Source: an uncultured Bradyrhizobium sp.
GTDB taxonomy: Bacteria; Pseudomonadota; Alphaproteobacteria; Rhizobiales; Xanthobacteraceae
Assembly: GCF_947648125.1 (NCBI RefSeq)
Contig: NZ_CANSMR010000002.1
Location: 1-64,000 of the forward strand
Direction: 5' to 3'
Length of the DNA stretch: 64,000 bases
Part shown: positions 1 to 64,000 of the stretch, piece after piece
Layout: each line of letters opens with the position of its first letter
Numbering within the stretch: position 1 is the stretch's first letter
Notes under the pieces: model-generated
What the model saw: only the letters and a program-made list of their open reading frames with translations
What the model was told of the DNA's origin: nothing
Databases searched by the model: none
Made by a program: the position numbers and the translations under genes

Positions 1-990
1 CGCTGCAGCGAAAGAGCCGCGGCGCTCAAGACCATGCGCCTCGTCGACGACACCGGCCGCCTGATCCGCGCGCCGGAGGTGCGGTTCTCCTCCGAGGAGA
101 TCGGCCGCGAGCAGTTCGGCTTCAACATCGACAATCGTTCGCTGGTCGCAGCCCTCGAGGACCGCGCCGGCGAGATGGCGGCGCTGACGCGGTTCGACGA
201 CGAGGCCGCCTCGGTGCAGCCGGACGAGGCTGCGGTCACCGTGGTGACGCGGCAGGGCCAGACGCTCTCGGCCCGGCTCGTGGTCGGCGCCGACGGACGC
301 AATTCACTCTCGCGCGAGGCCGCCGGCATCGAGGTGGTCAGCCGCGAACTCGGCCAATCCGCCCTCACCTTCAACATCACCCATACCCGGCCGCACAACA
401 ACATCTCGACCGAGTTTCACACCGAGCATGGCCCCTGCGTGTTCGTGCCGCTCAGCGGCAACCGGAGCAGCGTGGTCTGGGTCTCGGCGCCCAGGGAGGC
501 CGAACGGCTGAAGGCGCTTGGCGATGACGAATTATCCGATGCGGCCGAGCGACAGTCGCATTCGATTCTCGGCCGTGTCGAGGTCCAGGGCGGCCGTCAC
601 GTGTTTCCGCTCGCCATCGAGCGGCCCCGGCAATTCGCCAAGGACCGGATCGCGCTGGTCGGGGAATCCGCCCATGTGCTGCCGCCGATCGGTGCGCAGG
701 GGCTCAACATGGGGCTGCGCGATGCCGCCGATATCGCCGAGATCACAGGCCAGGCGATCGGCCGCGGCGAGGATCCCGGCGCGCCGAATGTGCTGTCGCG
801 CTACCAGGCGGCACGGCGTCCGGATGTCGCCAGCCGGACCTGGGCGATCGATATAGCCAACCGGTCGCTACTAAGCGATTTCCTGGGCGTGCAGACGGCG
901 CGTGCTGCCGGCCTGCATCTGCTCGGCGCCTTCGGCCCGCTGCGGCGGCTGGCAATGCGCGAGGGCCTCGCGCCGTCATGGCGGCGATAG
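1..990 (+). CDS. FAD-dependent monooxygenase, UbiH/Coq6 family (5' end outside window)
   Basis: The frame is open from base 1, so the gene starts upstream and the N-terminal GxGxxG FAD-binding motif is not in view; the ATG at 34 is internal. Visible are the GADGRNSLSR segment (the DG motif of aromatic-ring hydroxylases) and the second FAD motif, RIALVGESAHVLPPIGAQG, followed by GLNMGLRDA. The usual GDAAH is GESAH here. The family hydroxylates aromatic rings, classically in ubiquinone synthesis, using FAD and NAD(P)H. Family assignment is firm, but the exact ubiquinone step (UbiH, UbiF, UbiI or UbiL type) cannot be decided. It converges on the AEC transporter gene 13 bp downstream. Confidence 0.85.
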   Translation, partial: RCSERAAALKTMRLVDDTGRLIRAPEVRFSSEEIGREQFGFNIDNRSLVAALEDRAGEMAALTRFDDEAASVQPDEAAVTVVTRQGQTLSARLVVGADGRNSLSREAAGIEVVSRELGQSALTFNITHTRPHNNISTEFHTEHGPCVFVPLSGNRSSVVWVSAPREAERLKALGDDELSDAAERQSHSILGRVEVQGGRHVFPLAIERPRQFAKDRIALVGESAHVLPPIGAQGLNMGLRDAADIAEITGQAIGRGEDPGAPNVLSRYQAARRPDVASRTWAIDIANRSLLSDFLGVQTARAAGLHLLGAFGPLRRLAMREGLAPSWRR

Positions 991-1002
991 CCACTACCTG
1001 TC

Positions 1003-1956
1003 CTACGGAAACACCAGCCGTCCGCTCTGGATGAACCACATCACGCTGGTCAGCGTGACCACCGAGGCGAAGGTGCCGATCAGCACCGCGACCGATGCCG
1101 GCTCGATCCAGGTGTCGTTCTGGCGCGCGATCACGAACACATTGAGCGCCGGCGGCAGCGAGGCCATCAGCACCGCGGTCGCAGCCCAGGGCTGCGCGAA
1201 CGGACCGAACAGCAGCATCAGTCCGAAGGCCAGCAGCGGATGGACCAGAAGCTTGATCGCAACCACGCCCGGCACCTCCCACGGCACCCGCTTGAACGGC
1301 CGCAGCGCCACGGTGATGCCGAGCACGAACAGCGCCGTCGGCGCGGCGGCGTTTTGCAGGAACTGGATGGTGCGGTCGAGCGCGACCGGAATCGGGATAT
1401 GAAACGCCGCCACCAGCGCCCCGAACACCGCCGACATGATCAGCGGGTTCTGCACGATCTGCCGCAGCACCACGCCGAACGCGTGCAGCAGCGAGGGATG
1501 GTCGCGGTCGGTGAGTTCGATCAGGAGCGGCACGATCGAGAACAGGAAGATGCTGTCGCAGCAGAAGATCAGCGCCGTCGGAGCCGCCGCCTTGGCGCCG
1601 AGCACGGCGAGCGCGAGGCCAGGGCCCATGTAGCCGATATTGCCGTAGGCGCCCGACAGACCCGCAAGCGTGGCCTCGCGCAGCGACAGCCCTCCGATCA
1701 GTCTGCCTGCGACCATCGACAGGAAGAACGCGATGACGGTTCCGAGCGTGGTGGCGATCAGGAATGGCGGGTTGTTCAACTCGGCGAACGGTGTCTTCGA
1801 CATGATCCCGAACAGCAGCGCCGGCAACGAAACGTAAAGCAGGAAGAAATTCATCCAGGCGAGCCCGCTCTCGGGCAAACCCTTGGCTTTTCCGCATGCG
1901 TAGCCGATGAAGATCAAGCCGAAATACGGCAACGCCAGATTGAGGATATCGATCAT
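1003..1956 (-). CDS. AEC-family (auxin efflux carrier-like) permease
   Basis: A 317-residue hydrophobic protein beginning MIDILNLALPYFGL, with about ten membrane segments in two five-helix halves, as in the AEC/MdcF family of bile-acid/auxin-carrier-like permeases. Such proteins move small organic anions or related metabolites across the inner membrane; the substrate cannot be read from sequence. An in-frame GTG at 1998 would add 14 polar residues, but the ATG at 1956 places the first membrane segment at the N-terminus as is usual, so it is preferred. Neither start has a strong ribosome-binding site. Confidence 0.8.
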   Translation of the reverse strand: MIDILNLALPYFGLIFIGYACGKAKGLPESGLAWMNFFLLYVSLPALLFGIMSKTPFAELNNPPFLIATTLGTVIAFFLSMVAGRLIGGLSLREATLAGLSGAYGNIGYMGPGLALAVLGAKAAAPTALIFCCDSIFLFSIVPLLIELTDRDHPSLLHAFGVVLRQIVQNPLIMSAVFGALVAAFHIPIPVALDRTIQFLQNAAAPTALFVLGITVALRPFKRVPWEVPGVVAIKLLVHPLLAFGLMLLFGPFAQPWAATAVLMASLPPALNVFVIARQNDTWIEPASVAVLIGTFASVVTLTSVMWFIQSGRLVFP

Positions 1957-2077
1957 TCTGAAAGTAGTTTCTCGGCCGGATTTCGGGTCGTTTTGCACCG
2001 GCTAGAATCGGTAAACCGGGGGTTAATTCGAGGCTTAGCCCCTAGCATCGGCCACAATGTTGGTCTATCGACGAACC

Positions 2078-2410
2078 ATGATCAAAGCGCGCACCGCCAA
2101 GTTTCAGATCGGGCAGATCGTCCGTCACCGGGTGTTCTCCTTCCGGGGCGTGATTTTTGATATCGACCCGGAGTTCAACAACACCGAGGAATGGTGGCTG
2201 TCGATCCCCGAGGACATGCGGCCGCACAAGGACCAGCCGTTCTATCATCTGCTCGCGGAAAACTCGGAGACCGAGTACGTCGCCTATGTGTCCGAGCAGA
2301 ACCTGCTGCCCGACGATTCCGGCGAGCCGATCCGGCACTCGCAGGTGGCGGAGATCTTCATCAAGGACAAGTCGGGCGGCTACCGTCCGCGCAATCCCTC
2401 GCTGAACTGA
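2078..2410 (+). CDS. hspQ: Heat shock protein HspQ (hemimethylated-DNA-binding/YccV family)
   Basis: The 110-residue product carries the family signature almost complete: AKFQIGQIVRHRVFSFRGVI, then IDPEFNNTEEWW, DQPFYHLLAENSE, and AYVSEQNLLPDDSGEP. In E. coli HspQ (YccV) is a heat-inducible protein that promotes degradation of some substrates by Lon and binds hemimethylated DNA. An in-frame ATG at 2057 exists; the start at 2078 (MIKARTAKF) matches usual family length better. No heat-shock promoter or ROSE-like thermometer was recognised upstream. It converges on the MFS gene 50 bp away. Confidence 0.93.
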   Translation: MIKARTAKFQIGQIVRHRVFSFRGVIFDIDPEFNNTEEWWLSIPEDMRPHKDQPFYHLLAENSETEYVAYVSEQNLLPDDSGEPIRHSQVAEIFIKDKSGGYRPRNPSLN

Positions 2411-2460
2411 CGCGCGGCGTCTGTCCGGCGACGGACGCGACGGCGCGGCTTCCGGCCTGC

Positions 2461-3735
2461 TCATACCCCCTCACGCGCGGCCAGCGCCGCCGCAATCGCC
2501 CAGACCGCAAAACCCGCCAGCGCCAGTCCGGCGCCGACGAGGCCGGTCGAGGTCCAGCCGTAGCCGGCTGCAACGGCCATTCCGCCGAGCCACGGCCCCA
2601 GCGCATTGGCGACGTTGAAGGCGGAATGGTTGAGCGCAGCGGCGAGGCTCTGGGCTTCGCCCGCGACATCCATCAGCCGGGTCTGCAACACGGTGGCAAG
2701 CGCGCCACCCAGCCCGATCAGGAACACGTCGGCACTCAGCGTCCAGACATTGGCCGCCGCCAGCGGATACAGCGCCAGCGTCGCGGCCGACCACAGCAAG
2801 AGGCCGCCCGCGGTTGCCATCAGCGCGCGGTCGGCAAAGCGCGGCACGATGATGTTGCCGGCGGTGAGACCGGCGCCGAACACGCAGAGCGTGACGGGCA
2901 CCAGCGCGGGCGAGGTGTGCGTCACTGCCAGCATGGTCGACGCCAGATACGTGTAGACCGAGAACAGTCCGCCGAACCCGATCGCGCCGATCGCGAGCGT
3001 CAGCCAGACATGCTTGCGCCCGAGCGCCGAGAGCTCGCGCAACGGGCTCGCATTGCTGTCGGCGACGTCACGCGGCGCGAAGATCAGGACCAGGATGGCG
3101 GTCAGGAGCGCGAGGCCGGCAACGATCGCGAATGCCCAGCGCCAGCCGATCGCCTGCCCGACGCCATTTGCCAGCGGAACGCCGATCGTCGTCGCAATGG
3201 TGAGGCCGAGCAGCACGCGGCCGACCGCCGCGGTGCGCTTGTCGATCGGGACCAGCGATGCCGCGACCAGCATGGCGATGCCGAAATAGGCGCCGTGCGG
3301 CAGCCCCGCGAGGAAGCGCAGCACGAGCATGGTGTGATAGTCGGGCGCGAGCCCGGAGAGCCCGTTCATCAGCGCAAAGAAGCCCATCAGCGCGATCAGC
3401 AGCGTCCGCCGCGTCATGCGCGCCGACAGCACGGCGATCACGGGCGCGCCCACCACGACGCCGAGCGCGTAAGCGCTGATCGCGTGGCCGGCCTGGGGCT
3501 CGCTGATGTGCAGATCGTGGGCGAAGAACGGCAGCAGGCTCATGGTCGCGAATTCGGCGATGCCGATCGCGAACCCGCCCATCGCCAGCGCGAGATGAAC
3601 GATGCCCGGATGAAAGCTCCCGGGGGCGTTGTCCTGGTTGAGGCGCCCGCCAGCATCGACCGAAGCACGGCCGCTCGGCTGCTCCGAACGCCGGGAAAGC
3701 GGTTCCCGCCGCTGCGTGTTGACTCGCTGGGACAT
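2461..3735 (-). CDS. MFS transporter, DHA1 (AraJ/NepI-like) drug or sugar efflux family
   Basis: A 424-residue protein starting MSQRVNTQRREP, with twelve hydrophobic segments and the typical DHA1 first helices (GGFAIGIAEFATMSLLPFF) and motif A-like loop (LSARMTRRTLLI). The family exports drugs, sugars or purine nucleosides using the proton gradient. The start at 3735 was chosen because longer in-frame options add a polar stretch without family resemblance. No regulator gene is adjacent. Substrate unknown. Confidence 0.85.
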   Translation of the reverse strand: MSQRVNTQRREPLSRRSEQPSGRASVDAGGRLNQDNAPGSFHPGIVHLALAMGGFAIGIAEFATMSLLPFFAHDLHISEPQAGHAISAYALGVVVGAPVIAVLSARMTRRTLLIALMGFFALMNGLSGLAPDYHTMLVLRFLAGLPHGAYFGIAMLVAASLVPIDKRTAAVGRVLLGLTIATTIGVPLANGVGQAIGWRWAFAIVAGLALLTAILVLIFAPRDVADSNASPLRELSALGRKHVWLTLAIGAIGFGGLFSVYTYLASTMLAVTHTSPALVPVTLCVFGAGLTAGNIIVPRFADRALMATAGGLLLWSAATLALYPLAAANVWTLSADVFLIGLGGALATVLQTRLMDVAGEAQSLAAALNHSAFNVANALGPWLGGMAVAAGYGWTSTGLVGAGLALAGFAVWAIAAALAAREGV

Positions 3736-4053
3736 TGGGAGACTTCCATGAATGCGAACGACGGACGGGCTTGCGACCCAGGCAAGGTCCGTGCGCATCG
3801 CGCCATCAGGCTTCCGCACAGCGGCCAGGGTTCGCAGCGAACCACGCGCGCATTTGCGCATCGAAGGCGCGCGTTCCGCGCTTTCGTCTGGCCTCCCGTG
3901 ACGGATTTATGATTGTGCTTCGACGCCGGACTTGTCCGGACAAGGCAATGACGATGCAGCTTGGCGCGATCGATTTGCCTTGCGCGACCATCGCACACGA
4001 TAGGGACGATCACCAGCGCGGCAGGCTGCCATCAGCCAGTCTGTTTCGCATGA
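3736..4053. other. Intergenic region without a recognisable gene
   Basis: About 320 bp between the divergent start of the MFS gene and the terminator of the IalB gene. Open frames here are short, lack ribosome-binding sites and carry no recognisable motif. It should hold the MFS promoter; no clear operator was seen. Confidence 0.5.
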
Positions 4054-4084
4054 CAAAAAAAGGCGCCCTTGCGGGCGCCCTTTG
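4054..4084 (-). terminator. Rho-independent terminator of the IalB gene
   Basis: On the minus strand a 7-bp stem GGCGCCC/GGGCGCC closes a TTGC-type four-base loop and is followed by seven T residues (read from the A-run at 4055-4061). It lies 44 bp after the stop codon of the IalB-family gene. Confidence 0.85.
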
Positions 4085-4127
4085 CTTGCGATGATCTCGC
4101 GATTTCTTGAACGCGCGATCGACGTTG

Positions 4128-4961
4128 TTACTTGGCCGCCGGATTGGCCGGAGCCGCCGGAGCGGCACCACCGCCCGCGCCTTCCAGCTTCTTGCGCTGT
4201 TCTTCGGCGCGCTTCTGCAGCTCTTCCTGCAGCTTCTTCGAGTTTTCCTCGAACACCTTCGGATCGGTCGGCGGGCCGTCATAGGCCTTGGCGAATTCGG
4301 TGTTGAGCGGCAGCGGCAGCGTCAGCGGCGCGCCGTTGGAATTGATCGCCTGGACCACGAGGTTCTGGCCCTTCTTCATATTGGCGATCAGTTCGGGGGT
4401 TGCTTCATAGTCGGACATGCAGCCGTTCTGGAAGCAGATCACATAGGGCGCCTGCTGCGGCGGGTTGCCGTCGACGATGATGCGGGTGCCGTGAACCAGC
4501 TGCATGCCGAGCGGCAGCGTGACGCGCAGGATCTTCTTCGGCTCGCCTTCCGGCTCGATGATCACGGCGGCAATGACGGGCTGGCCCGACTCGATGCGGC
4601 CGTCCTTGCCGGTGAAGCAAACCTGCTTGGCGTTGGCTTCCTGGCCCTTCAGGCAGAACTTGGTCCAGGGGGCGTAGATCAGCTGGATCTGCTGATCCTG
4701 GGGCGGCTGGGCGGCCGCGGCGGGCGCCTGACCTGCGGCCGGTGCTTGGGCGGCCGGTGCCTGGGCTGCCGGAGCCGGCGCCTTCGGAGCTGCCTTGGGT
4801 GCCGCCTTGGGCGCAGCCTTCGGTGCCGCAGGCGCCGGCGCTGCCGGCTGCTGGGCCTGAGCGGCAGGAACCAGGAGCGCTGCAGAGAATGCCGTCGCCG
4901 CCATCAGGGCAACAATTCGCCCATGCGGCCGGACCGGGGCGGCCAAGATACGGAAATTCAT
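4128..4961 (-). CDS. Invasion-associated locus B (IalB) family secreted protein
   Basis: A 277-residue protein with a signal peptide (hydrophobic core around residues 15-35, AQA cleavage site). Next comes a low-complexity Ala/Pro/Lys linker of repeated APKA units at about 40-90, then an IalB domain (WTKFCLKGQE, CFTGKDGRIESGQ, ICFQNGCMSDYEA) with paired cysteines. It ends in a charged, probably helical tail (KLQEELQKRAEEQRKKLEG) and a Pro/Ala end. IalB was named in Bartonella for erythrocyte entry, but homologues are widespread in free-living and symbiotic Rhizobiales with no defined role. ATG 4961 was chosen because it gives a clean signal peptide. Own terminator downstream. Confidence 0.85.
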   Translation of the reverse strand: MNFRILAAPVRPHGRIVALMAATAFSAALLVPAAQAQQPAAPAPAAPKAAPKAAPKAAPKAPAPAAQAPAAQAPAAGQAPAAAAQPPQDQQIQLIYAPWTKFCLKGQEANAKQVCFTGKDGRIESGQPVIAAVIIEPEGEPKKILRVTLPLGMQLVHGTRIIVDGNPPQQAPYVICFQNGCMSDYEATPELIANMKKGQNLVVQAINSNGAPLTLPLPLNTEFAKAYDGPPTDPKVFEENSKKLQEELQKRAEEQRKKLEGAGGGAAPAAPANPAAK

Positions 4962-5120
4962 TGCGGAAAACCCTTTCTGAACGGCAGCGCCCGAAACCGC
5001 TGCAGGCGCCGACACATAGCCGTTTGGGCGGCTGTCTCCTAGTCAATTGAGGCGGATACGTGACAGGCGTTCCCGCCCTCGAATTGCACGCCTTCAATAC
5101 AGCGGCGCGCGGAAAGATCA

Positions 5121-7082
5121 ATGCCGACAAGCGCATTTGCGCACCTGTCACGGCGAGTTTCAGCGCCCTGTGATAAACCTTTGGGCGTGACGTTTCGCGA
5201 ATCAAATCCGGCGCCTCATGCACGTGTTCCCGGTCACGTTTGGCGCACCGCGTCGGCCGCCATCTGGCTTGTCCTGGCATCCATCCTGGGATTCCTGACG
5301 ACCGCACTTGCCCCTGCGGCCGCCACCGAGAGCCACGCCATCGCGATGCACGGCGCACCCGCGCTGCCTGCTGACTTTAGCCACCTGCCCTATGCCAATC
5401 CGGACGCCCCCAAGGGCGGCCGTCTTGTCCTGAGCCCCCGGGAGGGCACCTTCGACAGCCTCAATCCATTGATTGTCAGGGGTCTCGCCGTGCAGCAGCT
5501 CCGGGGCTACGCCTATGAGCGCGGCTATGTCTACGAAAGCCTGTTGGTGCGGAACAATGACGAGCCCTTTACGCTGTACGGCCTGCTCGCCCGCAGCGTC
5601 GAGACCGACGATGCCAGAAGCTATGTGACATTCCGCCTCGATCCTCGCGCGCGCTTCTCCGACGGGCACGAGGTCACGGCCGACGACGTGGTGTTCTCGC
5701 TCGAGCTGCTGCGCGATCACGGCCGTCCGCTGCATCACCAGTATTATTCGAAAGTCGCAAAGGCCGAGGTGCTCGACCCGCTCACGGTGCGGTTCGATTT
5801 CGGCGGCGTTGCGGACCGCGAATTGCCGCTGATCCTCGGCCTGATGCCGATCCTGCCGCGCCACGCCACCGACGTCTCCAAGTTTGAAGAGACGACGTTG
5901 GCGCCGCCGATCGGCTCCGGCCCGTACCGCGTGACGGCGGTCAAGCCCGGTACCAGCGTGACCTTCACCCGCAATCCGGAATACTGGGGGCGCGACCTCC
6001 CGGTGAACCGCGGCCTCTGGAATTTCGACGAGATCAGGCTCGATTACTACCGCGACGCCAATGGCCAGTTCGAGGCGTTCAAGCGCGGCCTCTATGACTT
6101 CAGGACCGAGCCCGAGCCGCTGCGCTGGCATGACGGCTACGACTTCCCCGCAGCGAACAACGGCGAAGTGATCCGCGACACCATCAAGATCGGCACGCCC
6201 GATCCGTCCGAATTCCTGGTGTTCAACACCAGGCGGCCGAAGTTTGCCGACGTCAGGGTGCGCCAAGCGCTGCTGATGCTGTTCGATTTCGAATGGATCA
6301 ACCGCAATTACTATTTTGGACTCTACTCGCGCGCCGGCGGCTATTTCGCCGGCTCGGAATTGTCGGCCTACGGCCGCCCGGCCGATGACCGCGAGCGCGA
6401 GCTCCTGAAGCCGTATCTGTCGCATATCGCGCCCGACATTCTCGAGGGCCGCTATCGCCTCCCCGAGACCGACGGCTCAGGCCGCGACCGCACCATCCTT
6501 CGCGACGCGCTCAAGCTCCTGTCGGACGCCGGCTACGCGCTCGACGGCACGGTGCTGAAGCAGCGCTCGACGGGGACGCCGCTCCGGATCGAGATCCTGG
6601 TGACGACCCGCGAGCATGAGCGGATCGCCCTCGCCTATCAGCGCGACCTGAAGCGGGCCGGCATCGACGCCGCGGTCCGGGTGGTCGACGCGGTGCAGTT
6701 CGAGCAGCGCCGGGTCGCCTATGATTTCGACATGATCCCCATTCGCTGGGACCAGTCGCTGTCGCCGGGCAACGAGCAGTGGTTCTATTGGGGCAGCCAG
6801 GCCGCCGATGTGCCGGGCACCCGCAACTACATGGGCGCCAGGGATCCGGCCATCGACGCCACGATCGCCGCGCTGCTCGCGACGCGGGAGCGGCCAGCCT
6901 TCGTCTCGGCGGTGCGGGCGCTGGACCGGGCCCTGATGTCCGGCTTCTACGCTATCCCCCTATTTAACTTGGGAGAGCAATGGATCGCGCGCTGGAATCG
7001 GATAGAACGGCCTTCGGCCACGGCGTTGACGGGCTACCTGCCGGAGACTTGGTGGCAGAAGCCCGGCGCGCAATCCAATTGA
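5121..7082 (+). CDS. Periplasmic extracellular solute-binding protein family 5, YejA-like
   Basis: A 653-residue protein with a long N-terminal leader (hydrophobic segment about residues 45-65). The mature sequence opens like YejA-type binding proteins: HAIAMHGAPALP, then LPYANPDAPKGGRLVLS. The body has family-5 features such as YTLTFRL-like and TADDVVFSLELL segments. YejA delivers oligopeptides and microcin C to the YejBEF ABC transporter. No permease or ATPase genes lie nearby, so it is an orphan here. The first in-frame ATG is used, but the unusually long leader makes a later alternative start (for example GTG near 5187) possible. Confidence 0.85.
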   Translation: MPTSAFAHLSRRVSAPCDKPLGVTFRESNPAPHARVPGHVWRTASAAIWLVLASILGFLTTALAPAAATESHAIAMHGAPALPADFSHLPYANPDAPKGGRLVLSPREGTFDSLNPLIVRGLAVQQLRGYAYERGYVYESLLVRNNDEPFTLYGLLARSVETDDARSYVTFRLDPRARFSDGHEVTADDVVFSLELLRDHGRPLHHQYYSKVAKAEVLDPLTVRFDFGGVADRELPLILGLMPILPRHATDVSKFEETTLAPPIGSGPYRVTAVKPGTSVTFTRNPEYWGRDLPVNRGLWNFDEIRLDYYRDANGQFEAFKRGLYDFRTEPEPLRWHDGYDFPAANNGEVIRDTIKIGTPDPSEFLVFNTRRPKFADVRVRQALLMLFDFEWINRNYYFGLYSRAGGYFAGSELSAYGRPADDRERELLKPYLSHIAPDILEGRYRLPETDGSGRDRTILRDALKLLSDAGYALDGTVLKQRSTGTPLRIEILVTTREHERIALAYQRDLKRAGIDAAVRVVDAVQFEQRRVAYDFDMIPIRWDQSLSPGNEQWFYWGSQAADVPGTRNYMGARDPAIDATIAALLATRERPAFVSAVRALDRALMSGFYAIPLFNLGEQWIARWNRIERPSATALTGYLPETWWQKPGAQSN

Positions 7083-7124
7083 GCTGCCAAGTTGAGCTAC
7101 CAGTGATTTGCGACCCCACGCGGC

Positions 7125-8678
7125 ATGGTCCGGTCTGATCGAAGCGATGCAACCGACGTTGAACCTGTGAATCAGTCGATCACCTCGCCCACGCTCGATA
7201 CGCTGTTCAAGCGCACTTTGGCGCGGCAGCCCGAGGCGCTGGCGCTGGTCGACCCGATCAACAAGCAACGCGTCACCGGACAGACCCGCAAGCGCCTGAC
7301 TTATGCTCAGGCCGACCGCGCGATCTCGGCGATCGCCGCCCACTTCGTCGAGAGTGGATTGCCGGCCAATACCGTGATCGCGGTTCAGCTTCCCTCGACG
7401 ATCGAATTCGCCCTGACGGTGCTCGCCGCCCATCGGGTCGGCCTCGTGGTGGCGCCGTTGCCGCTGCTGTGGCGGCAGGCCGAGCTGACGTCCGTCCTCA
7501 ACCGCACCGCGGCGCGGGCGATCGTCACCTGCGGCAGGATCGACGGCGTCTCCTACGCCGACATCGCCATGAACGCCGCGGCGGAAGCCTTTTCGATCCG
7601 CCATGTCTGCGGCTTCGGGAGCGATCTGCCCGAAGGCATGGCTTCGCTCGATGACGCGATCCTGCAGGACTCCCGGACCTCGCGCCCGATGATCCAGGAC
7701 GGCCGCAAGCCGGCGCTGATCTCCTTCGACGTCACCAGCGAGGGTTTTCGTCCGGTGCCGCGCGCGCATTTCGGTCTGATCGCCGGCGGGCTCGCGATGT
7801 CGCTGGAGAGCGATCTGGCACAGGGCGCGACTATCATGTCGGCATTCGCGCCGATGTCGTTTGCCGGCATCTGCTCGTCGCTGGTGACCTGGCTGCTGTC
7901 GGGCGGAACGCTCGTCATGCATCACCCGTTCGACGAGGAAGCGTTCGAAACCCAGTTCAACGATCACGGCTGCGACACGCTGATCGTGCCGGCGCAGCTC
8001 GCGCTGCGGCTCGACGAGTGCGGCCTGTCGGAGCGCCTGCCCACGTTGCGCAACGCGATCGGCCTCTGGCGGACGCCGGAGCAGGTCGCCTCCAGTGCGC
8101 ACTGGAGGTCGCGGCGGGTGACCATGACCGACGTCTATCTGTTCGGCGAGGCCGGGCTGTTCGGCGCCCGCCGTAACGCCGAGGATGGATCACCGGCCCC
8201 GATCAAGCCCGGTCCGCACAGCGCGCCGCGCGAGGCTGCCGGCGCATCGATCGCCGGCGAGATCCTGCTGACCCCGAAGGGCACGCTCGGCTTGCGCGGC
8301 CCGATGGTGCCGGTCGCCGCCTATGCGCCGCCGCCGCCGCCGGGCGACAACCTGATTGCGCCACCGCCACGTGATTACGTCGACACCGAATATGCCGCTC
8401 GGATCGACCGCGCGACCGGCGCCGTCAACATCACCGCCCCGCCGTCGGGGGTCATGACGGTCGGCGGCTACCGCTTTCTTGCCCAGGAGCTGCAGGAGTG
8501 GTCGCGCCGCCTCGGCCAGGGCGCATTGTTGACGGCACTGCCCGACCGCCTGAGCGGCCACCGGCTGGCCGGACGCGCTCAGGACAATGCGCGGGCCCGC
8601 GACGCCCTGACAGAACTTGGGCTTAACCCGTTGATGGTCGAAGCATTTCGCGACCGCAGCGGCACCGGAATGCCTTAA
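7125..8678 (+). CDS. Degenerate class I adenylate-forming (AMP-binding) protein, probable pseudoenzyme
   Basis: A 517-residue protein with the overall fold signature of acyl-CoA/acyl-AMP ligases: TYAQADRAISAIAAHFV, IAVQLPSTIEFALTVLAAHR, and late TEYAARIDRATG then MTVGGYRFLAQELQEW. The catalytic motifs are eroded. The ATP-gripping TSGTTGxPKG loop is replaced by DVTSEGFRPVPRAH, YGxTE by LFGEAG, the TGD aspartate region by DTE, and the C-terminal catalytic lysine is not evident. It therefore probably binds a ligand or partner rather than activating acids. It sits 42 bp after the YejA-like gene and 107 bp before the PopA-like gene. A GTG at 7167 is an alternative start; neither start has a good ribosome-binding site. 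Confidence 0.75.
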   Translation: MVRSDRSDATDVEPVNQSITSPTLDTLFKRTLARQPEALALVDPINKQRVTGQTRKRLTYAQADRAISAIAAHFVESGLPANTVIAVQLPSTIEFALTVLAAHRVGLVVAPLPLLWRQAELTSVLNRTAARAIVTCGRIDGVSYADIAMNAAAEAFSIRHVCGFGSDLPEGMASLDDAILQDSRTSRPMIQDGRKPALISFDVTSEGFRPVPRAHFGLIAGGLAMSLESDLAQGATIMSAFAPMSFAGICSSLVTWLLSGGTLVMHHPFDEEAFETQFNDHGCDTLIVPAQLALRLDECGLSERLPTLRNAIGLWRTPEQVASSAHWRSRRVTMTDVYLFGEAGLFGARRNAEDGSPAPIKPGPHSAPREAAGASIAGEILLTPKGTLGLRGPMVPVAAYAPPPPPGDNLIAPPPRDYVDTEYAARIDRATGAVNITAPPSGVMTVGGYRFLAQELQEWSRRLGQGALLTALPDRLSGHRLAGRAQDNARARDALTELGLNPLMVEAFRDRSGTGMP

Positions 8679-8710
8679 AATCTTATCATTGCGTTAGTCT
8701 TAGCATTGTG

Positions 8711-8739
8711 TTGACGCCGCATTAAGCCATGCCAACTAG
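8711..8739 (+). promoter_or_regulatory. Possible promoter for the PopA-like gene
   Basis: TTGACG at 8711-8716, then a 17-bp gap and a weak AACTAG box at 8734-8739, about 45 bp before the start codon. The -35 box is good and the -10 box poor, so this is tentative. It would let the gene be transcribed separately from the adenylate-forming gene. Confidence 0.3.
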
Positions 8740-8785
8740 CATCGTAACCGTTTGCAGATCTTAAGCATTGGTTTCGAGCGTTCGA

Positions 8786-10012
8786 ATGTCTCAACAAGGT
8801 CCGGTCCTCATCGTATCGGCGTCGACAAAGCCGTCGTTCGCCGCTGTCCTCGATGAGACAAAACTGTTCCCGGTCGTGGTCACCGACTGGAACGAGGCCG
8901 GACGGGCCATTGAGCACGTCAAGCCGGCAGCGATCATCGCGGCCGCCGAGGGCGTCGACTTCGTCACCCTGGCGGGCCTGGCCAAGCGCGCTGCCGCCCG
9001 CGCACCCTATCTGCCGCTGATCGCGGTCGATCCCGCGACCACCCTGCCCGACACCGTGATCGCGTTCTTCCAGCACAAGGGCATGCCGGATCGCCTGCTC
9101 GCCCGGCTCAACGCGTCCTTACGCGTTCGCGCCTTGCATGCGACCGTGATGCGTCGCCTGGTGCCGCCCGCACCGATCGCTTTGTCCGATATCGATCCGG
9201 TCGGAGAGGCCACCGCGCTCCTGATCGGTCGCGGCGGCGCCTACCCGGCCCTGTCGGTCGCGCTCGGCGAACGCGCCGGCGTGGTTGGTGCGCTGAGCAT
9301 CGAGGCGGCTGCAAAACATCTCTCCAACCGTGACATCGACGGCATCGTGCTGGCCGAAGGCTTCACCCCGCGCGTGATGGATGCGTTCCTGACGGTGCTG
9401 ACCGAGGATGTTCGCTTCCGTCCGTTGCCGGTGATCGTCGCCTCTGGTGAGCTGACACCGCGTTACGAGCTGCCCAATCTCGAGATCGTCACGGCCGGGC
9501 CGACACGCGTCGGCGACATGGTGTTGCCCATGATCCGCCAGCATGCCTTCGAGGCGCGGCTCGGCCGCATGCTCAAGGCGATTGACGCCAAGGGCCTGAT
9601 CGATCCCCGCACCGGCCTGCTCACCAAGGCAGCGTTCGAGCGCGACTTCGCGACCGCTGTCTACCAGACCGCGGAACGCGGCGGCGCGCTCTCGGTGGCG
9701 CGGTTCACCTTCGACAACACGCAACCGCGCGCGCAATTCGATGGCGCGCGGATCATCAGCCGGCTGATGCGCCAGACCGATTTCGGCGCCGTGCATGACG
9801 ACCGCTCACTCGTCGTGGCCTTCGCCGGCACCGATCTGCGCAACGCGCAGGCGATCACGCGGCGATTGGCCAGCGTGATGCGCCACACCCAGAACGGCCG
9901 CCGCGACGTCCGCTCCGAGCCCGCCGTCAGCGTCGCAACGCTGATGCCGGGTGACTCCGCGATTTCCCTGTTGGGGCGCTTGTTCGGGACGCCGGAGCGC
10001 GCGGCGTCGTAA
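8786..10012 (+). CDS. REC-REC-degenerate GGDEF protein, PopA-like predicted c-di-GMP effector
   Basis: A 408-residue cytoplasmic protein. Residues about 5-120 and 135-260 look like two receiver-type domains lacking a clear phospho-accepting aspartate. From about 265 a GGDEF-family fold follows (DPRTGLLTKAAFERDF matches the usual DxLTGLxNRxxF opening). The GG(D/E)EF active site is replaced by DDRSL, while the inhibitory-site RxxD (RQTD) is intact exactly five residues before it. That combination, with two REC domains in front, is the arrangement of Caulobacter PopA, which binds c-di-GMP through its I-site and does not synthesise it. The ATG at 8786 is preferred over an in-frame TTG at 8768. 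Confidence 0.75.
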   Translation: MSQQGPVLIVSASTKPSFAAVLDETKLFPVVVTDWNEAGRAIEHVKPAAIIAAAEGVDFVTLAGLAKRAAARAPYLPLIAVDPATTLPDTVIAFFQHKGMPDRLLARLNASLRVRALHATVMRRLVPPAPIALSDIDPVGEATALLIGRGGAYPALSVALGERAGVVGALSIEAAAKHLSNRDIDGIVLAEGFTPRVMDAFLTVLTEDVRFRPLPVIVASGELTPRYELPNLEIVTAGPTRVGDMVLPMIRQHAFEARLGRMLKAIDAKGLIDPRTGLLTKAAFERDFATAVYQTAERGGALSVARFTFDNTQPRAQFDGARIISRLMRQTDFGAVHDDRSLVVAFAGTDLRNAQAITRRLASVMRHTQNGRRDVRSEPAVSVATLMPGDSAISLLGRLFGTPERAAS

Positions 10013-10076
10013 CAAGCAATACGCCACCTTATAAGGTCGCAGATCTTTCGAGTATCGTCAGCAAATCACCGGGGAA

Positions 10077-10349
10077 TCAGTAACCGGACGGCGGCTTAGC
10101 GGGTGCCCGGGTGAACACTGGTCGTAGCCCAGCATCGGGACCAAACGGACTTGGATAGACGTTCCGCGGGTCACAGAGCTGGCAACCGTTTGGCCCCCAT
10201 GGCTGCGTGGCCGCTGCACCGCACAGCGGCAGCGCCATGCGGGCCGCGACAGCTGGCGGAACAGCCTGTTGACCGCCCTCGCAATAGTAGGCAACCGCAG
10301 TCTTGCTCGCCGATAGTGCAAGCAACGCTGCGACGAACAGAGTTCTCAT
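10077..10349 (-). CDS. Small secreted cysteine-containing protein, function unknown
   Basis: A 90-residue protein preceded by a strong ribosome-binding site (GGAGG, eight bases before ATG). The N-terminus MRTLFVAALLALSASKTAVA is a signal peptide. The mature part has four cysteines (YYCEGG, PLCGAA, CQLCDP) and is Pro/Gly-rich, suggesting a small exported disulphide- or metal-binding protein. It converges on the PopA-like gene. No family recognised. Confidence 0.7.
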   Translation of the reverse strand: MRTLFVAALLALSASKTAVAYYCEGGQQAVPPAVAARMALPLCGAAATQPWGPNGCQLCDPRNVYPSPFGPDAGLRPVFTRAPAKPPSGY

Positions 10350-10585
10350 GCTCGCCTCCAAGCTCTTCGGACCCAATCAGCAGAAAAGCAATTTGAGAAT
10401 AGTTCGGGCCCGCGCAGCCGTATAGTCGCTCGTCGAGCCCGCCGGTGCGCCTCCCGCTCGCAGACCCTGACGGCCCGCCCACATGGAATAGACACACCAC
10501 ACCTGCGGGCGCCGCTACCGTCATCCACGCCGGCTCATATCTCGCTTCGCTCGCCATGAGCCTATCCCCGTCTCCGGGGGGCGGC
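10350..10585. other. Intergenic region, nothing recognised
   Basis: About 235 bp between the start of the small secreted gene and the end of mfd. It contains only overlapping short frames without ribosome-binding sites. It should contain the promoter of the small secreted gene and the end of the mfd transcript; no terminator hairpin was evident. Confidence 0.4.
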
Positions 10586-13500
10586 CTACGCCGCCTTCTT
10601 GCTCTCCGCGAGATTGGCGAGCTGGCGCAGGATCTCGGTGGTGCCGGCGAGCCGCTCTTCCGGCGTATCCCAGTCCTGGAAGAACACCACCTTCATGTCG
10701 GGCCGCACCTTCGCGGCCTGGCCGTGCTGGCGGATGAAGGTCACCAGCCGCTCCGGATGCGCGAAGCTGTTGTCGCGGAACGCGATCACGGCGCCCTTCG
10801 GGCCGGCATCGACCTTCCCGACATTGGCCCTGCGGCAGTAGGCCTTGATCGCGGCGACCTTGAACAGATAGCGCACCTCGTCCGGCAGCACGCCGAAGCG
10901 GTCGCGCATCTCGGCGGCGAAACTGTCGATCTCGTCGTCGGTCTCGAGATCGGCGAGGCGCCGATAAAGCGACAGCCGCACGCTCAGGTCGTTGACGTAG
11001 TCCTCGGGGATCAGGACCGGCATGCCGATCGTGATCTGCGGCGACCAGCGGTCGGCGGCGGGCTCGGCGACGCCGGCCTTGAGGTTGACGATCGCCTCTT
11101 CGAGCATCGACTGGTACAGCTCGAAGCCGACTTCCTTGATGTGGCCGGACTGCTCCTCGCCGAGCAGGTTGCCGGCGCCGCGGATGTCGAGGTCGTGCGA
11201 GGCGAGCTGGAAGCCGGCGCCCAGCGTCTCCAGCGATTGCAGCACCTTCAGCCGGCGCTCCGCCTGCGCGGTGATCTTCTGCTGCGCCGGCAAGGTGAAC
11301 AGCGCATAGGCGCGCAGCTTGGAGCGACCGACGCGGCCACGCAGCTGGTAGAGCTGGGCGAGACCGAACATGTCGGCGCGGTGCACGATCAGCGTGTTGG
11401 CGTTCGGGATATCGAGACCGGATTCCACGATCGTGGTCGAGAGCAGGATGTCGTATTTGCCGTCGTAGAACGCGGACATGATGTCCTCGATCACCGTCGG
11501 CGGCATCTGGCCGTGGGCGACCGCGACCTTCATCTCCGGCACGTTCTTGTCGAGGAAATCCTTGACGCCGGCGAGGTCCTCGATCCGCGGCACGACGTAG
11601 AACGCCTGCCCGCCGCGGTAGCGTTCGCGCAATAGCGCCTCGCGGATCATCAAGGGATCGTGCGGCGCGACGAAGGTCCGCACCGCGAGGCGATCGACCG
11701 GCGGCGAGGCGATGATCGAGAGCTCACGCACGCCGGTCAGCGCCAGTTGCAGCGTGCGCGGGATCGGGGTGGCCGACAGCGTCAGCACATGGACCTGGGC
11801 ACGCAGCTGCTTCAGCCGCTCCTTGTGGCTGACGCCGAAGTGCTGTTCCTCGTCGACGATCAGGAGGCCGAGGTCCTTGAACTTGATGGCCTTGCCGAGC
11901 AGCGCGTGGGTGCCGACCACGATGTCGACGTTGCCGTCGGCGAGCCCCTTCTTGGTCTGGTTCAAATCCTTGGTCGACACCAGCCGCGACGCCTGCGCGA
12001 CATTGACCGGGAAGCCTTTGAAGCGCTCAGTGAAGGTCCGTGAGTGCTGACGCGCCAGCAGCGTGGTCGGCACCACGACCGCGACCTGCCGGCCCTCCAG
12101 CGCCACGGCAAAAGCTGCGCGCAGCGCCACCTCGGTCTTGCCGAAGCCGACGTCACCGCAGATCAGGCGGTCCATCGGGCGGCCGATCTCGAGGTCGTTC
12201 AACGTCGAGGTGATGGCCCCTAACTGATCCTCTGTCTCCTCATAGGGGAAGCGCGCGCAGAACTCGTCATAGACGTGCGGCTGCAACGGGAATTTCGGCG
12301 CCTCGTGCAGCTGCCGCTCGGCGGCGATCTTGATCAGCTCGCCGGCGATCTGACGAATGCGGTTCTTCAGCTTCGCCTTGCGCGCCTGCCAGCCGCCACC
12401 GCCGAGCCGATCGAGTTCGACATTGGCGCTGTCGGAGCCGTAGCGCGACAGCAGCTCGATGTTCTCGACCGGCAGGAACAGCTTGGTCTCCGCCGCATAG
12501 TGCAGCTCGAGGCAATCATGCGGCGCGCCGGAAACTTCCAGCGTCTGCAAGCCGACGAAGCGGCCGATGCCGTGCTCGACGTGAACGACGAGATCGCCGG
12601 TCGCAAGGCTGGTCACCTCCGAGATGAAATTGTCGAGCTTGCGGCTCGCCTTGCGCGGCCGCACCAGGCGGTCGCCGAGAATGTCCTGCTCGCTGATGAC
12701 CGCGAATTCGTCGGTCTCGAAGCCGGATTCCATGCCGAGCACGGCCAGCATGGTCTCGTTGCGCGGCCTGGCCTGCACGATCCGCCAGGTGTTGACGCTG
12801 GTGGTGTTGAGCAGCTTGTGGTCGCGCAGCATCGCGCCCATGCGGTCGCGCGAACCCTCGCTCCACAGCGCGACGATGACCTTCTTGCGTTGCGACTGCA
12901 ACGCGCCAATGTGGCCCACGACGGCCTCGAACACGTTGACATTGCCGTCGGCGCGCTCCGGCGCGAAATTGCGGCCCTGCCGCGCGCCGGCGTCAAACAC
13001 GTCGGGCGGGCCTTCCGGAACCGCGAACGGCGTCAGCCGCGCCAGCGGTGCATCGCCGAGCAGCCTGGTCCATTCGGCTTCGGTCAAATAGAGCTTGTCG
13101 GGCGGCAACGGCTTGTAGATCGCGCCGCTGCCGGGATGCTCCAGGGCCTCGCGCCGCGCGTCGTAGTAATCGGCGATCTGCGTGAAGCGTTCGCGCGCGG
13201 CGTCCTCGCCCTGCGGCTCGATCGCGATCGTCGCGCCGTCGAGATAGTCGAACAGCGTGTCCATCCGCTCCTGGAACAGCGGCAGCCAGTGCTCCATGCC
13301 GGGATGGCGCCGTCCTTCGGAGACCGCTTCATAGAGCTGGTCGTCGCGCTCCGGCGCGCCGAACGCGGCGACATAGCCCATGCGGAAACGGCGGATGGTT
13401 TCGGTCGTGAGCTGGAATTCGGAGACCGGCACGAGATCGAGCCCGCGCATATCGAGCAGCGTGCGCTGGGTCTCGGCATCGAAGGTGCGGATCGATTCGA

Positions 13501-14104
13501 GAGAGTCGCCGAAGAAGTCGAAGCGCACCGGCTGGTCGAGGCCGGCCGGAAACAGATCGAGGATGCCGCCGCGCACGGCGTATTCGCCGGGCTCGCGCAC
13601 GGTCGACGAGCGGGTGTAGCCGTTGTGCTCCAGCCAGGCCACGACGGAGTCCATCGGCACGACGTTGCCGGGCGCAACGGACAGCGCCTGCGCTGCGACC
13701 TGCTCGCGCGCCGGCACCCGCTGGACGGCCGCGTTCACCGTGGTCAGCACGATCAGGGGCTTCTCGGAGCCGACCAGGCGCGGCAGCTTCGCCAGCGCGG
13801 TGAGCCGCTGCGCCAGGATGCCCGAATGCGGCGAGACGCGGTCATAGGGCTGGCAGTCCCAGGCCGGAACCTGCATCACGGCGATATCGGGCGCAAAGAA
13901 CTCCAGCGCGCGGCCAAGCTGCTGCATCCGTGCGCCATCGCGGCACACCACAGCGAGGCTGACTGCCGGCCGCTTCGGCTGCGCGGCGATGGCGCGCGCC
14001 AGGTCGGAGATGACGAGCCCTTCAGCACCCTCGGCGACATTGGCGATGGTCAGCACCCGGCCGGGCGCGAGCATCGCGGCCGGCGATTTCATCGGCTGCT
14101 TCAT
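10586..14104 (-). CDS. mfd: Transcription-repair coupling factor Mfd
   Basis: 1172 residues, the usual length. Order: UvrB-like N-terminal domains (to about residue 350), the RNA-polymerase-interacting CarD-like domain (TGDLVVHVEHGIGRFVGLQ, near residue 500), then the RecG-like translocase. The translocase has Walker A GDVGFGKTEVALRAA near 650, the DEEQ box (LLIVDEEQHFGV) and helicase motif VI (QLRGRVGRS), followed by the C-terminal TRCF domain. Mfd releases RNA polymerase stalled at DNA lesions and recruits UvrA. Its ATG overlaps the stop codon of sdhE (ATGA), so the two are translationally coupled. Confidence 0.98.
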   Translation of the reverse strand: MKQPMKSPAAMLAPGRVLTIANVAEGAEGLVISDLARAIAAQPKRPAVSLAVVCRDGARMQQLGRALEFFAPDIAVMQVPAWDCQPYDRVSPHSGILAQRLTALAKLPRLVGSEKPLIVLTTVNAAVQRVPAREQVAAQALSVAPGNVVPMDSVVAWLEHNGYTRSSTVREPGEYAVRGGILDLFPAGLDQPVRFDFFGDSLESIRTFDAETQRTLLDMRGLDLVPVSEFQLTTETIRRFRMGYVAAFGAPERDDQLYEAVSEGRRHPGMEHWLPLFQERMDTLFDYLDGATIAIEPQGEDAARERFTQIADYYDARREALEHPGSGAIYKPLPPDKLYLTEAEWTRLLGDAPLARLTPFAVPEGPPDVFDAGARQGRNFAPERADGNVNVFEAVVGHIGALQSQRKKVIVALWSEGSRDRMGAMLRDHKLLNTTSVNTWRIVQARPRNETMLAVLGMESGFETDEFAVISEQDILGDRLVRPRKASRKLDNFISEVTSLATGDLVVHVEHGIGRFVGLQTLEVSGAPHDCLELHYAAETKLFLPVENIELLSRYGSDSANVELDRLGGGGWQARKAKLKNRIRQIAGELIKIAAERQLHEAPKFPLQPHVYDEFCARFPYEETEDQLGAITSTLNDLEIGRPMDRLICGDVGFGKTEVALRAAFAVALEGRQVAVVVPTTLLARQHSRTFTERFKGFPVNVAQASRLVSTKDLNQTKKGLADGNVDIVVGTHALLGKAIKFKDLGLLIVDEEQHFGVSHKERLKQLRAQVHVLTLSATPIPRTLQLALTGVRELSIIASPPVDRLAVRTFVAPHDPLMIREALLRERYRGGQAFYVVPRIEDLAGVKDFLDKNVPEMKVAVAHGQMPPTVIEDIMSAFYDGKYDILLSTTIVESGLDIPNANTLIVHRADMFGLAQLYQLRGRVGRSKLRAYALFTLPAQQKITAQAERRLKVLQSLETLGAGFQLASHDLDIRGAGNLLGEEQSGHIKEVGFELYQSMLEEAIVNLKAGVAEPAADRWSPQITIGMPVLIPEDYVNDLSVRLSLYRRLADLETDDEIDSFAAEMRDRFGVLPDEVRYLFKVAAIKAYCRRANVGKVDAGPKGAVIAFRDNSFAHPERLVTFIRQHGQAAKVRPDMKVVFFQDWDTPEERLAGTTEILRQLANLAESKKAA

Positions 14105-14391
14105 GCGCTGGGATCCGCGACCCGGAACGCCTTGATGCGGGCAAACAGCGCGGTGGCATATTCGGCCGCCAGCACCTTGTCGCCGGTCAGCGCGGCATAG
14201 AGGTCGGGATCCGGTACCTCGATCAGGTGCTCCAGCTCGCCAATCTCCTGGTCGGAAAGGTCCGCGATGGTCGCATCGGCAAAGCGGCCGAGGATCAGGT
14301 CCATCTCCCGGGTGCCGCGATGCCAGCAGCGAAACAAAAGCCGCTTGCGGCGGTCATCGAGCCCGCTGCTCGATCGTGTCGATCCGGTCAT
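14101..14391 (-). CDS. sdhE: FAD assembly factor SdhE (succinate dehydrogenase assembly factor 2)
   Basis: A 96-residue protein with the SdhE/YgfY signature: DDRRKRLLFRCWHRGTREMD (the RGxxE motif), then GRFADATIADLSDQEIGELE and DPDLYAAL. SdhE promotes covalent flavinylation of SdhA. The ATG at 14391 is preferred over a TTG at 14415. Its stop overlaps the mfd start by four bases (ATGA), an arrangement I regard as common in Rhizobiales from general knowledge. Confidence 0.93.
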   Translation of the reverse strand: MTGSTRSSSGLDDRRKRLLFRCWHRGTREMDLILGRFADATIADLSDQEIGELEHLIEVPDPDLYAALTGDKVLAAEYATALFARIKAFRVADPSA

Positions 14392-14504
14392 GTTCAAGAA
14401 TCCATCGAACGCCAAAAGCCCGGACGTGCCGGGCGGGGCTTGATATAGCGATGGGAACGGCCGATGTCAGCCCTCTTTCGCCGCGTTTTGGAGATGCTTT
14501 GGGC

Positions 14505-14608
14505 GCATGCCGTGATTGCCGGGCTTGACCCGGCAATCCATCCTCTTTTGAAGATGGATGCGCGGGTCATCCTCGATCGAGTCGAGGACAGGAGCCCGCG
14601 CATGACGT
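14505..14608. repeat. Palindromic intergenic repeat (CCGGG-type) before recG
   Basis: A compact set of inverted repeats. It contains a hairpin ATTGCCGGG/CCCGGCAAT around 14515-14537, then ATCCATC facing GATGGAT, then a GCGCGGGTC stretch whose partner GCCCGCGC lies near 14600. The same core (CCCGGGTCAAGCCCGGG with flanking GATGGAT) recurs at 56191-56224, so this is a dispersed family. Confidence 0.6.
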
Positions 14609-14631
14609 GAGTCGTGTGTACGAGGACACCG

Positions 14632-16740
14632 ATGCGCCCCAGCCTGCTCAATCCGCTGTTTGCCCAGGTAACGACCCTCCAGGGTGTCGGCCCGAAGCAG
14701 GACAAGCTGCTGCGCTATCTGCTCGACCGCAGCGAGACGCCGCGGCTGGTGGATCTGCTGCTGCACCTGCCGGCGAGCGTGATCGATCGCCGCGCGCGGC
14801 CGAAGATCCGCGACGCCGCGGTCGGAACCATGGTCACGCTGGAAGTCACCGTCGACCGCCATCGCCCGCCGCCGCCGCGCAATTCGCGCGCGCCCTATCT
14901 CGTCTATGCCAACGACGACACCGGCGATGTCGTCCTGACCTTCTTCCGCGCCCAGCCCGGCTATGTCGAGAAGCTGCTGCCGGTCGGCGAGAAGCGCTAC
15001 GTCTCCGGCACGCTGGCGATGTATGACGGCATCCCGCAGATCGTTCATCCCGACCGCGTCATCGATGAAGCCGGCTTTGCAAAGCTGTCCGGCATCGACC
15101 CGGTCTATCCGCTGACCGAGGGGCTTGCGATCGGCTCGCTCCGCCGCGCCATCGCGCAGGCGCTGACCAGGCTGCCGGACCTGCCGGAGTGGATCAGTCC
15201 CGAGGTGCTGCGCCGCTGCAACTTCCCGCCGATCAGGGAGGCGCTGACCCGCGTCCATGTTCCGGTCGAATTGACCGACATCCTGCCCGACGGCCCGTTC
15301 TGGTCGCGGCTTGCGTTCGACGAACTGCTCGCCGGCCAGCTCGCGCTGGCGCTGATCCGCGCCACGCTGCGCCGTCCCGCCGGCGTCCGCAATGCCGGCG
15401 ACGGCCATCTGCGCAACCGGATCATCGACGCCCTGCCCTATGCGCTGACCAAATCGCAGCAGCAGGCGGTCGCGGCGATCACGGAGGATCTGCGCCAGCC
15501 GGTGCGGATGCTGCGCCTCGTGCAAGGCGATGTCGGTTCCGGCAAGACCGTGGTCGCACTGCTGGCAGCCGCTGCCGTCGCCGAAGCCGGCAAGCAGGCC
15601 GCGCTGATGGCGCCGACCGAAATTTTGGCGCGTCAGCACATCAAGACCATCGCGCCGCTCGCCGAGCGCGCCGGCATGCGCGTCGCCATCCTGACCGGCC
15701 GCGAGAAGGGCAAGGAGCGCCGCGAGCTCCTGGCCCAGCTCGAAGCCGGCGAGATCGATCTCTTGGTCGGCACCCATGCGCTGATCCAGGACGACGTGAT
15801 CTACAAGGCGCTGGCGCTCGCCGTGGTCGACGAGCAGCATCGCTTCGGCGTGCGCGAACGGCTCGCGCTAACCTCCAAAGGCGAGGCGGTCGACGTGCTG
15901 GTGCTGAGCGCGACGCCGATCCCGCGCACGCTGGTGCTGACCTATTTCGGCGACATGGACGTCTCGGAGCTGCGCGAAAAGCCCGCCGGCCGCCAGCCGA
16001 TCGACACCCGCGCGGTGCCGATGAGCCGGATCGAGGATGTCATGGACGGCGTCGGCCGCGCGCTCGGCGCCGGCAAGCTGGTGTACTGGATCTGCCCGCT
16101 GGTCGATGAATCCGAGGCCGAGGGCACCGAGCACCTCACCAACGCGACCGAGCGTTTCGAGAGCCTGCAGAAGCGGTTCGGCGATCGCGTCGGCCTGGTG
16201 CATGGCCAGATGAAGGGCACCGAGAAGGATCGCGTGATGGCGCAATTCGCTGCGCACGAGATCGGCTTGCTGGTCGCAACGACCGTCGTTGAGGTCGGCG
16301 TCGACGTGCCGGCCGCGACCATCATGGTGATCGAGAACGCCGAACGCTTTGGGCTGGCGCAACTGCATCAGCTGCGCGGCCGCATCGGCCGCGGCTCGGA
16401 GGCCTCGACCTGCCTGTTGCTCTACAAGGAGCCGCTCGGCGAGATGTCGAAGGCGCGGCTAAAGGTGATCCGCGAGACCACGGACGGCTTCCGGATCGCC
16501 GAGGAGGATCTGAAGCTGCGCGGCGAAGGCGACGTGCTCGGCATCCGCCAGAGCGGCCTGCCCGGCTACCGCATCGCGCGCTCCGAGGTGCACGGCCAGC
16601 TCATCACCCAGGCGCGCGATGAGGCGCTACGGATCATGAAGGACAATCCGAAGCTGAACGGCGAACGCGGCGAAGCACTGCGCTGCCTGCTCTATCTCTA
16701 TGAGCGCGACGAGGCCGTGCCGCTGATTGGCGCGGGGTGA
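14632..16740 (+). CDS. recG: ATP-dependent DNA helicase RecG
   Basis: 702 residues. N-terminal wedge/OB domain (TLQGVGPKQDKLLRYL, LLLHLPASVIDRR), then a superfamily 2 helicase. Walker A is QGDVGSGKTVVALLAA near residue 300; the DExH-type box is VVDEQHRFGV; motif VI is QLRGRIGRGSEAS. RecG regresses stalled replication forks and unwinds Holliday junctions and R-loops. The ATG at 14632 gives the usual N-terminus; a GTG at 14614 lies in frame upstream. The gene is divergent from sdhE-mfd. Confidence 0.97.
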   Translation: MRPSLLNPLFAQVTTLQGVGPKQDKLLRYLLDRSETPRLVDLLLHLPASVIDRRARPKIRDAAVGTMVTLEVTVDRHRPPPPRNSRAPYLVYANDDTGDVVLTFFRAQPGYVEKLLPVGEKRYVSGTLAMYDGIPQIVHPDRVIDEAGFAKLSGIDPVYPLTEGLAIGSLRRAIAQALTRLPDLPEWISPEVLRRCNFPPIREALTRVHVPVELTDILPDGPFWSRLAFDELLAGQLALALIRATLRRPAGVRNAGDGHLRNRIIDALPYALTKSQQQAVAAITEDLRQPVRMLRLVQGDVGSGKTVVALLAAAAVAEAGKQAALMAPTEILARQHIKTIAPLAERAGMRVAILTGREKGKERRELLAQLEAGEIDLLVGTHALIQDDVIYKALALAVVDEQHRFGVRERLALTSKGEAVDVLVLSATPIPRTLVLTYFGDMDVSELREKPAGRQPIDTRAVPMSRIEDVMDGVGRALGAGKLVYWICPLVDESEAEGTEHLTNATERFESLQKRFGDRVGLVHGQMKGTEKDRVMAQFAAHEIGLLVATTVVEVGVDVPAATIMVIENAERFGLAQLHQLRGRIGRGSEASTCLLLYKEPLGEMSKARLKVIRETTDGFRIAEEDLKLRGEGDVLGIRQSGLPGYRIARSEVHGQLITQARDEALRIMKDNPKLNGERGEALRCLLYLYERDEAVPLIGAG

Positions 16741-16749
16741 TTCCCCAAT

Positions 16750-16835
16750 CGTCATTGCGAGCGAAGCGAAGCAATCCATTATTCCGCATATGCGGAAGCG
16801 TGGATTGCTTCGTCGCTCCGCTCCTCGCAATGACG
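16750..16835. repeat. 86-bp palindromic repeat, left copy beside the GIY-YIG gene
   Basis: A near-perfect inverted repeat. It opens CGTCATTGCGAGCGAAGCGA and closes with the complementary end ...CGCAATGACG, with AATCCAT/TGGATT inner arms and a TTCCGCATATGCGGAA centre. An almost identical copy of the same length and orientation lies at 17176-17261. Such elements are abundant in Bradyrhizobium-type genomes and are often mistranslated into the N-termini of neighbouring genes. Confidence 0.9.
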
Positions 16836-16861
16836 GTGTATGCTTGCGGCTGGGGGCCATC

Positions 16862-17149
16862 ATGAAACAACCATGCGTCTACTTCTTCGCCAACAAGCGT
16901 CACGGCACCATTTACACGGGCGTTACCGCTAATCCGCCCAAGCGTGCGTTTGAACATCGCGAGGGATTGGTGAAGGGTTTCTCAGCGAAGTACGGCTGCA
17001 AAATTCTGGTCTGGTATGAGTTGCACCAAACCATGCACGATGCGATCACCCGTGAGAAGCAGATCAAGGCTGGCAGCCGGGCGAAGAAGATTGCGCTGAT
17101 CGAGGCGCTGAATCCTGACTGGAACGACCTCTTCGACGCGCTGATCTAG
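16862..17149 (+). CDS. GIY-YIG family endonuclease (UPF0213/UvrC-N-like)
   Basis: A 95-residue single-domain protein beginning MKQPCVYFFANKRHGTIYTG. It has the GIY-equivalent VYF (6-8), YIG-equivalent YTG (18-20), catalytic-type Arg28 with His32, and Glu65 in REKQIK, the metal-binding glutamate position. All key positions appear intact. Stand-alone GIY-YIG proteins of this type are small nucleases of unknown cellular role. The gene is bracketed by two copies of one palindromic repeat, each 26 bp from an end of the gene. The frame is open further upstream through the repeat, but ATG 16862 gives the family N-terminus. Confidence 0.9.
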   Translation: MKQPCVYFFANKRHGTIYTGVTANPPKRAFEHREGLVKGFSAKYGCKILVWYELHQTMHDAITREKQIKAGSRAKKIALIEALNPDWNDLFDALI

Positions 17150-17175
17150 CAGTAGGATCACCGGCCTTACCCCAC

Positions 17176-17261
17176 CGTCATTGCGAGCGAAGCGAAGCAA
17201 TCCATCGTTCCGCATGTGCGGAGCCATGGATTGCTTCGTCGCTTCGCTCCTCGCAATGACG
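17176..17261. repeat. 86-bp palindromic repeat, right copy beside the GIY-YIG gene
   Basis: Same element and orientation as the copy at 16750-16835: CGTCATTGCGAGCGAAGCGA, inner AATCCAT/TGGATT arms, TTCCGCATGTGCGGA centre, end CGCAATGACG. The two copies differ mainly around the centre and by a few bases in the right arm. Confidence 0.9.
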
Positions 17262-17278
17262 GGGATGGAGTTGGGCCC

Positions 17279-18061
17279 CTACTCCACCTTCGCCGGCGCG
17301 GGCTGTGTGGCCGGCTGCAACGAGACCTGGTTGGCGACGCGCGCGGCGTTGGCCATGCCGGCGAGCGCCGCGGCGCGCTGTTTCTGATCGTTGGCGCCGG
17401 GCTGCACCACGCCGGCCGACATGATCAGCGTCGCGGCGTCCTCGGTGCTCATCTCGATCTCGATGATCTTGCTTCTCGGCACGTAGAAGAAGAATCCGGT
17501 GGTCGGGTTCGGCGCGCACGGCAGGAACACCGAGATGTGCTCCTCCTCGCCGGGCAGGCTGGCCGCGAGCTCGGAGCTCGGCGCCTGCGAGATCAGCACG
17601 ATCGACCACATCCCGGGCGAGGGAAACTCGACCAGGCCGACGCGGCGGAAGCTCGATCCGTTGCCGGAGAACAGCGTCTCGAACACCTGCTTCAGACCGC
17701 GATAGATCGCGCGCACCGCAGGGATCCGTCCGAGCAGCCGCTCGCCGAGATCGACCAGGGTCCGCCCGATCAGATTGGCGGTGAGGAAGCCGAGCAAGGT
17801 CAGCGCGATGACGGCGACGATCAGGCCGGAACCGGGCAGCCCGAACGGCAGATAGGTCTCCGGCCGGTAGGCCGTGGGCACGAACGGCCGGACCAGGTTG
17901 TCGACCCAGTTCACGAACCACCAGGTCAGATAGAGCGTGATCGCAACCGGCCCGGCCACCACCAGGCCGGTCAGGAAATAGTTGCGGAAACGCGCCATCA
18001 GCCCGCGCGGGGCATCCGGGGGCAATTCACCCGTGACGGGAGGCACTTGGTTGGAGGTCAT
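17279..18061 (-). CDS. DUF502 family inner-membrane protein
   Basis: A 260-residue protein with two membrane segments (about residues 28-52 and 78-98), followed by the DUF502 body: RIPAVRAIYRGLKQVFETL, then VEFPSPGMWSIVLIS, and FLPCAPNPTTGFFFYVP. Function is unknown; DUF502 proteins are conserved in many bacteria and plants. The C-terminus is Ala/Pro-rich. It lies downstream of glmS on the same strand with about 107 bp between them. Confidence 0.88.
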   Translation of the reverse strand: MTSNQVPPVTGELPPDAPRGLMARFRNYFLTGLVVAGPVAITLYLTWWFVNWVDNLVRPFVPTAYRPETYLPFGLPGSGLIVAVIALTLLGFLTANLIGRTLVDLGERLLGRIPAVRAIYRGLKQVFETLFSGNGSSFRRVGLVEFPSPGMWSIVLISQAPSSELAASLPGEEEHISVFLPCAPNPTTGFFFYVPRSKIIEIEMSTEDAATLIMSAGVVQPGANDQKQRAAALAGMANAARVANQVSLQPATQPAPAKVE

Positions 18062-18168
18062 TGCGGTTCCAAGGTCGTCGAAGCGGCATCGAAGCGGCCG
18101 TTGCCCACCACCCAGCTAAGCCATTCTGACGCATTTTTGAAGGGGCCGTGTGACGGCCCGGCTTGCGG

Positions 18169-19995
18169 CTATTCGACCGTGACCGATTTGGCCAGATTCC
18201 GGGGCTGATCGACGTCCGTGCCCATGACAACGGCGGTATGATAGGCGAGCAGCTGCACCGGAACGGCATAGACCATCGGCGCGAAGGTCGCCCCCATGTC
18301 CGGCATCACGATCGTCACCAGCGACTGGATCGTCGCCTCCGCGGCGCCCTTGGCGTCGGTCATCAGGATGATCTTGCCGCCGCGGGCGGCGACCTCCTGC
18401 ATGTTGGACACGGTCTTCTCGAACACCTTGTCGTAGGGCGCGATCACCACGACCGGCATGTGCTCGTCGATCAGCGCGATCGGCCCGTGCTTGAGCTCGC
18501 CGGCGGCGTAACCCTCGGCATGGATGTAGGAGATTTCCTTCAGCTTCAGCGCGCCTTCCAGCGCCAGCGGATAGCTGGTGCCGCGACCAAGATAGAGCAC
18601 GTCGCGCGACTTCGAAATCTCGCGCGCCAGCTTCTCGATCTGCAGCTCGGTGGTCAGCGCCTCCGACATCAGACGCGGGATCTCGACCAGCCCATGCACC
18701 AGCTTGGCCTCGTCCGCATCGGAGAGCTCGCCGCGCGCCTTGCCGGCGGCAACCGCAAGCGAGGCCAGCACCATCAGCTGGCAGGTGAACGCCTTGGTCG
18801 AGGCGACGCCGATCTCGGGACCGGCCAGCGTCTGCAGCACGGTCTCGCTTTCGCGCGCGATCGTCGAGGTCGGCACGTTGACGACCGAGAGCGTGTGCGC
18901 GCCCTGCGCCTTGGCGTAGCGCAGCGCTGCCAGCGTGTCGGCGGTCTCGCCCGACTGCGAGATGAAGATCGCAAGGTCGCCCTTGCGCAGCGGCGCCTCG
19001 CGGTAGCGGAATTCGGAGGCGACATCGAGTTCGACCGGCAGCCGTGCCAGCCGCTCCAGCCAGTATTTTGCGACGAAGCCGGCGTAGCTCGCGGTGCCGC
19101 AGGCGGTGATCGAGATGCGCTGGATGTCCTTGAAGTCGAACGGCAGCTTGACCGGCAGGGCGACGCGCTCGGTCGCCATGTCGACGTAACGGGCGAGCGT
19201 GTGCCCGACCACTTCCGGCTGCTCGTGGATCTCTTTCGCCATGAAGTGGCGATAGTTCGCCTTGTCGACCAGAGCGGTCGCCGTCGTGTGCTTGATCGCC
19301 TCGCGATGGACGATGGCGTTGTCCTTGTCGAAGATCGTCGCGCCCTTGCGGGTCAGCACCACCCAGTCGCCGTCCTCGAGATAGCTGATCGTATCGGTGA
19401 ACGGCCCAAGCGCGATCGCATCCGAGCCGAGATACATCTCGCCCTCGCCATGGCCGACCGCGAGCGGCGGGCCGTTGCGGGCGCCGATCATCAGATCGTC
19501 CTGGCCGGCAAAGATGAAGCCGAGCGCGAAGGCGCCGCGCAGTTGTGACAGCACCGCCCTCACCGCCTCGACCGGCGCGACACCGCCCTTGAGCAGATCG
19601 TCGACCAGATGCACCACGACCTCGGTATCGGTCTCGGTCGAGAACACCGCGCCCTTGGACTCGAGATGCTCGCGCAGCTCGCGGAAGTTCTCGATGATGC
19701 CGTTATGCACCACGGCGACGCGTTCGGTGGCGTGCGGATGCGCGTTGTTCTCGGTCGGCCTGCCGTGAGTGGCCCAGCGGGTGTGGCCGATACCGGTGTG
19801 GCCGCCGAGCGGCTTGGCCTCCAGCCGGACCTCGAGGTTCTTCAGCTTGCCCTCGGCGCGGCGCCGCGCCAGGGAGCCGTTCTCCAGCGTCGCGACGCCG
19901 GCTGAATCATAGCCGCGGTACTCCAGCCGCTTCAGCGAATCCACCAGTTGCTCCGCGACCGGAGCGCGTCCAAGAATGCCGACGATGCCGCACAT
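18169..19995 (-). CDS. glmS: Glutamine-fructose-6-phosphate aminotransferase (isomerizing) GlmS
   Basis: 608 residues starting MCGIVGILGRAPVAEQLVDS; Cys2 is the N-terminal nucleophile of the class II glutaminase domain (to about 230), followed by two SIS domains (about 280-600, e.g. ITACGTASYAG and ISQSGETADTLAAL). The tail AKSVTVE matches the family. It makes glucosamine-6-phosphate for peptidoglycan and LPS precursors; glmU, two steps later, is at 26355-27713. The MCG start is fixed by the need for an N-terminal cysteine. No glmS ribozyme was recognised upstream. Confidence 0.98.
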   Translation of the reverse strand: MCGIVGILGRAPVAEQLVDSLKRLEYRGYDSAGVATLENGSLARRRAEGKLKNLEVRLEAKPLGGHTGIGHTRWATHGRPTENNAHPHATERVAVVHNGIIENFRELREHLESKGAVFSTETDTEVVVHLVDDLLKGGVAPVEAVRAVLSQLRGAFALGFIFAGQDDLMIGARNGPPLAVGHGEGEMYLGSDAIALGPFTDTISYLEDGDWVVLTRKGATIFDKDNAIVHREAIKHTTATALVDKANYRHFMAKEIHEQPEVVGHTLARYVDMATERVALPVKLPFDFKDIQRISITACGTASYAGFVAKYWLERLARLPVELDVASEFRYREAPLRKGDLAIFISQSGETADTLAALRYAKAQGAHTLSVVNVPTSTIARESETVLQTLAGPEIGVASTKAFTCQLMVLASLAVAAGKARGELSDADEAKLVHGLVEIPRLMSEALTTELQIEKLAREISKSRDVLYLGRGTSYPLALEGALKLKEISYIHAEGYAAGELKHGPIALIDEHMPVVVIAPYDKVFEKTVSNMQEVAARGGKIILMTDAKGAAEATIQSLVTIVMPDMGATFAPMVYAVPVQLLAYHTAVVMGTDVDQPRNLAKSVTVE

Positions 19996-20205
19996 GCGGT
20001 TCAATGTCCCCAAAAATCGCCGAAAATTTGCCAAAGCGGCGACACGGTCCCTTAACGGGAATCGCCAGCCGCAAGATACTCAATAATTATTGCCGATTGC
20101 GACAGTCTTAAACGGCAAGGTCGATGCGAAAGGCTGGTTAATCGGGGCTAACTATTTTGGCAAGAGCGCGTCAACGTCGCCTAACGCAGCGGTGTCCCCA
20201 AGCCT

Positions 20206-20394
20206 TCACTCCCCCAGCATCGCGCAGGTGAACAGGCCCACGAAGGTCCAAAATATCATTCCGCAGAACATCGCTACGAGGTCGTGCGGCCGTAGGCCAA
20301 CCAGACCCCACAGCCCGCGGCCGGTCTTGGTTAGGAACGCATCGAACAACATTTCGGCCAGGCCGCGAACCAGACTATCGATCACGGTTCCCAT
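20206..20394 (-). CDS. Small membrane protein, unknown (downstream partner of the pair)
   Basis: A 62-residue protein: an N-terminal amphipathic stretch, then one strong membrane segment (VAMFCGMIFWTFVGLFTCAM) near the C-terminus. It overlaps the end of the upstream small membrane gene. The ATG at 20394 gives a 13-base overlap; a GTG at 20385 would give a tight GTGA overlap with the upstream stop codon and is equally possible. Translational coupling with the upstream gene is likely. No family recognised. Confidence 0.55.
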   Translation of the reverse strand: MGTVIDSLVRGLAEMLFDAFLTKTGRGLWGLVGLRPHDLVAMFCGMIFWTFVGLFTCAMLGE

Positions 20395-20654
20395 CCCTGG
20401 GCCCGCAGCCACATTTCACGGCACGCCATCAGCATGCCGAGCAGTCCCATCTTGAGGAGATAGAGATTGAAACCGAACGCGAGCAGGAAGCCGACCCGAT
20501 CGGTGCTGCAGGAGACGAAATCCGCCCCTCCGAACATTTTCCGATGCATCGCCAATTGGCCCGTCTCGGTCCACTGATAGAGTCGTTCGCCGCCGGCATA
20601 GGCAAGCAGACTGCAAAAGATTCCGAATAGAAAGACGGCGGCAATCTTGCGCAT
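20382..20654 (-). CDS. Small membrane protein, unknown (upstream partner of the pair)
   Basis: A 90-residue protein with an N-terminal hydrophobic segment (AAVFLFGIFCSLLAYAGG, membrane anchor or signal), a polar loop with one cysteine, and a second hydrophobic stretch (VGFLLAFGFNLYLLKMGLLG). It ends RAQGWEP. It overlaps the downstream gene and is divergent from the small gene at 20693. Function unknown. Confidence 0.6.
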   Translation of the reverse strand: MRKIAAVFLFGIFCSLLAYAGGERLYQWTETGQLAMHRKMFGGADFVSCSTDRVGFLLAFGFNLYLLKMGLLGMLMACREMWLRAQGWEP

Positions 20655-20692
20655 GAAGCATTATTAGCCGCTGCTGGCTAAGGAATATTTTC

Positions 20693-20914
20693 GTGCGCGG
20701 CAAGCCATTCCCGGGTGAACGCCTGCTGCACCGGCTGCTCGACAAGACGTACTACGCCCACATTCTTCCGCCGTTGCCCGAACCCGACTCCACGCGACGC
20801 GGCAATGCAGAGCGCGAACTGGCGGGACTTCTCGGCAAGGGCGATCAGGCGCTCGGCGCCATCATCGGTTGGCTGGAACGAATTCGAGAGAGCATCTCGA
20901 CCCGCAAGGGCTAG
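20693..20914 (+). CDS. Possible small protein, unknown
   Basis: A 73-residue frame starting at GTG, with an AAGGA sequence about ten bases upstream. The product has an amphipathic C-terminal helix (GAIIGWLERIRESIS) and no recognisable family. It is divergent from the small membrane pair with 38 bp between. Support is limited to coding appearance and the ribosome-binding site. Confidence 0.4.
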   Translation: MRGKPFPGERLLHRLLDKTYYAHILPPLPEPDSTRRGNAERELAGLLGKGDQALGAIIGWLERIRESISTRKG

Positions 20915-20985
20915 CGCAAGCCGTCATCAGCGCGTCGCACGTCCGCGTCGATCGCAACACCGGCGTCCAGTTCCTGCCGGACGCC

Positions 20986-21780
20986 TCAGTGTTCGACCCG
21001 GTAGAGCCGCCAGCGCTCCGGCACGCCCTTGAGCTGGTGGGCGCCGCGATCCTTGAAACGGATCTCGGACTCCAGCATCAGATTCCTGACCGCGCTCGAG
21101 ACCAGCACCTCGCCGGCACGTGCCTTGGCGGCGACGCGCGCACCAATGTGAAACGCGAGACCGATGACCTCCGCGCCGCTCACCTTGTATTCGCCGGCAT
21201 GTAATCCCACCCTGATCTCGAGCCCGAGCGTGCGCACGGCCTTGACGATCGCGGTCGCACAATCGATCCCGGCAGCGGGCGCGCGGAACGTCGCCAGCAC
21301 ACCGTCTCCCGTCGTCACGACCTCCTTGCCGCGCAAAGCCTTCAGCTCGCGGCGGACGGCGGCGTAATAATGGTTCATCACCGTCGCCCAACGCGCGTCG
21401 CCGAGCCGCGCGGCTTTTTCGGTGGATCGGACGATGTCGACAAAGAGGATCGTGGCGAGCGCCTGTTTGAGCTCCGAGCCCCGGTCGGCGGTCCGGCGCC
21501 GGTTCGCAATATTTCCCGTCAGCGGTTCATAGCTATGGCTGCGCCGCCGCGCGATTGCGGCCTTGGTGTAGTCCTGGGCACGCGGCACCGTGCGGCAGCG
21601 AATGGTTTTTTCCTGCGGTGGAAACGTCCAGTAGACCTTTCGCCCGGCTCCAGCGCCCTGAACCTCCACGGCGCCCCATTTCAGGAAGACCGTCGAGCCG
21701 GCCCGTCGGATGCACCATGCCTTCGACGTGTATCCGGACACGTTCGATTGATGGACTCCGATGCGAAGGAATTTGGGCAT
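20986..21780 (-). CDS. Class III adenylate/guanylate cyclase with WGR-like N-terminal region
   Basis: A 264-residue protein. Residues about 15-60 (KAWCIRRAGSTVFLKWGAVE) resemble a WGR domain, a nucleic-acid-associated module; this part is tentative. Residues about 105-260 form a class III cyclase domain: metal-binding Asp115 in FVDIVRSTEKAARLGD and Asp159 in VVTTGDGVLATF are both present, and GLEIRVGLHAGEY is the following conserved strand. Both metal aspartates are kept, so it is probably an active soluble cyclase. ATG 21780 was chosen as the first start giving the WGR-like part. No nearby cAMP-binding regulator. Confidence 0.8.
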   Translation of the reverse strand: MPKFLRIGVHQSNVSGYTSKAWCIRRAGSTVFLKWGAVEVQGAGAGRKVYWTFPPQEKTIRCRTVPRAQDYTKAAIARRRSHSYEPLTGNIANRRRTADRGSELKQALATILFVDIVRSTEKAARLGDARWATVMNHYYAAVRRELKALRGKEVVTTGDGVLATFRAPAAGIDCATAIVKAVRTLGLEIRVGLHAGEYKVSGAEVIGLAFHIGARVAAKARAGEVLVSSAVRNLMLESEIRFKDRGAHQLKGVPERWRLYRVEH

Positions 21781-21920
21781 GAGCGTCCGGCCGATCGAAC
21801 GAGCGCCTGGGGGCAAACCTGGGATAAAGCGTAGCCATACATTTCCGCATTGGCAACGGTGCTCGTTTCCGCACCGATCAAAAGCGCCGGGCTCTGCAAT
21901 GTCCGAGAATCAGCTCTTGG

Positions 21921-22985
21921 TCAGCTCCGGTATTCGCGCCTCTGCCCATTCGATACGGCGTCAGCGTCGACGGACAGAATTGCCCCGTCCTGCGCTTTCG
22001 TTGTCGGCTGTTCTTCATCGCTAAATCGGGCCGGGGTCAGCCGGCTGCGGTCGACCGTCATGCCAAAGATGTCGAAGCGATTGTAGTAGCCGACCACGTC
22101 GTGAAACTGCTTCGGCTCGACGCAGCGATTGAGATCGATCTCCGCGTAGGCGATCCCTTCCTGGTCCTGCAATTCATCGCCAAACACACCACCCGTCGGA
22201 TCGACGAAGAAGCTCGCCGCACGCGGCGTCTGGTCGATCACGTCGGCGACGGTTCTGTCGCGTTCAATCAGGAAGGCCCGCATCGGCTGGTCCATGTAGC
22301 CGGCGGTGACGATCCCGAATACCTTGGCTTCGAAGCAGTGGGCGCTGGCCCGGATGCGGTTGGCGGCGACGTTGTCGAAATTGCCGCCGCCTGCCGGACG
22401 CCTTGTGGGCCACATCGGCGGCCAGCTCGAGATGTGCACCTGTTCGCCCTGCGCCATCAGTGCGAAGCGGGCCAATGGATTGGTGTTCTCGCCACAGATC
22501 AGCCCACCGATCCGGCCCTGCCGTGTCTCGGCGACCTTAAGGCCCGCACCGTCTCCCGACGACCACACCAGCTTCTCATAGAAGGTCGGAACCAGCTTGC
22601 GGTGATGGACCAGAATTTCGCCGGTCTCGCCGATCAACAGGTTCGAGTTCCACAGTCCGCCAACGCTGACGGCCGAACGCTCGCTGATGCCGATCGAGAC
22701 GGTGACGCCGAGGCTGCGCGCCTCGGCGCACAGCCGCGCCACTTCCGGCCCGTCCACCAGCACGGATTGCGCCGCCATGCGCACGAACAGATCGTGATTG
22801 TCGATCGGCGGCCAGAGCGCGGCCCAGACCGGAAAGGCGGGAATGTAGGTTTCAGGAAACGCGATCAGCTCGGCGCCGGCGCTGGCTGCCTCGCGCATGA
22901 TGGCGATCGCCTTTTCGGTGGTCGCCCGGCTGTCGAGGAAGACGGGCGCGGCGTGGACGGCAGCAGCCTTGAAACGAGGGAGCAT
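21921..22985 (-). CDS. Nitrilase (carbon-nitrogen hydrolase family)
   Basis: A 354-residue protein starting MLPRFKAAAVHAAPVFLD. The full catalytic triad is visible: Glu45 (FPETYIP), Lys130 (HHRKLVPTFYEKL) and Cys164 (GLICGENTNPLARF). The CGENTNP context and length fit true nitrilases, which convert organic nitriles to carboxylic acids and ammonia, rather than amidases. The ATG at 22985 is used instead of longer in-frame starts. The LysR gene is divergent, 160 bp away, and is its probable regulator. Confidence 0.88.
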   Translation of the reverse strand: MLPRFKAAAVHAAPVFLDSRATTEKAIAIMREAASAGAELIAFPETYIPAFPVWAALWPPIDNHDLFVRMAAQSVLVDGPEVARLCAEARSLGVTVSIGISERSAVSVGGLWNSNLLIGETGEILVHHRKLVPTFYEKLVWSSGDGAGLKVAETRQGRIGGLICGENTNPLARFALMAQGEQVHISSWPPMWPTRRPAGGGNFDNVAANRIRASAHCFEAKVFGIVTAGYMDQPMRAFLIERDRTVADVIDQTPRAASFFVDPTGGVFGDELQDQEGIAYAEIDLNRCVEPKQFHDVVGYYNRFDIFGMTVDRSRLTPARFSDEEQPTTKAQDGAILSVDADAVSNGQRREYRS

Positions 22986-23145
22986 GACGAAAATTCCGGC
23001 TAGGATGGGTGAGCGAAGCGGTATCATCCCTGCCTTCCCGGCATGCATGGGAATTGTCGCAAGGTCGGTTGCGAAGGATCGGAGCCATCACGCGTTGGAA
23101 CGGGAATTGCTTTGCTGACAGGGGCCGTAAATCCGGAGGCAGGTC

Positions 23146-24096
23146 ATGTTCGATACGATCAACTGGGACGATTTGCGGGTCTTCCTCTGCGCCGCTCGCG
23201 CCGGAAATTTGAGTCAGACGGCAAAGCGGCTGCGGCTGGATCATTCCACCGTGAGCCGGCGGATCGCCCAGATGGAAGCTTCCCTCGGGATTGCGGTGTT
23301 CGAACGCCACCGCACCGGGCTCAAGCTCAACGAAGTCGGCGAGCGCTTGCTGCGTCATGCCGAGCGGGTTGAGAGCGCGGTGATCGCCATTCGTGAGGAA
23401 GCCAGCGCCAGCGACACCCAGGGCCTCGTCGGGACCGTGCGGCTCGCCACCATGGAGGGGATCGCCTCGCTCTATCTGGCGCAACGCTTTGCGCACCTGC
23501 GGCGCACCGCGCCGCAACTCTCCGTCGAACTCGTCACATCGGCGCAGACGGTCTACGTGCACAAGCGCGAAGCCGATCTGTTCGTGTCCTTCTTCCGGCC
23601 ACCCGGTCCGGGCCTGATCTCGGAGCGCATCGGCAAGTTCCGGCTCGGGCTATTCGCGAGCCAGAGCTATCTCGACCATCACGGCATGCCTGCAAGCCTT
23701 CGCGAGCTCGCCGATCATTGGTTCGTCTCCTATATCGAGGACCTGATCCAGGTCGATTCGGTACGCTGGCTCGCCGACGTCATCGAGGAGCCGAAGATCG
23801 CCTTCCACTCCAACAGCATGATCGCACAGATGAACGCCGCGGCGGGCGGCCTCGGCATCGTCATGCTGCCGAGCTTTGCCACCAACGACCGGCCCGACCT
23901 GATCCCCGTGCTGCCCACCCTCGCCGGCACCGTTCGCGAGGTCTGGCTCAACGTCCACAGCGACCTGCAATTTGCGCCCCGCATCCGCGCTGTCCGCGCG
24001 TTTCTGAAAAATACCTTGAAGCAGGACCCCGACATGCAGGTCTCGCTGGCCGATGCCGTGCCGCAGCCGCGCACGGCAGATTGCAAAAATCCATAG
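23146..24096 (+). CDS. LysR-family transcriptional regulator
   Basis: 316 residues. N-terminal winged helix (NWDDLRVFLCAARAGNLSQ, then HSTVSRRIAQMEASLGIAVF) and a substrate-binding domain from about residue 95. Divergent placement against the nitrilase gene suggests it controls that gene in response to a nitrile or its product; this is inferred from position. The C-terminal tail after residue 300 is unusual in composition and may be a late addition. Confidence 0.9.
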   Translation: MFDTINWDDLRVFLCAARAGNLSQTAKRLRLDHSTVSRRIAQMEASLGIAVFERHRTGLKLNEVGERLLRHAERVESAVIAIREEASASDTQGLVGTVRLATMEGIASLYLAQRFAHLRRTAPQLSVELVTSAQTVYVHKREADLFVSFFRPPGPGLISERIGKFRLGLFASQSYLDHHGMPASLRELADHWFVSYIEDLIQVDSVRWLADVIEEPKIAFHSNSMIAQMNAAAGGLGIVMLPSFATNDRPDLIPVLPTLAGTVREVWLNVHSDLQFAPRIRAVRAFLKNTLKQDPDMQVSLADAVPQPRTADCKNP

Positions 24097-24174
24097 TTCC
24101 CTTCGCTCGGAGCCCGGCTGAAGCTCGCCCGATTGGCGCAAGGTAGCGCGCGCTGAAGTTTTGAGGGGGCAAAC

Positions 24175-24477
24175 ATGAACGTGGTTATTCCAGGCAAACC
24201 CGATCCGGCGCCGAGCGTCAGCGCCCTGGCCAAGAAACTGGCCAGGAAGCGGCTGATCGTCGCGCTTGTGCTCAGTGCCGCGATGATCGTGATCTATTTC
24301 GGCTTCATGGGGCTGTTCGCGTTCGACAAGCCGCTGCTCGGCACCATCCTGGTGCCCGGCCTGTCGCTCTGCATTGTGCTCGGCCCGCTCGTCATCATCT
24401 CCTCCTTCGCGCTCTGCCTGGTCTACGTGGTGTGGGCGAACCGGGTGTTCGATGCCGGCATCCGCAATCTTCGCTGA
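24175..24477 (+). CDS. DUF485 family inner-membrane protein (YjcH-like)
   Basis: A 100-residue protein with two membrane segments: LIVALVLSAAMIVIYFGFMG, and a second near residues 60-85. This matches DUF485/YjcH, the small partner encoded just before acetate permease ActP in many proteobacteria. Its stop is 14 bp before the actP start, so the two form an operon. Role of YjcH is not established. Confidence 0.87.
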   Translation: MNVVIPGKPDPAPSVSALAKKLARKRLIVALVLSAAMIVIYFGFMGLFAFDKPLLGTILVPGLSLCIVLGPLVIISSFALCLVYVVWANRVFDAGIRNLR

Positions 24478-24491
24478 ACGGGCAGAGAAAG

Positions 24492-26075
24492 ATGGGCAAC
24501 AGCACGCTCTCGATCGGGTTCTTCTTCGCCTTCATGGCGTTGACGCTGGCGATCACCTATTGGGCCGCACGGCGCACGCGCACCACCGAACACTTCTTCG
24601 CCGCCGGCGGCCAGGTCACGCCGTGGCAGAACGGTTGGGCCCTCGCAGGTGACTTCCTGAGCGCCGCCGCCCTGCTCGGAATTGCCGGCATCGTCACCTC
24701 AAACGGCTTCGACGGCATGATCTATTCGATCGGGTGGCTGGTCGGTTGGCCGATCATTCTGTTCCTGATCGTCGAACCGCTCCGCAACGTCGGCCGCTTT
24801 ACCTTCGCCGACGTCGTGGCCTATCGGCTGCGCCAGCGCCCGGTGCGCCTCGCCGGCGCCGTCGGGACGCTGGCCGTCATCCTGTTCTACCTGATCGCCC
24901 AGATGGTCGCGACGGGATCGCTGATCAAGCTGCTGTTCGGCCTGCCCTACACCTGGTCGGTCGTCGTGGTCGGCAGCGTCATGCTGGTCTATGTGCTGTT
25001 CGGCGGCATGTTGGCGACGACCTGGGTGCAGGTGGTGAAGGCTGCGCTGCTGATGGGAGGCGGCATCCTGCTCGCTTTTCTCGTGTTGACCCATTTCGAC
25101 ATGAACCCGCTCAAGCTGTTCGCCGCGGCATCCGAGAAATACGGCACCAAGGTCCTGCAGCCGGGATCGAAGGTGGTCTCGGGCCAATGGGACGCGATCT
25201 CGCTCGGGCTCGGCCTGATGTTCGGAACCGCCGCGATGCCGCATGTGCTGATGCGGGCCTATACGGTGAAGGATGCCAAGGCCGCGCGGCTGTCGATCCT
25301 CTATGCCACCGGCCTGATCGGCGTCTTTCATCTCATGGTCTTCATCATCGGCTTTGGCGCCATGGTGCTGGTCGGCGCCGACGCGGTGGCAAAGGCCGGA
25401 GGCGGCGGCAACATGGCAGCGCCGCTGCTCGCGCTCACGGTCGGCGGCAATGCCTTCTTCGGCTTCATCTGTGCGGTCGCATTCGCGACCATGCTCGCCG
25501 TCGTCGCGGGGCTGACGCTGTCGGGCGTCGCCACGCTCTGCCATGACGTCTGGACCAATGTGATCCGCAACGGCACCGCTTCCGAGGCCGAGCAGCTCAA
25601 GGTCGCGCGTGTCGCGACCGTCATGATTTCGATCTTCGCGATCTTTCTCGGCATCGCGTTCGAGGGCCAGAACGTCGCCTTCATGGCGGGCCTTGCGTTC
25701 TCGATCGCCTGCGCCGCCAATTTCCCCTCGCTGGTGCTCGCCATCACCTGGCGCCGCTTCACGACGCCTGCAGCCGTGGCGAGCATCCTCGTCGGCACGC
25801 TGAGCTCGCTTGTGCTGATCTACCTGTCGCCGACCATCCAGGTCGACATTCTCGGCAAGCCGCTGGCCGCGATCGAGCATCAATGGTGGTTCGTGTCGCT
25901 GCGCAACCCGGCGATTATCAGCATGCCGCTATCGTTCGCGGTCGCGATCCTGCTGTCGCTGGTCACGCAGGAGAAGAACGCCGACCTCGCCTTTGACGAG
26001 ATGCAGCGGCGCATCCTGCTCGGACCGGTTCAGCCGAACGCCAGCAAGCAGGGCGAGGTGAAGAGTGCGGCCTGA
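24492..26075 (+). CDS. actP: Cation/acetate symporter ActP-like (SSS family)
   Basis: A 527-residue sodium:solute symporter with about thirteen membrane segments. The N-terminus GNSTLSIGFFFAFMALTLAI, followed by ARRTRTTEHFFAAGG and the segment GWALAGDFLSAAALLGIAG, are characteristic of ActP-type permeases for acetate, glycolate or related monocarboxylates. The ATG at 24492 follows a purine-rich AGAGAAAG ribosome-binding site. Paired with the DUF485 gene upstream; no acs gene in the window. Confidence 0.9.
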   Translation: MGNSTLSIGFFFAFMALTLAITYWAARRTRTTEHFFAAGGQVTPWQNGWALAGDFLSAAALLGIAGIVTSNGFDGMIYSIGWLVGWPIILFLIVEPLRNVGRFTFADVVAYRLRQRPVRLAGAVGTLAVILFYLIAQMVATGSLIKLLFGLPYTWSVVVVGSVMLVYVLFGGMLATTWVQVVKAALLMGGGILLAFLVLTHFDMNPLKLFAAASEKYGTKVLQPGSKVVSGQWDAISLGLGLMFGTAAMPHVLMRAYTVKDAKAARLSILYATGLIGVFHLMVFIIGFGAMVLVGADAVAKAGGGGNMAAPLLALTVGGNAFFGFICAVAFATMLAVVAGLTLSGVATLCHDVWTNVIRNGTASEAEQLKVARVATVMISIFAIFLGIAFEGQNVAFMAGLAFSIACAANFPSLVLAITWRRFTTPAAVASILVGTLSSLVLIYLSPTIQVDILGKPLAAIEHQWWFVSLRNPAIISMPLSFAVAILLSLVTQEKNADLAFDEMQRRILLGPVQPNASKQGEVKSAA

Positions 26076-26141
26076 ACCGCGGCGCGCAAGGCGAGATGTC
26101 GCGATAGCGCGGTAGCTCACATATCGTGCAACACACTCAGT

Positions 26142-26262
26142 GTCGTCCTGGCGAAAGCCAGGACCCATTACCCCTTACGCCAATTGCTGCGCGACGCTGG
26201 GGCCCCAATCCCTCTCACAATCACATGTAGTGGTTATGGGTCCTGGCTTTCGCCAGGACGAC
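26142..26262. repeat. Paired hairpin repeat (REPIN-like) with GAAA loops
   Basis: Two inverted arms (26142-26170 and 26234-26262) match over about 27 bases, and each arm is itself a hairpin, TCCTGGC-GAAA-GCCAGGA or its complement TTTC. This is the architecture of REP doublets. It lies between the convergent 3' ends of actP and glmU and could also act to end transcription. Confidence 0.85.
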
Positions 26263-26354
26263 GATTGGGGAGATTGCGTGCTCAAATCTATCACCGTTCT
26301 GCCGGCACAATGGCGAAGCCGTTGCGTCGGCGTGACGACAATCACGCCAACCCC

Positions 26355-27713
26355 TCACTTCCCCTTCGCGGCCTTCGCCTTCAGCTTCGCGGCGCGGTAG
26401 CGCGCGGCGCCGCCTTCGCGGACCGACTGTTCGCTGCGCTCGAGCGCCATCGCGTCGTCGGGAACGTCCTTGGTGATGACCGAGCCCGAGCCGATATAGG
26501 CGCCCTTGCCGATCGTCACCGGCGCGACCAGCGAGGTGTTGGTGCCGACGAAGGCGCCCTCGCCGATCAGCGTCTTGTGCTTGAGGAAACCGTCATAGTT
26601 GCAGGTGATGGTGCCGGCGCCGAGATTGGAATTGGCGCCGACATGGGCATCGCCAACATAGGAGAGATGGTTGACCTTGACGCCGGCCTCGAGCACAGCG
26701 GCCTTGGTCTCGACGAAATTGCCGATCCGCGCGCCGTCGCCGAGCGAGGTGCCGGGCCGCAGCCGCGCATAGGGACCGACCGACACCTTCTTGCCGATGC
26801 GGGCCTCGACGATGTGCGAGAAGGAATGGATCACGGCGCCGTCGTCGATCGAAACGCCCGGTCCGATCACCACGAACGGCTCGATCACAACGTCCTTGCC
26901 GAATTTGGTGTCGGCGGCGAGATAGACCGTCTCGGGCGCGATCAGGGTCACGCCGGCCTCCAGCGCCTGCTTGCGCAGCCGCGCCTGCATCACGGCCTCC
27001 GCCTCGGCGAGCTGTGCCTTGGTGTTGATGCCGCGCACTTCATCTTCGCTGGTTTCGATCACGACGGCCTCCAGTCCCGATTCCCTGATGATGCCGACGG
27101 CATCGGTCAGATAATATTCGCCCTTGGCGTTGGCATTGCCGATCTTCTCGATGATCGCGAGCGCCCTGCTGCCGTCGAACGCCATCACGCCGGCATTGCA
27201 CAGCGTGATCTTGCGCTCTTCAACGCTGGCATCGGCATGCTCGCGGATCGCAACCAGTCTGCCGTTCTCGACCACGAGGCGGCCGTAGCCGGTCGGGTCG
27301 GCGGCGTGGAAGCCGAGCACCGCAAGCGCAGCGCCCTCGCGCAGCGGCGCGCGCATCCGCGCAAAGGTCTCGGCCGAGATCAGCGGCGTGTCGCCGAACG
27401 CGACCAAGAGGTCGTCGGCGCCGCGGGCGAGCGCCTCGCGCGCCGCCAGCACCGCATGCGCCGTACCGAGCCGCTCGCGCTGCACGAAGATCTGCGCGTC
27501 GGGCCGCACCCGGCGCGCCTCGGCGGCGACCGCCTCGTGGTCGGGACCGATCACGACCGCGAGCTGCGAGCCCTCGCCGGCGGCTGCGGCATCGAGCACA
27601 TGTGCCAGCAGCGACTGCCCAGCCACCGGGTGCAACACCTTCGGCAGCGATGAGCGCATCCGCGTGCCCTCACCGGCCGCAAGCACCACTGTCAGGCTCG
27701 ATCGCGCAGTCAT
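26355..27713 (-). CDS. glmU: Bifunctional UDP-N-acetylglucosamine pyrophosphorylase/glucosamine-1-phosphate N-acetyltransferase GlmU
   Basis: 452 residues. N-terminal nucleotidyltransferase with the [20 protein letters not shown] signature, then a left-handed beta-helix acetyltransferase of hexapeptide repeats from about residue 245 (e.g. [30 protein letters not shown]-type and [19 protein letters not shown]). It makes UDP-GlcNAc, following GlmS (18169-19995) and GlmM. The C-terminus is Lys/Ala-rich as in other rhizobial forms. Confidence 0.98.
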
Positions 27714-27809
27714 TCGGCATCCTCGACGGTTCGCGCAGTCCGCTGCGCAACTCTTTCTTCGAGGCCGTCTTTAATTGTTTTCCCCGGCAGAAGAAACCGA
27801 TTCGCCTCC

Positions 27810-29261
27810 GTGGCCCCTCAGATTCAAGTTCCCGGTCCATTTCCTGTTAATCTTTGCCTCGTGATTCGGCGGGCCTTGAGGAGGGCCAAGCGGGCTTTGG
27901 CCAAAGATCCCGACAATCTGGCGGCGGATTTCGACACCGAAAGCACCACCGGCTTTTTGGCCGAGGAGGATGCTTTCGATCGCCGCATGCTGTGGCGGCT
28001 CGGCTCGTGGGGCGTGGCTGCGGTCGGCGCCGTCGCCATCGCCGTGATGGCCAACCAGTCGGCGCTGACGCTGCGGCGCGACCAGGTCGCTGCATCTGAT
28101 ATCGCGCGCCAGGCCCAGCAGCTGCAGACGCTGGCGAAGGAGAGCCACAATGAGACGCGCCGGCTGGCATCCGCGATCGATACGCTCAACGGCGACCGCG
28201 ACCGGCTGTATTCGCGCGTCACTACGCTGGAACAGGGCCTCGACTCCGTGACCGGCACGATCGCGAAACAGCCGGTGGCGGCCGTGACGGCACCACCATC
28301 AACCTCGGCAGCGGCGCCTGCTACGCCGCCCGCCTCAGCCAATCCGTCGCCCGCAGTGGCGGCACCAGCCGTTGCCACCGTCGCAACGACGCCGCCTGCC
28401 GCATCGGACAAGCCAGTCGCGACCGACAAGGTGGTGGCATCCATCGACAGCAAGCCGGCACCGGCCGAGAAGCCGGTTGCTGCGGCCGAGAAGCCCTTGG
28501 CGGCCGACAAGAAACCGGCGGCCGCCGCGAGCAGGCCGCAGGTTGCCGCGGAGAAGCCGTCAGCCTCCGAGAGTTCGCCGCCGGTTACGGCCTCCGCCCC
28601 ATCAGTTGCCAGTCCGATGAGCGCCGCTGCCGCGGCCAGCACCGAGGAAGCAAAAGCCGCCGCGCCGGTCGCGGACAAGCCGCTGATGGCATCGCGCGAT
28701 CCCGCGCAGAACAAGGCAACCGAAGCGGCCAAGCCGCCGACCGCGAGCGATGTCAACGCCGCGCCGATCCCGCCGCTGGTGATCACCCCCGATCCGGACT
28801 CCGAAGTTGAAGAGGATGCGCCGAAGGCGCAGATCCAGCGCACCGAGTTCGGCGTCGATCTCGGCACGGCAAATTCGGTCAACGGGCTGCGCGCGCTGTG
28901 GCGCGGCCTCTTGAAGTCGAAGGCCAACGCGCCGCTGGCTGCGCTGCGGCCGATCATCGTCATCAAGGAGAACAGCAACGGGCTCGGCATGCAGTTGCGC
29001 CTGGTCGCCGGACCGCTGAACGACGCCGGGACCGCCGCCAAGATTTGCGCCGGTCTCAGCCTGGTGCAGCGGACCTGCGAGACGGCGATCTATGACGGCC
29101 AGCGGCTGGCCCTGAACGAGCCGCCTGCCGGCAGCAAGCCGCCGCAGCCGCATCGGCGGGTCGCGCCGAGGCGCACCGTCGCACCGCCGCAGCCGGTTGC
29201 TGAGGAAAAGAAGCCGGAAGGAACGACGATCTCCTCGATGTTTCGGCGAAACAGCCAATAA
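27810..29261 (+). CDS. Single-pass membrane protein with coiled coil, Ala/Pro-rich linker and SPOR-like domain
   Basis: A 483-residue protein: cytoplasmic N-terminus, one membrane segment (WGVAAVGAVAIAVMANQ, about residue 68), a short coiled coil (about 90-150), a long Ala/Pro/Lys linker (about 155-345), and a C-terminal domain resembling SPOR (EFGVDLGTANSVNGLRALW, MQLRLVAGPLNDAGTAAKIC). SPOR domains bind denuded septal peptidoglycan, which would place the protein in the envelope near division sites. The start is uncertain: GTG 27810 is used; GTG 27861 is another option. Confidence 0.7.
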   Translation: MAPQIQVPGPFPVNLCLVIRRALRRAKRALAKDPDNLAADFDTESTTGFLAEEDAFDRRMLWRLGSWGVAAVGAVAIAVMANQSALTLRRDQVAASDIARQAQQLQTLAKESHNETRRLASAIDTLNGDRDRLYSRVTTLEQGLDSVTGTIAKQPVAAVTAPPSTSAAAPATPPASANPSPAVAAPAVATVATTPPAASDKPVATDKVVASIDSKPAPAEKPVAAAEKPLAADKKPAAAASRPQVAAEKPSASESSPPVTASAPSVASPMSAAAAASTEEAKAAAPVADKPLMASRDPAQNKATEAAKPPTASDVNAAPIPPLVITPDPDSEVEEDAPKAQIQRTEFGVDLGTANSVNGLRALWRGLLKSKANAPLAALRPIIVIKENSNGLGMQLRLVAGPLNDAGTAAKICAGLSLVQRTCETAIYDGQRLALNEPPAGSKPPQPHRRVAPRRTVAPPQPVAEEKKPEGTTISSMFRRNSQ

Positions 29262-29356
29262 TCATGTCCGGCAAGGGATTGCGGCCAAATTCTCAACCGA
29301 TTTCGCTGCTTTGACCGAGCCTTGTCCGAAACCCCGTTCCCGACCATAGTGCCGCG

Positions 29357-29737
29357 ATGACAAAACCTCCGTTCCGCCTTTCCCCCTATCAGGTCCAGTT
29401 CCTGATGGTCGTGGGCTTCGTCACCGTCGGTTACGCGCTGTACGTGCGCTATCTGGCGATCGAATTCTCGCCCGTTGCCCTGGCCTGCGACGCCGGCACA
29501 CAAACCATGCTCTGCAAGGCCCGCGCGCTGTCGACCGTGCTGTTCAAGAACTCGGTGTTCGGGATCACCGCGCTGGTGATTGCGGTGCTGAACCTGACGC
29601 GGCCGTCGATCGTGCTGCTCACCGTCGGCTTGATCGCAGCCGGGCTCGGGATCGTGCTCTACAACGTGGTGCTGTCGGGGCTCGCGATCGGGCTGTTCAT
29701 CATGGGTTTTGCGCGGCCCGCGCCCGCCACAGCGTAG
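29357..29737 (+). CDS. Small integral membrane protein, unknown
   Basis: A 126-residue protein with about four membrane segments (VQFLMVVGFVTVGYALYV; FGITALVIAVLNL; IVLLTVGLIAAGLGIVLYN; LSGLAIGLFIMGF) and two cysteines in an extramembrane loop (CDAGTQTMLCKA). Its last 38 bases overlap the 3' end of the convergent ndvC gene. Function unknown. Confidence 0.72.
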   Translation: MTKPPFRLSPYQVQFLMVVGFVTVGYALYVRYLAIEFSPVALACDAGTQTMLCKARALSTVLFKNSVFGITALVIAVLNLTRPSIVLLTVGLIAAGLGIVLYNVVLSGLAIGLFIMGFARPAPATA

Positions 29738-31325
29738 CGGCGAGCAAGAGGTACATCACGCAGGTCCAGTCCGACTGCCAATTGATCGTGCCCTCGCTGT
29801 AGATCGTGAACAGCGCGGCGATCGCGAGCAGGCCGGCGAACACGGATTCCGCGAGCGGCCGGATGCCTTCCTTCGGGCGATTGAGCATGGTCAGCAGCGC
29901 GAACGGCACCACCGCCATGGTAAGCGAGGCATAGGGGAAATCGCGGTAGCGCGGATCGAAGGCGAAGCCGAGCGCGGTTTCGGCTGCGATCACCGTGGTG
30001 ATGACCAGCACGATCGCCAGCAACGCGCCGATCGCACCCTTGCCGCGATAGTCGCGCGGCCCGGCCAGTTCCAGGAAGGTCGGCAGCGAGCGCCCGGCGA
30101 TCAGCGCATGCGCGGTCAGCAGGGGCGATGCGATCGCGGCCGCCAGCAGCACGCTCCAATGCAGCCAGCCGCCGACGCCGTAGCTCTCGTAATACACCTT
30201 GTCGCCGGCGATCCCGAGCAGCGTCCCCGCCGTCGTCGCTGAAATGGCGACCGCGATCCAGGCCGACGGTCGCGGCGTCCAGGGCCGGCGGCGCAGCGTC
30301 AGCCAGGCCGCGAGGAAGGTGGCGATCGAGAGCGCCATACCGCCCGCCATCTGCAGCTTCCAGGTGGGATAATTGCTGATCGCAACGCCGGGCGGGTACT
30401 TCACCTGCCGCTTGACCGCATCGAACAGGCCCCAATTGCCGCCGACGGTGCCCTCGAGCTTGCGCTTCCAGGGCTGGTCATAGGCCTCGATCAGGTTGAC
30501 GCGAAAACCCTCGCGCTTGGCGAGGTCGAGGATCTCGGACACCACCCGCGCCTGGTTGGTGCGTGACGGCAATGCGCCCTCCCGCATCCGTCCGGCGCTC
30601 GGCCAGCCGGTCTCGCCGATCAGGATCTCCTTGCCCGGGAACGTCACCGCCATCCGCTTGCGGATATCGTCGACATGCGCCGCGGCGTACTTCGCCTTGA
30701 CCGGGATGTCCTCCCAATACGGCAGGATGTGAATGGTGACGAAATCGACCGCGTCGTAGATCTCGCGGTTCTTCAGCCAGTATTCCCAGACGTCGGCATA
30801 GGTGACGGGGAGATTGCCCGCCGCGGCCTTCACCGCGCGGATGTTGCCGGCAAGATCGGTGGCGGTCATCTCGCCGCGCAGCAGCACCTCGTTGCCGACG
30901 ATCAGCGAGGTGACGACACCGGGATATTCCTTGGCGAGCCGGACCGCGATCGCGATCTGCTGCAAATTCTTGAAGCGGTTGCTGCTGAGCCAGATGCCCT
31001 GCATCACCTTCAGCCCGACCTTGGCCGCCACGCCGGGCACCTGGTCGAGGCCGTTCTCGATCGAATAGGTGCGCACGCAGTCGGTGACCTTGGCGAGATC
31101 GGCGAGGTCCTGTTCGATCTGCTCGACCGGAATCTGCGTGGTCGGATCGAGCGGCGTCTGGGCGCCGCGGAACGGCGTGTAGGACACGCATTGCAGCTTT
31201 GCGGCAGGATCAATCGGCGCACGCGCGAGAGTAATCGGCGTGGCGAGCCACCACCACACAGATGCAATCACAGCGAGCGAGATCAGGAGAAGCGCCAGCG
31301 GCGTACGAAGCGAAATCGGTTCCAT
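29700..31325 (-). CDS. ndvC: NdvC-like membrane protein with GH17 domain, cyclic beta-(1,3)(1,6)-glucan synthesis
   Basis: 541 residues. After an N-terminal membrane segment, a GH17-like domain spans about 45-320 with both catalytic glutamates visible: Glu146 in LIVGNEVLLRG and Glu238 in EILIGETGWPS. About six further membrane segments follow. In Bradyrhizobium japonicum, ndvC encodes a membrane protein of about this size with similarity to yeast GH17 beta-glucosyltransferases and is needed for the beta-1,6 linkages of the periplasmic glucan. A GGAGG directly abuts the ATG, which is unusually tight spacing. It is divergent from the ndvD-ndvB pair. Confidence 0.88.
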   Translation of the reverse strand: MEPISLRTPLALLLISLAVIASVWWWLATPITLARAPIDPAAKLQCVSYTPFRGAQTPLDPTTQIPVEQIEQDLADLAKVTDCVRTYSIENGLDQVPGVAAKVGLKVMQGIWLSSNRFKNLQQIAIAVRLAKEYPGVVTSLIVGNEVLLRGEMTATDLAGNIRAVKAAAGNLPVTYADVWEYWLKNREIYDAVDFVTIHILPYWEDIPVKAKYAAAHVDDIRKRMAVTFPGKEILIGETGWPSAGRMREGALPSRTNQARVVSEILDLAKREGFRVNLIEAYDQPWKRKLEGTVGGNWGLFDAVKRQVKYPPGVAISNYPTWKLQMAGGMALSIATFLAAWLTLRRRPWTPRPSAWIAVAISATTAGTLLGIAGDKVYYESYGVGGWLHWSVLLAAAIASPLLTAHALIAGRSLPTFLELAGPRDYRGKGAIGALLAIVLVITTVIAAETALGFAFDPRYRDFPYASLTMAVVPFALLTMLNRPKEGIRPLAESVFAGLLAIAALFTIYSEGTINWQSDWTCVMYLLLAATLWRARAAQNP

Positions 31326-31569
31326 CCTCCGGGGGACCGTCGAATTAGCCGGTCACAGCCCGTCTGCCAAGTCCAGGAATCGGTCAATACCATGGTTGTC
31401 CTGCGACAGTTTTGCGCTGGGTCGATAAAGTTGTGAGTTTGCTGGACAAAATACCAAATTCCAGTCATGGGATTCCGCCAGAGTCTCCGCCGCACTGGAG
31501 ACCTATTTGGACGGCATCACGCGAGCCGTTAGGATGATCCCGCAGGGGCCGGAACATATCGGGGAATGC

Positions 31570-32181
31570 ATGCGTCGACGGCTGCTTGAGTTGAAGAACA
31601 CTGCTTTGCGCCATCTTGCCGTAACAGGCCTCGTCACAGCGCTCGCGCTCCTGAATGGAGCCGGCGGCGCGTTCGCCCAGAGCGGCACGCCGAATCCGCC
31701 TGATCAGGCCAAACAGCAGCCTGGACAGGCTGACGCCAATGCCAACGCCGTGCGGGAGGCCAACCAGCGCAAGGTCGAGGAATTCGTCGAGGCCCAGCAG
31801 GCCATCAACGGCCCGGCCGGCAACCCGGAATGCGTCTGGCTCGGCCGCCGCGTGGTCCGCCTGATGTGGAACGACGACCTCGATACCGCGTTCCGCCACC
31901 TTGACCTCTATGACCGGTTCGGCTGCCCCGGCGGCCACGTCCAGGCCGCCTTTCGCTGCCTGACCCGGTTCGGCGCCCAGATCGACGACAAGGTGCGCGG
32001 CAGCCTCGACGGCCGCATCCACGCCTGCTGGATCAACCCGGGGGCCCAGCCGCAGGCCGCGGCAGCCGCCGCCGCGCCCACCCCGGCGCCGTCGGCGGCC
32101 GGCAATGCCGCGCCTGCGCCGGCCGCCTCGCCCTCGCCTGCGCCGACCCCGTCGGCGACACCGGCGCCGGCATCGAAATAA
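31570..32181 (+). CDS. ndvD: NdvD-like exported protein of the cyclic glucan locus
   Basis: A 203-residue protein with a signal peptide (core TGLVTALALLNGAGG, AQS cleavage region), a central domain of about 100 residues (NPECVWLGRRVVRLMWNDDL, DLYDRFGCPGGHVQAAFRC) with paired cysteines, and an Ala/Pro tail. In B. japonicum a third gene, ndvD, lies between ndvB and ndvC and is required for beta-glucan synthesis; position and size fit. The ATG at 31570 has a GGGGAA ribosome-binding site and gives a clean signal peptide; upstream starts at 31507 (TTG) and 31534 exist. Symbol assigned mainly by position. Confidence 0.78.
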   Translation: MRRRLLELKNTALRHLAVTGLVTALALLNGAGGAFAQSGTPNPPDQAKQQPGQADANANAVREANQRKVEEFVEAQQAINGPAGNPECVWLGRRVVRLMWNDDLDTAFRHLDLYDRFGCPGGHVQAAFRCLTRFGAQIDDKVRGSLDGRIHACWINPGAQPQAAAAAAAPTPAPSAAGNAAPAPAASPSPAPTPSATPAPASK

Positions 32182-32203
32182 CCGCGTCGCTCGATCGGAT
32201 CCG

Positions 32204-32223
32204 GCCGCGATTTTTTTCGCGGC
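32204..32223 (+). other. Hairpin after ndvD
   Basis: Inverted repeat GCCGCGA/TCGCGGC with a six-T loop, 22 bp after the ndvD stop. The T residues are in the loop rather than after the stem, so it is not a classical terminator. It may protect the 3' end or be incidental. A second inverted repeat (GGCGGAG/CTCCGCC, 32280-32303) lies 72 bp before ndvB. Confidence 0.35.
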
Positions 32224-32374
32224 TGGAACGGCTTGCGCCCTTAAAACGCCATCGCGGCACACCAGTTGTTAAATCGGATGGCGGAGATATCTTTCCCTCC
32301 GCCGCTATGTTGGTCGAACCCAGGGGACGGGTTCGCTTAGTCCTCAATCTCAGGCCCCGTATGGTTTAACCGCG

Positions 32375-35203
32375 ATGCGCGCCGTCGTCGCCGTCCTGTT
32401 GCTTGTCACCGCCGCCCACGCCGCCCTGTGGGGTCTCTTCCAGGAGAAGCAGTCGGCGCCCGATTTCCGTGGCACATTGCCGAGCCTGTCCTACGCCCCG
32501 TTCGAGTCCGGCCACTCCGTCGCCGACATTGCCGCCGACACCGAGAAGGTGCGCACCGATCTGCGAAAGCTGTCGACGCTCACAAAAGCCGTCCGCCTCT
32601 ATTCGTCGACCGAAGGCAACGAGCTGGTGCCGCCGGTCGCCGCCGAGTTCGGCATGAAGGTCACGGTCGGCGCCTGGATCGACAAGGACGCCAACCGCAA
32701 CAATCGCGAGCTCGAAGCCGCGATCAACCTGGCCAAGCGCAACAGCAACGTCATCGGCATCGTGGTCGGCAACGAAACCGTGTTCCGCGGCGAGCAGGTC
32801 CCGCTGGAAAACCTCGGCTCGGTTCCGGAGATCGGAGTGCCGCCTGAGGAGTCCGAACGGATCCTCCGCGAGGAGGCGCAGCGCCTGCACGACGCGGAAA
32901 CGCAGCCTGAGGACAAGCGGGCCGAAGCCGTCAAATGGGCGATCGCCGAAAGCAACGTGCATCGCCTGATCAAGGTGATCCAGCGTGTCAAGAAGTCGGT
33001 CAGCGTTCCCGTTACGACCGGCGAAATCTGGAACATCTGGCGCGACCATCCGCAGCTCGCCAATTCATCTGATTTCATCGCCGCGCACGTGCTGCCGTAC
33101 TGGGAAAACTTCACCGACAAGCAGGCGGTGGATCAGGCGGTCGACCGCTACAATTTGTTGCGCGACTCGTTCCCCGGCAAGCGCATCCTGATCGCCGAAT
33201 TCGGCTGGCCGAGCCAGGGCTACAATCTGCGCAGCGCCGAACCCGGTCCGTTCCAGCAAGCCACCGTGCTGCGCAACTTTGTCGCGCGCGCCGAAGCCAT
33301 CGGCATGGACTACAACATCGTCGAAGCCATCGATCAGCCGTGGAAATTCTTTGAAGGCGGCGTCGGTCCCTACTGGGGCATCCTCAATGCCGACCGCGAG
33401 GCGAAGTTCGCCTGGACCGGCCCGGTCACCGATCTGAACTACTGGAAGATCGCGGTCGTCGCGGTGCTGGTCGGCCTCTTCATGTCGCTGCCGATCCTGC
33501 GGCTGGACCAGCCGACCGTGATGCAGGCGCTGCTGCTGTCGGCCGCAGCCAACGGCGTCGGCGCCTGGGTGGCAACCGTCTTTTCGTACTGGACCACGCA
33601 CTACTTCGTCTGGGGTTCGGCCTTCGCGCTCAGCCTGGGCCTCGTGCTGCTGGTTCCGCTGGTCCTGATCGCGATGGCGCGGATCGAGGAGATCGCAGCG
33701 GTCGCATTCGGCCGCGGCCCGCGCCGGCTGATCGGCAAGAGCGAACCGCTCGCGCCGGCCACGATGGGCGAGAATGTGACGTTCCCGAAAGTCTCGATCC
33801 ACATCCCGGCCTATTTCGAACCGGTCGAGATGCTGAAGCAGACGCTCGATGCAGTGTCGCGGCTCGACTATCCGAATTTCGAATGCGTCTGCATCATCAA
33901 CAACACGCCCGATCCCGACTTCTGGCGGCCGATCCAGGATCACTGCCGCATGCTCGGCGAGCGCTTCAAGTTCATCAACGCCGAGAAGGTGCAGGGCTTC
34001 AAGGCCGGCGCGCTGCGGATTGCGATGGAGCGAACCGCCGCGGACGCCGAGATCATCGGCATCATCGACGCCGATTATGTCGTGCATCCGGACTGGCTCA
34101 AGGACCTCGTGCCGGCCTTCGCCGATCCGCGCGTCGGCCTCGTGCAGGCGCCGCAGGAGCATCGCGACGGCGACCGCTCGCTGATGCACTACATCATGAA
34201 CGGCGAATATGCCGGGTTCTTCGACATCGGCATGGTCCAGCGCAACGAGTTCAACGCCATCATCGTGCACGGCACGATGTGCCTGATCCGCCGCGCCGCG
34301 ATGGACAAGGCCGGCGGCTGGTCCTCCGACACGATCTGCGAGGACACCGATCTTGGTCTCTCGATCCAGCAGCAGGGCTGGCTCACCCACTACACCAATG
34401 TGCGTTACGGCGAAGGCCTGCTGCCCGACACCTATGAGGCCTTCAAGAAGCAGCGCCACCGCTGGGCCTATGGCGGCTTCCAGATCGTCAAGAAGCACTG
34501 GCGGCGCTTCCTGCCTGGCGCCAGCCGCCTGACGCCCGACCAGCGCCGCGAATTCTCGCTCGGCTGGCTCAACTGGCTAGGGGCCGAAAGCCTCGGCGTC
34601 GTGGTCGCGATCCTCAATCTGATCTGGGTGCCGATCGTCGCCTTCGCCGACATCGCGATCCCCGACAAGATCCTGACGCTGCCGATCATCGCCTCCTTCA
34701 TCGTCTCGCTGATGCACTTCGTGGTGCTCTACCGGCTGCGGGTGAACATCAAGGCGGCCCAGATGCTGGGCGCCATGATCGCGGCGATGAGCGTGCAATG
34801 GACGGTGTCGCGCGCAGTCGCGCAGGGGCTGATCACCGAGCATCTCGCCTTCGCCCGCACCTCGAAGGGCGGCCTGTCGCGGATGTCGATCGAATTCCAG
34901 GCGTTCTGGGAGGCCGTGATCGGCGTGCTACTGCTGGTCGGCGCCATCGTGCTGGTCGTCACCAACGGCTACAAGCAGGTGCGCGAGATCTACATCTTCG
35001 CCGGCGTGCTGGTGCTGCAAAGCCTGCCATTCCTTGCCGCGGTCTCCATCGCGATCCTGGAGAATTCGCGGATCAACGAGTTCGCGTTCTGGCGCAACAG
35101 CGCGATCCGGACCGCGGAACTGATCGGGCTGCGCCCGGTCAGCCTGCCCTCGGTCGCCGCCCCGTCGCAGCCGGTCGGATCGGAAATCCGCCACGACAGC
35201 TGA
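32375..35203 (+). CDS. ndvB: NdvB-like beta-glucan synthase: GH17 domain fused to a GT2 synthase
   Basis: 942 residues. An N-terminal anchor is followed by a GH17-like domain (about 35-345) with Glu134 (VVGNETVF) and Glu275 (IAEFGWPSQG), then membrane segments (about 355-435). A processive GT2 domain (about 470-710) has DxD Asp565/Asp567 (IIDADYV), EDTDLG at 656-660 and QRHRW at 693-697; more membrane segments follow to about 900. Size agrees with the roughly 102-kDa B. japonicum NdvB that polymerises cyclic beta-(1,3)(1,6)-glucan from UDP-glucose. The product functions in low-osmolarity adaptation and symbiosis. Unlike Rhizobium beta-1,2-glucan synthases it has no GH94 region. Confidence 0.9.
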   Translation: MRAVVAVLLLVTAAHAALWGLFQEKQSAPDFRGTLPSLSYAPFESGHSVADIAADTEKVRTDLRKLSTLTKAVRLYSSTEGNELVPPVAAEFGMKVTVGAWIDKDANRNNRELEAAINLAKRNSNVIGIVVGNETVFRGEQVPLENLGSVPEIGVPPEESERILREEAQRLHDAETQPEDKRAEAVKWAIAESNVHRLIKVIQRVKKSVSVPVTTGEIWNIWRDHPQLANSSDFIAAHVLPYWENFTDKQAVDQAVDRYNLLRDSFPGKRILIAEFGWPSQGYNLRSAEPGPFQQATVLRNFVARAEAIGMDYNIVEAIDQPWKFFEGGVGPYWGILNADREAKFAWTGPVTDLNYWKIAVVAVLVGLFMSLPILRLDQPTVMQALLLSAAANGVGAWVATVFSYWTTHYFVWGSAFALSLGLVLLVPLVLIAMARIEEIAAVAFGRGPRRLIGKSEPLAPATMGENVTFPKVSIHIPAYFEPVEMLKQTLDAVSRLDYPNFECVCIINNTPDPDFWRPIQDHCRMLGERFKFINAEKVQGFKAGALRIAMERTAADAEIIGIIDADYVVHPDWLKDLVPAFADPRVGLVQAPQEHRDGDRSLMHYIMNGEYAGFFDIGMVQRNEFNAIIVHGTMCLIRRAAMDKAGGWSSDTICEDTDLGLSIQQQGWLTHYTNVRYGEGLLPDTYEAFKKQRHRWAYGGFQIVKKHWRRFLPGASRLTPDQRREFSLGWLNWLGAESLGVVVAILNLIWVPIVAFADIAIPDKILTLPIIASFIVSLMHFVVLYRLRVNIKAAQMLGAMIAAMSVQWTVSRAVAQGLITEHLAFARTSKGGLSRMSIEFQAFWEAVIGVLLLVGAIVLVVTNGYKQVREIYIFAGVLVLQSLPFLAAVSIAILENSRINEFAFWRNSAIRTAELIGLRPVSLPSVAAPSQPVGSEIRHDS

Positions 35204-35380
35204 CTAACTTCAAGAAACCGGCCTAACCTGAGGCACCGGAACGGCAAATCCGCCCTCACGGTACACAATTGACCGCCCCTCGGCTATTGACCCGATGGGC
35301 CCTGCCCCCTACACAGCGCGGGCTGGAGCATGATCCGGAGCGGTGCGAAGCCTGCGTCCGGATCCGATGTTCAGGTGAGT
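35204..35380. other. Intergenic region upstream of tRNA-Lys
   Basis: Contains the tRNA promoter and, at about 35328-35375, a GAGCATGATCCGGA...TCCGGATC stretch that resembles a degenerate copy of a dispersed inverted repeat known from these genomes. No gene seen. Confidence 0.4.
35287..35315 (+). promoter_or_regulatory. Sigma70-type promoter for tRNA-Lys
   Basis: TTGACC at 35287-35292, a 17-bp gap, and TACACA at 35310-35315, about 65 bp before the mature tRNA. The GC-rich sequence after the -10 box is compatible with a stringently controlled stable-RNA promoter. Confidence 0.5.
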
Positions 35381-35456
35381 GAGCGCGTAGCTCAGGCGGT
35401 AGAGCACGTGACTTTTAATCATGGGGTCGAGGGTTCGAGTCCCTCCGCGCTCACCA
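35381..35456 (+). tRNA. tRNA-Lys (anticodon UUU)
   Basis: A 76-base cloverleaf. Acceptor GAGCGCG pairs with CGCGCTC and is followed by A-CCA, which is encoded. D stem GCTC/GAGC. Anticodon stem CGTGA/TCATG around loop CTTTTAA, giving anticodon TTT at 35414-35416. T arm has GGTTCGAGTCC. No integrase or attachment-site duplication was seen next to it. Confidence 0.97.
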
Positions 35457-35752
35457 ATTCCCCAGACTTCCGAGCTGTTTCAGAGGCTTCCCGCAGCAAC
35501 ATCCATTTGCCGTTGGTGCCGCACGTCATTTAAGCGCGGCGAGGGATGGCGATAGCTCGGCCTCATCCTGGAAGTAGCGTTTCACCAACTACGGTCCCCG
35601 AGAACTTTCCCGTTAGGCTTAGGCAGCTTGAGTTGGTCTCGCTGAGCACAGAGGCCGGCAATCTTGTCGAGCATCCGTTCAAGCAGCGCTTCGGTCGCGG
35701 CCGTTGGCCATCCCTCTTTCCATGTGCAAAATGCGATACCAGGAGCTAGCAC
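35457..35752. other. Region between tRNA-Lys and the secreted-protein gene
   Basis: About 296 bp with no confident gene. On the minus strand a frame reads coherently for some 50 residues (PGIAFCTWKEGWPTAATEAL, then LERMLDKIAGLCAQRDQL), but it begins inside the neighbouring opposite-strand gene and has no ribosome-binding site. It may be a gene remnant. Confidence 0.35.
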
Positions 35753-36208
35753 ATGAAACTTGCTGGGGCAGTCGCAGTTTGGGTCGTGCCCTGCGTACTT
35801 GCCGCAACTGCCAACGCACAGAGCTGCCTCACGGGCCCCATCAAAACGAAGGATGGCTCGCTGCAGACGTGGACTGTCGTCAATCACTGCGGCGCACCGG
35901 TAACAGTGCGCTATTCGCTGAAAGGTCCCCTGGGCAAAAATGCAAAAAGCGCAGTCGTCCCCGCTTGCAGTAGGCAGCGGATCGTTCAGACCTTCGAGAC
36001 AGATCAGATCGATTTTCTAGAAACGGCATATGGTCCAGGCTGGGAGAAGATTTGCCCATCATTGGACGATGAGATTCGTCCCAAGAAGCGACCGGAAAAA
36101 TCAACCAACGAAGCAGATCAGATCCCATTTCCATCCATAAGCCCTCCGCCCATTGGCCGGTCCAAGCCAATAGGGCCTGCGGGAGGCAAACCCATTCCCA
36201 AGGGATAG
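35753..36208 (+). CDS. Secreted protein of unknown function
   Basis: 151 residues with a signal peptide (MKLAGAVAVWVVPCVLAATA, cleavage after NAQ) and an AGGAG ribosome-binding site. The mature part has cysteines at SCLTGP, VNHCGAP, VPACSR and EKICPS, probably two disulphides, around a beta-rich domain; the last 45 residues are Pro/Lys-rich. No family recognised. Its base composition is less GC-rich than its neighbours, which hints at later acquisition. Confidence 0.65.
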   Translation: MKLAGAVAVWVVPCVLAATANAQSCLTGPIKTKDGSLQTWTVVNHCGAPVTVRYSLKGPLGKNAKSAVVPACSRQRIVQTFETDQIDFLETAYGPGWEKICPSLDDEIRPKKRPEKSTNEADQIPFPSISPPPIGRSKPIGPAGGKPIPKG

Positions 36209-36379
36209 TCTGGGGATTGGTTTCTCAGTGCCCCTGCGACCCGCAACAGTCTGGATGCTCCCATAGCTGCGACTAGCTCAGCGTCGACCGAATTTCACGC
36301 TGTTCAAGATGACGGAGCCGAAGTTGCAGCCGTGCCCTCACTTCCCCAGCCGATCACAGATGCCGTCACCGCTACCCGC

Positions 36380-36625
36380 TCACGGGTCGACCGTCAGCGG
36401 CAACTCGCCCTGACCGTTCGTCCAGTCGATGATATCGAGCTGGAGCCCTCGCTTCAGCATCTCTGCCTCGAGACTCCCGGCGTGGCGTTTCCATTCGGGC
36501 GTCGCGCGGACGCGGAATTTGGGCTCTTCGCCGCTGGCCTCGAATTCATCGTCGGCCTTGAGCGCGCCGCGGATGGCTTCGTACATCATCTTCAGGCTGG
36601 CGTCGGTGAAGGCGCCGTAGTCCAT
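36380..36625 (-). CDS. Conserved small hypothetical protein
   Basis: An 81-residue soluble protein starting MDYGAFTDASLKMMYEAIRG, with EEPKFRVRATPEWKRHAGSL later. It has a GGGAG-type ribosome-binding site. The sequence is of a kind commonly seen as a conserved hypothetical in Bradyrhizobium; no function is known. Predicted mainly helical and charged. Confidence 0.7.
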   Translation of the reverse strand: MDYGAFTDASLKMMYEAIRGALKADDEFEASGEEPKFRVRATPEWKRHAGSLEAEMLKRGLQLDIIDWTNGQGELPLTVDP

Positions 36626-36800
36626 CGGTCGTCTCCCTCAGCACTCTCGGAACGCAAAAGGCCGCCACGGAGCTTGTCGTGGCAGCCTCCTGCATAGCGG
36701 CCCATCCGGACGGCCCAGCGAGAGCATGGGTGAGTCGGGTTAATGAAACCTTGTCGGTGCGGCGGCCGCCCCCTTTGATGGAGCTCGCCGGCAAAGCCGA

Positions 36801-36829
36801 CAAAGAAGGGCCCCGCCGAAGCGAGGCCC
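36801..36829 (-). terminator. Rho-independent terminator with UUCG tetraloop
   Basis: On the minus strand GGGCCTCGC-TTCG-GCGGGGCCC forms a nine-pair stem (one G-U pair) closed by a cUUCGg loop and followed by TTCTTTG. It is 32 bp downstream of the stop of the small secreted gene at 36861-37109. Confidence 0.75.
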
Positions 36830-36860
36830 TCTTGGTTACGCGTGGTGCGTCCGGCACCCG

Positions 36861-37109
36861 TTAGTCGTCATCCCAGTCACGACCACGGATCACGACGCCA
36901 CGGTCGCGGTAGTAGTCCCGGTGGTGGTACCAGCCGCGGTGCCAACCGCGGTCGTGATCCCGGTACACGATGCGCGGACCATCATATCGATCGCCGTAGT
37001 AGCCGTGGCCGCTGCCGACATAGACGCCCACACCCTGCGCGCTGGCAATGGTCGGTGCCGCTATCGAGAGTGCCGCAACCGCGGCAAGAGCGTAAGTAAC
37101 CTTCGTCAT
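36861..37109 (-). CDS. Small secreted Tyr/Arg/Gly-rich protein
   Basis: 82 residues with an excellent ribosome-binding site (AAAGGAGG). Signal peptide MTKVTYALAAVAALSIAAPT with cleavage after ASA; the mature part is YYGDRYDG, RDHDRGWHRGWYHHRDYYRD, then RGRDWDDD, rich in aromatic and charged residues. Similar low-complexity exported proteins are common in Bradyrhizobium, with unknown role (surface or metal-binding by His/Asp content is a guess). Own terminator follows. Confidence 0.72.
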   Translation of the reverse strand: MTKVTYALAAVAALSIAAPTIASAQGVGVYVGSGHGYYGDRYDGPRIVYRDHDRGWHRGWYHHRDYYRDRGVVIRGRDWDDD

Positions 37110-37287
37110 GGCATCCTCCTTTTCAGTCCCCCGTGATAACGACCGGCGTCCGCGCATGTTGCAGGAACAAGTTTGGAACTTTCCTGAACGCCTGTTCAAC
37201 ATCGTGGTGAGTTCGATGCGATCCACGGTGCGATGTCGAGGAACCTCGACGCGTTCCAATCACCGAGACCGCAGACGCTGGCAGCGC

Positions 37288-38193
37288 TCAGATCATGATG
37301 CGGTCGAAGTCGTTGGCTAGCCGGCTATTCGGGAAGGTCCCCGTCGCCTCCACCAGAACGTCCTCGTCCGGGTAGCGGCCCGAGATGTGTGTGAGGACGA
37401 GCTGCTTGACCGCGCTCCGCGCCGCAAGCGCGGCTGCTTCCGTGGCCGTCAAATGCCCGTACTCCCGCGCGATGGCCGCGTCGCGCGCGAGAAACGTCGC
37501 TTCGATCACCAACACGTCGGCGTCTCTGACGTGGTCGTCCAGCCCCTCGGTGGTTTCGGTATCGCCGACAATGACGAGCTTCCTTCGTCCCTGGGCGGGA
37601 CCAAGCACCTGCTCCGGATCGATGGTCCGGCCGTCGTCCAACCTCACCTGCCTTCCGTCCGCGAGCTCCCGGCGAACGGGCCCATCAGGAACGCGCAGCG
37701 CCAGCAGGCGGTCCGGGAGGAGATGCCGGCGGATCGCGCTCTGAAAGGAGAAAGCGAAACTGTCCGTGTCCCGGTGGCGGACCGGAAAACAATCGATGGT
37801 GAATTCGCCTGCGTCGAGGACTCGTCCCTCGGTCAATGGCGCGAGATCAAGCGGGATCGGCGCTCGGCCTTCGCCCCAAAGCCCTGCCAGCATGCGGACG
37901 ACGACATCGAGCGTGCCGAGCCCGCCATGAATTGTCATCGCATCCGAACTTTGCCGCAACCGTAGGGTCGAAAACAGCCCGGGAATGCCGAGCACATGAT
38001 CGAAATGCCCATGCGTCAGCAGCAGGTGATCAAGCCGTCGAAAGCCGGCGCCACTCCGCAGCAGCTGACGCTGCGTTCCCTCGCCGCAATCGACCAGGAT
38101 ACGACTGCCGCCTGCCTCAACGAGAGTGCCAGGGTGGTTGCGTTCGGGCGACGGCACGCTTGCCGACGTTCCCAGAAAAGTCAGCGCGAACAT
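37288..38193 (-). CDS. rnz: Ribonuclease Z (tRNase Z, short form)
   Basis: 301 residues. Metallo-beta-lactamase motif THGHFDHVLG gives His61, His63, Asp65, His66; later ligands are in FPVRHRDTDSF, VIVGDTETTEG and LVLTHISGRY. The length and HxHxDH with PSPERNHPGTL loop fit short-form RNase Z/ElaC, which trims tRNA 3' trailers. In genomes that encode CCA, as the tRNA here does, its role is often in general RNA turnover. ATG 38193 has an AGAGGTG ribosome-binding site. Confidence 0.85.
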   Translation of the reverse strand: MFALTFLGTSASVPSPERNHPGTLVEAGGSRILVDCGEGTQRQLLRSGAGFRRLDHLLLTHGHFDHVLGIPGLFSTLRLRQSSDAMTIHGGLGTLDVVVRMLAGLWGEGRAPIPLDLAPLTEGRVLDAGEFTIDCFPVRHRDTDSFAFSFQSAIRRHLLPDRLLALRVPDGPVRRELADGRQVRLDDGRTIDPEQVLGPAQGRRKLVIVGDTETTEGLDDHVRDADVLVIEATFLARDAAIAREYGHLTATEAAALAARSAVKQLVLTHISGRYPDEDVLVEATGTFPNSRLANDFDRIMI

Positions 38194-38410
38194 CGCAACA
38201 CCTCTTGGACTGCCGACGGCTCCATGCCCCCAGATTGAGCTTCTGATGGCAGCCTCGTCCGGCGCGTTCAAGCGCTCGATGTTGGCGACAATGGCGGGAC
38301 CACGGTCGTCCCGAAGCCGGCGCGCTCAGCGATCTCACGGCCGCCGTGGCCGAGCAAGCCGGCTGCTTCGCAAGCGGTCGCGCCGCGCCCTTGCCAGCCT
38401 CTCAATCGGA

Positions 38411-38605
38411 TCACAGCCTCAGGCATCGAAACAATTGGGCGAGCGCCGTGTTGGCAGATTGGGCGCGCCGTTCGAGGATTTCGGCAGCTGTAGCGTAGTT
38501 GCGCGCCAGGATCTGGAGCGCGCGTCGAGCATCCGGCAGCGTGGACTGCCTGGCCATCTCCAGGCACTGATGCTCGAAGTAGCGAAGCTCCTCAAGTTCG
38601 GTCAT
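38411..38605 (-). CDS. Small conserved helical protein, unknown
   Basis: 64 residues, MTELEELRYFEHQCLEMARQ, then RALQILARNYATAAEILERR. It is an amphipathic helical protein of a type often found in Bradyrhizobium genomes. ATG start; moderate support from coding appearance only. Confidence 0.5.
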   Translation of the reverse strand: MTELEELRYFEHQCLEMARQSTLPDARRALQILARNYATAAEILERRAQSANTALAQLFRCLRL

Positions 38606-39157
38606 TGCGATTCGTCCGATTTCATCTGCATCTTCGAACTCAGTGCGCCAACGGCCTAGTGAAAGTTTGGCAGGATTGTTGCGGACGAGGGATGATCTGG
38701 TCGGAGTGTTGCCGGATGCATGATTTGATAATCACTGCTCCGTGACCAGCACGGGTGCGTGCTGCGCGGATCGACAAGCGCGCCCGATCGCTTCAGTATG
38801 CGTGAGTCTTGCTTCGGACGCAGCAACGTCTTGACCGCAGCGCGGGGCATCCTCGCGAGGATTGCGGTGGTGGGGCATTTGGTGGACTTGTTGCGGTAGG
38901 CCATGGCCGGCGCATCCTTGAGTTGGCTTTGTTGAACCCGATGAAGAAACGCGATTGGGCCTTTGTGGCCGCCTGTGTGGCCGGCGCGCTGCTGTTCGGT
39001 ATCTGGAGTTTCCAGATGGGTGTCGCGTTTCATCGCTCCCGGCAGGGCCCAATCGATCTCTCCAGCTCGCACCGGCGCGGCCGATGACAGCGACGAACAG
39101 GCCCGACAGCCGCGATAGCTGGCGCAATTGCGTTCCTCACCGCCGCATCGCCTCGAT
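38606..39157. other. Intergenic region with at most one tiny gene
   Basis: About 550 bp. Long minus-strand frames here have no hydrophobic core, motif or ribosome-binding site and read like non-coding composition. The only attractive frame is the 48-codon plus-strand one at 38941-39087. Confidence 0.4.
38941..39087 (+). CDS. Possible single-span membrane microprotein
   Basis: 48 residues starting MKKRDWAFVAACVAGALLFG, i.e. a positive N-terminus and one membrane helix, then a polar tail. No good ribosome-binding site precedes the ATG, so this is tentative. Confidence 0.33.
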   Translation: MKKRDWAFVAACVAGALLFGIWSFQMGVAFHRSRQGPIDLSSSHRRGR

Positions 39158-39640
39158 CTAAGCCCACGCCAGGCCCGCGACGACAGCGGGCTCATCATCG
39201 TCGGTCCTTGCACCGGTGAGGCGCCGGCGGCGCGCGCTGTCCTTGGCGCGACGATGACGCGTGTCAAACCGGCGTAGCGCCATCGGCACACGCCGCGCGA
39301 GGCCTTGAGCGAGCTCGACGGCCTGTCTGACGACGGCCATGACGGTCGCCACGCGCGTGAACAGCCCGATCAGGAAGACCATCGAGAAGATGTCGATATA
39401 GGCCAGCATATCGCCGACCAGCATCAATTCGGGAGGAAGCGGAATCCGGTGCAGATAGGCACCGATCACGATGACGACCGGGATCAGCGCGATCAGCTTC
39501 CGCAACGTCAGCCGATCCAGCAGGGCAGCGAGCTCAACGACCAGTACGAGCCAGAGCCAGTCGCCAAGCGCGGCCGGCCTGTCGATCGTCCAAATCCGCC
39601 AGAAGGTCTGCCACAGTTGCCGCCAGTTCCGTTTCCCCAT
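39158..39640 (-). CDS. Membrane protein of unknown function
   Basis: 160 residues starting MGKRNWRQLWQTFWRIWTID, with about three membrane segments (LWLVLVVELAALL, LIALIPVVIVIGAYL, MLAYIDIFSMVFLIGLF) and an Arg-rich cytoplasmic tail. It follows the 54-residue gene at 39678-39842 by 37 bp on the same strand, so they are probably co-transcribed. No family recognised. Confidence 0.62.
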   Translation of the reverse strand: MGKRNWRQLWQTFWRIWTIDRPAALGDWLWLVLVVELAALLDRLTLRKLIALIPVVIVIGAYLHRIPLPPELMLVGDMLAYIDIFSMVFLIGLFTRVATVMAVVRQAVELAQGLARRVPMALRRFDTRHRRAKDSARRRRLTGARTDDDEPAVVAGLAWA

Positions 39641-39677
39641 CGCCGCGTCCACATCCTCTCGAGCACAACACCGGTGG

Positions 39678-39842
39678 CTACGGCTTCGACGACGCCTCGC
39701 TGCCGTCGCCCTCGACCGCGGCACCTTGCACGTCAGCCGAATCGGCCGACGGAAAGATGCGCTCGTAGTTGGCTCGGGCCTCGCGAATCAGACGCGCACG
39801 CTCGCGTTCGGACTTCGAGATGAACCTGATGATCTCGCCCAT
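39678..39842 (-). CDS. Small conserved charged protein, unknown
   Basis: 54 residues beginning MGEIIRFISKSERERARLIR, then EARANYERIFPS and an acidic tail. Ribosome-binding site GGAGAG. This N-terminus is one I recognise as frequent in Bradyrhizobium small proteins. Likely in an operon with the membrane protein at 39158-39640. Confidence 0.65.
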   Translation of the reverse strand: MGEIIRFISKSERERARLIREARANYERIFPSADSADVQGAAVEGDGSEASSKP

Positions 39843-39929
39843 GTGCTCTCCAACGCAGGGGGAATTATCCGACCATCGGCAATGCAACCATCATGCCTGA
39901 TGGTCGCCCGGCCGATAGGCTCACGGCGC

Positions 39930-40193
39930 TTACCGGGTGGTTACCCGCGGCGCTCTCCGTTGCTGGCTGAACGCGACACGCGGATTGATGCCGCAATAGG
40001 CATCGCGGCCTGACGCCGATGCCTGGCACTGCTCGTAGGTCTGGTAGCCGCAATAGCCGGGATATCCCTCATCCCTGCCCTGGATGCACCAGGGATAATC
40101 ATAGGGATCGGCCGCCGCCGGCTGTGCGGAACCGACAATCCAGCTCGTCCCGAGCGCCGCGAACGCCAGAATTGCCAAATTCGACCTGCGCAT
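39930..40193 (-). CDS. DUF3551 family small secreted protein
   Basis: 87 residues: signal peptide (ILAFAALGTSWIVGSAQPAA, ADP cleavage), then PYDYPWCIQGRDEGYPGYCG, YQTYEQCQASASGRDAYCGI-NP, the cysteine-spaced DUF3551 pattern typical of Bradyrhizobium and relatives. Function unknown; often present in many copies per genome. Start at ATG 40193 gives the signal peptide and has a purine-rich ribosome-binding site. Confidence 0.82.
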   Translation of the reverse strand: MRRSNLAILAFAALGTSWIVGSAQPAAADPYDYPWCIQGRDEGYPGYCGYQTYEQCQASASGRDAYCGINPRVAFSQQRRAPRVTTR

Positions 40194-40350
40194 GATCCTG
40201 CTTCCTTCCTCGATCGGCACCCAACCGCTGATTTAGGTACGCCGGGAAGATCTGCGAGGTTTCCGCTCACCGCCTCAAGAAGGTGTGACCCGAGCGCGAG
40301 GGAGCGCGCATCGGAAGCCAGGGCGCCCTGGATGGGCGCGGGGCCACACA

Positions 40351-40394
40351 AAAAACACGAGGCCCGGTGTGCCTAGGAGCCCGGGCCTCGTGTC
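40351..40394 (-). terminator. Strong rho-independent terminator of the 3-hydroxyacyl-CoA dehydrogenase gene
   Basis: A 13-bp perfect stem ACACGAGGCCCGG/CCGGGCCTCGTGT with a 13-base loop, followed on the minus strand by a run of T residues (A-run 40351-40356). It lies about 100 bp after the dehydrogenase stop. Confidence 0.85.
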
Positions 40395-40493
40395 TGATGT
40401 CCCCCGCCTCAGTGGCGGATCAGGTGTTGTGGTTACGCGAGCTTGCCCGCGCGATCCATCCCGGATGACTACGGGGTCAAGCGCGCGCAGATT

Positions 40494-41345
40494 TCACTTG
40501 CTGTAGCTGTAGAACCCCTGCCCGGTCTTGCGGCCGAGATGGCCGGCATCGACCATCTCCTTCAGCAGCGGCGCCGGCCGGTACTTGGGATCGTTGAAGC
40601 CGGTGTAGAACACCTCCATCACCGACAGCATGGTGTCGAGCCCGATCAGGTCGGCAAGCGCGAGCGGGCCGATCGGATGGTTGCAGCCGAGCTTCATGCC
40701 GGCATCGATCTCTTCCGCGGTCGCAATGCCTTCCTGTAGCGCGAAGATCGCCTCGTTGATCATCGGGCACAGGATGCGGTTCACGGCAAAGCCCGGGCTG
40801 TTCTTCGCGGTGATCGCGACCTTGCCGACACGCTTGGCGAACGCCTCGGCCTTGGCGACCGTGTCGTCCGAGGTCTGCAGGCCGCGGATCAGTTCGAGCA
40901 GCGCCATCACCGGCACCGGATTGAAGAAGTGCATCCCGATGAAGCGGTCGGGACGATCGGTCGAGCCTGCAAGGCGGGTGATAGAGATCGACGAGGTGTT
41001 GGTCGCGACCAGCGCGCTCGGCTTCAGTCCGGCGCAGAGATCCTTGAGGATCTTGACCTTCAGCTCCTCATTCTCGGTGGCCGCTTCGATCACGAGATCG
41101 CAGGCGGCAAGCTTGGACTTGTCGGTCGTCGCGTTAATCCGCGCGAGCGTCGCGTCGCGATCGGCCGCCGTCATCTTCTCCTTGGAGACCAGGCGATCGA
41201 GACTGGACCCGACCGTCTTCAGGCCGCGTTGCACCGCCGCGTCCGAGATATCCACCATGGTCACGGTAAGCCCCGCCGCCGCGCAGATTTGCGCGATGCC
41301 GTTGCCCATGGTTCCGGCGCCGATGATGCCAACCGTCTCGATCAT
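40494..41345 (-). CDS. 3-hydroxybutyryl-CoA dehydrogenase
   Basis: 283 residues, standard for the single-function enzyme. NAD-binding [20 protein letters not shown] at the N-terminus, catalytic-type segment [19 protein letters not shown] with His and the following Glu, and [19 protein letters not shown] in the C-terminal domain. It interconverts acetoacetyl-CoA and 3-hydroxybutyryl-CoA in fatty-acid or butyrate/PHB metabolism (family names Hbd or PaaH). It stands alone with its own terminator; in many rhizobia it follows etfBA, which lies outside this window if present. Confidence 0.93.
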
Positions 41346-41484
41346 TGTGTTCGTCCTTCCTGTCGCTTGCGCCGCCTCGCGGCCGCATCGTCAAAAACGG
41401 CGGACCCTTAGGGGCCGCAGATGGCGCATGCATAGCAGTCCGGCTGAACGGCCGATACAGGAGACGATGGTATTCTGGTGAGGT

Positions 41485-41676
41485 CTATTCCACGCGCGGC
41501 GGGATGGGTCGCCGTGGCGGAACGGCGGTGCGCGGCGGCAATTGAGTGCGCGGCGGCTCTGCCGCGCGCGACGGCTCGAGCACGCGGTTGAGCCGCACGA
41601 TCCACCAGGCGAGCCGGCCGTAGCTGCGGCGCAGCGCCGACCCAAATCCCTCGTCGATGTCCTGGTCCCGATCCAT
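41485..41676 (-). CDS. Small protein with Pro/Arg-rich tail, unknown
   Basis: 63 residues, MDRDQDIDEGFGSALRRSYG, then a short hydrophobic WWIVRLNRVLE and a tail of PPR repeats. ATG 41676 with a GAGAG upstream. A TTG at 41721 would lengthen it. Support is moderate. Confidence 0.45.
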   Translation of the reverse strand: MDRDQDIDEGFGSALRRSYGRLAWWIVRLNRVLEPSRAAEPPRTQLPPRTAVPPRRPIPPRVE

Positions 41677-41922
41677 GCCGCTCTCGTTAACGCCGATCCT
41701 TGAAGGAACGGTGTGACGCAATCACGCGCTGCGCCGGCCGTCGTTAGGAATTTGGCAACCATCGGCGCGCACGCTGAAGTCTTCGGCGCCGGTAATTTCC
41801 CGGATTGCACAGGGCAGACCCCGCGCCGCAGCATCGCCATGGCGGCGCGACTCGCTTTTAGTTGATCGAATTTTCCGCCGCGCGCGGCGACATAAGGACA
41901 TTAAACGACGAGGGCTACGCCC

Positions 41923-42072
41923 ATGCTTTCTGAAAAATTCTTTTTGGTTCTCGAGACATTGCTCAACGGCCAGACCCATTCCGACGGAAGCCCGCGTGTG
42001 GTGAGCACATCGCCCCACATCCCGGTCAAGCTTCCGCAGGAGGGCCAGCCGGAACGCAGGCCGCCTCGCTAG
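41923..42072 (+). CDS. Very small protein (49 residues), unknown
   Basis: Starts MLSEKFFLVLETLLNGQTHS and continues DGSPRVVSTSPHIPVKLP with a Gln/Pro/Arg tail. I recognise this pattern (FFLVLETL then SPRVVSTSPHIPVKLP) as a recurrent small Bradyrhizobium protein. GAGGG lies about ten bases before the ATG. Confidence 0.58.
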   Translation: MLSEKFFLVLETLLNGQTHSDGSPRVVSTSPHIPVKLPQEGQPERRPPR

Positions 42073-42206
42073 GTCTCTTGCGGGCAGCCAGCCTGATCGA
42101 ACACCGCGACGCGCGAAGCCGGTCGGAAGGCGCGCGCCCGTGATCCAGCTCATAGTCGGTGAAGGTGAGCCACGCTACACCACTCCCGCAACGAAGTGGT
42201 GCCGCC

Positions 42207-42422
42207 ATGGACGGTAAGACCGACAGCAAGACCGATTTCGAGAGCATCGCCGTCGCGATCTGCGTCGCCGCCTACACAGCGATCATGCTCGCCTATCTCG
42301 CCCAATACGATCTCGGGCTGACCGCCGCGCAAACGCGCCATCTCTCGATGGTGGCGGCGCTGTTCCTCGCGCTGCCGATCGCCCTGGATTTCCTGCGCAG
42401 CGGCCCCGGCAACGTCCGCTGA
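42207..42422 (+). CDS. Small two-span membrane protein, unknown
   Basis: 71 residues starting MDGKTDSKTDFESIAVAICV, with membrane segments at about 14-32 and 43-60 (LSMVAALFLALPIALDFL). The ATG at 42207 is preferred over one at 42159. No family recognised. Confidence 0.5.
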   Translation: MDGKTDSKTDFESIAVAICVAAYTAIMLAYLAQYDLGLTAAQTRHLSMVAALFLALPIALDFLRSGPGNVR

Positions 42423-42550
42423 CGCGGACAACGGCGCGCCCGCCGCATCTGATCTCCCCTGCCGTACACGCGCCTGCGCAACATAGCGCTAGGTGAAGCG
42501 ACGCGAATCAGCGTTACTTTGCAACTGATCACTTCGTGGGATTTGGCTGC

Positions 42551-42808
42551 ATGACCCAGCCCAGCGTCCTGGATCAGAAGACTTTGGATCAGAACATTCG
42601 CGAGCTGCAGGAATGGCTCCGCAACGCCTGGCAACAGCTCGCGGACCCCTCGCTCACCGCCTTCTCCCGCCGCGAGCTGCGCAACCAGATGAAGCAATGC
42701 AACGCCGATTTGCGCGTGCAGCTGCAAGCCGCTTCCAAACAGATGCTGAGTCAGCCGGCGGCATCGGGCAAGACGTTCGTCAGGCCTGAGCTGCGGATAC
42801 TCGCCTAG
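42551..42808 (+). CDS. Small helical hypothetical protein
   Basis: 85 residues starting MTQPSVLDQKTLDQNIRELQ, followed by EWLRNAWQQLADPSLTAFSR and RRELRNQMKQCNADLRVQLQ. It looks like a soluble helical protein with regular heptad-like spacing. Coding appearance is good; ribosome-binding site weak. Confidence 0.55.
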   Translation: MTQPSVLDQKTLDQNIRELQEWLRNAWQQLADPSLTAFSRRELRNQMKQCNADLRVQLQAASKQMLSQPAASGKTFVRPELRILA

Positions 42809-43017
42809 CAGCGTTGTCCACCGAAGCCGATTCCGACCTCGCGTGAAGGAAACGCGCCGGTGTCACAATCACCAGCGCGCCAAAATGCAGCGATCTCCTG
42901 CTGCATACGCACCCTCTGCTTGTGCAGGGACGCCCGGCAAGGCACAGCAAAACGGCCCCGGTATGCCTATATAGGGCGTCGCAAAGCGGCTCACGCCGCC
43001 AAACCTCAGGGACTCCC

Positions 43018-44307
43018 GTGTTATATCTGGAACTTGCGATCGTGGCGGTCTTGATCGTCGTCAACGGTCTGTTGTCGATGTCGGAGCTCGCGATCGTCTC
43101 CTCCCGCCCGGCGCGCCTCGCCGCGCTGGTCGAACGCGGCGTCAGCGGCTCGCGCCGTGCGCTTGCGCTGGCGTCCGATCCCGGAAAATTCCTCTCGACG
43201 GTGCAGATCGGCATCACGCTGATCGGCGTGCTGTCGGGCGCCTTCTCGGGCGCGACGCTGGGCCAACGGCTGTCGCAATGGCTGTTCGAGCTTGGCGTGC
43301 CGGCCAACGTCGCCGACGCCACCGGCGTCGGCATCGTGGTCGGTGTGATCACCTATGCCTCGCTGATCGTCGGCGAGCTTGTGCCGAAGCAGATCGCGCT
43401 GCGCGATCCGGAGGCGATCGCGGTGCGGGCCGCTCCCGCGATGACCGTGATGGCAAAACTATCGCTGCCGGTGGTGTGGCTGCTCGACCGCTCCGGCAAG
43501 TCGTTGCTGTGGCTGCTGGGCCATCGCGAGGACGCGCAGGACCGCGTCAGCGAGGACGAGATCAAGACGCTGGTGGTGGAAGCCGAAAACGCCGGCGTGC
43601 TGGAGCCCGGCGAAAAGGAGATGATCGCCGGCGTGATGCGGCTTGGCGATCTCCCGGTCGGCGCCGTCATGACGCCGCGCCACGAGGTCAGCCTGATCGA
43701 CCTCGCCGCGCCCGTGGCCGAGATCCTGGCGACGCTGCAAAAGAGCAGTCACTCGCGCTGCGTGGTGTTCGACGGCAATCGCGACCATGCGCTCGGCATC
43801 GTGCAGGCCAAGGACGTGCTCGACGTCTACCTCGCCGGCCAGACGCCCGACATCCGCGCGCTGACGCGCGATGCGCCGATCATTCCGGAGACCGTCGACG
43901 CCCGCGACGTGGTCGCGATCCTGCGCGACTCCGCGGTGCATATCGGCCTCGTGCACGACGAATACGGCACCTTCCAGGGCGTCGTCACCAGCGCCGACAT
44001 CCTCGAGGCCATCGTCGGCGCCTTCCATACCGAGGAGGGTCCGGCCGAGCCCGCCTATGTCAGGCGCGACGACGGCTCCTATCTGATCTCGGGCTGGATG
44101 CCGGCGCTCGAATTCAGCGAATTGCTCGGCATCGTGCTGCCCTCGCCGCGGCCCTACCAGACCGCCGCCGGCTTCCTGCTGCATGCGTTCGGCGCGATCC
44201 CCGACACCGGTGCGAAAACCACTGCGCAGGGCTGGGACTTCGAGATCGTCGATCTCGACGGCCGGCGCATCGACAAGGTGCTGGCGAGCAAGCAGCCGGC
44301 CGCCTGA
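43018..44307 (+). CDS. CNNM/CBS/CorC-family (HlyC/CorC) membrane protein
   Basis: 429 residues from GTG 43018, which has AGGGA at the right distance; the frame is open further upstream, but that stretch is polar and unlike the family. Domains: DUF21/CNNM transmembrane region (LYLELAIVAVLIVVNGLLSM to about residue 175), a CBS pair (about 195-325, MTPRHEVSLIDL, GIVQAKDVLD, LVHDEYGTFQGVVTSADILE), and the CorC_HlyC C-terminal domain. Such proteins are linked to Mg2+/Co2+ efflux; the old hemolysin label is misleading. Confidence 0.9.
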   Translation: MLYLELAIVAVLIVVNGLLSMSELAIVSSRPARLAALVERGVSGSRRALALASDPGKFLSTVQIGITLIGVLSGAFSGATLGQRLSQWLFELGVPANVADATGVGIVVGVITYASLIVGELVPKQIALRDPEAIAVRAAPAMTVMAKLSLPVVWLLDRSGKSLLWLLGHREDAQDRVSEDEIKTLVVEAENAGVLEPGEKEMIAGVMRLGDLPVGAVMTPRHEVSLIDLAAPVAEILATLQKSSHSRCVVFDGNRDHALGIVQAKDVLDVYLAGQTPDIRALTRDAPIIPETVDARDVVAILRDSAVHIGLVHDEYGTFQGVVTSADILEAIVGAFHTEEGPAEPAYVRRDDGSYLISGWMPALEFSELLGIVLPSPRPYQTAAGFLLHAFGAIPDTGAKTTAQGWDFEIVDLDGRRIDKVLASKQPAA

Positions 44308-44427
44308 GGTTGCCAGCCGGCCGGCCTGTTGATAACGGGCAGGACAACAAAACAGGCGACCGCGGTGTGCTATCGGCATAGCGGCAGCCAAAGCAAATCC
44401 CGCGTAACCCTCCACGGAATTGATCCC

Positions 44428-45027
44428 ATGCGCCTTACCCTCGTCGGTTCCCGCCATTTCGGCGTGACGACCTTGAACATGCTGCGCGAGCACCACGTCA
44501 CGCTGGTCAGGGTGGTCGTCCATGACGGCGAGGACCGGCTGGCGGCAGCGGCCAGGGCGGCCGGCATCGAGGTCGTTGTCCAGGCCGATCCCAAGCTGGT
44601 GACGGCCGCCGAGATCGCGCCGGGCACCGACCTGATCGTGACCGCCCACAGCCACGCCCGGGTCAGCAAGGAGGCCCTTGCCGTGGCCAAGCTTGGCGGC
44701 ATCGGGTACCACCCGTCGCTGCTGCCGCGTCACCGCGGCATCGCAGCGGTGGAATGGACCATCAAGGAAGGCGATCCGATCGCCGGCGGCAGCATCTATC
44801 ACCTCGCCGACCGCATGGACGCCGGCGCGATCGCCGCCCAGGACTGGGTGTTCGTCAAGAAGGGCGAGACCGCGCGAGAGCTGTGGGAGCGCGCGCTGGC
44901 GCCACTCGGGCTACGTCTGCTCGCCGAGGTCATCGACTACGGCAAGGTCAACGGCTCGCTGCCGGCCAAGGTGCAGGATGAGCAGTTTGCGACCAAGGCG
45001 CCTAACCTCAGCCCGGGCAAACACTAA
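44428..45027 (+). CDS. Formyltransferase-fold protein (methionyl-tRNA formyltransferase-like, short)
   Basis: A 199-residue protein covering only the catalytic formyltransferase domain. Seen: MRLTLVGSRHFGVTTLNML, the loop HPSLLPRHRG with His95, and Asp131 in ADRMDAGAI. The conserved catalytic asparagine two residues before the histidine (N-x-H) is glycine here (G-Y-H, Gly93). The length rules out true Fmt (about 310 residues), and the substrate is unknown. Candidates are sugar-nucleotide formyltransferases or a non-catalytic binder. It follows the CorC-like gene by 120 bp. Confidence 0.75.
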   Translation: MRLTLVGSRHFGVTTLNMLREHHVTLVRVVVHDGEDRLAAAARAAGIEVVVQADPKLVTAAEIAPGTDLIVTAHSHARVSKEALAVAKLGGIGYHPSLLPRHRGIAAVEWTIKEGDPIAGGSIYHLADRMDAGAIAAQDWVFVKKGETARELWERALAPLGLRLLAEVIDYGKVNGSLPAKVQDEQFATKAPNLSPGKH

Positions 45028-45222
45028 TTCGCAACCACGGTATCAAGATACCTCGACCTCAAGGAGCAGGAACAGATTCTTCGTTTCCTGATCCGGAACC
45101 GAATTCACCATGATGTGTTTGAGTTCACAGGAACATCTGGGGTCTCTTGCGACGCAGCAAATTTTGAACACATTGTGACAGGATAAGCCGCGTCATCACA
45201 CGAAATGACAGGGATTTGATTC

Positions 45223-45582
45223 ATGCGTTCGATCCGCATTCGCGACCTGATTTTGGTCACTTCGGTCGCTTCGGCTGCCGCCCTCACCGCTGCTCCCGCC
45301 TCCGCCCAGCAGCCTTATGACGGCCTTTGGAGCGTCACTGTCGTCACCAAGACCGGCAGCTGCGAGCCGTCATCCAGTTCGACGGTGAATGTCATCGACG
45401 GAAAGATCTCAGCACAGGGCGCGGCGATCTCCGGCACCGTCGGCAGCGGGGGCCTTGTGCGAGTCTCGATCAATGGTGCATATGCGAACGGACAACTCAG
45501 TGGCAACTCCGGATCGGGGAAGTGGAATGGGGCATCAGCTGGCGTACCGTGCAGCGGCCGATGGGAAGCGTCCCGTCAGTAA
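45223..45582 (+). CDS. Small secreted beta-rich protein, unknown
   Basis: 119 residues with a signal peptide (core TSVASAAALTAAPASAQ). The mature part, PYDGLWSVTVVTKTGSCEPS, ISGTVGSGGLVRVSINGAYA and GKWNGASAGVPCSGRWEASR, is Gly/Ser-rich with two cysteines. It resembles small extracytoplasmic beta-sandwich-like proteins found in several copies in Bradyrhizobium. AGGGA lies upstream of the ATG. The next secreted-protein gene overlaps its 3' end. Confidence 0.7.
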   Translation: MRSIRIRDLILVTSVASAAALTAAPASAQQPYDGLWSVTVVTKTGSCEPSSSSTVNVIDGKISAQGAAISGTVGSGGLVRVSINGAYANGQLSGNSGSGKWNGASAGVPCSGRWEASRQ

Positions 45583-46081
45583 GATCACCAGCGTATCGAA
45601 TTTGTTCGCCATCGCGCGGCGGCCAGCATTTGCAGCCGCCGCGTTTTTCGTGACTGCATTGGCAAGCACCGCAGGCCATGCCCAGTCCAGCCCGTTCGCC
45701 GGCATGGCGGGCACCTGGTCGGGCGCCGGCTCGGTCACCCTCGACGACGGTTCAAGCGAGCGCATCCGCTGCCGCGCGACCTACCACGTCGGCGGGCCCC
45801 GGATGACCATGAGCCTCACCTGCGCCAGCGACGCCTACAAGTTCAACCTGGCAGCCGACGTGCAGGCCGAGGGTAGCGCGGTGACTGGCTCCTGGAGCGA
45901 GTCCAGCCGCAACGTCAACGGCGATCTGCGAGGTCGCGGCGGCGGCGGCAACTTCCAGGTCGTTGCCAGCGCGCCCGGCTTCAATGCCGACATCGCGATG
46001 CGCACCGCCGGCAACAAGCAGTCTGTCACGATCAGGGCCGACAGCCAGTTCCGCGGCGCCAACATCACGCTGTCGAAGTAA
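45527..46081 (+). CDS. Secreted protein of unknown function
   Basis: Mature region AQSSPFAGMAGTWSGAGSVT, DGSSERIRCRATYHVGG, LTCASDAYKFNLAADVQAEG, with two cysteines and a repeating beta pattern; the signal-peptide core is FAAAAFFVTALASTAGHA. The start is uncertain: ATG 45527 (GGGGAAG upstream) makes a 56-base overlap with the preceding gene in another frame, while a TTG at 45602 would remove the overlap but lacks a ribosome-binding site. A terminator follows directly. Confidence 0.68.
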   Translation: MGHQLAYRAAADGKRPVSKITSVSNLFAIARRPAFAAAAFFVTALASTAGHAQSSPFAGMAGTWSGAGSVTLDDGSSERIRCRATYHVGGPRMTMSLTCASDAYKFNLAADVQAEGSAVTGSWSESSRNVNGDLRGRGGGGNFQVVASAPGFNADIAMRTAGNKQSVTIRADSQFRGANITLSK

Positions 46082-46102
46082 TCAATCGATACGCCGACGA
46101 GA

Positions 46103-46133
46103 AAAGCCCTCGGGTCATCCCCGAGGGCTTTTT
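46103..46133 (+). terminator. Rho-independent terminator
   Basis: AAGCCCTCGGG-TCAT-CCCCGAGGGCTT followed by TTTTTG, 22 bp after the stop of the secreted protein at 45527-46081. It probably ends the transcript of the two overlapping secreted-protein genes. Confidence 0.92.
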
Positions 46134-46183
46134 GTTGCGCGCGCGGCAACCACCGCGCACATCTCAACGCGAGATTCCTGTGT

Positions 46184-46232
46184 TGACGCGTTTTCCTTAC
46201 GCGAACCGGTATCCACTTCGCTCGAAAACGCT
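46184..46232. repeat. Dispersed GACGCGTTTTC-type inverted repeat
   Basis: GACGCGTTTTCC near one end faces CGAAAACGCT at the other, with ACGCGAACCGGTATCCACTT between. I recognise it as a common intergenic repeat of rhizobial and Bradyrhizobium genomes. It abuts the RidA stop codon. Confidence 0.55.
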
Positions 46233-46631
46233 CTATGCGGCAGGCACGAACGCGGTGACCTCGATCTCGACCTTGGCGCGCTGATCGACCAGTCCGTCGA
46301 TATAGAGCAGCGTGGACGGCGGGAAAATGCGTCCGAGCGTCTCCTTCCACGCCGCGCCGATACCGGCGCCTGCGGTCTCGTATTCGCTGCGGCTGGTCAG
46401 GTACCAGGTCAGGCGGACGATGTGCTCGGGACCTGCGCCGGCTTCGTTCAACAGCTTGATGATCCGCTTCAGTGCCGTGCCGACCTGGGCAGCCATCTCG
46501 GGCGCGTACTCGCCCTTCTCATCGCCGCCGGTCTGCCCTGCCAGCACGATCCATTTGCCGGGCGCGTCGAACGCGACGCCGTGCGAGAAGCCGCGGGGTT
46601 TCGACCACTCGGCCGGTTGCAAGACACGCAT
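46233..46631 (-). CDS. RidA-family (YjgF/YER057c/UK114) protein, non-canonical subgroup
   Basis: 132 residues: SHGVAFDAPGKWIVLAGQTG, MAAQVGTALKRIIKLLNEAG, VEIEVTAFVPAA. RidA enzymes hydrolyse reactive enamine/imine intermediates, using an arginine in the PxRxxVEV segment. Here that segment reads PPSTLLYIDGL and the arginine is absent, which points to one of the Rid subgroups (Rid4-7) lacking the classical deaminase activity. Strong AGGAGG ribosome-binding site. Confidence 0.87.
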   Translation of the reverse strand: MRVLQPAEWSKPRGFSHGVAFDAPGKWIVLAGQTGGDEKGEYAPEMAAQVGTALKRIIKLLNEAGAGPEHIVRLTWYLTSRSEYETAGAGIGAAWKETLGRIFPPSTLLYIDGLVDQRAKVEIEVTAFVPAA

Positions 46632-46773
46632 GAGCAGATCCTCCTGATGTGATTAGTCCCGCCCTGCTTAGCAGAGATCACGCGGTTGACGCACCACGCA
46701 TCGGCAGAATTGCGCGTTGCAAATTCATATCGGCTCGCCGATACCGGGAATCCCTCCTCATCTCGTTCCGATC

Positions 46774-47649
46774 ATGGATCGCACGCCCTCAAAGACTCGC
46801 GCAGCACTATGGATGTCCGGTTGGCTCGCGCTGATGCTGATCGTGGCGGTGGCCGGCCGCGAGGCGACGCGCGAGGTCAACGTCTTCCAGCTGATGGCCG
46901 TGCGCGGCGTGCTCGGCTTCGTGATGCTGTATCCGCTGGTCCACATCATTGGCGGGCTTGCGATCGTGAAGACTGCGCGCGTGCACGTCCACATCGCGCG
47001 CAACCTGATCCATTTCTGCGCGCAGCTTGGCTGGTTCTATGCGCTGACACTGATCCCGATCGGCCAGGTGGTCGCGATCGAGTTCACGATGCCGATCTGG
47101 ACCGCGATCCTTGCGGCGGGCTTCCTCGGCGAACGGATGACATCCTGGAAGATCGTCGCGATCGTGCTTGGCCTGGTCGGCGTCATCGTGATCGTGCGGC
47201 CGGCGACCGGTGCGATCAATCCGGGCCAGTTGATCGCGCTCGCAGCAGCAATGGGCTTCGGAGTCTCGATCGCCGTGGTCAAATCGCTGACGCGAACCGA
47301 GCAGGCGCTGACGATCATCTTCTGGATGCTGGTGGTGCAGTCGCTCGCCAGCATCGGGCCTGCGCTCTATGTCTGGACCTGGCCGCCGCTGTCCACCTGG
47401 GGCTGGCTTGCGGTGATCGCATTCTGCGGCACCTTCTCGCATTACTGCATGGCGCGCGCCCTGCTCCATGCCGATGCGACCGTCGTGATCCCGATGGATT
47501 TCGTCCGCGTCCCGCTGACCGCGATCGTCGGGTGGCTGATTTATGCCGAGCAGCTCGACGCTTATACGGTACTTGGCGCCGCCATGATTCTGGCAGGCAA
47601 CCTCCTGAACCTGATGCCCGGTGCAAAGGTGCCGGCGCGCGCAAGATGA
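46774..47649 (+). CDS. EamA/DMT-superfamily transporter
   Basis: 291 residues with ten membrane segments in two EamA halves (IALAAAMGFGVSIAVV opens the second half; FLGERMTSWKIVAIVLGLVG ends the first with the typical GER motif). DMT permeases export metabolites such as amino acids or S-adenosylmethionine; substrate unknown. ATG 46774 is preferred over a TTG at 46717. It is divergent from ridA. Confidence 0.87.
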   Translation: MDRTPSKTRAALWMSGWLALMLIVAVAGREATREVNVFQLMAVRGVLGFVMLYPLVHIIGGLAIVKTARVHVHIARNLIHFCAQLGWFYALTLIPIGQVVAIEFTMPIWTAILAAGFLGERMTSWKIVAIVLGLVGVIVIVRPATGAINPGQLIALAAAMGFGVSIAVVKSLTRTEQALTIIFWMLVVQSLASIGPALYVWTWPPLSTWGWLAVIAFCGTFSHYCMARALLHADATVVIPMDFVRVPLTAIVGWLIYAEQLDAYTVLGAAMILAGNLLNLMPGAKVPARAR

Positions 47650-47686
47650 CCGCTGCGCAGCGCTATACCGATGCGGCACGACCACA

Positions 47687-47710
47687 AAGCCCGGGGATCA
47701 TGCCGGGCTT
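47687..47710. terminator. Hairpin between convergent genes, possible bidirectional terminator
   Basis: AAGCCCGG/CCGGGCTT with an eight-base loop lies between the 3' ends of the EamA gene and the BrnA-like gene. There is no strong T run on either side, so it may be a weak or Rho-assisted end point. Confidence 0.45.
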
Positions 47711-47720
47711 CGAAAGCGCG

Positions 47721-47966
47721 CTACTTCCCGGCGGCCTTGCGCAGCGCCGCGTTGATGCGGTCCTGCCAGCCAGGGCCGCCTTCCTGGAAATATGCCAGCA
47801 CGTCCTGATCGATCCGCAGCGTGACCTGCTCCCGGACGCCGGGGACCGGGACGGCCGCAGTCTTTGGCAGTGCATCCGCGACCTTGGTGGTGGCCCGTTT
47901 GAACGCCGCCTCGGCTTCGCTACGGGCATCGTTCAAGGTTCGCGGTCGTCTCGGCTGGTCGGCCAT
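47721..47966 (-). CDS. BrnA-like antitoxin/DNA-binding protein, without a BrnT partner
   Basis: 81 residues. The C-terminal half VTLRIDQDVLAYFQEGGPGW, QDRINAALRKAAGK, matches the ribbon-helix-helix BrnA/COG3514 family (VxLRxDxDVLxxFrxxGxGWQxRxNxxLR). In BrnTA systems BrnT (an RNase toxin) is encoded directly upstream; here the upstream neighbour is cysK, 17 bp away, and no BrnT frame is seen. It therefore looks like an orphan RHH regulator co-transcribed with cysK. Confidence 0.8.
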   Translation of the reverse strand: MADQPRRPRTLNDARSEAEAAFKRATTKVADALPKTAAVPVPGVREQVTLRIDQDVLAYFQEGGPGWQDRINAALRKAAGK

Positions 47967-47983
47967 GTCCTGGATCCTGTGTC

Positions 47984-48958
<975 letters not shown>

Positions 48959-49186
48959 CAAGCGGCTCCTGTTGGGGGATATGCTGGAAATATGCGGTCT
49001 TCTCTCATTAGAAGCAGCGCATCATGGCGCGCAAGTGAGAAACCGCCGAGACGCAAATTCGTTGCATCGCAAAAAACTAGAACCTGCGCAAATAACGTAA
49101 AACCTACGCATTTGTGTTGCGACAAGGTCAAACAAGTGCGTCTATATACCTTGGTAAGGTGAAGCTCAGAACGCAAAGGAGGTCAC
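48959..49186. promoter_or_regulatory. Divergent promoter region cysK / zinc-ribbon gene
   Basis: A 228-bp, notably AT-richer gap carrying the promoters of both genes. TATATA at about 49144 may be a -10 element for the plus-strand gene. No cysteine, SAM or Zur operator was recognised by eye. Confidence 0.45.
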
Positions 49187-49402
49187 ATGCCAGCTCTCGC
49201 TGAAGTTCTGTCGACCGCAGCGTCCAGGCCCGATCCGCGCGGCAGCGATTTGCCGACCTGTCCCGTGTGTGCTGACTCCATGGTCGCGGCAGAAGCGTCC
49301 GCGTACCTGTTCGACAATTTGATCAGCTATCTCTGGACCTGCGACAATTGTGGTTACGGGTTCGTGACCAAGCACTCGGTGAAACCGATCGTGTGCAACT
49401 GA
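49187..49402 (+). CDS. Small zinc-ribbon protein, unknown
   Basis: 71 residues with two CxxC knuckles (CPVC at about 25-28, CDNC at about 52-55) and a final cysteine (VCN). Between them is an aromatic segment AYLFDNLISYLWTC. The ribosome-binding site (AAAGGAGG) is near perfect, suggesting strong translation. The pattern fits a single zinc ribbon of unknown role. It is divergent from cysK and converges on tgt with 10 bp between. Confidence 0.82.
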   Translation: MPALAEVLSTAASRPDPRGSDLPTCPVCADSMVAAEASAYLFDNLISYLWTCDNCGYGFVTKHSVKPIVCN

Positions 49403-49412
49403 TCACTTAGGC

Positions 49413-50546
49413 TCACCTCGGAGCGATGTCACCGCGCGCCCAACCGGCGCGCGTTTTCGTTTTGAAATCCTCGAAGGTGCCGTTTGCCACCGCGTCGCGG
49501 ATGCCCTGCATCAGCTCTTGGTAATAGGCGACGTTGATTTCGGACAGCAGCATTGCCCCAAGTGTTTCGCCGGCGCGCACCAGATGGTGCAGATAGGCGC
49601 GCGAATAGCTGCGCGCCGCCGGCCACGTGCTCTCTTCATCGAGCGGACGCGGATCGTCGATGTGCCGGGCATTGCGCAGGTTGATCTGCCCGAACCGCGT
49701 GAACGTCATGCCGTGGCGTCCGTTCCGTGTCGGCATCACACAGTCGAACATGTCGACGCCACGCGCCACCGCCTCCAGAATGTCCTCCGGCGTGCCGACG
49801 CCCATCAGATAGCGCGGCCGATCGGACGGCAGCGCCGGCGCGGTCTCCTCGATCATCGACAGCATCACCGCCTGCGGCTCGCCGACCGCCAACCCGCCGA
49901 TCGCATACCCGTGAAAGCCAATGTCCGTCAGCCCGTGCGCGCTGGCGTGGCGGAAATCGGGGATGTCACCGCCCTGGACGATGCCGAACAGCATGTAGCC
50001 GTCCGGCGCGCTCTCGAAGGCACGCTTCGAGCGTTCGGCCCAGCGCAGCGACAGCTGCATCGCGCGCTCGATGTCGGCGCGCTCGGCCGGCAGCCGCACG
50101 CACTCGTCCATCTGCATCGCAATGTCGGAGCCGAGCAGCCGTTGCACCTCGATCGAGCGCTCCGGCGACAGCTCGACTTTGGCGCCGTCGATATGCGAGC
50201 GGAAGGTCACGGCCTTCTCGGTCACCTTGCGTAGCTCGGAGAGCGACATCACCTGGAAGCCGCCGGAATCCGTCAGCATCGGTCCGCCCCAGCCGGTGAA
50301 GCGCTGCAGGCCGCCGAGCGCTGCGATCCGCTCGGCGCCCGGCCGCAGCATCAGGTGATAGGTGTTACCGAGCACGATATCGGCGCCGGCATCGCGCACC
50401 TCGCGCCAATGCATGCCCTTCATCGCCCCGGCGGTACCGACCGGCATGAATGCGGGCGTCCGGACGAGGCCATGCGGCGTGGTCAGGCGCCCGGTGCGGG
50501 CGGCGCCGTCAGTCGCCAACAATTCGAAATGATTGGGAAGATTCAT
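49413..50546 (-). CDS. tgt: Queuine tRNA-ribosyltransferase (TGT) lacking zinc ligands
   Basis: 377 residues from ATG 50546 ([20 protein letters not shown]). Catalytic aspartates are present: Asp93 in [13 protein letters not shown] and Asp268 in [15 protein letters not shown]. The enzyme swaps guanine-34 of GUN-anticodon tRNAs for preQ1. All four ligands of the structural zinc (C-x-C-x2-C-x25-H) are replaced: Ser306, Trp308 and Ala311 just before YSRAYLHHL, and Ile337 in [10 protein letters not shown] where the family has HN. The fold around the site is otherwise well kept, so this looks like a zinc-free lineage variant rather than a pseudogene. queA is 4.5 kb away on the same strand. Confidence 0.95.
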
Positions 50547-50666
50547 GCCGCTGCTTATTGCGTGTCGCCGATGCCCGATCAACCCGTCGGGTAACGGCTC
50601 CCGCGCGACTTCGTGAACGCCAACGGCTGGACGGACGCTTGCCTTGAAGCGGTCCTTCCGTTAAAC

Positions 50667-50687
50667 AAAACGAAACCGTATCGTTTT
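50667..50687. promoter_or_regulatory. TetR-type operator (perfect inverted repeat) upstream of the patatin gene
   Basis: AAAACGA, seven bases (AACCGTA), TCGTTTT: a perfect 7-bp inverted repeat, 113 bp before the patatin start. A nearly identical site occurs at 52829-52849 after the TetR gene. Half-site and spacing suit a TetR dimer, and the adjacent TetR gene is the obvious ligand. Confidence 0.65.
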
Positions 50688-50800
50688 ATGTCAAGAATAT
50701 GGCGGCGGAAATGTTCCGCCGCGACGGCAATCCGCGTGAAACCTGACTGGCCGAGATGTTCCCACCCTCCAGCGCCCGGCCTGACGGCGTCCGCCATCGG

Positions 50801-51934
50801 ATGACACCCGCTCATGCGATCCGGCAAGCGGTGCTGCTGTGCGGGCTCGCCTTCGCGCTGGCGGCCTGCAGTTCGCTGCCGCGCATGCCCTACACGGCTG
50901 CCGACGCCGCCAATTCGCGGGTGCTCGATCTCGACGGGCTGCGCCGCTATGCCGACGAGCCGGCTTCCAAATTCAAACTCGAGAAGGACAACGTCGCCCC
51001 GATCAAGACCTATCTCGCCCTCTCCGGCGGCGGTGCCGACGGCGCCTATGGCGTCGGTGTCCTCAACGGCTGGACCGCGGCCGGCAACCGCCCGAGCTTC
51101 TCGGTCGTCTCCGGTGTCAGTACCGGCGGACTGATTGCGCCCTTCGCATTCCTCGGCCCGCGCTACGACGACACGCTGAGGGAGGTCTACACATCAGGCA
51201 TCGCCGAAAGCCTGCTGCAGGACCCGAGCCTGATGCGGGTGCTGTTCGGCTCGGGCCTGTTCGGCAACAAGCGGCTGCGCGAGCTGGTGGCGCGTTACGT
51301 CGGCCAGGACATCCTGAGCGAGGTGGCGCGCGAAAACGCCAAGGGCCGAAAGCTCCTGATCGTCACCACCGATCTCGACACCCAGCGCACCGTGATCTGG
51401 GACATGGGACGGATCGCCGCCGTCGGAACGCCCGAGGCGCTGCAGCTGTTTCGCGACGTGATGGCGGCCTCCGCCAGCATTCCGCTGGTGTTTCCGCCGA
51501 TCATGATCGACGCCGAGGGTCAGGGCCGCCGCTTCCAGGAGATGCATGTCGACGGCGGCGTGACCGCGCCGGTCCTGACGCTGCCGGACGCACTGCTGTT
51601 CCGCGAGCGTACCTGGCCCGCCAACGGCCGCATGAACATCTACATCCTCGTCAACAAGAAGCTCGAGGGTAACTTCGAGCTGGTGTCGAACTCCACGATC
51701 GACGTCGCCTCGCGCAGCATTTCCGCGATCACGCAGGCGCAGACGCGCTCGGTCATTCTCTCGACCTATGATTTCGCCCGCCGCAACCGGCTGGACTTCC
51801 ATCTGTCCTACATCGAGCGCGACTATCCGGCGCCGGAGACCCAGGGCTTCGACACCGCCTATATGCGCGCGCTCTACCAGCACGGCTACGAGAAGGCCGC
51901 CGCGGGGCAGGCCTGGACCGCGACGCCGCCCTGA
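50801..51934 (+). CDS. Patatin-like phospholipase, lipoprotein
   Basis: 377 residues. Lipoprotein signal peptide ends LAAC at Cys23. Patatin features: oxyanion loop LALSGGGADGAYGVGVLNG, nucleophile Ser107 in SGVSTGG, and catalytic Asp251 in MHVDGGV. It is thus a probable membrane-anchored periplasmic lipid acyl hydrolase. ATG 50801 was chosen because it gives the lipobox; an ATG at 50756 is in frame upstream. The TetR gene follows 97 bp later on the same strand, so the two probably form one regulated unit. Confidence 0.88.
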   Translation: MTPAHAIRQAVLLCGLAFALAACSSLPRMPYTAADAANSRVLDLDGLRRYADEPASKFKLEKDNVAPIKTYLALSGGGADGAYGVGVLNGWTAAGNRPSFSVVSGVSTGGLIAPFAFLGPRYDDTLREVYTSGIAESLLQDPSLMRVLFGSGLFGNKRLRELVARYVGQDILSEVARENAKGRKLLIVTTDLDTQRTVIWDMGRIAAVGTPEALQLFRDVMAASASIPLVFPPIMIDAEGQGRRFQEMHVDGGVTAPVLTLPDALLFRERTWPANGRMNIYILVNKKLEGNFELVSNSTIDVASRSISAITQAQTRSVILSTYDFARRNRLDFHLSYIERDYPAPETQGFDTAYMRALYQHGYEKAAAGQAWTATPP

Positions 51935-52031
51935 GCGGGCCAGCTCCCGGTACCGCCGAATGGACGAATCCGCATTGCGCGGGTTATAGACCGGACAGAC
52001 CCGTCCGAACGCACAACGAGATGAATGGGCA

Positions 52032-52769
52032 ATGGGATTGACGGCAACCAAGGCCAAGACGGCCAGGCGCGGCGTGATCAAGTCACGCGGCGGCCGGCCG
52101 ACCCGGGATGCTGCGATCGAGCGCGACCAGCGGCTGATCGAGGTCGCCACGCGCCTGTTCCTTGAGCGCGGCTTCGATGCGACGTCGATCGACGCCGTGG
52201 CCGAGGCCGCCCGCGTCAGCAAGCCCACCGTCTACGGACAGTATGGCGACAAGCGCGGCCTGTTCACCGCGGTGCTCAGGCGCGAAATCGAGCGCTGGCT
52301 TGCCCCGCTCGCCGCCGCGGCGGCCGAAGCGCAGGCCGGCGGCAGCTGCGATGGTTCGGTCGAGGAACGGCTGATCGAGCTCGGGCGCCAGCTGCTGGTG
52401 CTGAACTGCAGCGCCGACTCCATCGCCTTCAGCCGGATCCTGACCGCGCAGGCGATCAATTTCCCCGAGGTCGCCAAGCTTGCCGTCGACGAAGGCTGGT
52501 CGAAAGCGGTGTCGACGACGGCGGATTTCTTCGACCATCTGGTCGACAATGGCGCCCTCGACCTCGAGGACACGACGATCGCGGCCGAGACCTTCCTCAA
52601 CATGGTGGTCGGCCACACCCACCGGATGGCGACATTCGGGATTGTAATCGACATGAAGGCCGCCGTGACGCGGATGGAAGTCTCGATCCGGCTGTTCCTT
52701 GCCGGTGCCGTGGGACCGCGGGACCGGCTGCGCGACGCCGCCAAGGCACGTCGCCGGCCGGCGCGCTGA
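52032..52769 (+). CDS. TetR-family transcriptional regulator
   Basis: 245 residues. N-terminal helix-turn-helix: ATRLFLERGFDATSIDAVAE, AARVSKPTVYGQYGDKRGLF. The C-terminal part is of the AefR-like type. Likely repressor of the upstream patatin gene and of itself through the inverted repeat at 50667-50687; this is inferred from position and site symmetry. Confidence 0.9.
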   Translation: MGLTATKAKTARRGVIKSRGGRPTRDAAIERDQRLIEVATRLFLERGFDATSIDAVAEAARVSKPTVYGQYGDKRGLFTAVLRREIERWLAPLAAAAAEAQAGGSCDGSVEERLIELGRQLLVLNCSADSIAFSRILTAQAINFPEVAKLAVDEGWSKAVSTTADFFDHLVDNGALDLEDTTIAAETFLNMVVGHTHRMATFGIVIDMKAAVTRMEVSIRLFLAGAVGPRDRLRDAAKARRRPAR

Positions 52770-52828
52770 CCGTTTTTATAGGATCGTTTCGTCGTCTTAC
52801 ACGTTGCTGTGATGAACCTTGAATAAAC

Positions 52829-52849
52829 AGAACGAAACCGTATTGTTTA
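52829..52849. promoter_or_regulatory. Second TetR-type operator-like repeat
   Basis: Core AACGA, AACCGTA, TTGTT: the same sequence as the site at 50667-50687 with small changes that break one base pair of the dyad. It lies after the TetR gene and about 215 bp before the PepSY-protein gene, so it might control that gene. Confidence 0.5.
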
Positions 52850-53063
52850 GTTGCAAAGAGACGCTGGGCCCGGATCAGCCCCCCAAGGGTTTTGCGTCGC
52901 CTTGTAAACTTCGACCGTCACGACGGAGCTGCCGCCATTGCTCCGCCTGAACGTTCGGCGGCCGACCTGTGACCAACAAAGGTCGGCCGCACCTTTCTCG
53001 GCCCGCCTCCTCGCTCTGCGGGCGCGGGTCATGCGCGTGCACATGTTCAATACAGGTTCGACG

Positions 53064-53681
53064 ATGAGGACAGGACGATTGCGCGCACTGAGGTATTGGG
53101 CATTAGGAACGCAGCTGCTGGCGACCGCGCTGCTGGCCCTGCCCTTCGCGTCGCCGGCCCATGCGATCTCGAGCTCGGCTGCCGCCGCGATCACCCCGCA
53201 GGACAGTGACAGCGCGCTCGACGTGCATGCGGTTCGCCGCGAGCTCGACAGCTTCCAGTCCGCCCAGATCTCGCTGCGCAAGGCGATGGCGATTGCGGAG
53301 GCACTGCACGCCGGTTCGATCACCGCCGACATCAGCTTCGACGGCGCATCGGAGCCCGCGGTCTACCGGGTCAAGACCATGCAGCAGAACCGGATCTGGC
53401 AGCATGCGATCGACGCCTCGACCGGCCAGGTGGTCGGCGGCGAGCCGCCTTCGCCGCTGGCCTCGCTCGGCGCCGAAGACCGCGACAACCTCGTCGTGCT
53501 CAGGGCGCTCCGGCATCGGCTCGCCGATGCGGTGCGTGTCGCCGAGCACACGACCTCGGGCAAGGCGATCAGCGGCGGCTTGATGCGCGAGGGCGGCAAG
53601 CTCAATTTCGTCATCGTGGTGCTGACGGGCAGCGATCTGAAAGAGGTGATCCTCGAGCCGCCCGGCGCGCGCAGGCGCTGA
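53064..53681 (+). CDS. Secreted PepSY-domain protein
   Basis: 205 residues with a signal peptide (LGTQLLATALLALPFASPAHA). A PepSY-like unit follows: ISLRKAMAIAEALHAGSITA, DISFDGASEPAVYRVKTMQQ, ending in DASTGQVVGG. A second, weaker copy may lie at the C-terminus (LADAVRVAEHTTSGKAISGG). PepSY domains occur in peptidase propeptides and regulators as inhibitory or binding modules. ATG 53064 is chosen because it gives the signal peptide. An operator-like site lies upstream at 52829. Confidence 0.7.
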   Translation: MRTGRLRALRYWALGTQLLATALLALPFASPAHAISSSAAAAITPQDSDSALDVHAVRRELDSFQSAQISLRKAMAIAEALHAGSITADISFDGASEPAVYRVKTMQQNRIWQHAIDASTGQVVGGEPPSPLASLGAEDRDNLVVLRALRHRLADAVRVAEHTTSGKAISGGLMREGGKLNFVIVVLTGSDLKEVILEPPGARRR

Positions 53682-53735
53682 GCTCGGCGCGGGCGCCGCC
53701 AGGTTCTCCCTTGCCAAGTTTTCGCCCAAAAGCCG

Positions 53736-53764
53736 TTGACGGACGCCGATCTCTGCCGCATAAG
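53736..53764 (+). promoter_or_regulatory. Promoter of the asd leader transcript
   Basis: TTGACG at 53736-53741, exactly 17 bp, then CATAAG at 53759-53764. The predicted start of transcription (about 53771) falls one or two bases before the leader ATG, so the leader mRNA would be essentially leaderless. Confidence 0.6.
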
Positions 53765-53772
53765 TCCGCACC

Positions 53773-53844
53773 ATGATCACCGCGACCAAACGCACCACCA
53801 AAACCACCAAGCCCTCTGGGGCCTCGGGAGGCGTGCGCGCGTAG
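53773..53844 (+). CDS. Putative Thr/Lys-rich leader peptide of an asd attenuator
   Basis: A 23-codon frame MITATKRTTKTTKPSGASGG-VRA. Codons 3-13 comprise six Thr (all ACC) and three Lys; only Ala and Arg are otherwise present. No Shine-Dalgarno precedes the ATG, but the predicted transcription start is adjacent, as in leaderless leader peptides of other alphaproteobacteria (S. meliloti trpL). A terminator follows at 53872-53904 and then asd, whose product leads to Thr and Lys. This layout is that of ribosome-mediated attenuation. Confidence 0.65.
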   Translation: MITATKRTTKTTKPSGASGGVRA

Positions 53845-53871
53845 TCGGTCGTACAGCATAATCTCTACCCG

Positions 53872-53904
53872 AAGCCCCGCCTGATGAAGGTCCGGGGCTT
53901 TTTT
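53872..53904 (+). terminator. Attenuator terminator before asd
   Basis: AAGCCCCG (53872-53879), 13-base loop, CGGGGCTT (53893-53900) and a run of six T residues, 38 bp before the asd start. A competing pairing exists: TGGGGC at 53817-53822, inside the leader frame just after the Thr/Lys codons, can pair with GCCCCG at 53874-53879 and would prevent the terminator from forming. Confidence 0.8.
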
Positions 53905-53942
53905 GTTGCCTGCGTCATGCTCAAATTCGAATGGAGGACAAA

Positions 53943-54968
53943 GTGAGTAACGATCCCGTCGTCGCGATTGTCGGCGTCACCGGCGCAGTCGGCGCCGAAT
54001 TCATCGCCACCATGGACAAGCGCGGCGTCCGCGTCGGCAAGCTGAAGGCGCTGGCGAGCGCCCGCTCGGCCGGCAAGACCGTCAGCTTCCGCGGCAAGCC
54101 GGTCGTGATCGAGGAACTGACCGAGCGCGCCTTCGAGGGCGTCGACATCGCGCTGTTCTCGGCCGGCAGCGGCATCTCGAAGAAGTTCGCACCTGTTGCC
54201 GTGAAGTCCGGCGCCGTCGTGGTCGACAATTCGTCGGCCTTCCGGATGGATCCGAATGTGCCGCTGGTGATCCCCGAGATCAACGCCAACCGCATCCGCG
54301 ACCACAAGGGCATCATCGCCAATCCAAACTGTGCCGCCATCACCGCGCTGGTGCCGCTGTGGCCGATCCACCAGAAGAACCGCATCAAGCGCGTGATCAT
54401 CTCGACTTACCAGGCCGCGAGCGGCGCGGGAGCAGCCGCGATGGAGGAGCTCGTCGAATCCACCCGCGCCAATCTCAACGGACAGGTCTACACCCCAAAG
54501 GTGATGCCGCACCCCTACGCCTTCAACCTGTTCAACCACAACACGGCCATCGATCCGGAGACCGGCTACAACGACGAAGAGACCAAGGTCATCAAGGAGA
54601 CCCACAAGATCTTCGAGGACGACAAGATCGCGGTCGGCGTCACCTGCGTGCGGGTGCCGGTGCTGCGCGCGCATTGCGAGGCGATCACCTTCGAATGCGA
54701 GAAGCCGATCACCGAGGACCAGGTGCGCGCGATCATGGCGCAGGCGCCGGGCGTCAAGATCGTCGACGATCGCGCGAAGAACTACTTCCCGATGCCGGTC
54801 GACGCCTCCGGCCAGGACGACGTGCTGGTCGGCCGCATCCGCAAGGATCTCAGCGACCCCAGCGGGCACTCGATCTCGATATTCGTCGCGGCCGATCAGC
54901 TGCTCAAGGGCGCCGCCTTGAACGCGGTGCAGATCGCCGAGCTGCTGCCCGAACGCGCGATGGCGTGA
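53943..54968 (+). CDS. asd: Aspartate-semialdehyde dehydrogenase
   Basis: 341 residues. NADP-binding VAIVGVTGAVGAEF at the N-terminus, catalytic Cys130 in IIANPNCAAITAL, and the downstream substrate segment MPHPYAFNLFNHN. It reduces aspartyl phosphate to aspartate semialdehyde, the branch point to Lys/DAP, Thr, Met and Ile. The GTG at 53943 has a GGAGG at the ideal distance; the in-frame ATG at 53931 overlaps that Shine-Dalgarno, so GTG is preferred. The leader peptide and terminator upstream suggest transcription control by charged tRNA-Thr/Lys. Confidence 0.95.
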   Translation: MSNDPVVAIVGVTGAVGAEFIATMDKRGVRVGKLKALASARSAGKTVSFRGKPVVIEELTERAFEGVDIALFSAGSGISKKFAPVAVKSGAVVVDNSSAFRMDPNVPLVIPEINANRIRDHKGIIANPNCAAITALVPLWPIHQKNRIKRVIISTYQAASGAGAAAMEELVESTRANLNGQVYTPKVMPHPYAFNLFNHNTAIDPETGYNDEETKVIKETHKIFEDDKIAVGVTCVRVPVLRAHCEAITFECEKPITEDQVRAIMAQAPGVKIVDDRAKNYFPMPVDASGQDDVLVGRIRKDLSDPSGHSISIFVAADQLLKGAALNAVQIAELLPERAMA

Positions 54969-54973
54969 GAAGA

Positions 54974-55021
54974 CGAACTGCGCAGTTCGTAGGGTGGTTA
55001 GCGAAGCGTGACCCACCCTAC
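54974..55021. repeat. Palindromes between asd and queA, including a GTAGGGTGG-type repeat
   Basis: CGAACTGCGCAGTTCG (54974-54989) is a perfect 16-bp palindrome. Next, GTAGGGTGG...CCACCCTAC (54989-55021) is a hairpin with TTAGCGAAGCGTGAC in its loop, a dispersed element familiar from Bradyrhizobium. The queA stop codon (55018-55020) lies inside the hairpin arm. Confidence 0.7.
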
Positions 55022-56094
55022 GCCTTTGCCCGGAACAGCAAACACGCATCGCCGTACGAATAGAACCGGTAGCCGTTGCTGATCGCGTGCGCGTAGGCGT
55101 TCTGCATCGTCTCGAGGCCGGAGAAGGCCGAGACCAGCATGAACAGCGTCGAACGCGGCAGATGGAAGTTCGTCAGCAGGATATCGACCGCGCGGAAGCG
55201 ATAGCCCGGCGTGATGAAGATCGAGGTTTCCGCCGCAAACGGCTGGATGGTGCCGTCGGCATTTGCGGCACTCTCCAGCAGCCGCAGCGATGTGGTGCCG
55301 ATCGCGACGATCCGGCCGCCCTTTGCGCGCGCGGCGTTCAAGGCAGAAGCGGTCTCGGCGCTGATGCAGCCCCATTCGGCATGCATCTTGTGTTCGGAGG
55401 TTTCGTCCACTTTGACCGGCAGGAATGTCCCTGCCCCGACATGCAGCGTCAGGCGATGCAACTCGACGCCGCGGCTCTTCAGCGCGGCTTCCAGCGCCGG
55501 CGTGAAATGCAGCCCCGCCGTCGGTGCTGCGACCGCGCCTTCATTGGCGGCGAACATGGTCTGGTAGTCGCTGACGTCCTTCTCGTCGGGCGTGCGCTTG
55601 GAGGCGATGTAGGGCGGTAGCGGCGTGGCGCCGACATCGGCGATGGCCTGGTCGAGCACCGGACCATGGAACGAGAATGACAGCGTCACCTCGCCCTCCT
55701 GCCCCTTAGCTTCGACCTCTGCATCGAGATTGCCGAGCAGGCAGACCTTGCCCTCATTGCCGAAGCGGATGGTGTCGCCGGGCGCAAGCTTCTTCGCCGG
55801 CTTCACCAGCGCCTGCCAGCGCGAGCCGTCGAGCCGCTTGATCAGGGTCGCCTCGATCTTCGGCTCGGTCTCGCGCCCGATCCGGCGGCCCTTGAGCTGG
55901 GCCGCGATCACCTTGGTGTCGTTGACGACGATCTGGTCGCCCGCCTCCAGCCAATGCGGCAGGTCGGCAATCGTGGCGTCGCGCAGCACGCCGTCCGGAT
56001 GCACCACCAGCACCCGCGCGGAATCGCGCGGGCTCGCGGGGCGAAGCGCGATGCTCTCGGGCGGCAGTTCGAAATCGAAGAGATCGGTGCGCAT
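55018..56094 (-). CDS. queA: S-adenosylmethionine:tRNA ribosyltransferase-isomerase QueA
   Basis: 358 residues from ATG 56094: [20 protein letters not shown] at the N-terminus, then [48 protein letters not shown] (core motifs), and the C-terminal [18 protein letters not shown]. It transfers ribosyl from SAM to preQ1-34 in tRNA, the step after TGT. An ATG at 56109 adds five residues and is an alternative. Confidence 0.96.
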
Positions 56095-56109
56095 GGTGGC
56101 GATAGTCAT

Positions 56110-56224
56110 TGCCGGGCATAGCCGTTCGAAGAACGGCGTCGCTTCCGCTCGCCTATGCCCAGGCAATCCATCACTTGCGGAAGAGCGTTTAAAAAGATGG
56201 ATGCCCGGGTCAAGCCCGGGCATG
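56110..56224. repeat. Palindromic intergenic repeat (CCGGG-type) between queA and ppiB
   Basis: Contains the perfect hairpin ATGCCCGGGTCA-AGCCCGGGCAT at 56201-56223, preceded by AAAGATGG. Further upstream are GGCAATCCATCAC and GCATAGCCGTTCGAAGAACGG inverted elements. It shares its core with the repeat at 14505-14608. Confidence 0.7.
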
Positions 56225-56236
56225 ACGATCTTGATT

Positions 56237-56701
56237 TTACGCCGCGTCGGCCGCCATGCGCGCCTTGACGATCTTGTCCGGATCCTTCACCGGCTCGCCG
56301 CGCTTGATCTTGTCGACGTTCTCCATGCCCTCGGTGACCTTGCCCCAGACGGTGTACTGGCCATTGAGGAAGGAGGCGTCGTCGAAGCAGATGAAGAACT
56401 GGCTGTCGCCGGAATCCGGGCTCGCGGCGCGGGCCATCGAGGCGGTGCCGCGGACATGCGGCTCCTTGTTGAACTCGGCCTTCAGCTTCTTGCCGGAGCC
56501 GCCCATGCCGGTGCCCTGCGGGCAGCCGGTCTGCGCCATGAAGCCGTCGATCACGCGATGGAACACGATGCCGTCGTAGAAGCCTTCGCGCACCAGCTCC
56601 TTGATCCGCGCGACGTGACCGGGCGCAAGATCCGGGCGCATCTCGATCGTGACCGGGCCCTGCGTGGTTTCGAGGATCAGAGTATTTTCGGTAGCAGCCA
56701 T
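56237..56701 (-). CDS. ppiB: Cytoplasmic peptidyl-prolyl cis-trans isomerase (cyclophilin type B)
   Basis: 154 residues without a signal peptide. Cyclophilin motifs: [20 protein letters not shown] (catalytic Arg in FHRVI), [40 protein letters not shown]. It speeds proline isomerisation during protein folding. Good AGGAG ribosome-binding site. A paralogue with a signal peptide is at 57124-57687. Confidence 0.94.
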
Positions 56702-57117
56702 GCTCGCTTCTCCTGGCTTCGGGGTGGATATTTCTTGTTCCTGAACGGGATCGCGAATGGGCGGCCCGCAACCGCGCCGCCCAGGCTCTCGGTAAATGGC
56801 ATCGGCGTGCAGCGTTGCAACGCCTCCATCACGGCGACCCGGTACGCAATTCGGTCGTTGTCGGTCGCCTCCTGCGATTCATAGCTGATCCTGGGATGCC
56901 CGAGGATCGCGCCCTCACGGTTGAAGCTGACAATGACGGTAATGTCGATCGGAGCCGCCTTGTCCGCCGGCGGCGGCCGCCAGCAGCGATGGATCGCAAG
57001 AACAACGTCCTTGATCGTATTGAGTTGCTCCGGCTCGGCCGCCACCGATCCGGTCAACGCGAGCCACACCACGAGCGGCGCGGCGAACCAGGCAAGTGGT
57101 TTGCTGCGCGCCGCCAT
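56677..57117 (-). CDS. Exported protein resembling a TonB C-terminal-type domain
   Basis: 146 residues: signal peptide (WFAAPLVVWLALTGSVAAEP), then VVLAIHRCWRPPPADKAAPI, ITVIVSFNREGAILGHPRIS and VMEALQRCTPMPFTESL. The VxVSFNrxGxlLGxPRI pattern resembles the TonB C-terminal/TolA-like domain of many alphaproteobacterial periplasmic proteins. Its last 25 bases overlap the ppiB start, so it belongs to the coaD-ppi-ppiB gene cluster. Confidence 0.75.
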   Translation of the reverse strand: MAARSKPLAWFAAPLVVWLALTGSVAAEPEQLNTIKDVVLAIHRCWRPPPADKAAPIDITVIVSFNREGAILGHPRISYESQEATDNDRIAYRVAVMEALQRCTPMPFTESLGGAVAGRPFAIPFRNKKYPPRSQEKRAWLLPKIL

Positions 57118-57123
57118 CGCCGA

Positions 57124-57687
57124 TCACTTGATGTCGGATGCGACCTGCACCTTCACCATCTTGTCGGGATCGGTGACGGCGCCGCCGGGCGAGCCCGCGG
57201 GAGCCTTCTTCAGCTTGTCGACCACGTCCATGCCCGACACCACCTCGCCGACCACGGTGTACTGGCCATTGAGGCTCGATCCGTCGGCGAACATGATGAA
57301 GAACTGCGAATTGGCGCTGTCGACAGAGTCGCCGCGCCGGGCCATGCCGACGATGCCGCGCTTGAACGGAACCTGCGAGAATTCCTGCTTCAGGTTCGGA
57401 TATTTCGAGCCGCCGGTGCCGTTGAAGTTCTGGCCGTCGCCGGTCTGCGCCATGAAGCCATCCATCACGCGATGGAACGGCACGCTGTTGTAGAAGCCCT
57501 CGCGCGCCAGCTGCTTGATGCGCTCGGCGTGCTGGGGCGCGATGTCGGTGCGCAGCTTGATGACGATGCGGCCCTTGGTGGTGTCGATCACGATCGCATT
57601 GGCCTTGTCGAGATTGGCAGGCAGCGGCTGCGCGACCGCAGGCACGACGCAGAGCAGCGCGGCAACGAATGCAAGAATGCGGATCAT
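57124..57687 (-). CDS. Periplasmic peptidyl-prolyl cis-trans isomerase (cyclophilin)
   Basis: 187 residues. Signal peptide MIRILAFVAALLCVVPAVAQ, then cyclophilin motifs [40 protein letters not shown] and LNGQYTVVGEVVSGMDVVDK. PpiA-type folding factor of the periplasm. ATG 57687 gives the signal peptide and has GGAG upstream. It is followed by the exported protein at 56677 after 6 bp. Confidence 0.94.
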   Translation of the reverse strand: MIRILAFVAALLCVVPAVAQPLPANLDKANAIVIDTTKGRIVIKLRTDIAPQHAERIKQLAREGFYNSVPFHRVMDGFMAQTGDGQNFNGTGGSKYPNLKQEFSQVPFKRGIVGMARRGDSVDSANSQFFIMFADGSSLNGQYTVVGEVVSGMDVVDKLKKAPAGSPGGAVTDPDKMVKVQVASDIK

Positions 57688-57734
57688 GGAAACTCCGGAC
57701 CTCTGGATGTTCTGGGTGTGGCAGGCCGCCGGCA

Positions 57735-58232
57735 TCAGCCGGCGAACTTGGCCTTCAGGCTAGCGGCGACTGATGACGGCACGAATGCAGAGAAGTCGCC
57801 GCCCATCTGGGCGATTTGGCGCACCAGTGTGGCGGTGATCGGGCGGACCGCGACCGACGCCGGAACGAACACGGTATGCACCTCGGGCGCCATGGCCTCG
57901 TTCATGCCGGCCAGCTGCATCTCGTAGTCGAGATCGGTGCCGTCGCGCAGGCCGCGAATCATGATGGTGGCACTGAGCTTGCGCGCCGCGGTCACCGTCA
58001 GATTGTCATAGGTGGTGCAATCGAAGGCGCAGCCCGCCTGCTGGGCGATCGGACCGCACACCTCGCGCAGCATGTCCAGCCGTTCCTCCGTCGAGAACAG
58101 CGGCTTTTTGCCGGCATGGATGGCGACGGCGACGACCAGGCGGTCGCACAGGCCGACGGCCTGCCGGACCACGTCCAGATGGCCGTTGGTGACGGGATCG
58201 AAGGAGCCGGGATAGAGCGCGATACGGGACAT
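57735..58232 (-). CDS. coaD: Phosphopantetheine adenylyltransferase CoaD
   Basis: 165 residues starting [20 protein letters not shown], the nucleotidyltransferase motif with His18 of the T/HxGH site. Later motifs are [19 protein letters not shown] and [20 protein letters not shown]. It makes dephospho-CoA from ATP and phosphopantetheine. ATG 58232 has AGGAGGG at an ideal distance. The frame stays open for 2.3 kb further upstream, but that portion is antisense to kup and is not part of the gene. Confidence 0.97.
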
Positions 58233-58499
58233 GGTCCCTCCTAACCCGCCCGGCTCTCCCCGGCAAGCCGCCCGGGTTCCACCCGCCGCGCGAAATAAAT
58301 CTCTCCTCGTCCAATGAACGAGTCCTGGGATGCCAGCGTCTACGTGCGTGAATGTTTCGTCGGCCGTTGGCGGACGAAACAAAAACGGCCCGCGATGAAA
58401 CCATTTTTCACCCTGGCGAAGACGGCAGGAAACGAGCGGCCGGTAGACATTGGACAACGAAACGACGGGCCCGGGGGGCCCGATCATATGGGGACCGTC
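58233..58499. other. Divergent promoter region coaD / small secreted gene
   Basis: Contains two hairpins: GTTTCGTC/GACGAAAC at 58354-58380 and CGGGCCC/GGGCCCG at about 58466-58483, the latter just before the start of the small secreted-protein gene. No gene seen. Confidence 0.4.
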
Positions 58500-58757
58500 A
58501 TGATCAAGGCACTTTCCGCTATCACCGTTGCCGCGTTCATTGCCGCCGCGCTCACCGTGCTGCCGGGCTTTGCGCCGCAGGTCGAAGCCTCCACCCCGCA
58601 GCCACTGGCCAAGAGCGACCGTCTCGACATCCACCCGGTCGGCAAGGACTGCTCGCAGCAGGCCTGGCCGAATTTCGAGGCCTCCTGCCTGCGCAGCGCC
58701 GGCAACAAGACGGTGGTTCGCGAAGCCCGCCTCGTCACCGCCGACCGCACCCCGTAG
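58500..58757 (+). CDS. Small secreted protein, unknown
   Basis: 85 residues starting [20 protein letters not shown], a signal peptide cleaved near VEAS, then [40 protein letters not shown]. Two cysteines. GGGG precedes the ATG at a suitable distance; an ATG at 58488 is four codons upstream. I recognise the [10 protein letters not shown] pattern from small Bradyrhizobium exported proteins of unknown role. Confidence 0.75.
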
Positions 58758-59051
58758 GTGATTTGAGGACACTCGGCACTGGTCCAGATGCAGACGACCA
58801 ATCCCGACAAGTTGCATGGGCGTCGCCAAAATATCGAAAACAACCCCATGCAAAGTAGCTGCCCATCGCAGCAACCCGAAGCGATCGCCTTGCCGCTCCG
58901 GCGCGATCAGAGCGGAAACCGGCCCGTCAGTTCGGTGTAAGCTCAGTCCGTCACACAAAACCCAATGGTAATTTGCGACGTCCCGTCGCAGACTATCGTC
59001 TAAAGCGCCCGCCCGGATGATCCGGAGGGCGCAAGCCATCAGGGGATTGCC
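58758..59051. promoter_or_regulatory. Upstream region of kup
   Basis: About 294 bp, no gene recognised. It should contain the kup promoter; no clear kdp-like or riboswitch structure was seen by eye. Confidence 0.35.
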
Positions 59052-60968
59052 GTGACCAGTACGCCCGCCATCGTTTCTTCTGGCCATCCTCCCAGCAGTC
59101 CGCTCCCGGTCGCGGTCACACTCGGTGCCCTGGGTGTGGTCTATGGCGACATCGGCACCAGCCCCCTCTACGCCCTGAAGGAAGCCGCCAAGGCCGCCGC
59201 CCATGGTGGGCCGCTGACGCAAAGTGCCGTGCTCGGCGTGGTCTCGCTGATCCTGTGGGCGCTGATCCTGATCATCTCGGTCAAATACGCGATGCTGATC
59301 CTGCGCGCGGACAACCGCGGCGAAGGCGGTATCGTCGCGCTGCTGGCGCTGCTCTCGGCGCGCAATGCGGCACCCGGCACCTGGCGCTCCCATCTGCTGG
59401 TGGTCGGCCTGATCGGCGCTGCCCTGCTCTATGGCGACGGCGCGATCACGCCGGCCATTTCCGTGCTGTCGGCGATCGAAGGCCTGAAGGTTGACGCGCC
59501 CTCGCTGGCGCCGGCGGTGGTGCCGCTCACCGTCGTGATCCTGATCGGGCTGTTCTTCATGCAGAAGCAGGGCACGGGCTTCATCGGCAAGATCTTCGGC
59601 CCGGTGATGCTGTTCTGGTTCGTCGTGCTCGCGGCGCTCGGCGTTCACGGCATCGTCAAGGCGCCCGGCGTGCTGGTTGCGCTGAGCCCGTTCTATGCGT
59701 TCGATTTCCTGATCCATCAGGATTTCCACGTCAGCTTTGCCATCCTCGGCGCCGCATTCCTCGCCGTCACCGGCGGCGAGGCGATGTACGCCGACATGGG
59801 GCATTTCGGCCGCTTTCCGATCCGGCTCGCCTGGTTCGCCGTCTGCCTGCCCGCGCTGGTGCTGAACTATTTCGGCCAGGCCGGTGAACTGATCAACGAC
59901 CCGAATTCGATCGACAACCCGTTCTTCCAGCTCGCCCCCGACTGGGCGCATTACCCGCTCGTCCTGCTCGCAACCGTAGCGACCGTGATCGCCTCGCAGG
60001 CCATCATCTCCGGCGTGTTCTCGCTGACCCAGCAATCGATCCAACTCGGCTTCCTGCCGCGCATGCATATCCAACACACCACGAGCGACGCGATCGGGCA
60101 GATCTATGTGCCTCTGGTGAACTGGCTGCTCGCGGCCGGCACGCTCGGCGCGGTGCTGGCGTTCGGCACCTCCGACGCGCTCGCCGGCGCCTACGGCATC
60201 GCAGTGTCGCTGTTGATGGCGATCACCACACTGCTCGCCGCGCTGGTCGCGATCCAGTGGGGCTATTCGCCGATCATCGTGATCGCGGTGAACGGCTTCT
60301 TCTTCATCATCGACGCGATCTTCTTTGCGGCGAACACCGAGAAACTCTTTGAAGGCGGCTGGTTCCCGCTGCTGCTCGCGGCTGCCGTGGCGTTCCTGAT
60401 GATGACCTGGCGCGGCGGCGTCAAGCTGGTCGAGAAGGCGCGCGGCAAGCTGCGCCAGCCCGAAGAGGATCTGATCGAGACCGCTGTCAACAAGTGCAGC
60501 GCCCGCCTGCCCGGCACCGCGGTGTTCCTGGCCTCGGCCCCCAACGGCGTGCCGCTCGCGCTGACCCAGTTCGTCAAGCACAATCACGTGCTGCATCAGC
60601 GCGTGCTATTGGTCACCGTGCAGATCGAGGAGCGGCCGCGAATTCCCGACGAGGAACGCGCCGACGTCAACGAGATCAGCCCGGGTATCACCCGGATCAT
60701 CCTGCACTACGGTTTCATGCAGTACCCGACGATCTACGAAGGGCTGCAGCTCGCCTGCCGGCAGGGCAAGCTGCCCGGCATCGATCTCTCCGACGTGACC
60801 TACTATATCGGCCGTGAAACCATCATCCCGCGCGAGGACGTTCCGGGCATGTGGGTGTGGCGCGAATCGCTGTTCGCCTTCCTGCAGCGCAACGCCGAGC
60901 GCTCCGCAGCCTTCTTCGGCGTGCCGACCGGTCAGGTCGTGGAGTTCGGCACCGAGATCGAGATTTGA
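59052..60968 (+). CDS. kup: Low-affinity potassium uptake protein Kup (KUP/HAK family)
   Basis: 638 residues from GTG 59052, with AGGGG upstream. The family signature [20 protein letters not shown] is at the N-terminus, about twelve membrane segments run to about 450, and a cytoplasmic domain follows. Segments such as [20 protein letters not shown] and [16 protein letters not shown] are diagnostic. It imports K+ with H+. Rhizobial genomes often carry several kup copies. Confidence 0.96.
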
Positions 60969-60980
60969 TCGAGCGGCTCG

Positions 60981-61012
60981 CGTAGCCCGGATGCAGCGAA
61001 GCGCAATCCGGG
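60981..61012. repeat. GTAGCCCGGAT-type palindrome after kup
   Basis: CCCGGAT...ATCCGGG enclosing GCAGCGAAGCGC, starting 13 bp after the kup stop. It is a dispersed hairpin element common in these genomes and may double as a transcript end. Confidence 0.7.
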
Positions 61013-61081
61013 ACCGTTGATGCTGCATCGACGGACCCTCATTGACCCAAATCGGGCAAGGACATCCGAGGGGCTTAAGGT

Positions 61082-61273
61082 CTATTCGCCCGCGGCGGGG
61101 CGACGAACGCCGGATGCGGTCAGGCCGAGTTCTCCGAGCCGTCTGACTGCGTAGCCGAGACCGACAAGGCGCTCCCCGTGCGATTGGGGAATCTCCTGTT
61201 GCGCTTCGCCCTTGCCGACCTCGACGAGGGAGGCGAACTCGTCCGAACTGAGGGCTTGGGGATCATGCGTCAT
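61082..61273 (-). CDS. Small conserved protein coupled to the transglutaminase-like gene
   Basis: 63 residues, MTHDPQALSSDEFASLVEVG, then GERLVGLGYAVRRLGELGLT. It looks like a small winged-helix-type protein ending in a beta hairpin (LTASGVRR), a pattern seen in short Bradyrhizobium proteins. Its ATG overlaps the stop of the upstream gene (ATGA), so it is translationally coupled to it. Confidence 0.7.
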   Translation of the reverse strand: MTHDPQALSSDEFASLVEVGKGEAQQEIPQSHGERLVGLGYAVRRLGELGLTASGVRRPAAGE

Positions 61274-62079
61274 GAAGCGGCCTCGTCGGTCCAGACCTTG
61301 AACGAAATCAGCGTGTTTGGCCCAAACGTCTGGGTGATCGGAACGTCGGAGGCATCCCGTCCCTGTGCGATCAGAACCCGGCCGATCCTCGGCACGTTGT
61401 TGCGCGGATCGAACATATGCCAGCGGCCGCCGATATAGGCCTCGAACCAGCCGGCAAAATCACCAGCCGCCCAGGGCAGCGGGGTGCCGATGTCGCTGAG
61501 ATAGCCGGTGCAATAGCGCGCCGGAATGTTCATGCAGCGGCAGAAGGCAATAGCGAGATGCGCGTAGTCGCGGCATACGCCCTTGCCTTCGTCGAAGGCC
61601 TCCCGCGCCGTCTTGGTGGCGCGGGCGTGCTCGTAGCCGAAAACGATGTGGCGATGGACGAAGTCACAAATGGCCTGGACCCGCGGCCAGCCCGGCGGCG
61701 TGCCCTCGAACAACTTCCATGCGATTTCCGAAAGCCGGTCGGTCTCGCAATAGCGGCTCCCCAGCAGATAGACCAGCGTGTCCGCCGGCAAGTCCTCGAC
61801 CGCGTGCTGACCGGCCGAAGCAAACACCGGATCAGGCTCGCCGCTGTCGCGCACGACGCCATCGGCCGCCAGGCGCATCGGACCGGCCGGCGCGACGATA
61901 CGGCTGCACCAATTGCCGAATCCATCGCGATACGGCGTGATCGACACCGCGGGGCTGGTGGTCAGGTGGTCGGGGACGATGATATCGGACGCGCGCGTGA
62001 AGTGCGTGCCCAGCACCATGATCATGGGCGTCGGCTGCGGGAACTCGTAGTGCATTTCGAATCCGACGCGAAGCTTCAT
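61270..62079 (-). CDS. Transglutaminase-like (cysteine protease fold) protein
   Basis: 269 residues from ATG 62079. An N-terminal beta domain (MKLRVGFEMHYEFPQPTPMI) precedes a transglutaminase core with Cys169 in EGKGVCRDYAHLAIAFCRC and Asp224 in RWHMFDPRNN. The usual catalytic histidine position (xHAWxE) is occupied by Ala209 (DFAGWFEAY). This puts classical Cys-His-Asp catalysis in doubt, although such variants seem lineage-typical. It lacks a signal peptide. A 63-residue gene is coupled downstream. Confidence 0.82.
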   Translation of the reverse strand: MKLRVGFEMHYEFPQPTPMIMVLGTHFTRASDIIVPDHLTTSPAVSITPYRDGFGNWCSRIVAPAGPMRLAADGVVRDSGEPDPVFASAGQHAVEDLPADTLVYLLGSRYCETDRLSEIAWKLFEGTPPGWPRVQAICDFVHRHIVFGYEHARATKTAREAFDEGKGVCRDYAHLAIAFCRCMNIPARYCTGYLSDIGTPLPWAAGDFAGWFEAYIGGRWHMFDPRNNVPRIGRVLIAQGRDASDVPITQTFGPNTLISFKVWTDEAAS

Positions 62080-62338
62080 TCGAAATACGTTCCTGTTTGT
62101 GCTGCCGACATGGCAACGATGCGGTCGAATACAAGGTGCGATCTGCCTCATCGGACAAATACCCGTATCGCGCGAGAAAGTGCTGGCTATTTGCTGCAAT
62201 CGCGCGCAGGAACGACGACGCTTGCCGACTGGCGCGGCTTTCCAGCGCGAGGCGAACCCGACGAATGTTCCAGTCGGATGGTTGAAAGCCTCCTCCGTGC
62301 GTTCGAGACAGATTCGACGCACTCACCGAAAGAGCTTC
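62080..62338. other. Intergenic region, nothing recognised
   Basis: About 260 bp between divergent genes. Open frames run through it on both strands but have no motifs or ribosome-binding sites. Confidence 0.35.
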
Positions 62339-62518
62339 ATGCAAAATCTCTCGCCTCGTCACGTCAAGACTGAAGAGTCCGTGCGCCTCGGCGTGACGTC
62401 CGGTTGGTATTCCACAAAAGTCAGCGGAACATTCGTGACCGGCCCGCATGACACCGAAGCCGATTGCCTGCGCAAGATCGCCGAGATCAACCCTCCGCCG
62501 CCGAGGAAGAAGAAATAG
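62339..62518 (+). CDS. Small conserved hypothetical protein
   Basis: 59 residues: MQNLSPRHVKTEESVRLGVT, SGWYSTKVSGTFVTGPHDTE, ADCLRKIAEINPPPPRKKK. A beta-rich small protein with a basic Pro/Lys tail; the WYSTKVSGTFVTGPHDTE stretch reads like a coherent domain. Weak GAG-type ribosome-binding site. Confidence 0.58.
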   Translation: MQNLSPRHVKTEESVRLGVTSGWYSTKVSGTFVTGPHDTEADCLRKIAEINPPPPRKKK

Positions 62519-62618
62519 CTCCTGTGCGACCAGATTGGGCGCACTCGCACGCGGGCCAACCAGGATGCATGTCGGCAAGATGGCCAAACAAACCCGCGTT
62601 CGCCTCCTGGAGGTTATC

Positions 62619-62771
62619 GTGAGTGCGCAGAAAGAGCCCACTCGCTGGAAATGGCATGTTTCCGAAGGCGGTCTGGAGCTCGTGCACGGCTACGCGACGT
62701 CACGCGAAACAGCGCAACGGAACGGCGATAGCGTTCTGTTCACAATGCGATCTGCCGCCCAGGCGCCCTGA
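62619..62771 (+). CDS. Very small conserved protein with GTG start
   Basis: 50 residues: EPTRWKWHVSEGGLELVHGY, ATSRETAQRNGDSVLFTM. The GTG at 62619 has a perfect GGAGG five bases before it, better than the upstream ATG at 62580. The WxWxVxExGxELxxGYxTSRxTAQxxGDxxLF pattern is one I recognise from numerous tiny Bradyrhizobium proteins; function unknown. Confidence 0.6.
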   Translation: MSAQKEPTRWKWHVSEGGLELVHGYATSRETAQRNGDSVLFTMRSAAQAP

Positions 62772-62923
62772 GCGGGTCGCCCTTCGACGAACAGAGACGC
62801 ACGTTCTCGAAGCTCGGCGAAGCGACGCATAGGCGCGGCCCTGCGCGCCCAGCAGGCATCAGTCAACCTGGCGTGGCGCCCCAACCTCGAGCCGCCTGCA
62901 ACGAACCACGTTCGGGAACGACC

Positions 62924-64000
62924 CTACTCGCCGTTCCCGTTCGCGCCGTTCTCTTCCTCCGGAATGTGCTCGACCGAGACGACATGCTCGTCCTCGGCGG
63001 TGTCGAACACAATCACACCCTGGGTCGAGCGGCCGGCGACGCGGATGTCGGCCACCGGGCAGCGGATGAGCTGGCCCTTGTCGGTGACCAACATGATCTG
63101 GTCGGCGTCCTCGACCGGGAATGACGCCACCAGGTTGCCGTTGCGGTTGTTGACGCTCATCGCGACGATGCCTTTGCCGCCGCGGCCGGTGGTGCGGTAC
63201 TCGTACGACGTGGTCCGCTTGCCGAAGCCATTGACGGAGACGGTGAGCACCACCTGTTCGGCCGCCGACAGTTCGGCATAGCGCTCCTGCGACAGCTGGA
63301 TCGCGGTCGCCGTCTCCTCGCCCTCGGCATCCGCGGGCTCCTCGGCCGTCGCCTCGCCGGCCACCGCGCGGCGCATCTTCAGGTAGGCCGAGCGCTCGTC
63401 CGAGGTGGTCTCGACATGGCGCAGGATCGCCAGCGAGATCAGCTTGTCGGCCTCGGGGAGCGCAATGCCGCGCACGCCCATCGAGGTACGGCCGGTGAAG
63501 ACGCGCACATCGGTGACCGGGAAGCGGATGCACTGCCCGCCGGCGGCGGTCAGCAGCACGTCGTCGCGCTCGGTGCAGATCTGCACGTCGACGATCGCCT
63601 CGCCTTCTCCGAGCTTCATGGCGATGATGCCGGAGCGGCGGACGTCGACGAAATCGGACAGCTTGTTGCGGCGAACGGTGCCGCCTGTCGTCGCGAACAT
63701 CACGTCGAGATTGCCCCAAGAGGATTCATCCTCCGGCAGCGGCATGATCGTGGTGATGCGCTCGCCCTGCTCCAGCGGCAGGATGTTGATCAGCGCCTTG
63801 CCGCGCGCGTTTGGCGCGGCCATCGGCAGCCGCCAGACCTTCTCCTTGTAGACCTGGCCGCGCGACGAGAAGAACAGCACCGGCGTGTGGGTCGAGGCCA
63901 CGAACAGCCGCGAGACGAAATCCTCGTCGCGGGTCTGCATACCGGCGCGGCCCTTGCCGCCGCGGCGCTGCGCCCGGTAGGTCGACAGCGGCACGCGCTT
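62924..64000 (-). CDS. gyrA: DNA gyrase subunit A, C-terminal part (5' end outside window)
   Basis: The frame is open to the window edge. Visible is the C-terminal beta-pinwheel DNA-wrapping domain: GyrA box AQRRGGKGRAG near the edge, then repeated blade motifs such as FFSSRGQVYKEKVWRLP, FATTGGTVRRNKLSDF and LLTAAGGQCIRFPVTDVRVF, and later blades ending in VIVFDTAEDEHVVS. The box-containing first blade and at least five more are seen. Between blades a Glu/Ala-rich insert (EEPADAEGEETA) is present, as in other Bradyrhizobium GyrA. The acidic-to-polar tail ENGANGNGE ends the protein. Confidence 0.97.
   Translation of the reverse strand, partial: KRVPLSTYRAQRRGGKGRAGMQTRDEDFVSRLFVASTHTPVLFFSSRGQVYKEKVWRLPMAAPNARGKALINILPLEQGERITTIMPLPEDESSWGNLDVMFATTGGTVRRNKLSDFVDVRRSGIIAMKLGEGEAIVDVQICTERDDVLLTAAGGQCIRFPVTDVRVFTGRTSMGVRGIALPEADKLISLAILRHVETTSDERSAYLKMRRAVAGEATAEEPADAEGEETATAIQLSQERYAELSAAEQVVLTVSVNGFGKRTTSYEYRTTGRGGKGIVAMSVNNRNGNLVASFPVEDADQIMLVTDKGQLIRCPVADIRVAGRSTQGVIVFDTAEDEHVVSVEHIPEEENGANGNGE

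Follow-up and report, generated by a model that had tools for sequence, protein, structure and literature searches.

A probable threonine/lysine attenuator before a paralogous asd gene in Bradyrhizobium, and similar leaders elsewhere in the order

Aspartate-semialdehyde dehydrogenase (Asd) catalyses a step shared by the routes to threonine, lysine, methionine, isoleucine and diaminopimelate. Why should a short open reading frame (ORF) crowded with Thr and Lys codons stand between a promoter and a gene for this enzyme? The arrangement was found in a 64,000-nucleotide stretch of DNA from an uncultured Bradyrhizobium sp. (the window, to which all coordinates refer), and an earlier note had read it as an attenuator controlling asd. 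The leader does precede an asd gene, but that gene is a paralogue and not the canonical copy. We regard it as highly likely that this paralogue is controlled by ribosome-mediated transcription attenuation sensing charged tRNA-Thr and tRNA-Lys, and the Thr/Lys attenuator is real and conserved and very probably works.

Layout and conservation of the leader

The promoter, the Thr/Lys ORF, the stem with its T residues and asd all lie, on the + strand, exactly where the earlier note had placed them. The promoter, recognised by sequence and conservation, consists of TTGACG (53736-53741), a 17-bp spacer and CATAAG (53759-53764), and since the ATG of the leader (53773) follows only 8 nt 3' of this -10 hexamer, the transcript is predicted to start at or beside that ATG. 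The leader ORF itself (53773-53844; MITATKRTTKTTKPSGASGGVRA and a stop) has 23 codons, is apparently leaderless and carries six Thr and three Lys residues in codons 3-13. Beyond it, a predicted intrinsic terminator (53872-53904) is formed by an 8-bp stem of AAGCCCCG (53872-53879) and CGGGGCTT (53893-53900) with six T residues at 53899-53904, and is followed by a Shine-Dalgarno sequence, GGAGG (53933-53937), and by the asd paralogue (53943-54968; GTG start at 53943), whose product scores above the cut-off of both NF011456 and TIGR01296. An in-frame ATG at 53931 overlaps the Shine-Dalgarno sequence. This is the layout of an attenuator: a short ORF rich in codons for the end products of the pathway beside a promoter, and an intrinsic terminator between leader and structural gene. 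A generic motif scan named neither the terminator nor the promoter, the 13-base loop of the one and the final G of CATAAG in the other falling outside its limits. The whole leader folds with no more than ordinary energy (z -1.02), which counts against the attenuator reading; Rfam covariance models gave no match at E up to 1 in positions 50000-58000, and an Rfam scan of 20 relatives found no relevant family. The paralogue sits between two opposite-strand queuosine genes, Tgt (49413-50582) and QueA (55018-56223), which bound the segment 49413-56223; patatin, TetR and PepSY genes occupy the interval between Tgt and asd.

How widely is this arrangement kept? The best 80 of 502 protein relatives were retained (78 titled Bradyrhizobium, one Bradyrhizobiaceae and one Frankia sp. 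RB7), and the leader peptide is present at all 80 of these named loci, in the form M[FI]TTTKRTTKTT[TK]xxGA[RS]GGVRA with variation, L046 being the most divergent. The window, 74 leaders from the named loci and three from other groups make up 78 distinct leaders, 75 of which show TTGA[CT] followed 16-18 bp on by CATA, with an exact CATAAG in 74; L171, L261 and L262, from outside Bradyrhizobium, have TTGACG with CATA at closer spacing. An SD-like 4-mer 5' of the leader ATG occurs in none of the 78, and this absence, like the promoter spacing, fits a leaderless ORF. Lys10 (AAA) and Thr11 (ACC; 53800-53805 for the pair), the predicted deciding codons, are identical in all 73 ungapped 23-codon leaders and Thr12 in 71 of them, codons 3-5, 8, 9 and 13 being variable; in the downstream segment termed region 2 below, 72 of the 73 keep the codon GGG and all 73 keep GCC, silent positions included. 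Conservation in close relatives had been named as a check on the original reading, and the Thr/Lys codons, the promoter and the terminator are indeed kept. At the level of the genus, a DNA search matched the region in 113 of 117 genomes, G053 giving a stray match only; these matches concern the region at large.

The distance between leader and gene is not uniform. At 15 of the 80 loci (L038, L039, L041, L043, L048, L055, L057, L059, L061, L069, L075, L103, L105, L108 and L110) the leader ATG lies 209-223 nt 5' of asd, as against 158-180 in the rest. Eight of these 15 have an alike translation (..HDPEKW..PVFRS..) 3' of the terminator, so that the extra length looks like an inserted repeat element.

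Competing stems and a computed ribosome-dependent switch

Which structures could a ribosome on this ORF choose between? Region 2 (TGGGGCCTCGGG, 53817-53828), which lies within the leader ORF and forms the 5' strand of the antiterminator, can pair at 11 of 12 positions with region 3 (CCCGAAGCCCCG, 53868-53879), the segment common to antiterminator and terminator; alternatively, it can pair with region 1 (GCCC, 53811-53814), the anti-antiterminator partner of 53819-53822. The pairing of TGGGGC (53817-53822) with the terminator arm, in which the earlier note had seen an antiterminator, is thus confirmed (the partner being 53874-53879) and reaches further than proposed. From the promoter, the ORF, the pairing segments, their conservation and the switch computed below, we infer the start site, ribosome stalling, termination and response to Thr and Lys as follows. 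RNA polymerase would start at or beside the leader ATG, and a ribosome would load on the leaderless ORF. When Thr and Lys are plentiful, the ribosome would move beyond codon 12, the terminator at 53872-53904 would form, and transcription would stop before the second asd. When Thr or Lys is short, it would wait at Lys10/Thr11 and cover region 1, leaving region 2 free for region 3; with these two paired, it is proposed, the terminator could not form and asd would be transcribed.

The stems were examined in alignment A1, which holds 35 of the 78 distinct leaders. In these 35 sequences 97.1% of cells pair in the terminator stem (14.6-72.9% in slid versions) and 94.8% in the six-pair core of the antiterminator (24.5-57.5% when slid), so that both pairings stand far above their slid controls. 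The region 1:2 stem does only slightly better than its control: in the MFTTTKRTT clade, where region 1 is GGCC and pairs one column over, 90.0% of cells pair against 81.4% when slid by one. The compensatory changes that had been hoped for in the hairpins did not appear, not one pair being altered on both sides in the three stems tested (terminator, antiterminator and region 1:2); the terminator and antiterminator stems hardly vary, so that no covariation is seen. Support for the predicted stems comes from invariance and geometry rather than from covariation.

The dependence on ribosome position was computed by folding the window RNA with its 5' part masked by a ribosome at each A-site codon. 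The window's terminator has a probability of at most 0.27 for A-site codons 2-11 and of at least 0.98 from codon 12 on. Among the 78 sequences, in two of which the script misplaced the terminator arm, 65 switch for the last time at codons 10-14, 54 of them at codon 12, and 11 before codon 10; of these 11, four (L067, L082, L107 and L171) are without suppression at any codon. A mutually exclusive antiterminator tied to ribosome position is thus found, by computation, in the window and in 65 of the 78 in all. A broader measure of the arm gives a switch in 60-69 of the 78 across five assumed ribosome edges, with values for the window itself of only 0.16, 0.48 and 0.56 at codons 9, 10 and 11. When codons 9-12 are compared at the default edge, the terminator is least probable at codon 10 or 11 in 61 of the 78; the best codon moves toward 12 if the edge is taken 1-2 nt shorter, that is, by about one codon with the assumed edge. 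For the majority of MFTTTKRTT-clade sequences, a ribosome stalled at any of codons 2-9 lets region 1 pair with region 2, which favours the terminator, and the antiterminator wins only at Lys10/Thr11(/Thr12); in these sequences only Lys10/Thr11(/Thr12) would therefore count, and they are the invariant codons.

How much of this could the peptide alone produce? When the same peptide was re-coded synonymously with ordinary codon usage, 100 trials on each of four sequences still gave the switch 25, 34, 8 and 3 times; the computed switch is therefore in part a by-product of the Gly-rich end of the peptide and is by itself no proof. Beyond the genus, the same folding was applied to 14 leaders of other families, of which 11 belong to the clade of the paralogue: eight show some suppression, although for one of these, L142, the scored hairpin is a different one, adjoining the asd start; L270 is weak, and five (L171 of G189, L268, L271, L276 and L286) show none. 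Leader and intrinsic terminator occur together in L171, L261, L262 and L268 as well. With the masking folds and the conservation taken together, the mechanism claimed in the earlier note is supported computationally.

Paralogous and canonical asd genes, and other readings of the leader

The gene in the window is the second asd of its genome, the canonical alphaproteobacterial copy being 43% identical to it in protein and lacking a Thr/Lys leader in the 400 bases upstream of it. Nor did a search of the same genome for TTKTT-type patterns, narrow as the pattern is, reveal a second Thr/Lys leader: the other six of its seven sites, judged on about 260 bases each, lie in other frames and contexts. 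In a quick tree of 91 proteins, in which L113-L116, L033, L046, L063, L068 and L108 are paralogues, the window Asd falls outside the canonical clade, in a clade of its own (SH-aLRT 99) with genomes of scattered families. A search of 100 genomes of the family found copies with 57% or more identity to it in only two of 47 genera, so that Rhodopseudomonas and Nitrobacter, which the earlier note had put forward for comparison, may lack the paralogue, and a survey of the class found members of its clade (57-78% identity) in 13 of 190 genomes. Upstream of eight of these 13 lies a cluster in which Thr/Lys make up 6 or more of 11 residues; one more, L267, shows a sub-threshold look-alike, and four show none. 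As judged by these searches, the paralogue is patchily distributed; should it have spread by transfer, a regulatory leader would have travelled with a housekeeping gene. Among the canonical asd regions of the window's family, 23 were examined (L119-L141, a subset of the family matches); their best cluster, reached in one region, is 6 of 11. The enzyme being a second, paralogous Asd, the leader probably serves to raise aspartate-semialdehyde capacity when it is needed, with the leader-free canonical asd giving a base level.

Are Thr/Lys leaders then confined to the paralogue? The order was surveyed upstream of the best asd match in 105 of 140 matched genomes (those left out being five that are Bradyrhizobium or G297 and 30 others), a cluster being defined as at least 7 Thr/Lys among 11 residues of a short ORF. 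Such clusters occur in 62 of the 105 regions and in 25 of 42 families, and these 62 leaders sit before canonical asd; the controls gave none in 105 regions on the reverse strand and none in each of five shuffles. When all 190 amino-acid pairs were ranked by enrichment in short ORFs, Thr+Lys came first with 62 regions and Ala+Thr second with 48. Four f4 matches reaching 6 of 11 were rejected, as they belong to a long upstream ORF and fail the 7-of-11 threshold. With regard to the RNA, a crude finder, some of whose calls are doubtful, placed a U-tract terminator in 8 of 73 order leaders (cluster of at least 6), and RNAalifold on alignment A2 (37 of 66 canonical leaders) returned no consensus pairs. 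In 35 of the 62, the leader stop is followed by a CTCTCCCC-type segment and the canonical asd start is also preceded by one of GGGGAGAG type; tests of long-range pairing gave a mean z of -1.11, with 18 of 62 loci within about the best 5% of their own distribution. The CTCTCCCC/GGGGAGAG layout is a possible candidate for a terminator-less riboregulator and, on these results, only a lead. Three further Thr/Lys leaders lie before asd genes outside the window's clade, in L170 (G160 C3:2377017), L276 (G408) and L286 (G400). Two of these three come from orders of the class other than the window's, and in L286 a clear hairpin is followed by a T tail (GGCGGGCCTTTT). In G272, each of two asd copies (L172 and L228) has a Thr-rich leader-like ORF upstream.

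What could unite these leaders? We lean, with some reserve, towards the view that sensing of Thr/Lys codons at asd is general in the order and in part of the wider class, where it would act as an OR gate for two amino acids placed at the branch point. The sensor would have arisen or been taken up again in two or more Asd lineages, with two different RNA outputs: an intrinsic terminator in part of the patchy paralogue clade, and a terminator-less CTCTCCCC/GGGGAG/GGGGAGAG layout, perhaps based on translation or Rho, before canonical asd. Bradyrhizobium would then bear the sensor on the paralogue, its canonical copy having lost or lacked it.

Might the leader be conserved for reasons unrelated to the supply of Thr and Lys? 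The RNA could be kept as an AC-rich, unstructured 5' end that aids leaderless translation, or as an sRNA, the Thr/Lys codons being a by-product. Runs of ACC and AAA are AC-rich and mostly unpaired in the window fold, and a terminated leader would be an sRNA, like rnTrpL, the trp attenuator RNA described for S. meliloti in the available passages of PMC10117765. Moreover, the non-majority codon types in codons 3-13 of Bradyrhizobium are 7 synonymous and 21 non-synonymous, with no sign of strong codon-level constraint; third positions, on the other hand, hold 63 of the 126 minority letters there. An AC-rich tract should also yield Pro, His, Gln and Asn in other frames, whereas Thr+Lys ranks first of the 190 pairs and is found neither on the reverse strand nor in shuffles. 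That the gene encodes the common step to Thr and Lys also speaks for sensing, although this match is not independent, because asd was the anchor of the search. Overall, we judge the by-product explanation improbable. We give slightly less credence still to an action of the peptide itself that would not depend on the supply of Thr and Lys, whether by arresting the ribosome or, as has been claimed for peTrpL, in trans. A trans-acting leader peptide has been reported in S. meliloti (PMC7298713, in the part available), and the end GA[RS]GGVRA is nearly fixed in Bradyrhizobium; this fixed end, however, overlaps region 2 and is fixed at silent positions too, as RNA pairing predicts, and the C-terminal end differs in other families while the Thr/Lys residues stay. 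That the hairpin, some 190 bp past the stop of the PepSY-domain gene, is a mere terminator of that gene and the ORF a chance product is very improbable, given that a conserved promoter-like site separates the PepSY-domain gene from the hairpin, that leader and terminator co-occur before the paralogue in other families and that the peptide is kept at every named locus.

Comparison with known systems

How new, then, is attenuation by a Thr/Lys leader? The earlier note had held a Thr/Lys leader before asd to be undescribed, and in the literature searched, with most subscription papers lying outside it, one is reported neither from Bradyrhizobium nor before the paralogue, nor is its distribution across the order; such a leader is, however, not wholly undescribed, since the S. 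meliloti sORF SEP5, which has six codons for Thr and three for Lys and lies in the 5' UTR of a gene called 'aspartate dehydrogenase' (by inference, we take this gene to be asd), was noted in 2023 (PMC10117765, here and below from the available passages). SEP5 is translated according to Ribo-seq and Western blot, and was suggested to be a leader peptide conserved only in Sinorhizobium (PMC10117765). Its numbers of Thr and Lys codons are those of the window leader; it differs in that its cluster lies near the 3' end and that those passages give neither an RNA structure nor a mechanism, and the confinement to Sinorhizobium stated there contrasts with Thr/Lys leaders in 25 of the 42 families of the order sampled here (PMC10117765). 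The main texts of PMC1273637, PMC4842269 and PMC5082802, in the parts available and for the few terms looked for, contain no such leader. The class of mechanism is known; the pair of amino acids, the link to a paralogue and the extent across the order appear to be new, SEP5 apart, within the literature searched.

The attenuator of E. coli thrL-thrABC, whose Rfam family is named Thr_leader, reads Thr and Ile codons before thrABC, whereas the window has Lys for Ile, asd as the gene, a leaderless ORF and no Rfam match. The two would be alike in that a stall at Thr codons in a short leader picks between structures and in that two amino acids are sensed (PMC12925634, in the available passages). The trpL/rnTrpL/peTrpL system of S. 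meliloti shares with the window a leaderless leader ORF and is likewise an alphaproteobacterial transcription attenuator (PMC10117765); it differs as a trp attenuator before trpE, with functions in trans reported in the passages available. The L box, the lysine riboswitch of lysC, likewise lies in a 5' UTR and acts on this pathway, as far as the available text goes (PMC12925634). It binds lysine directly, and the window has no Rfam riboswitch match in 50000-58000. Lysine control in bacteria has been ascribed mainly to this L-box riboswitch; the Thr/Lys leader, if the attenuator reading is true, would stand against it as a codon-based sensor of lysine (plus threonine), and would offer a simple account of how the shared step is controlled in these alphaproteobacteria.
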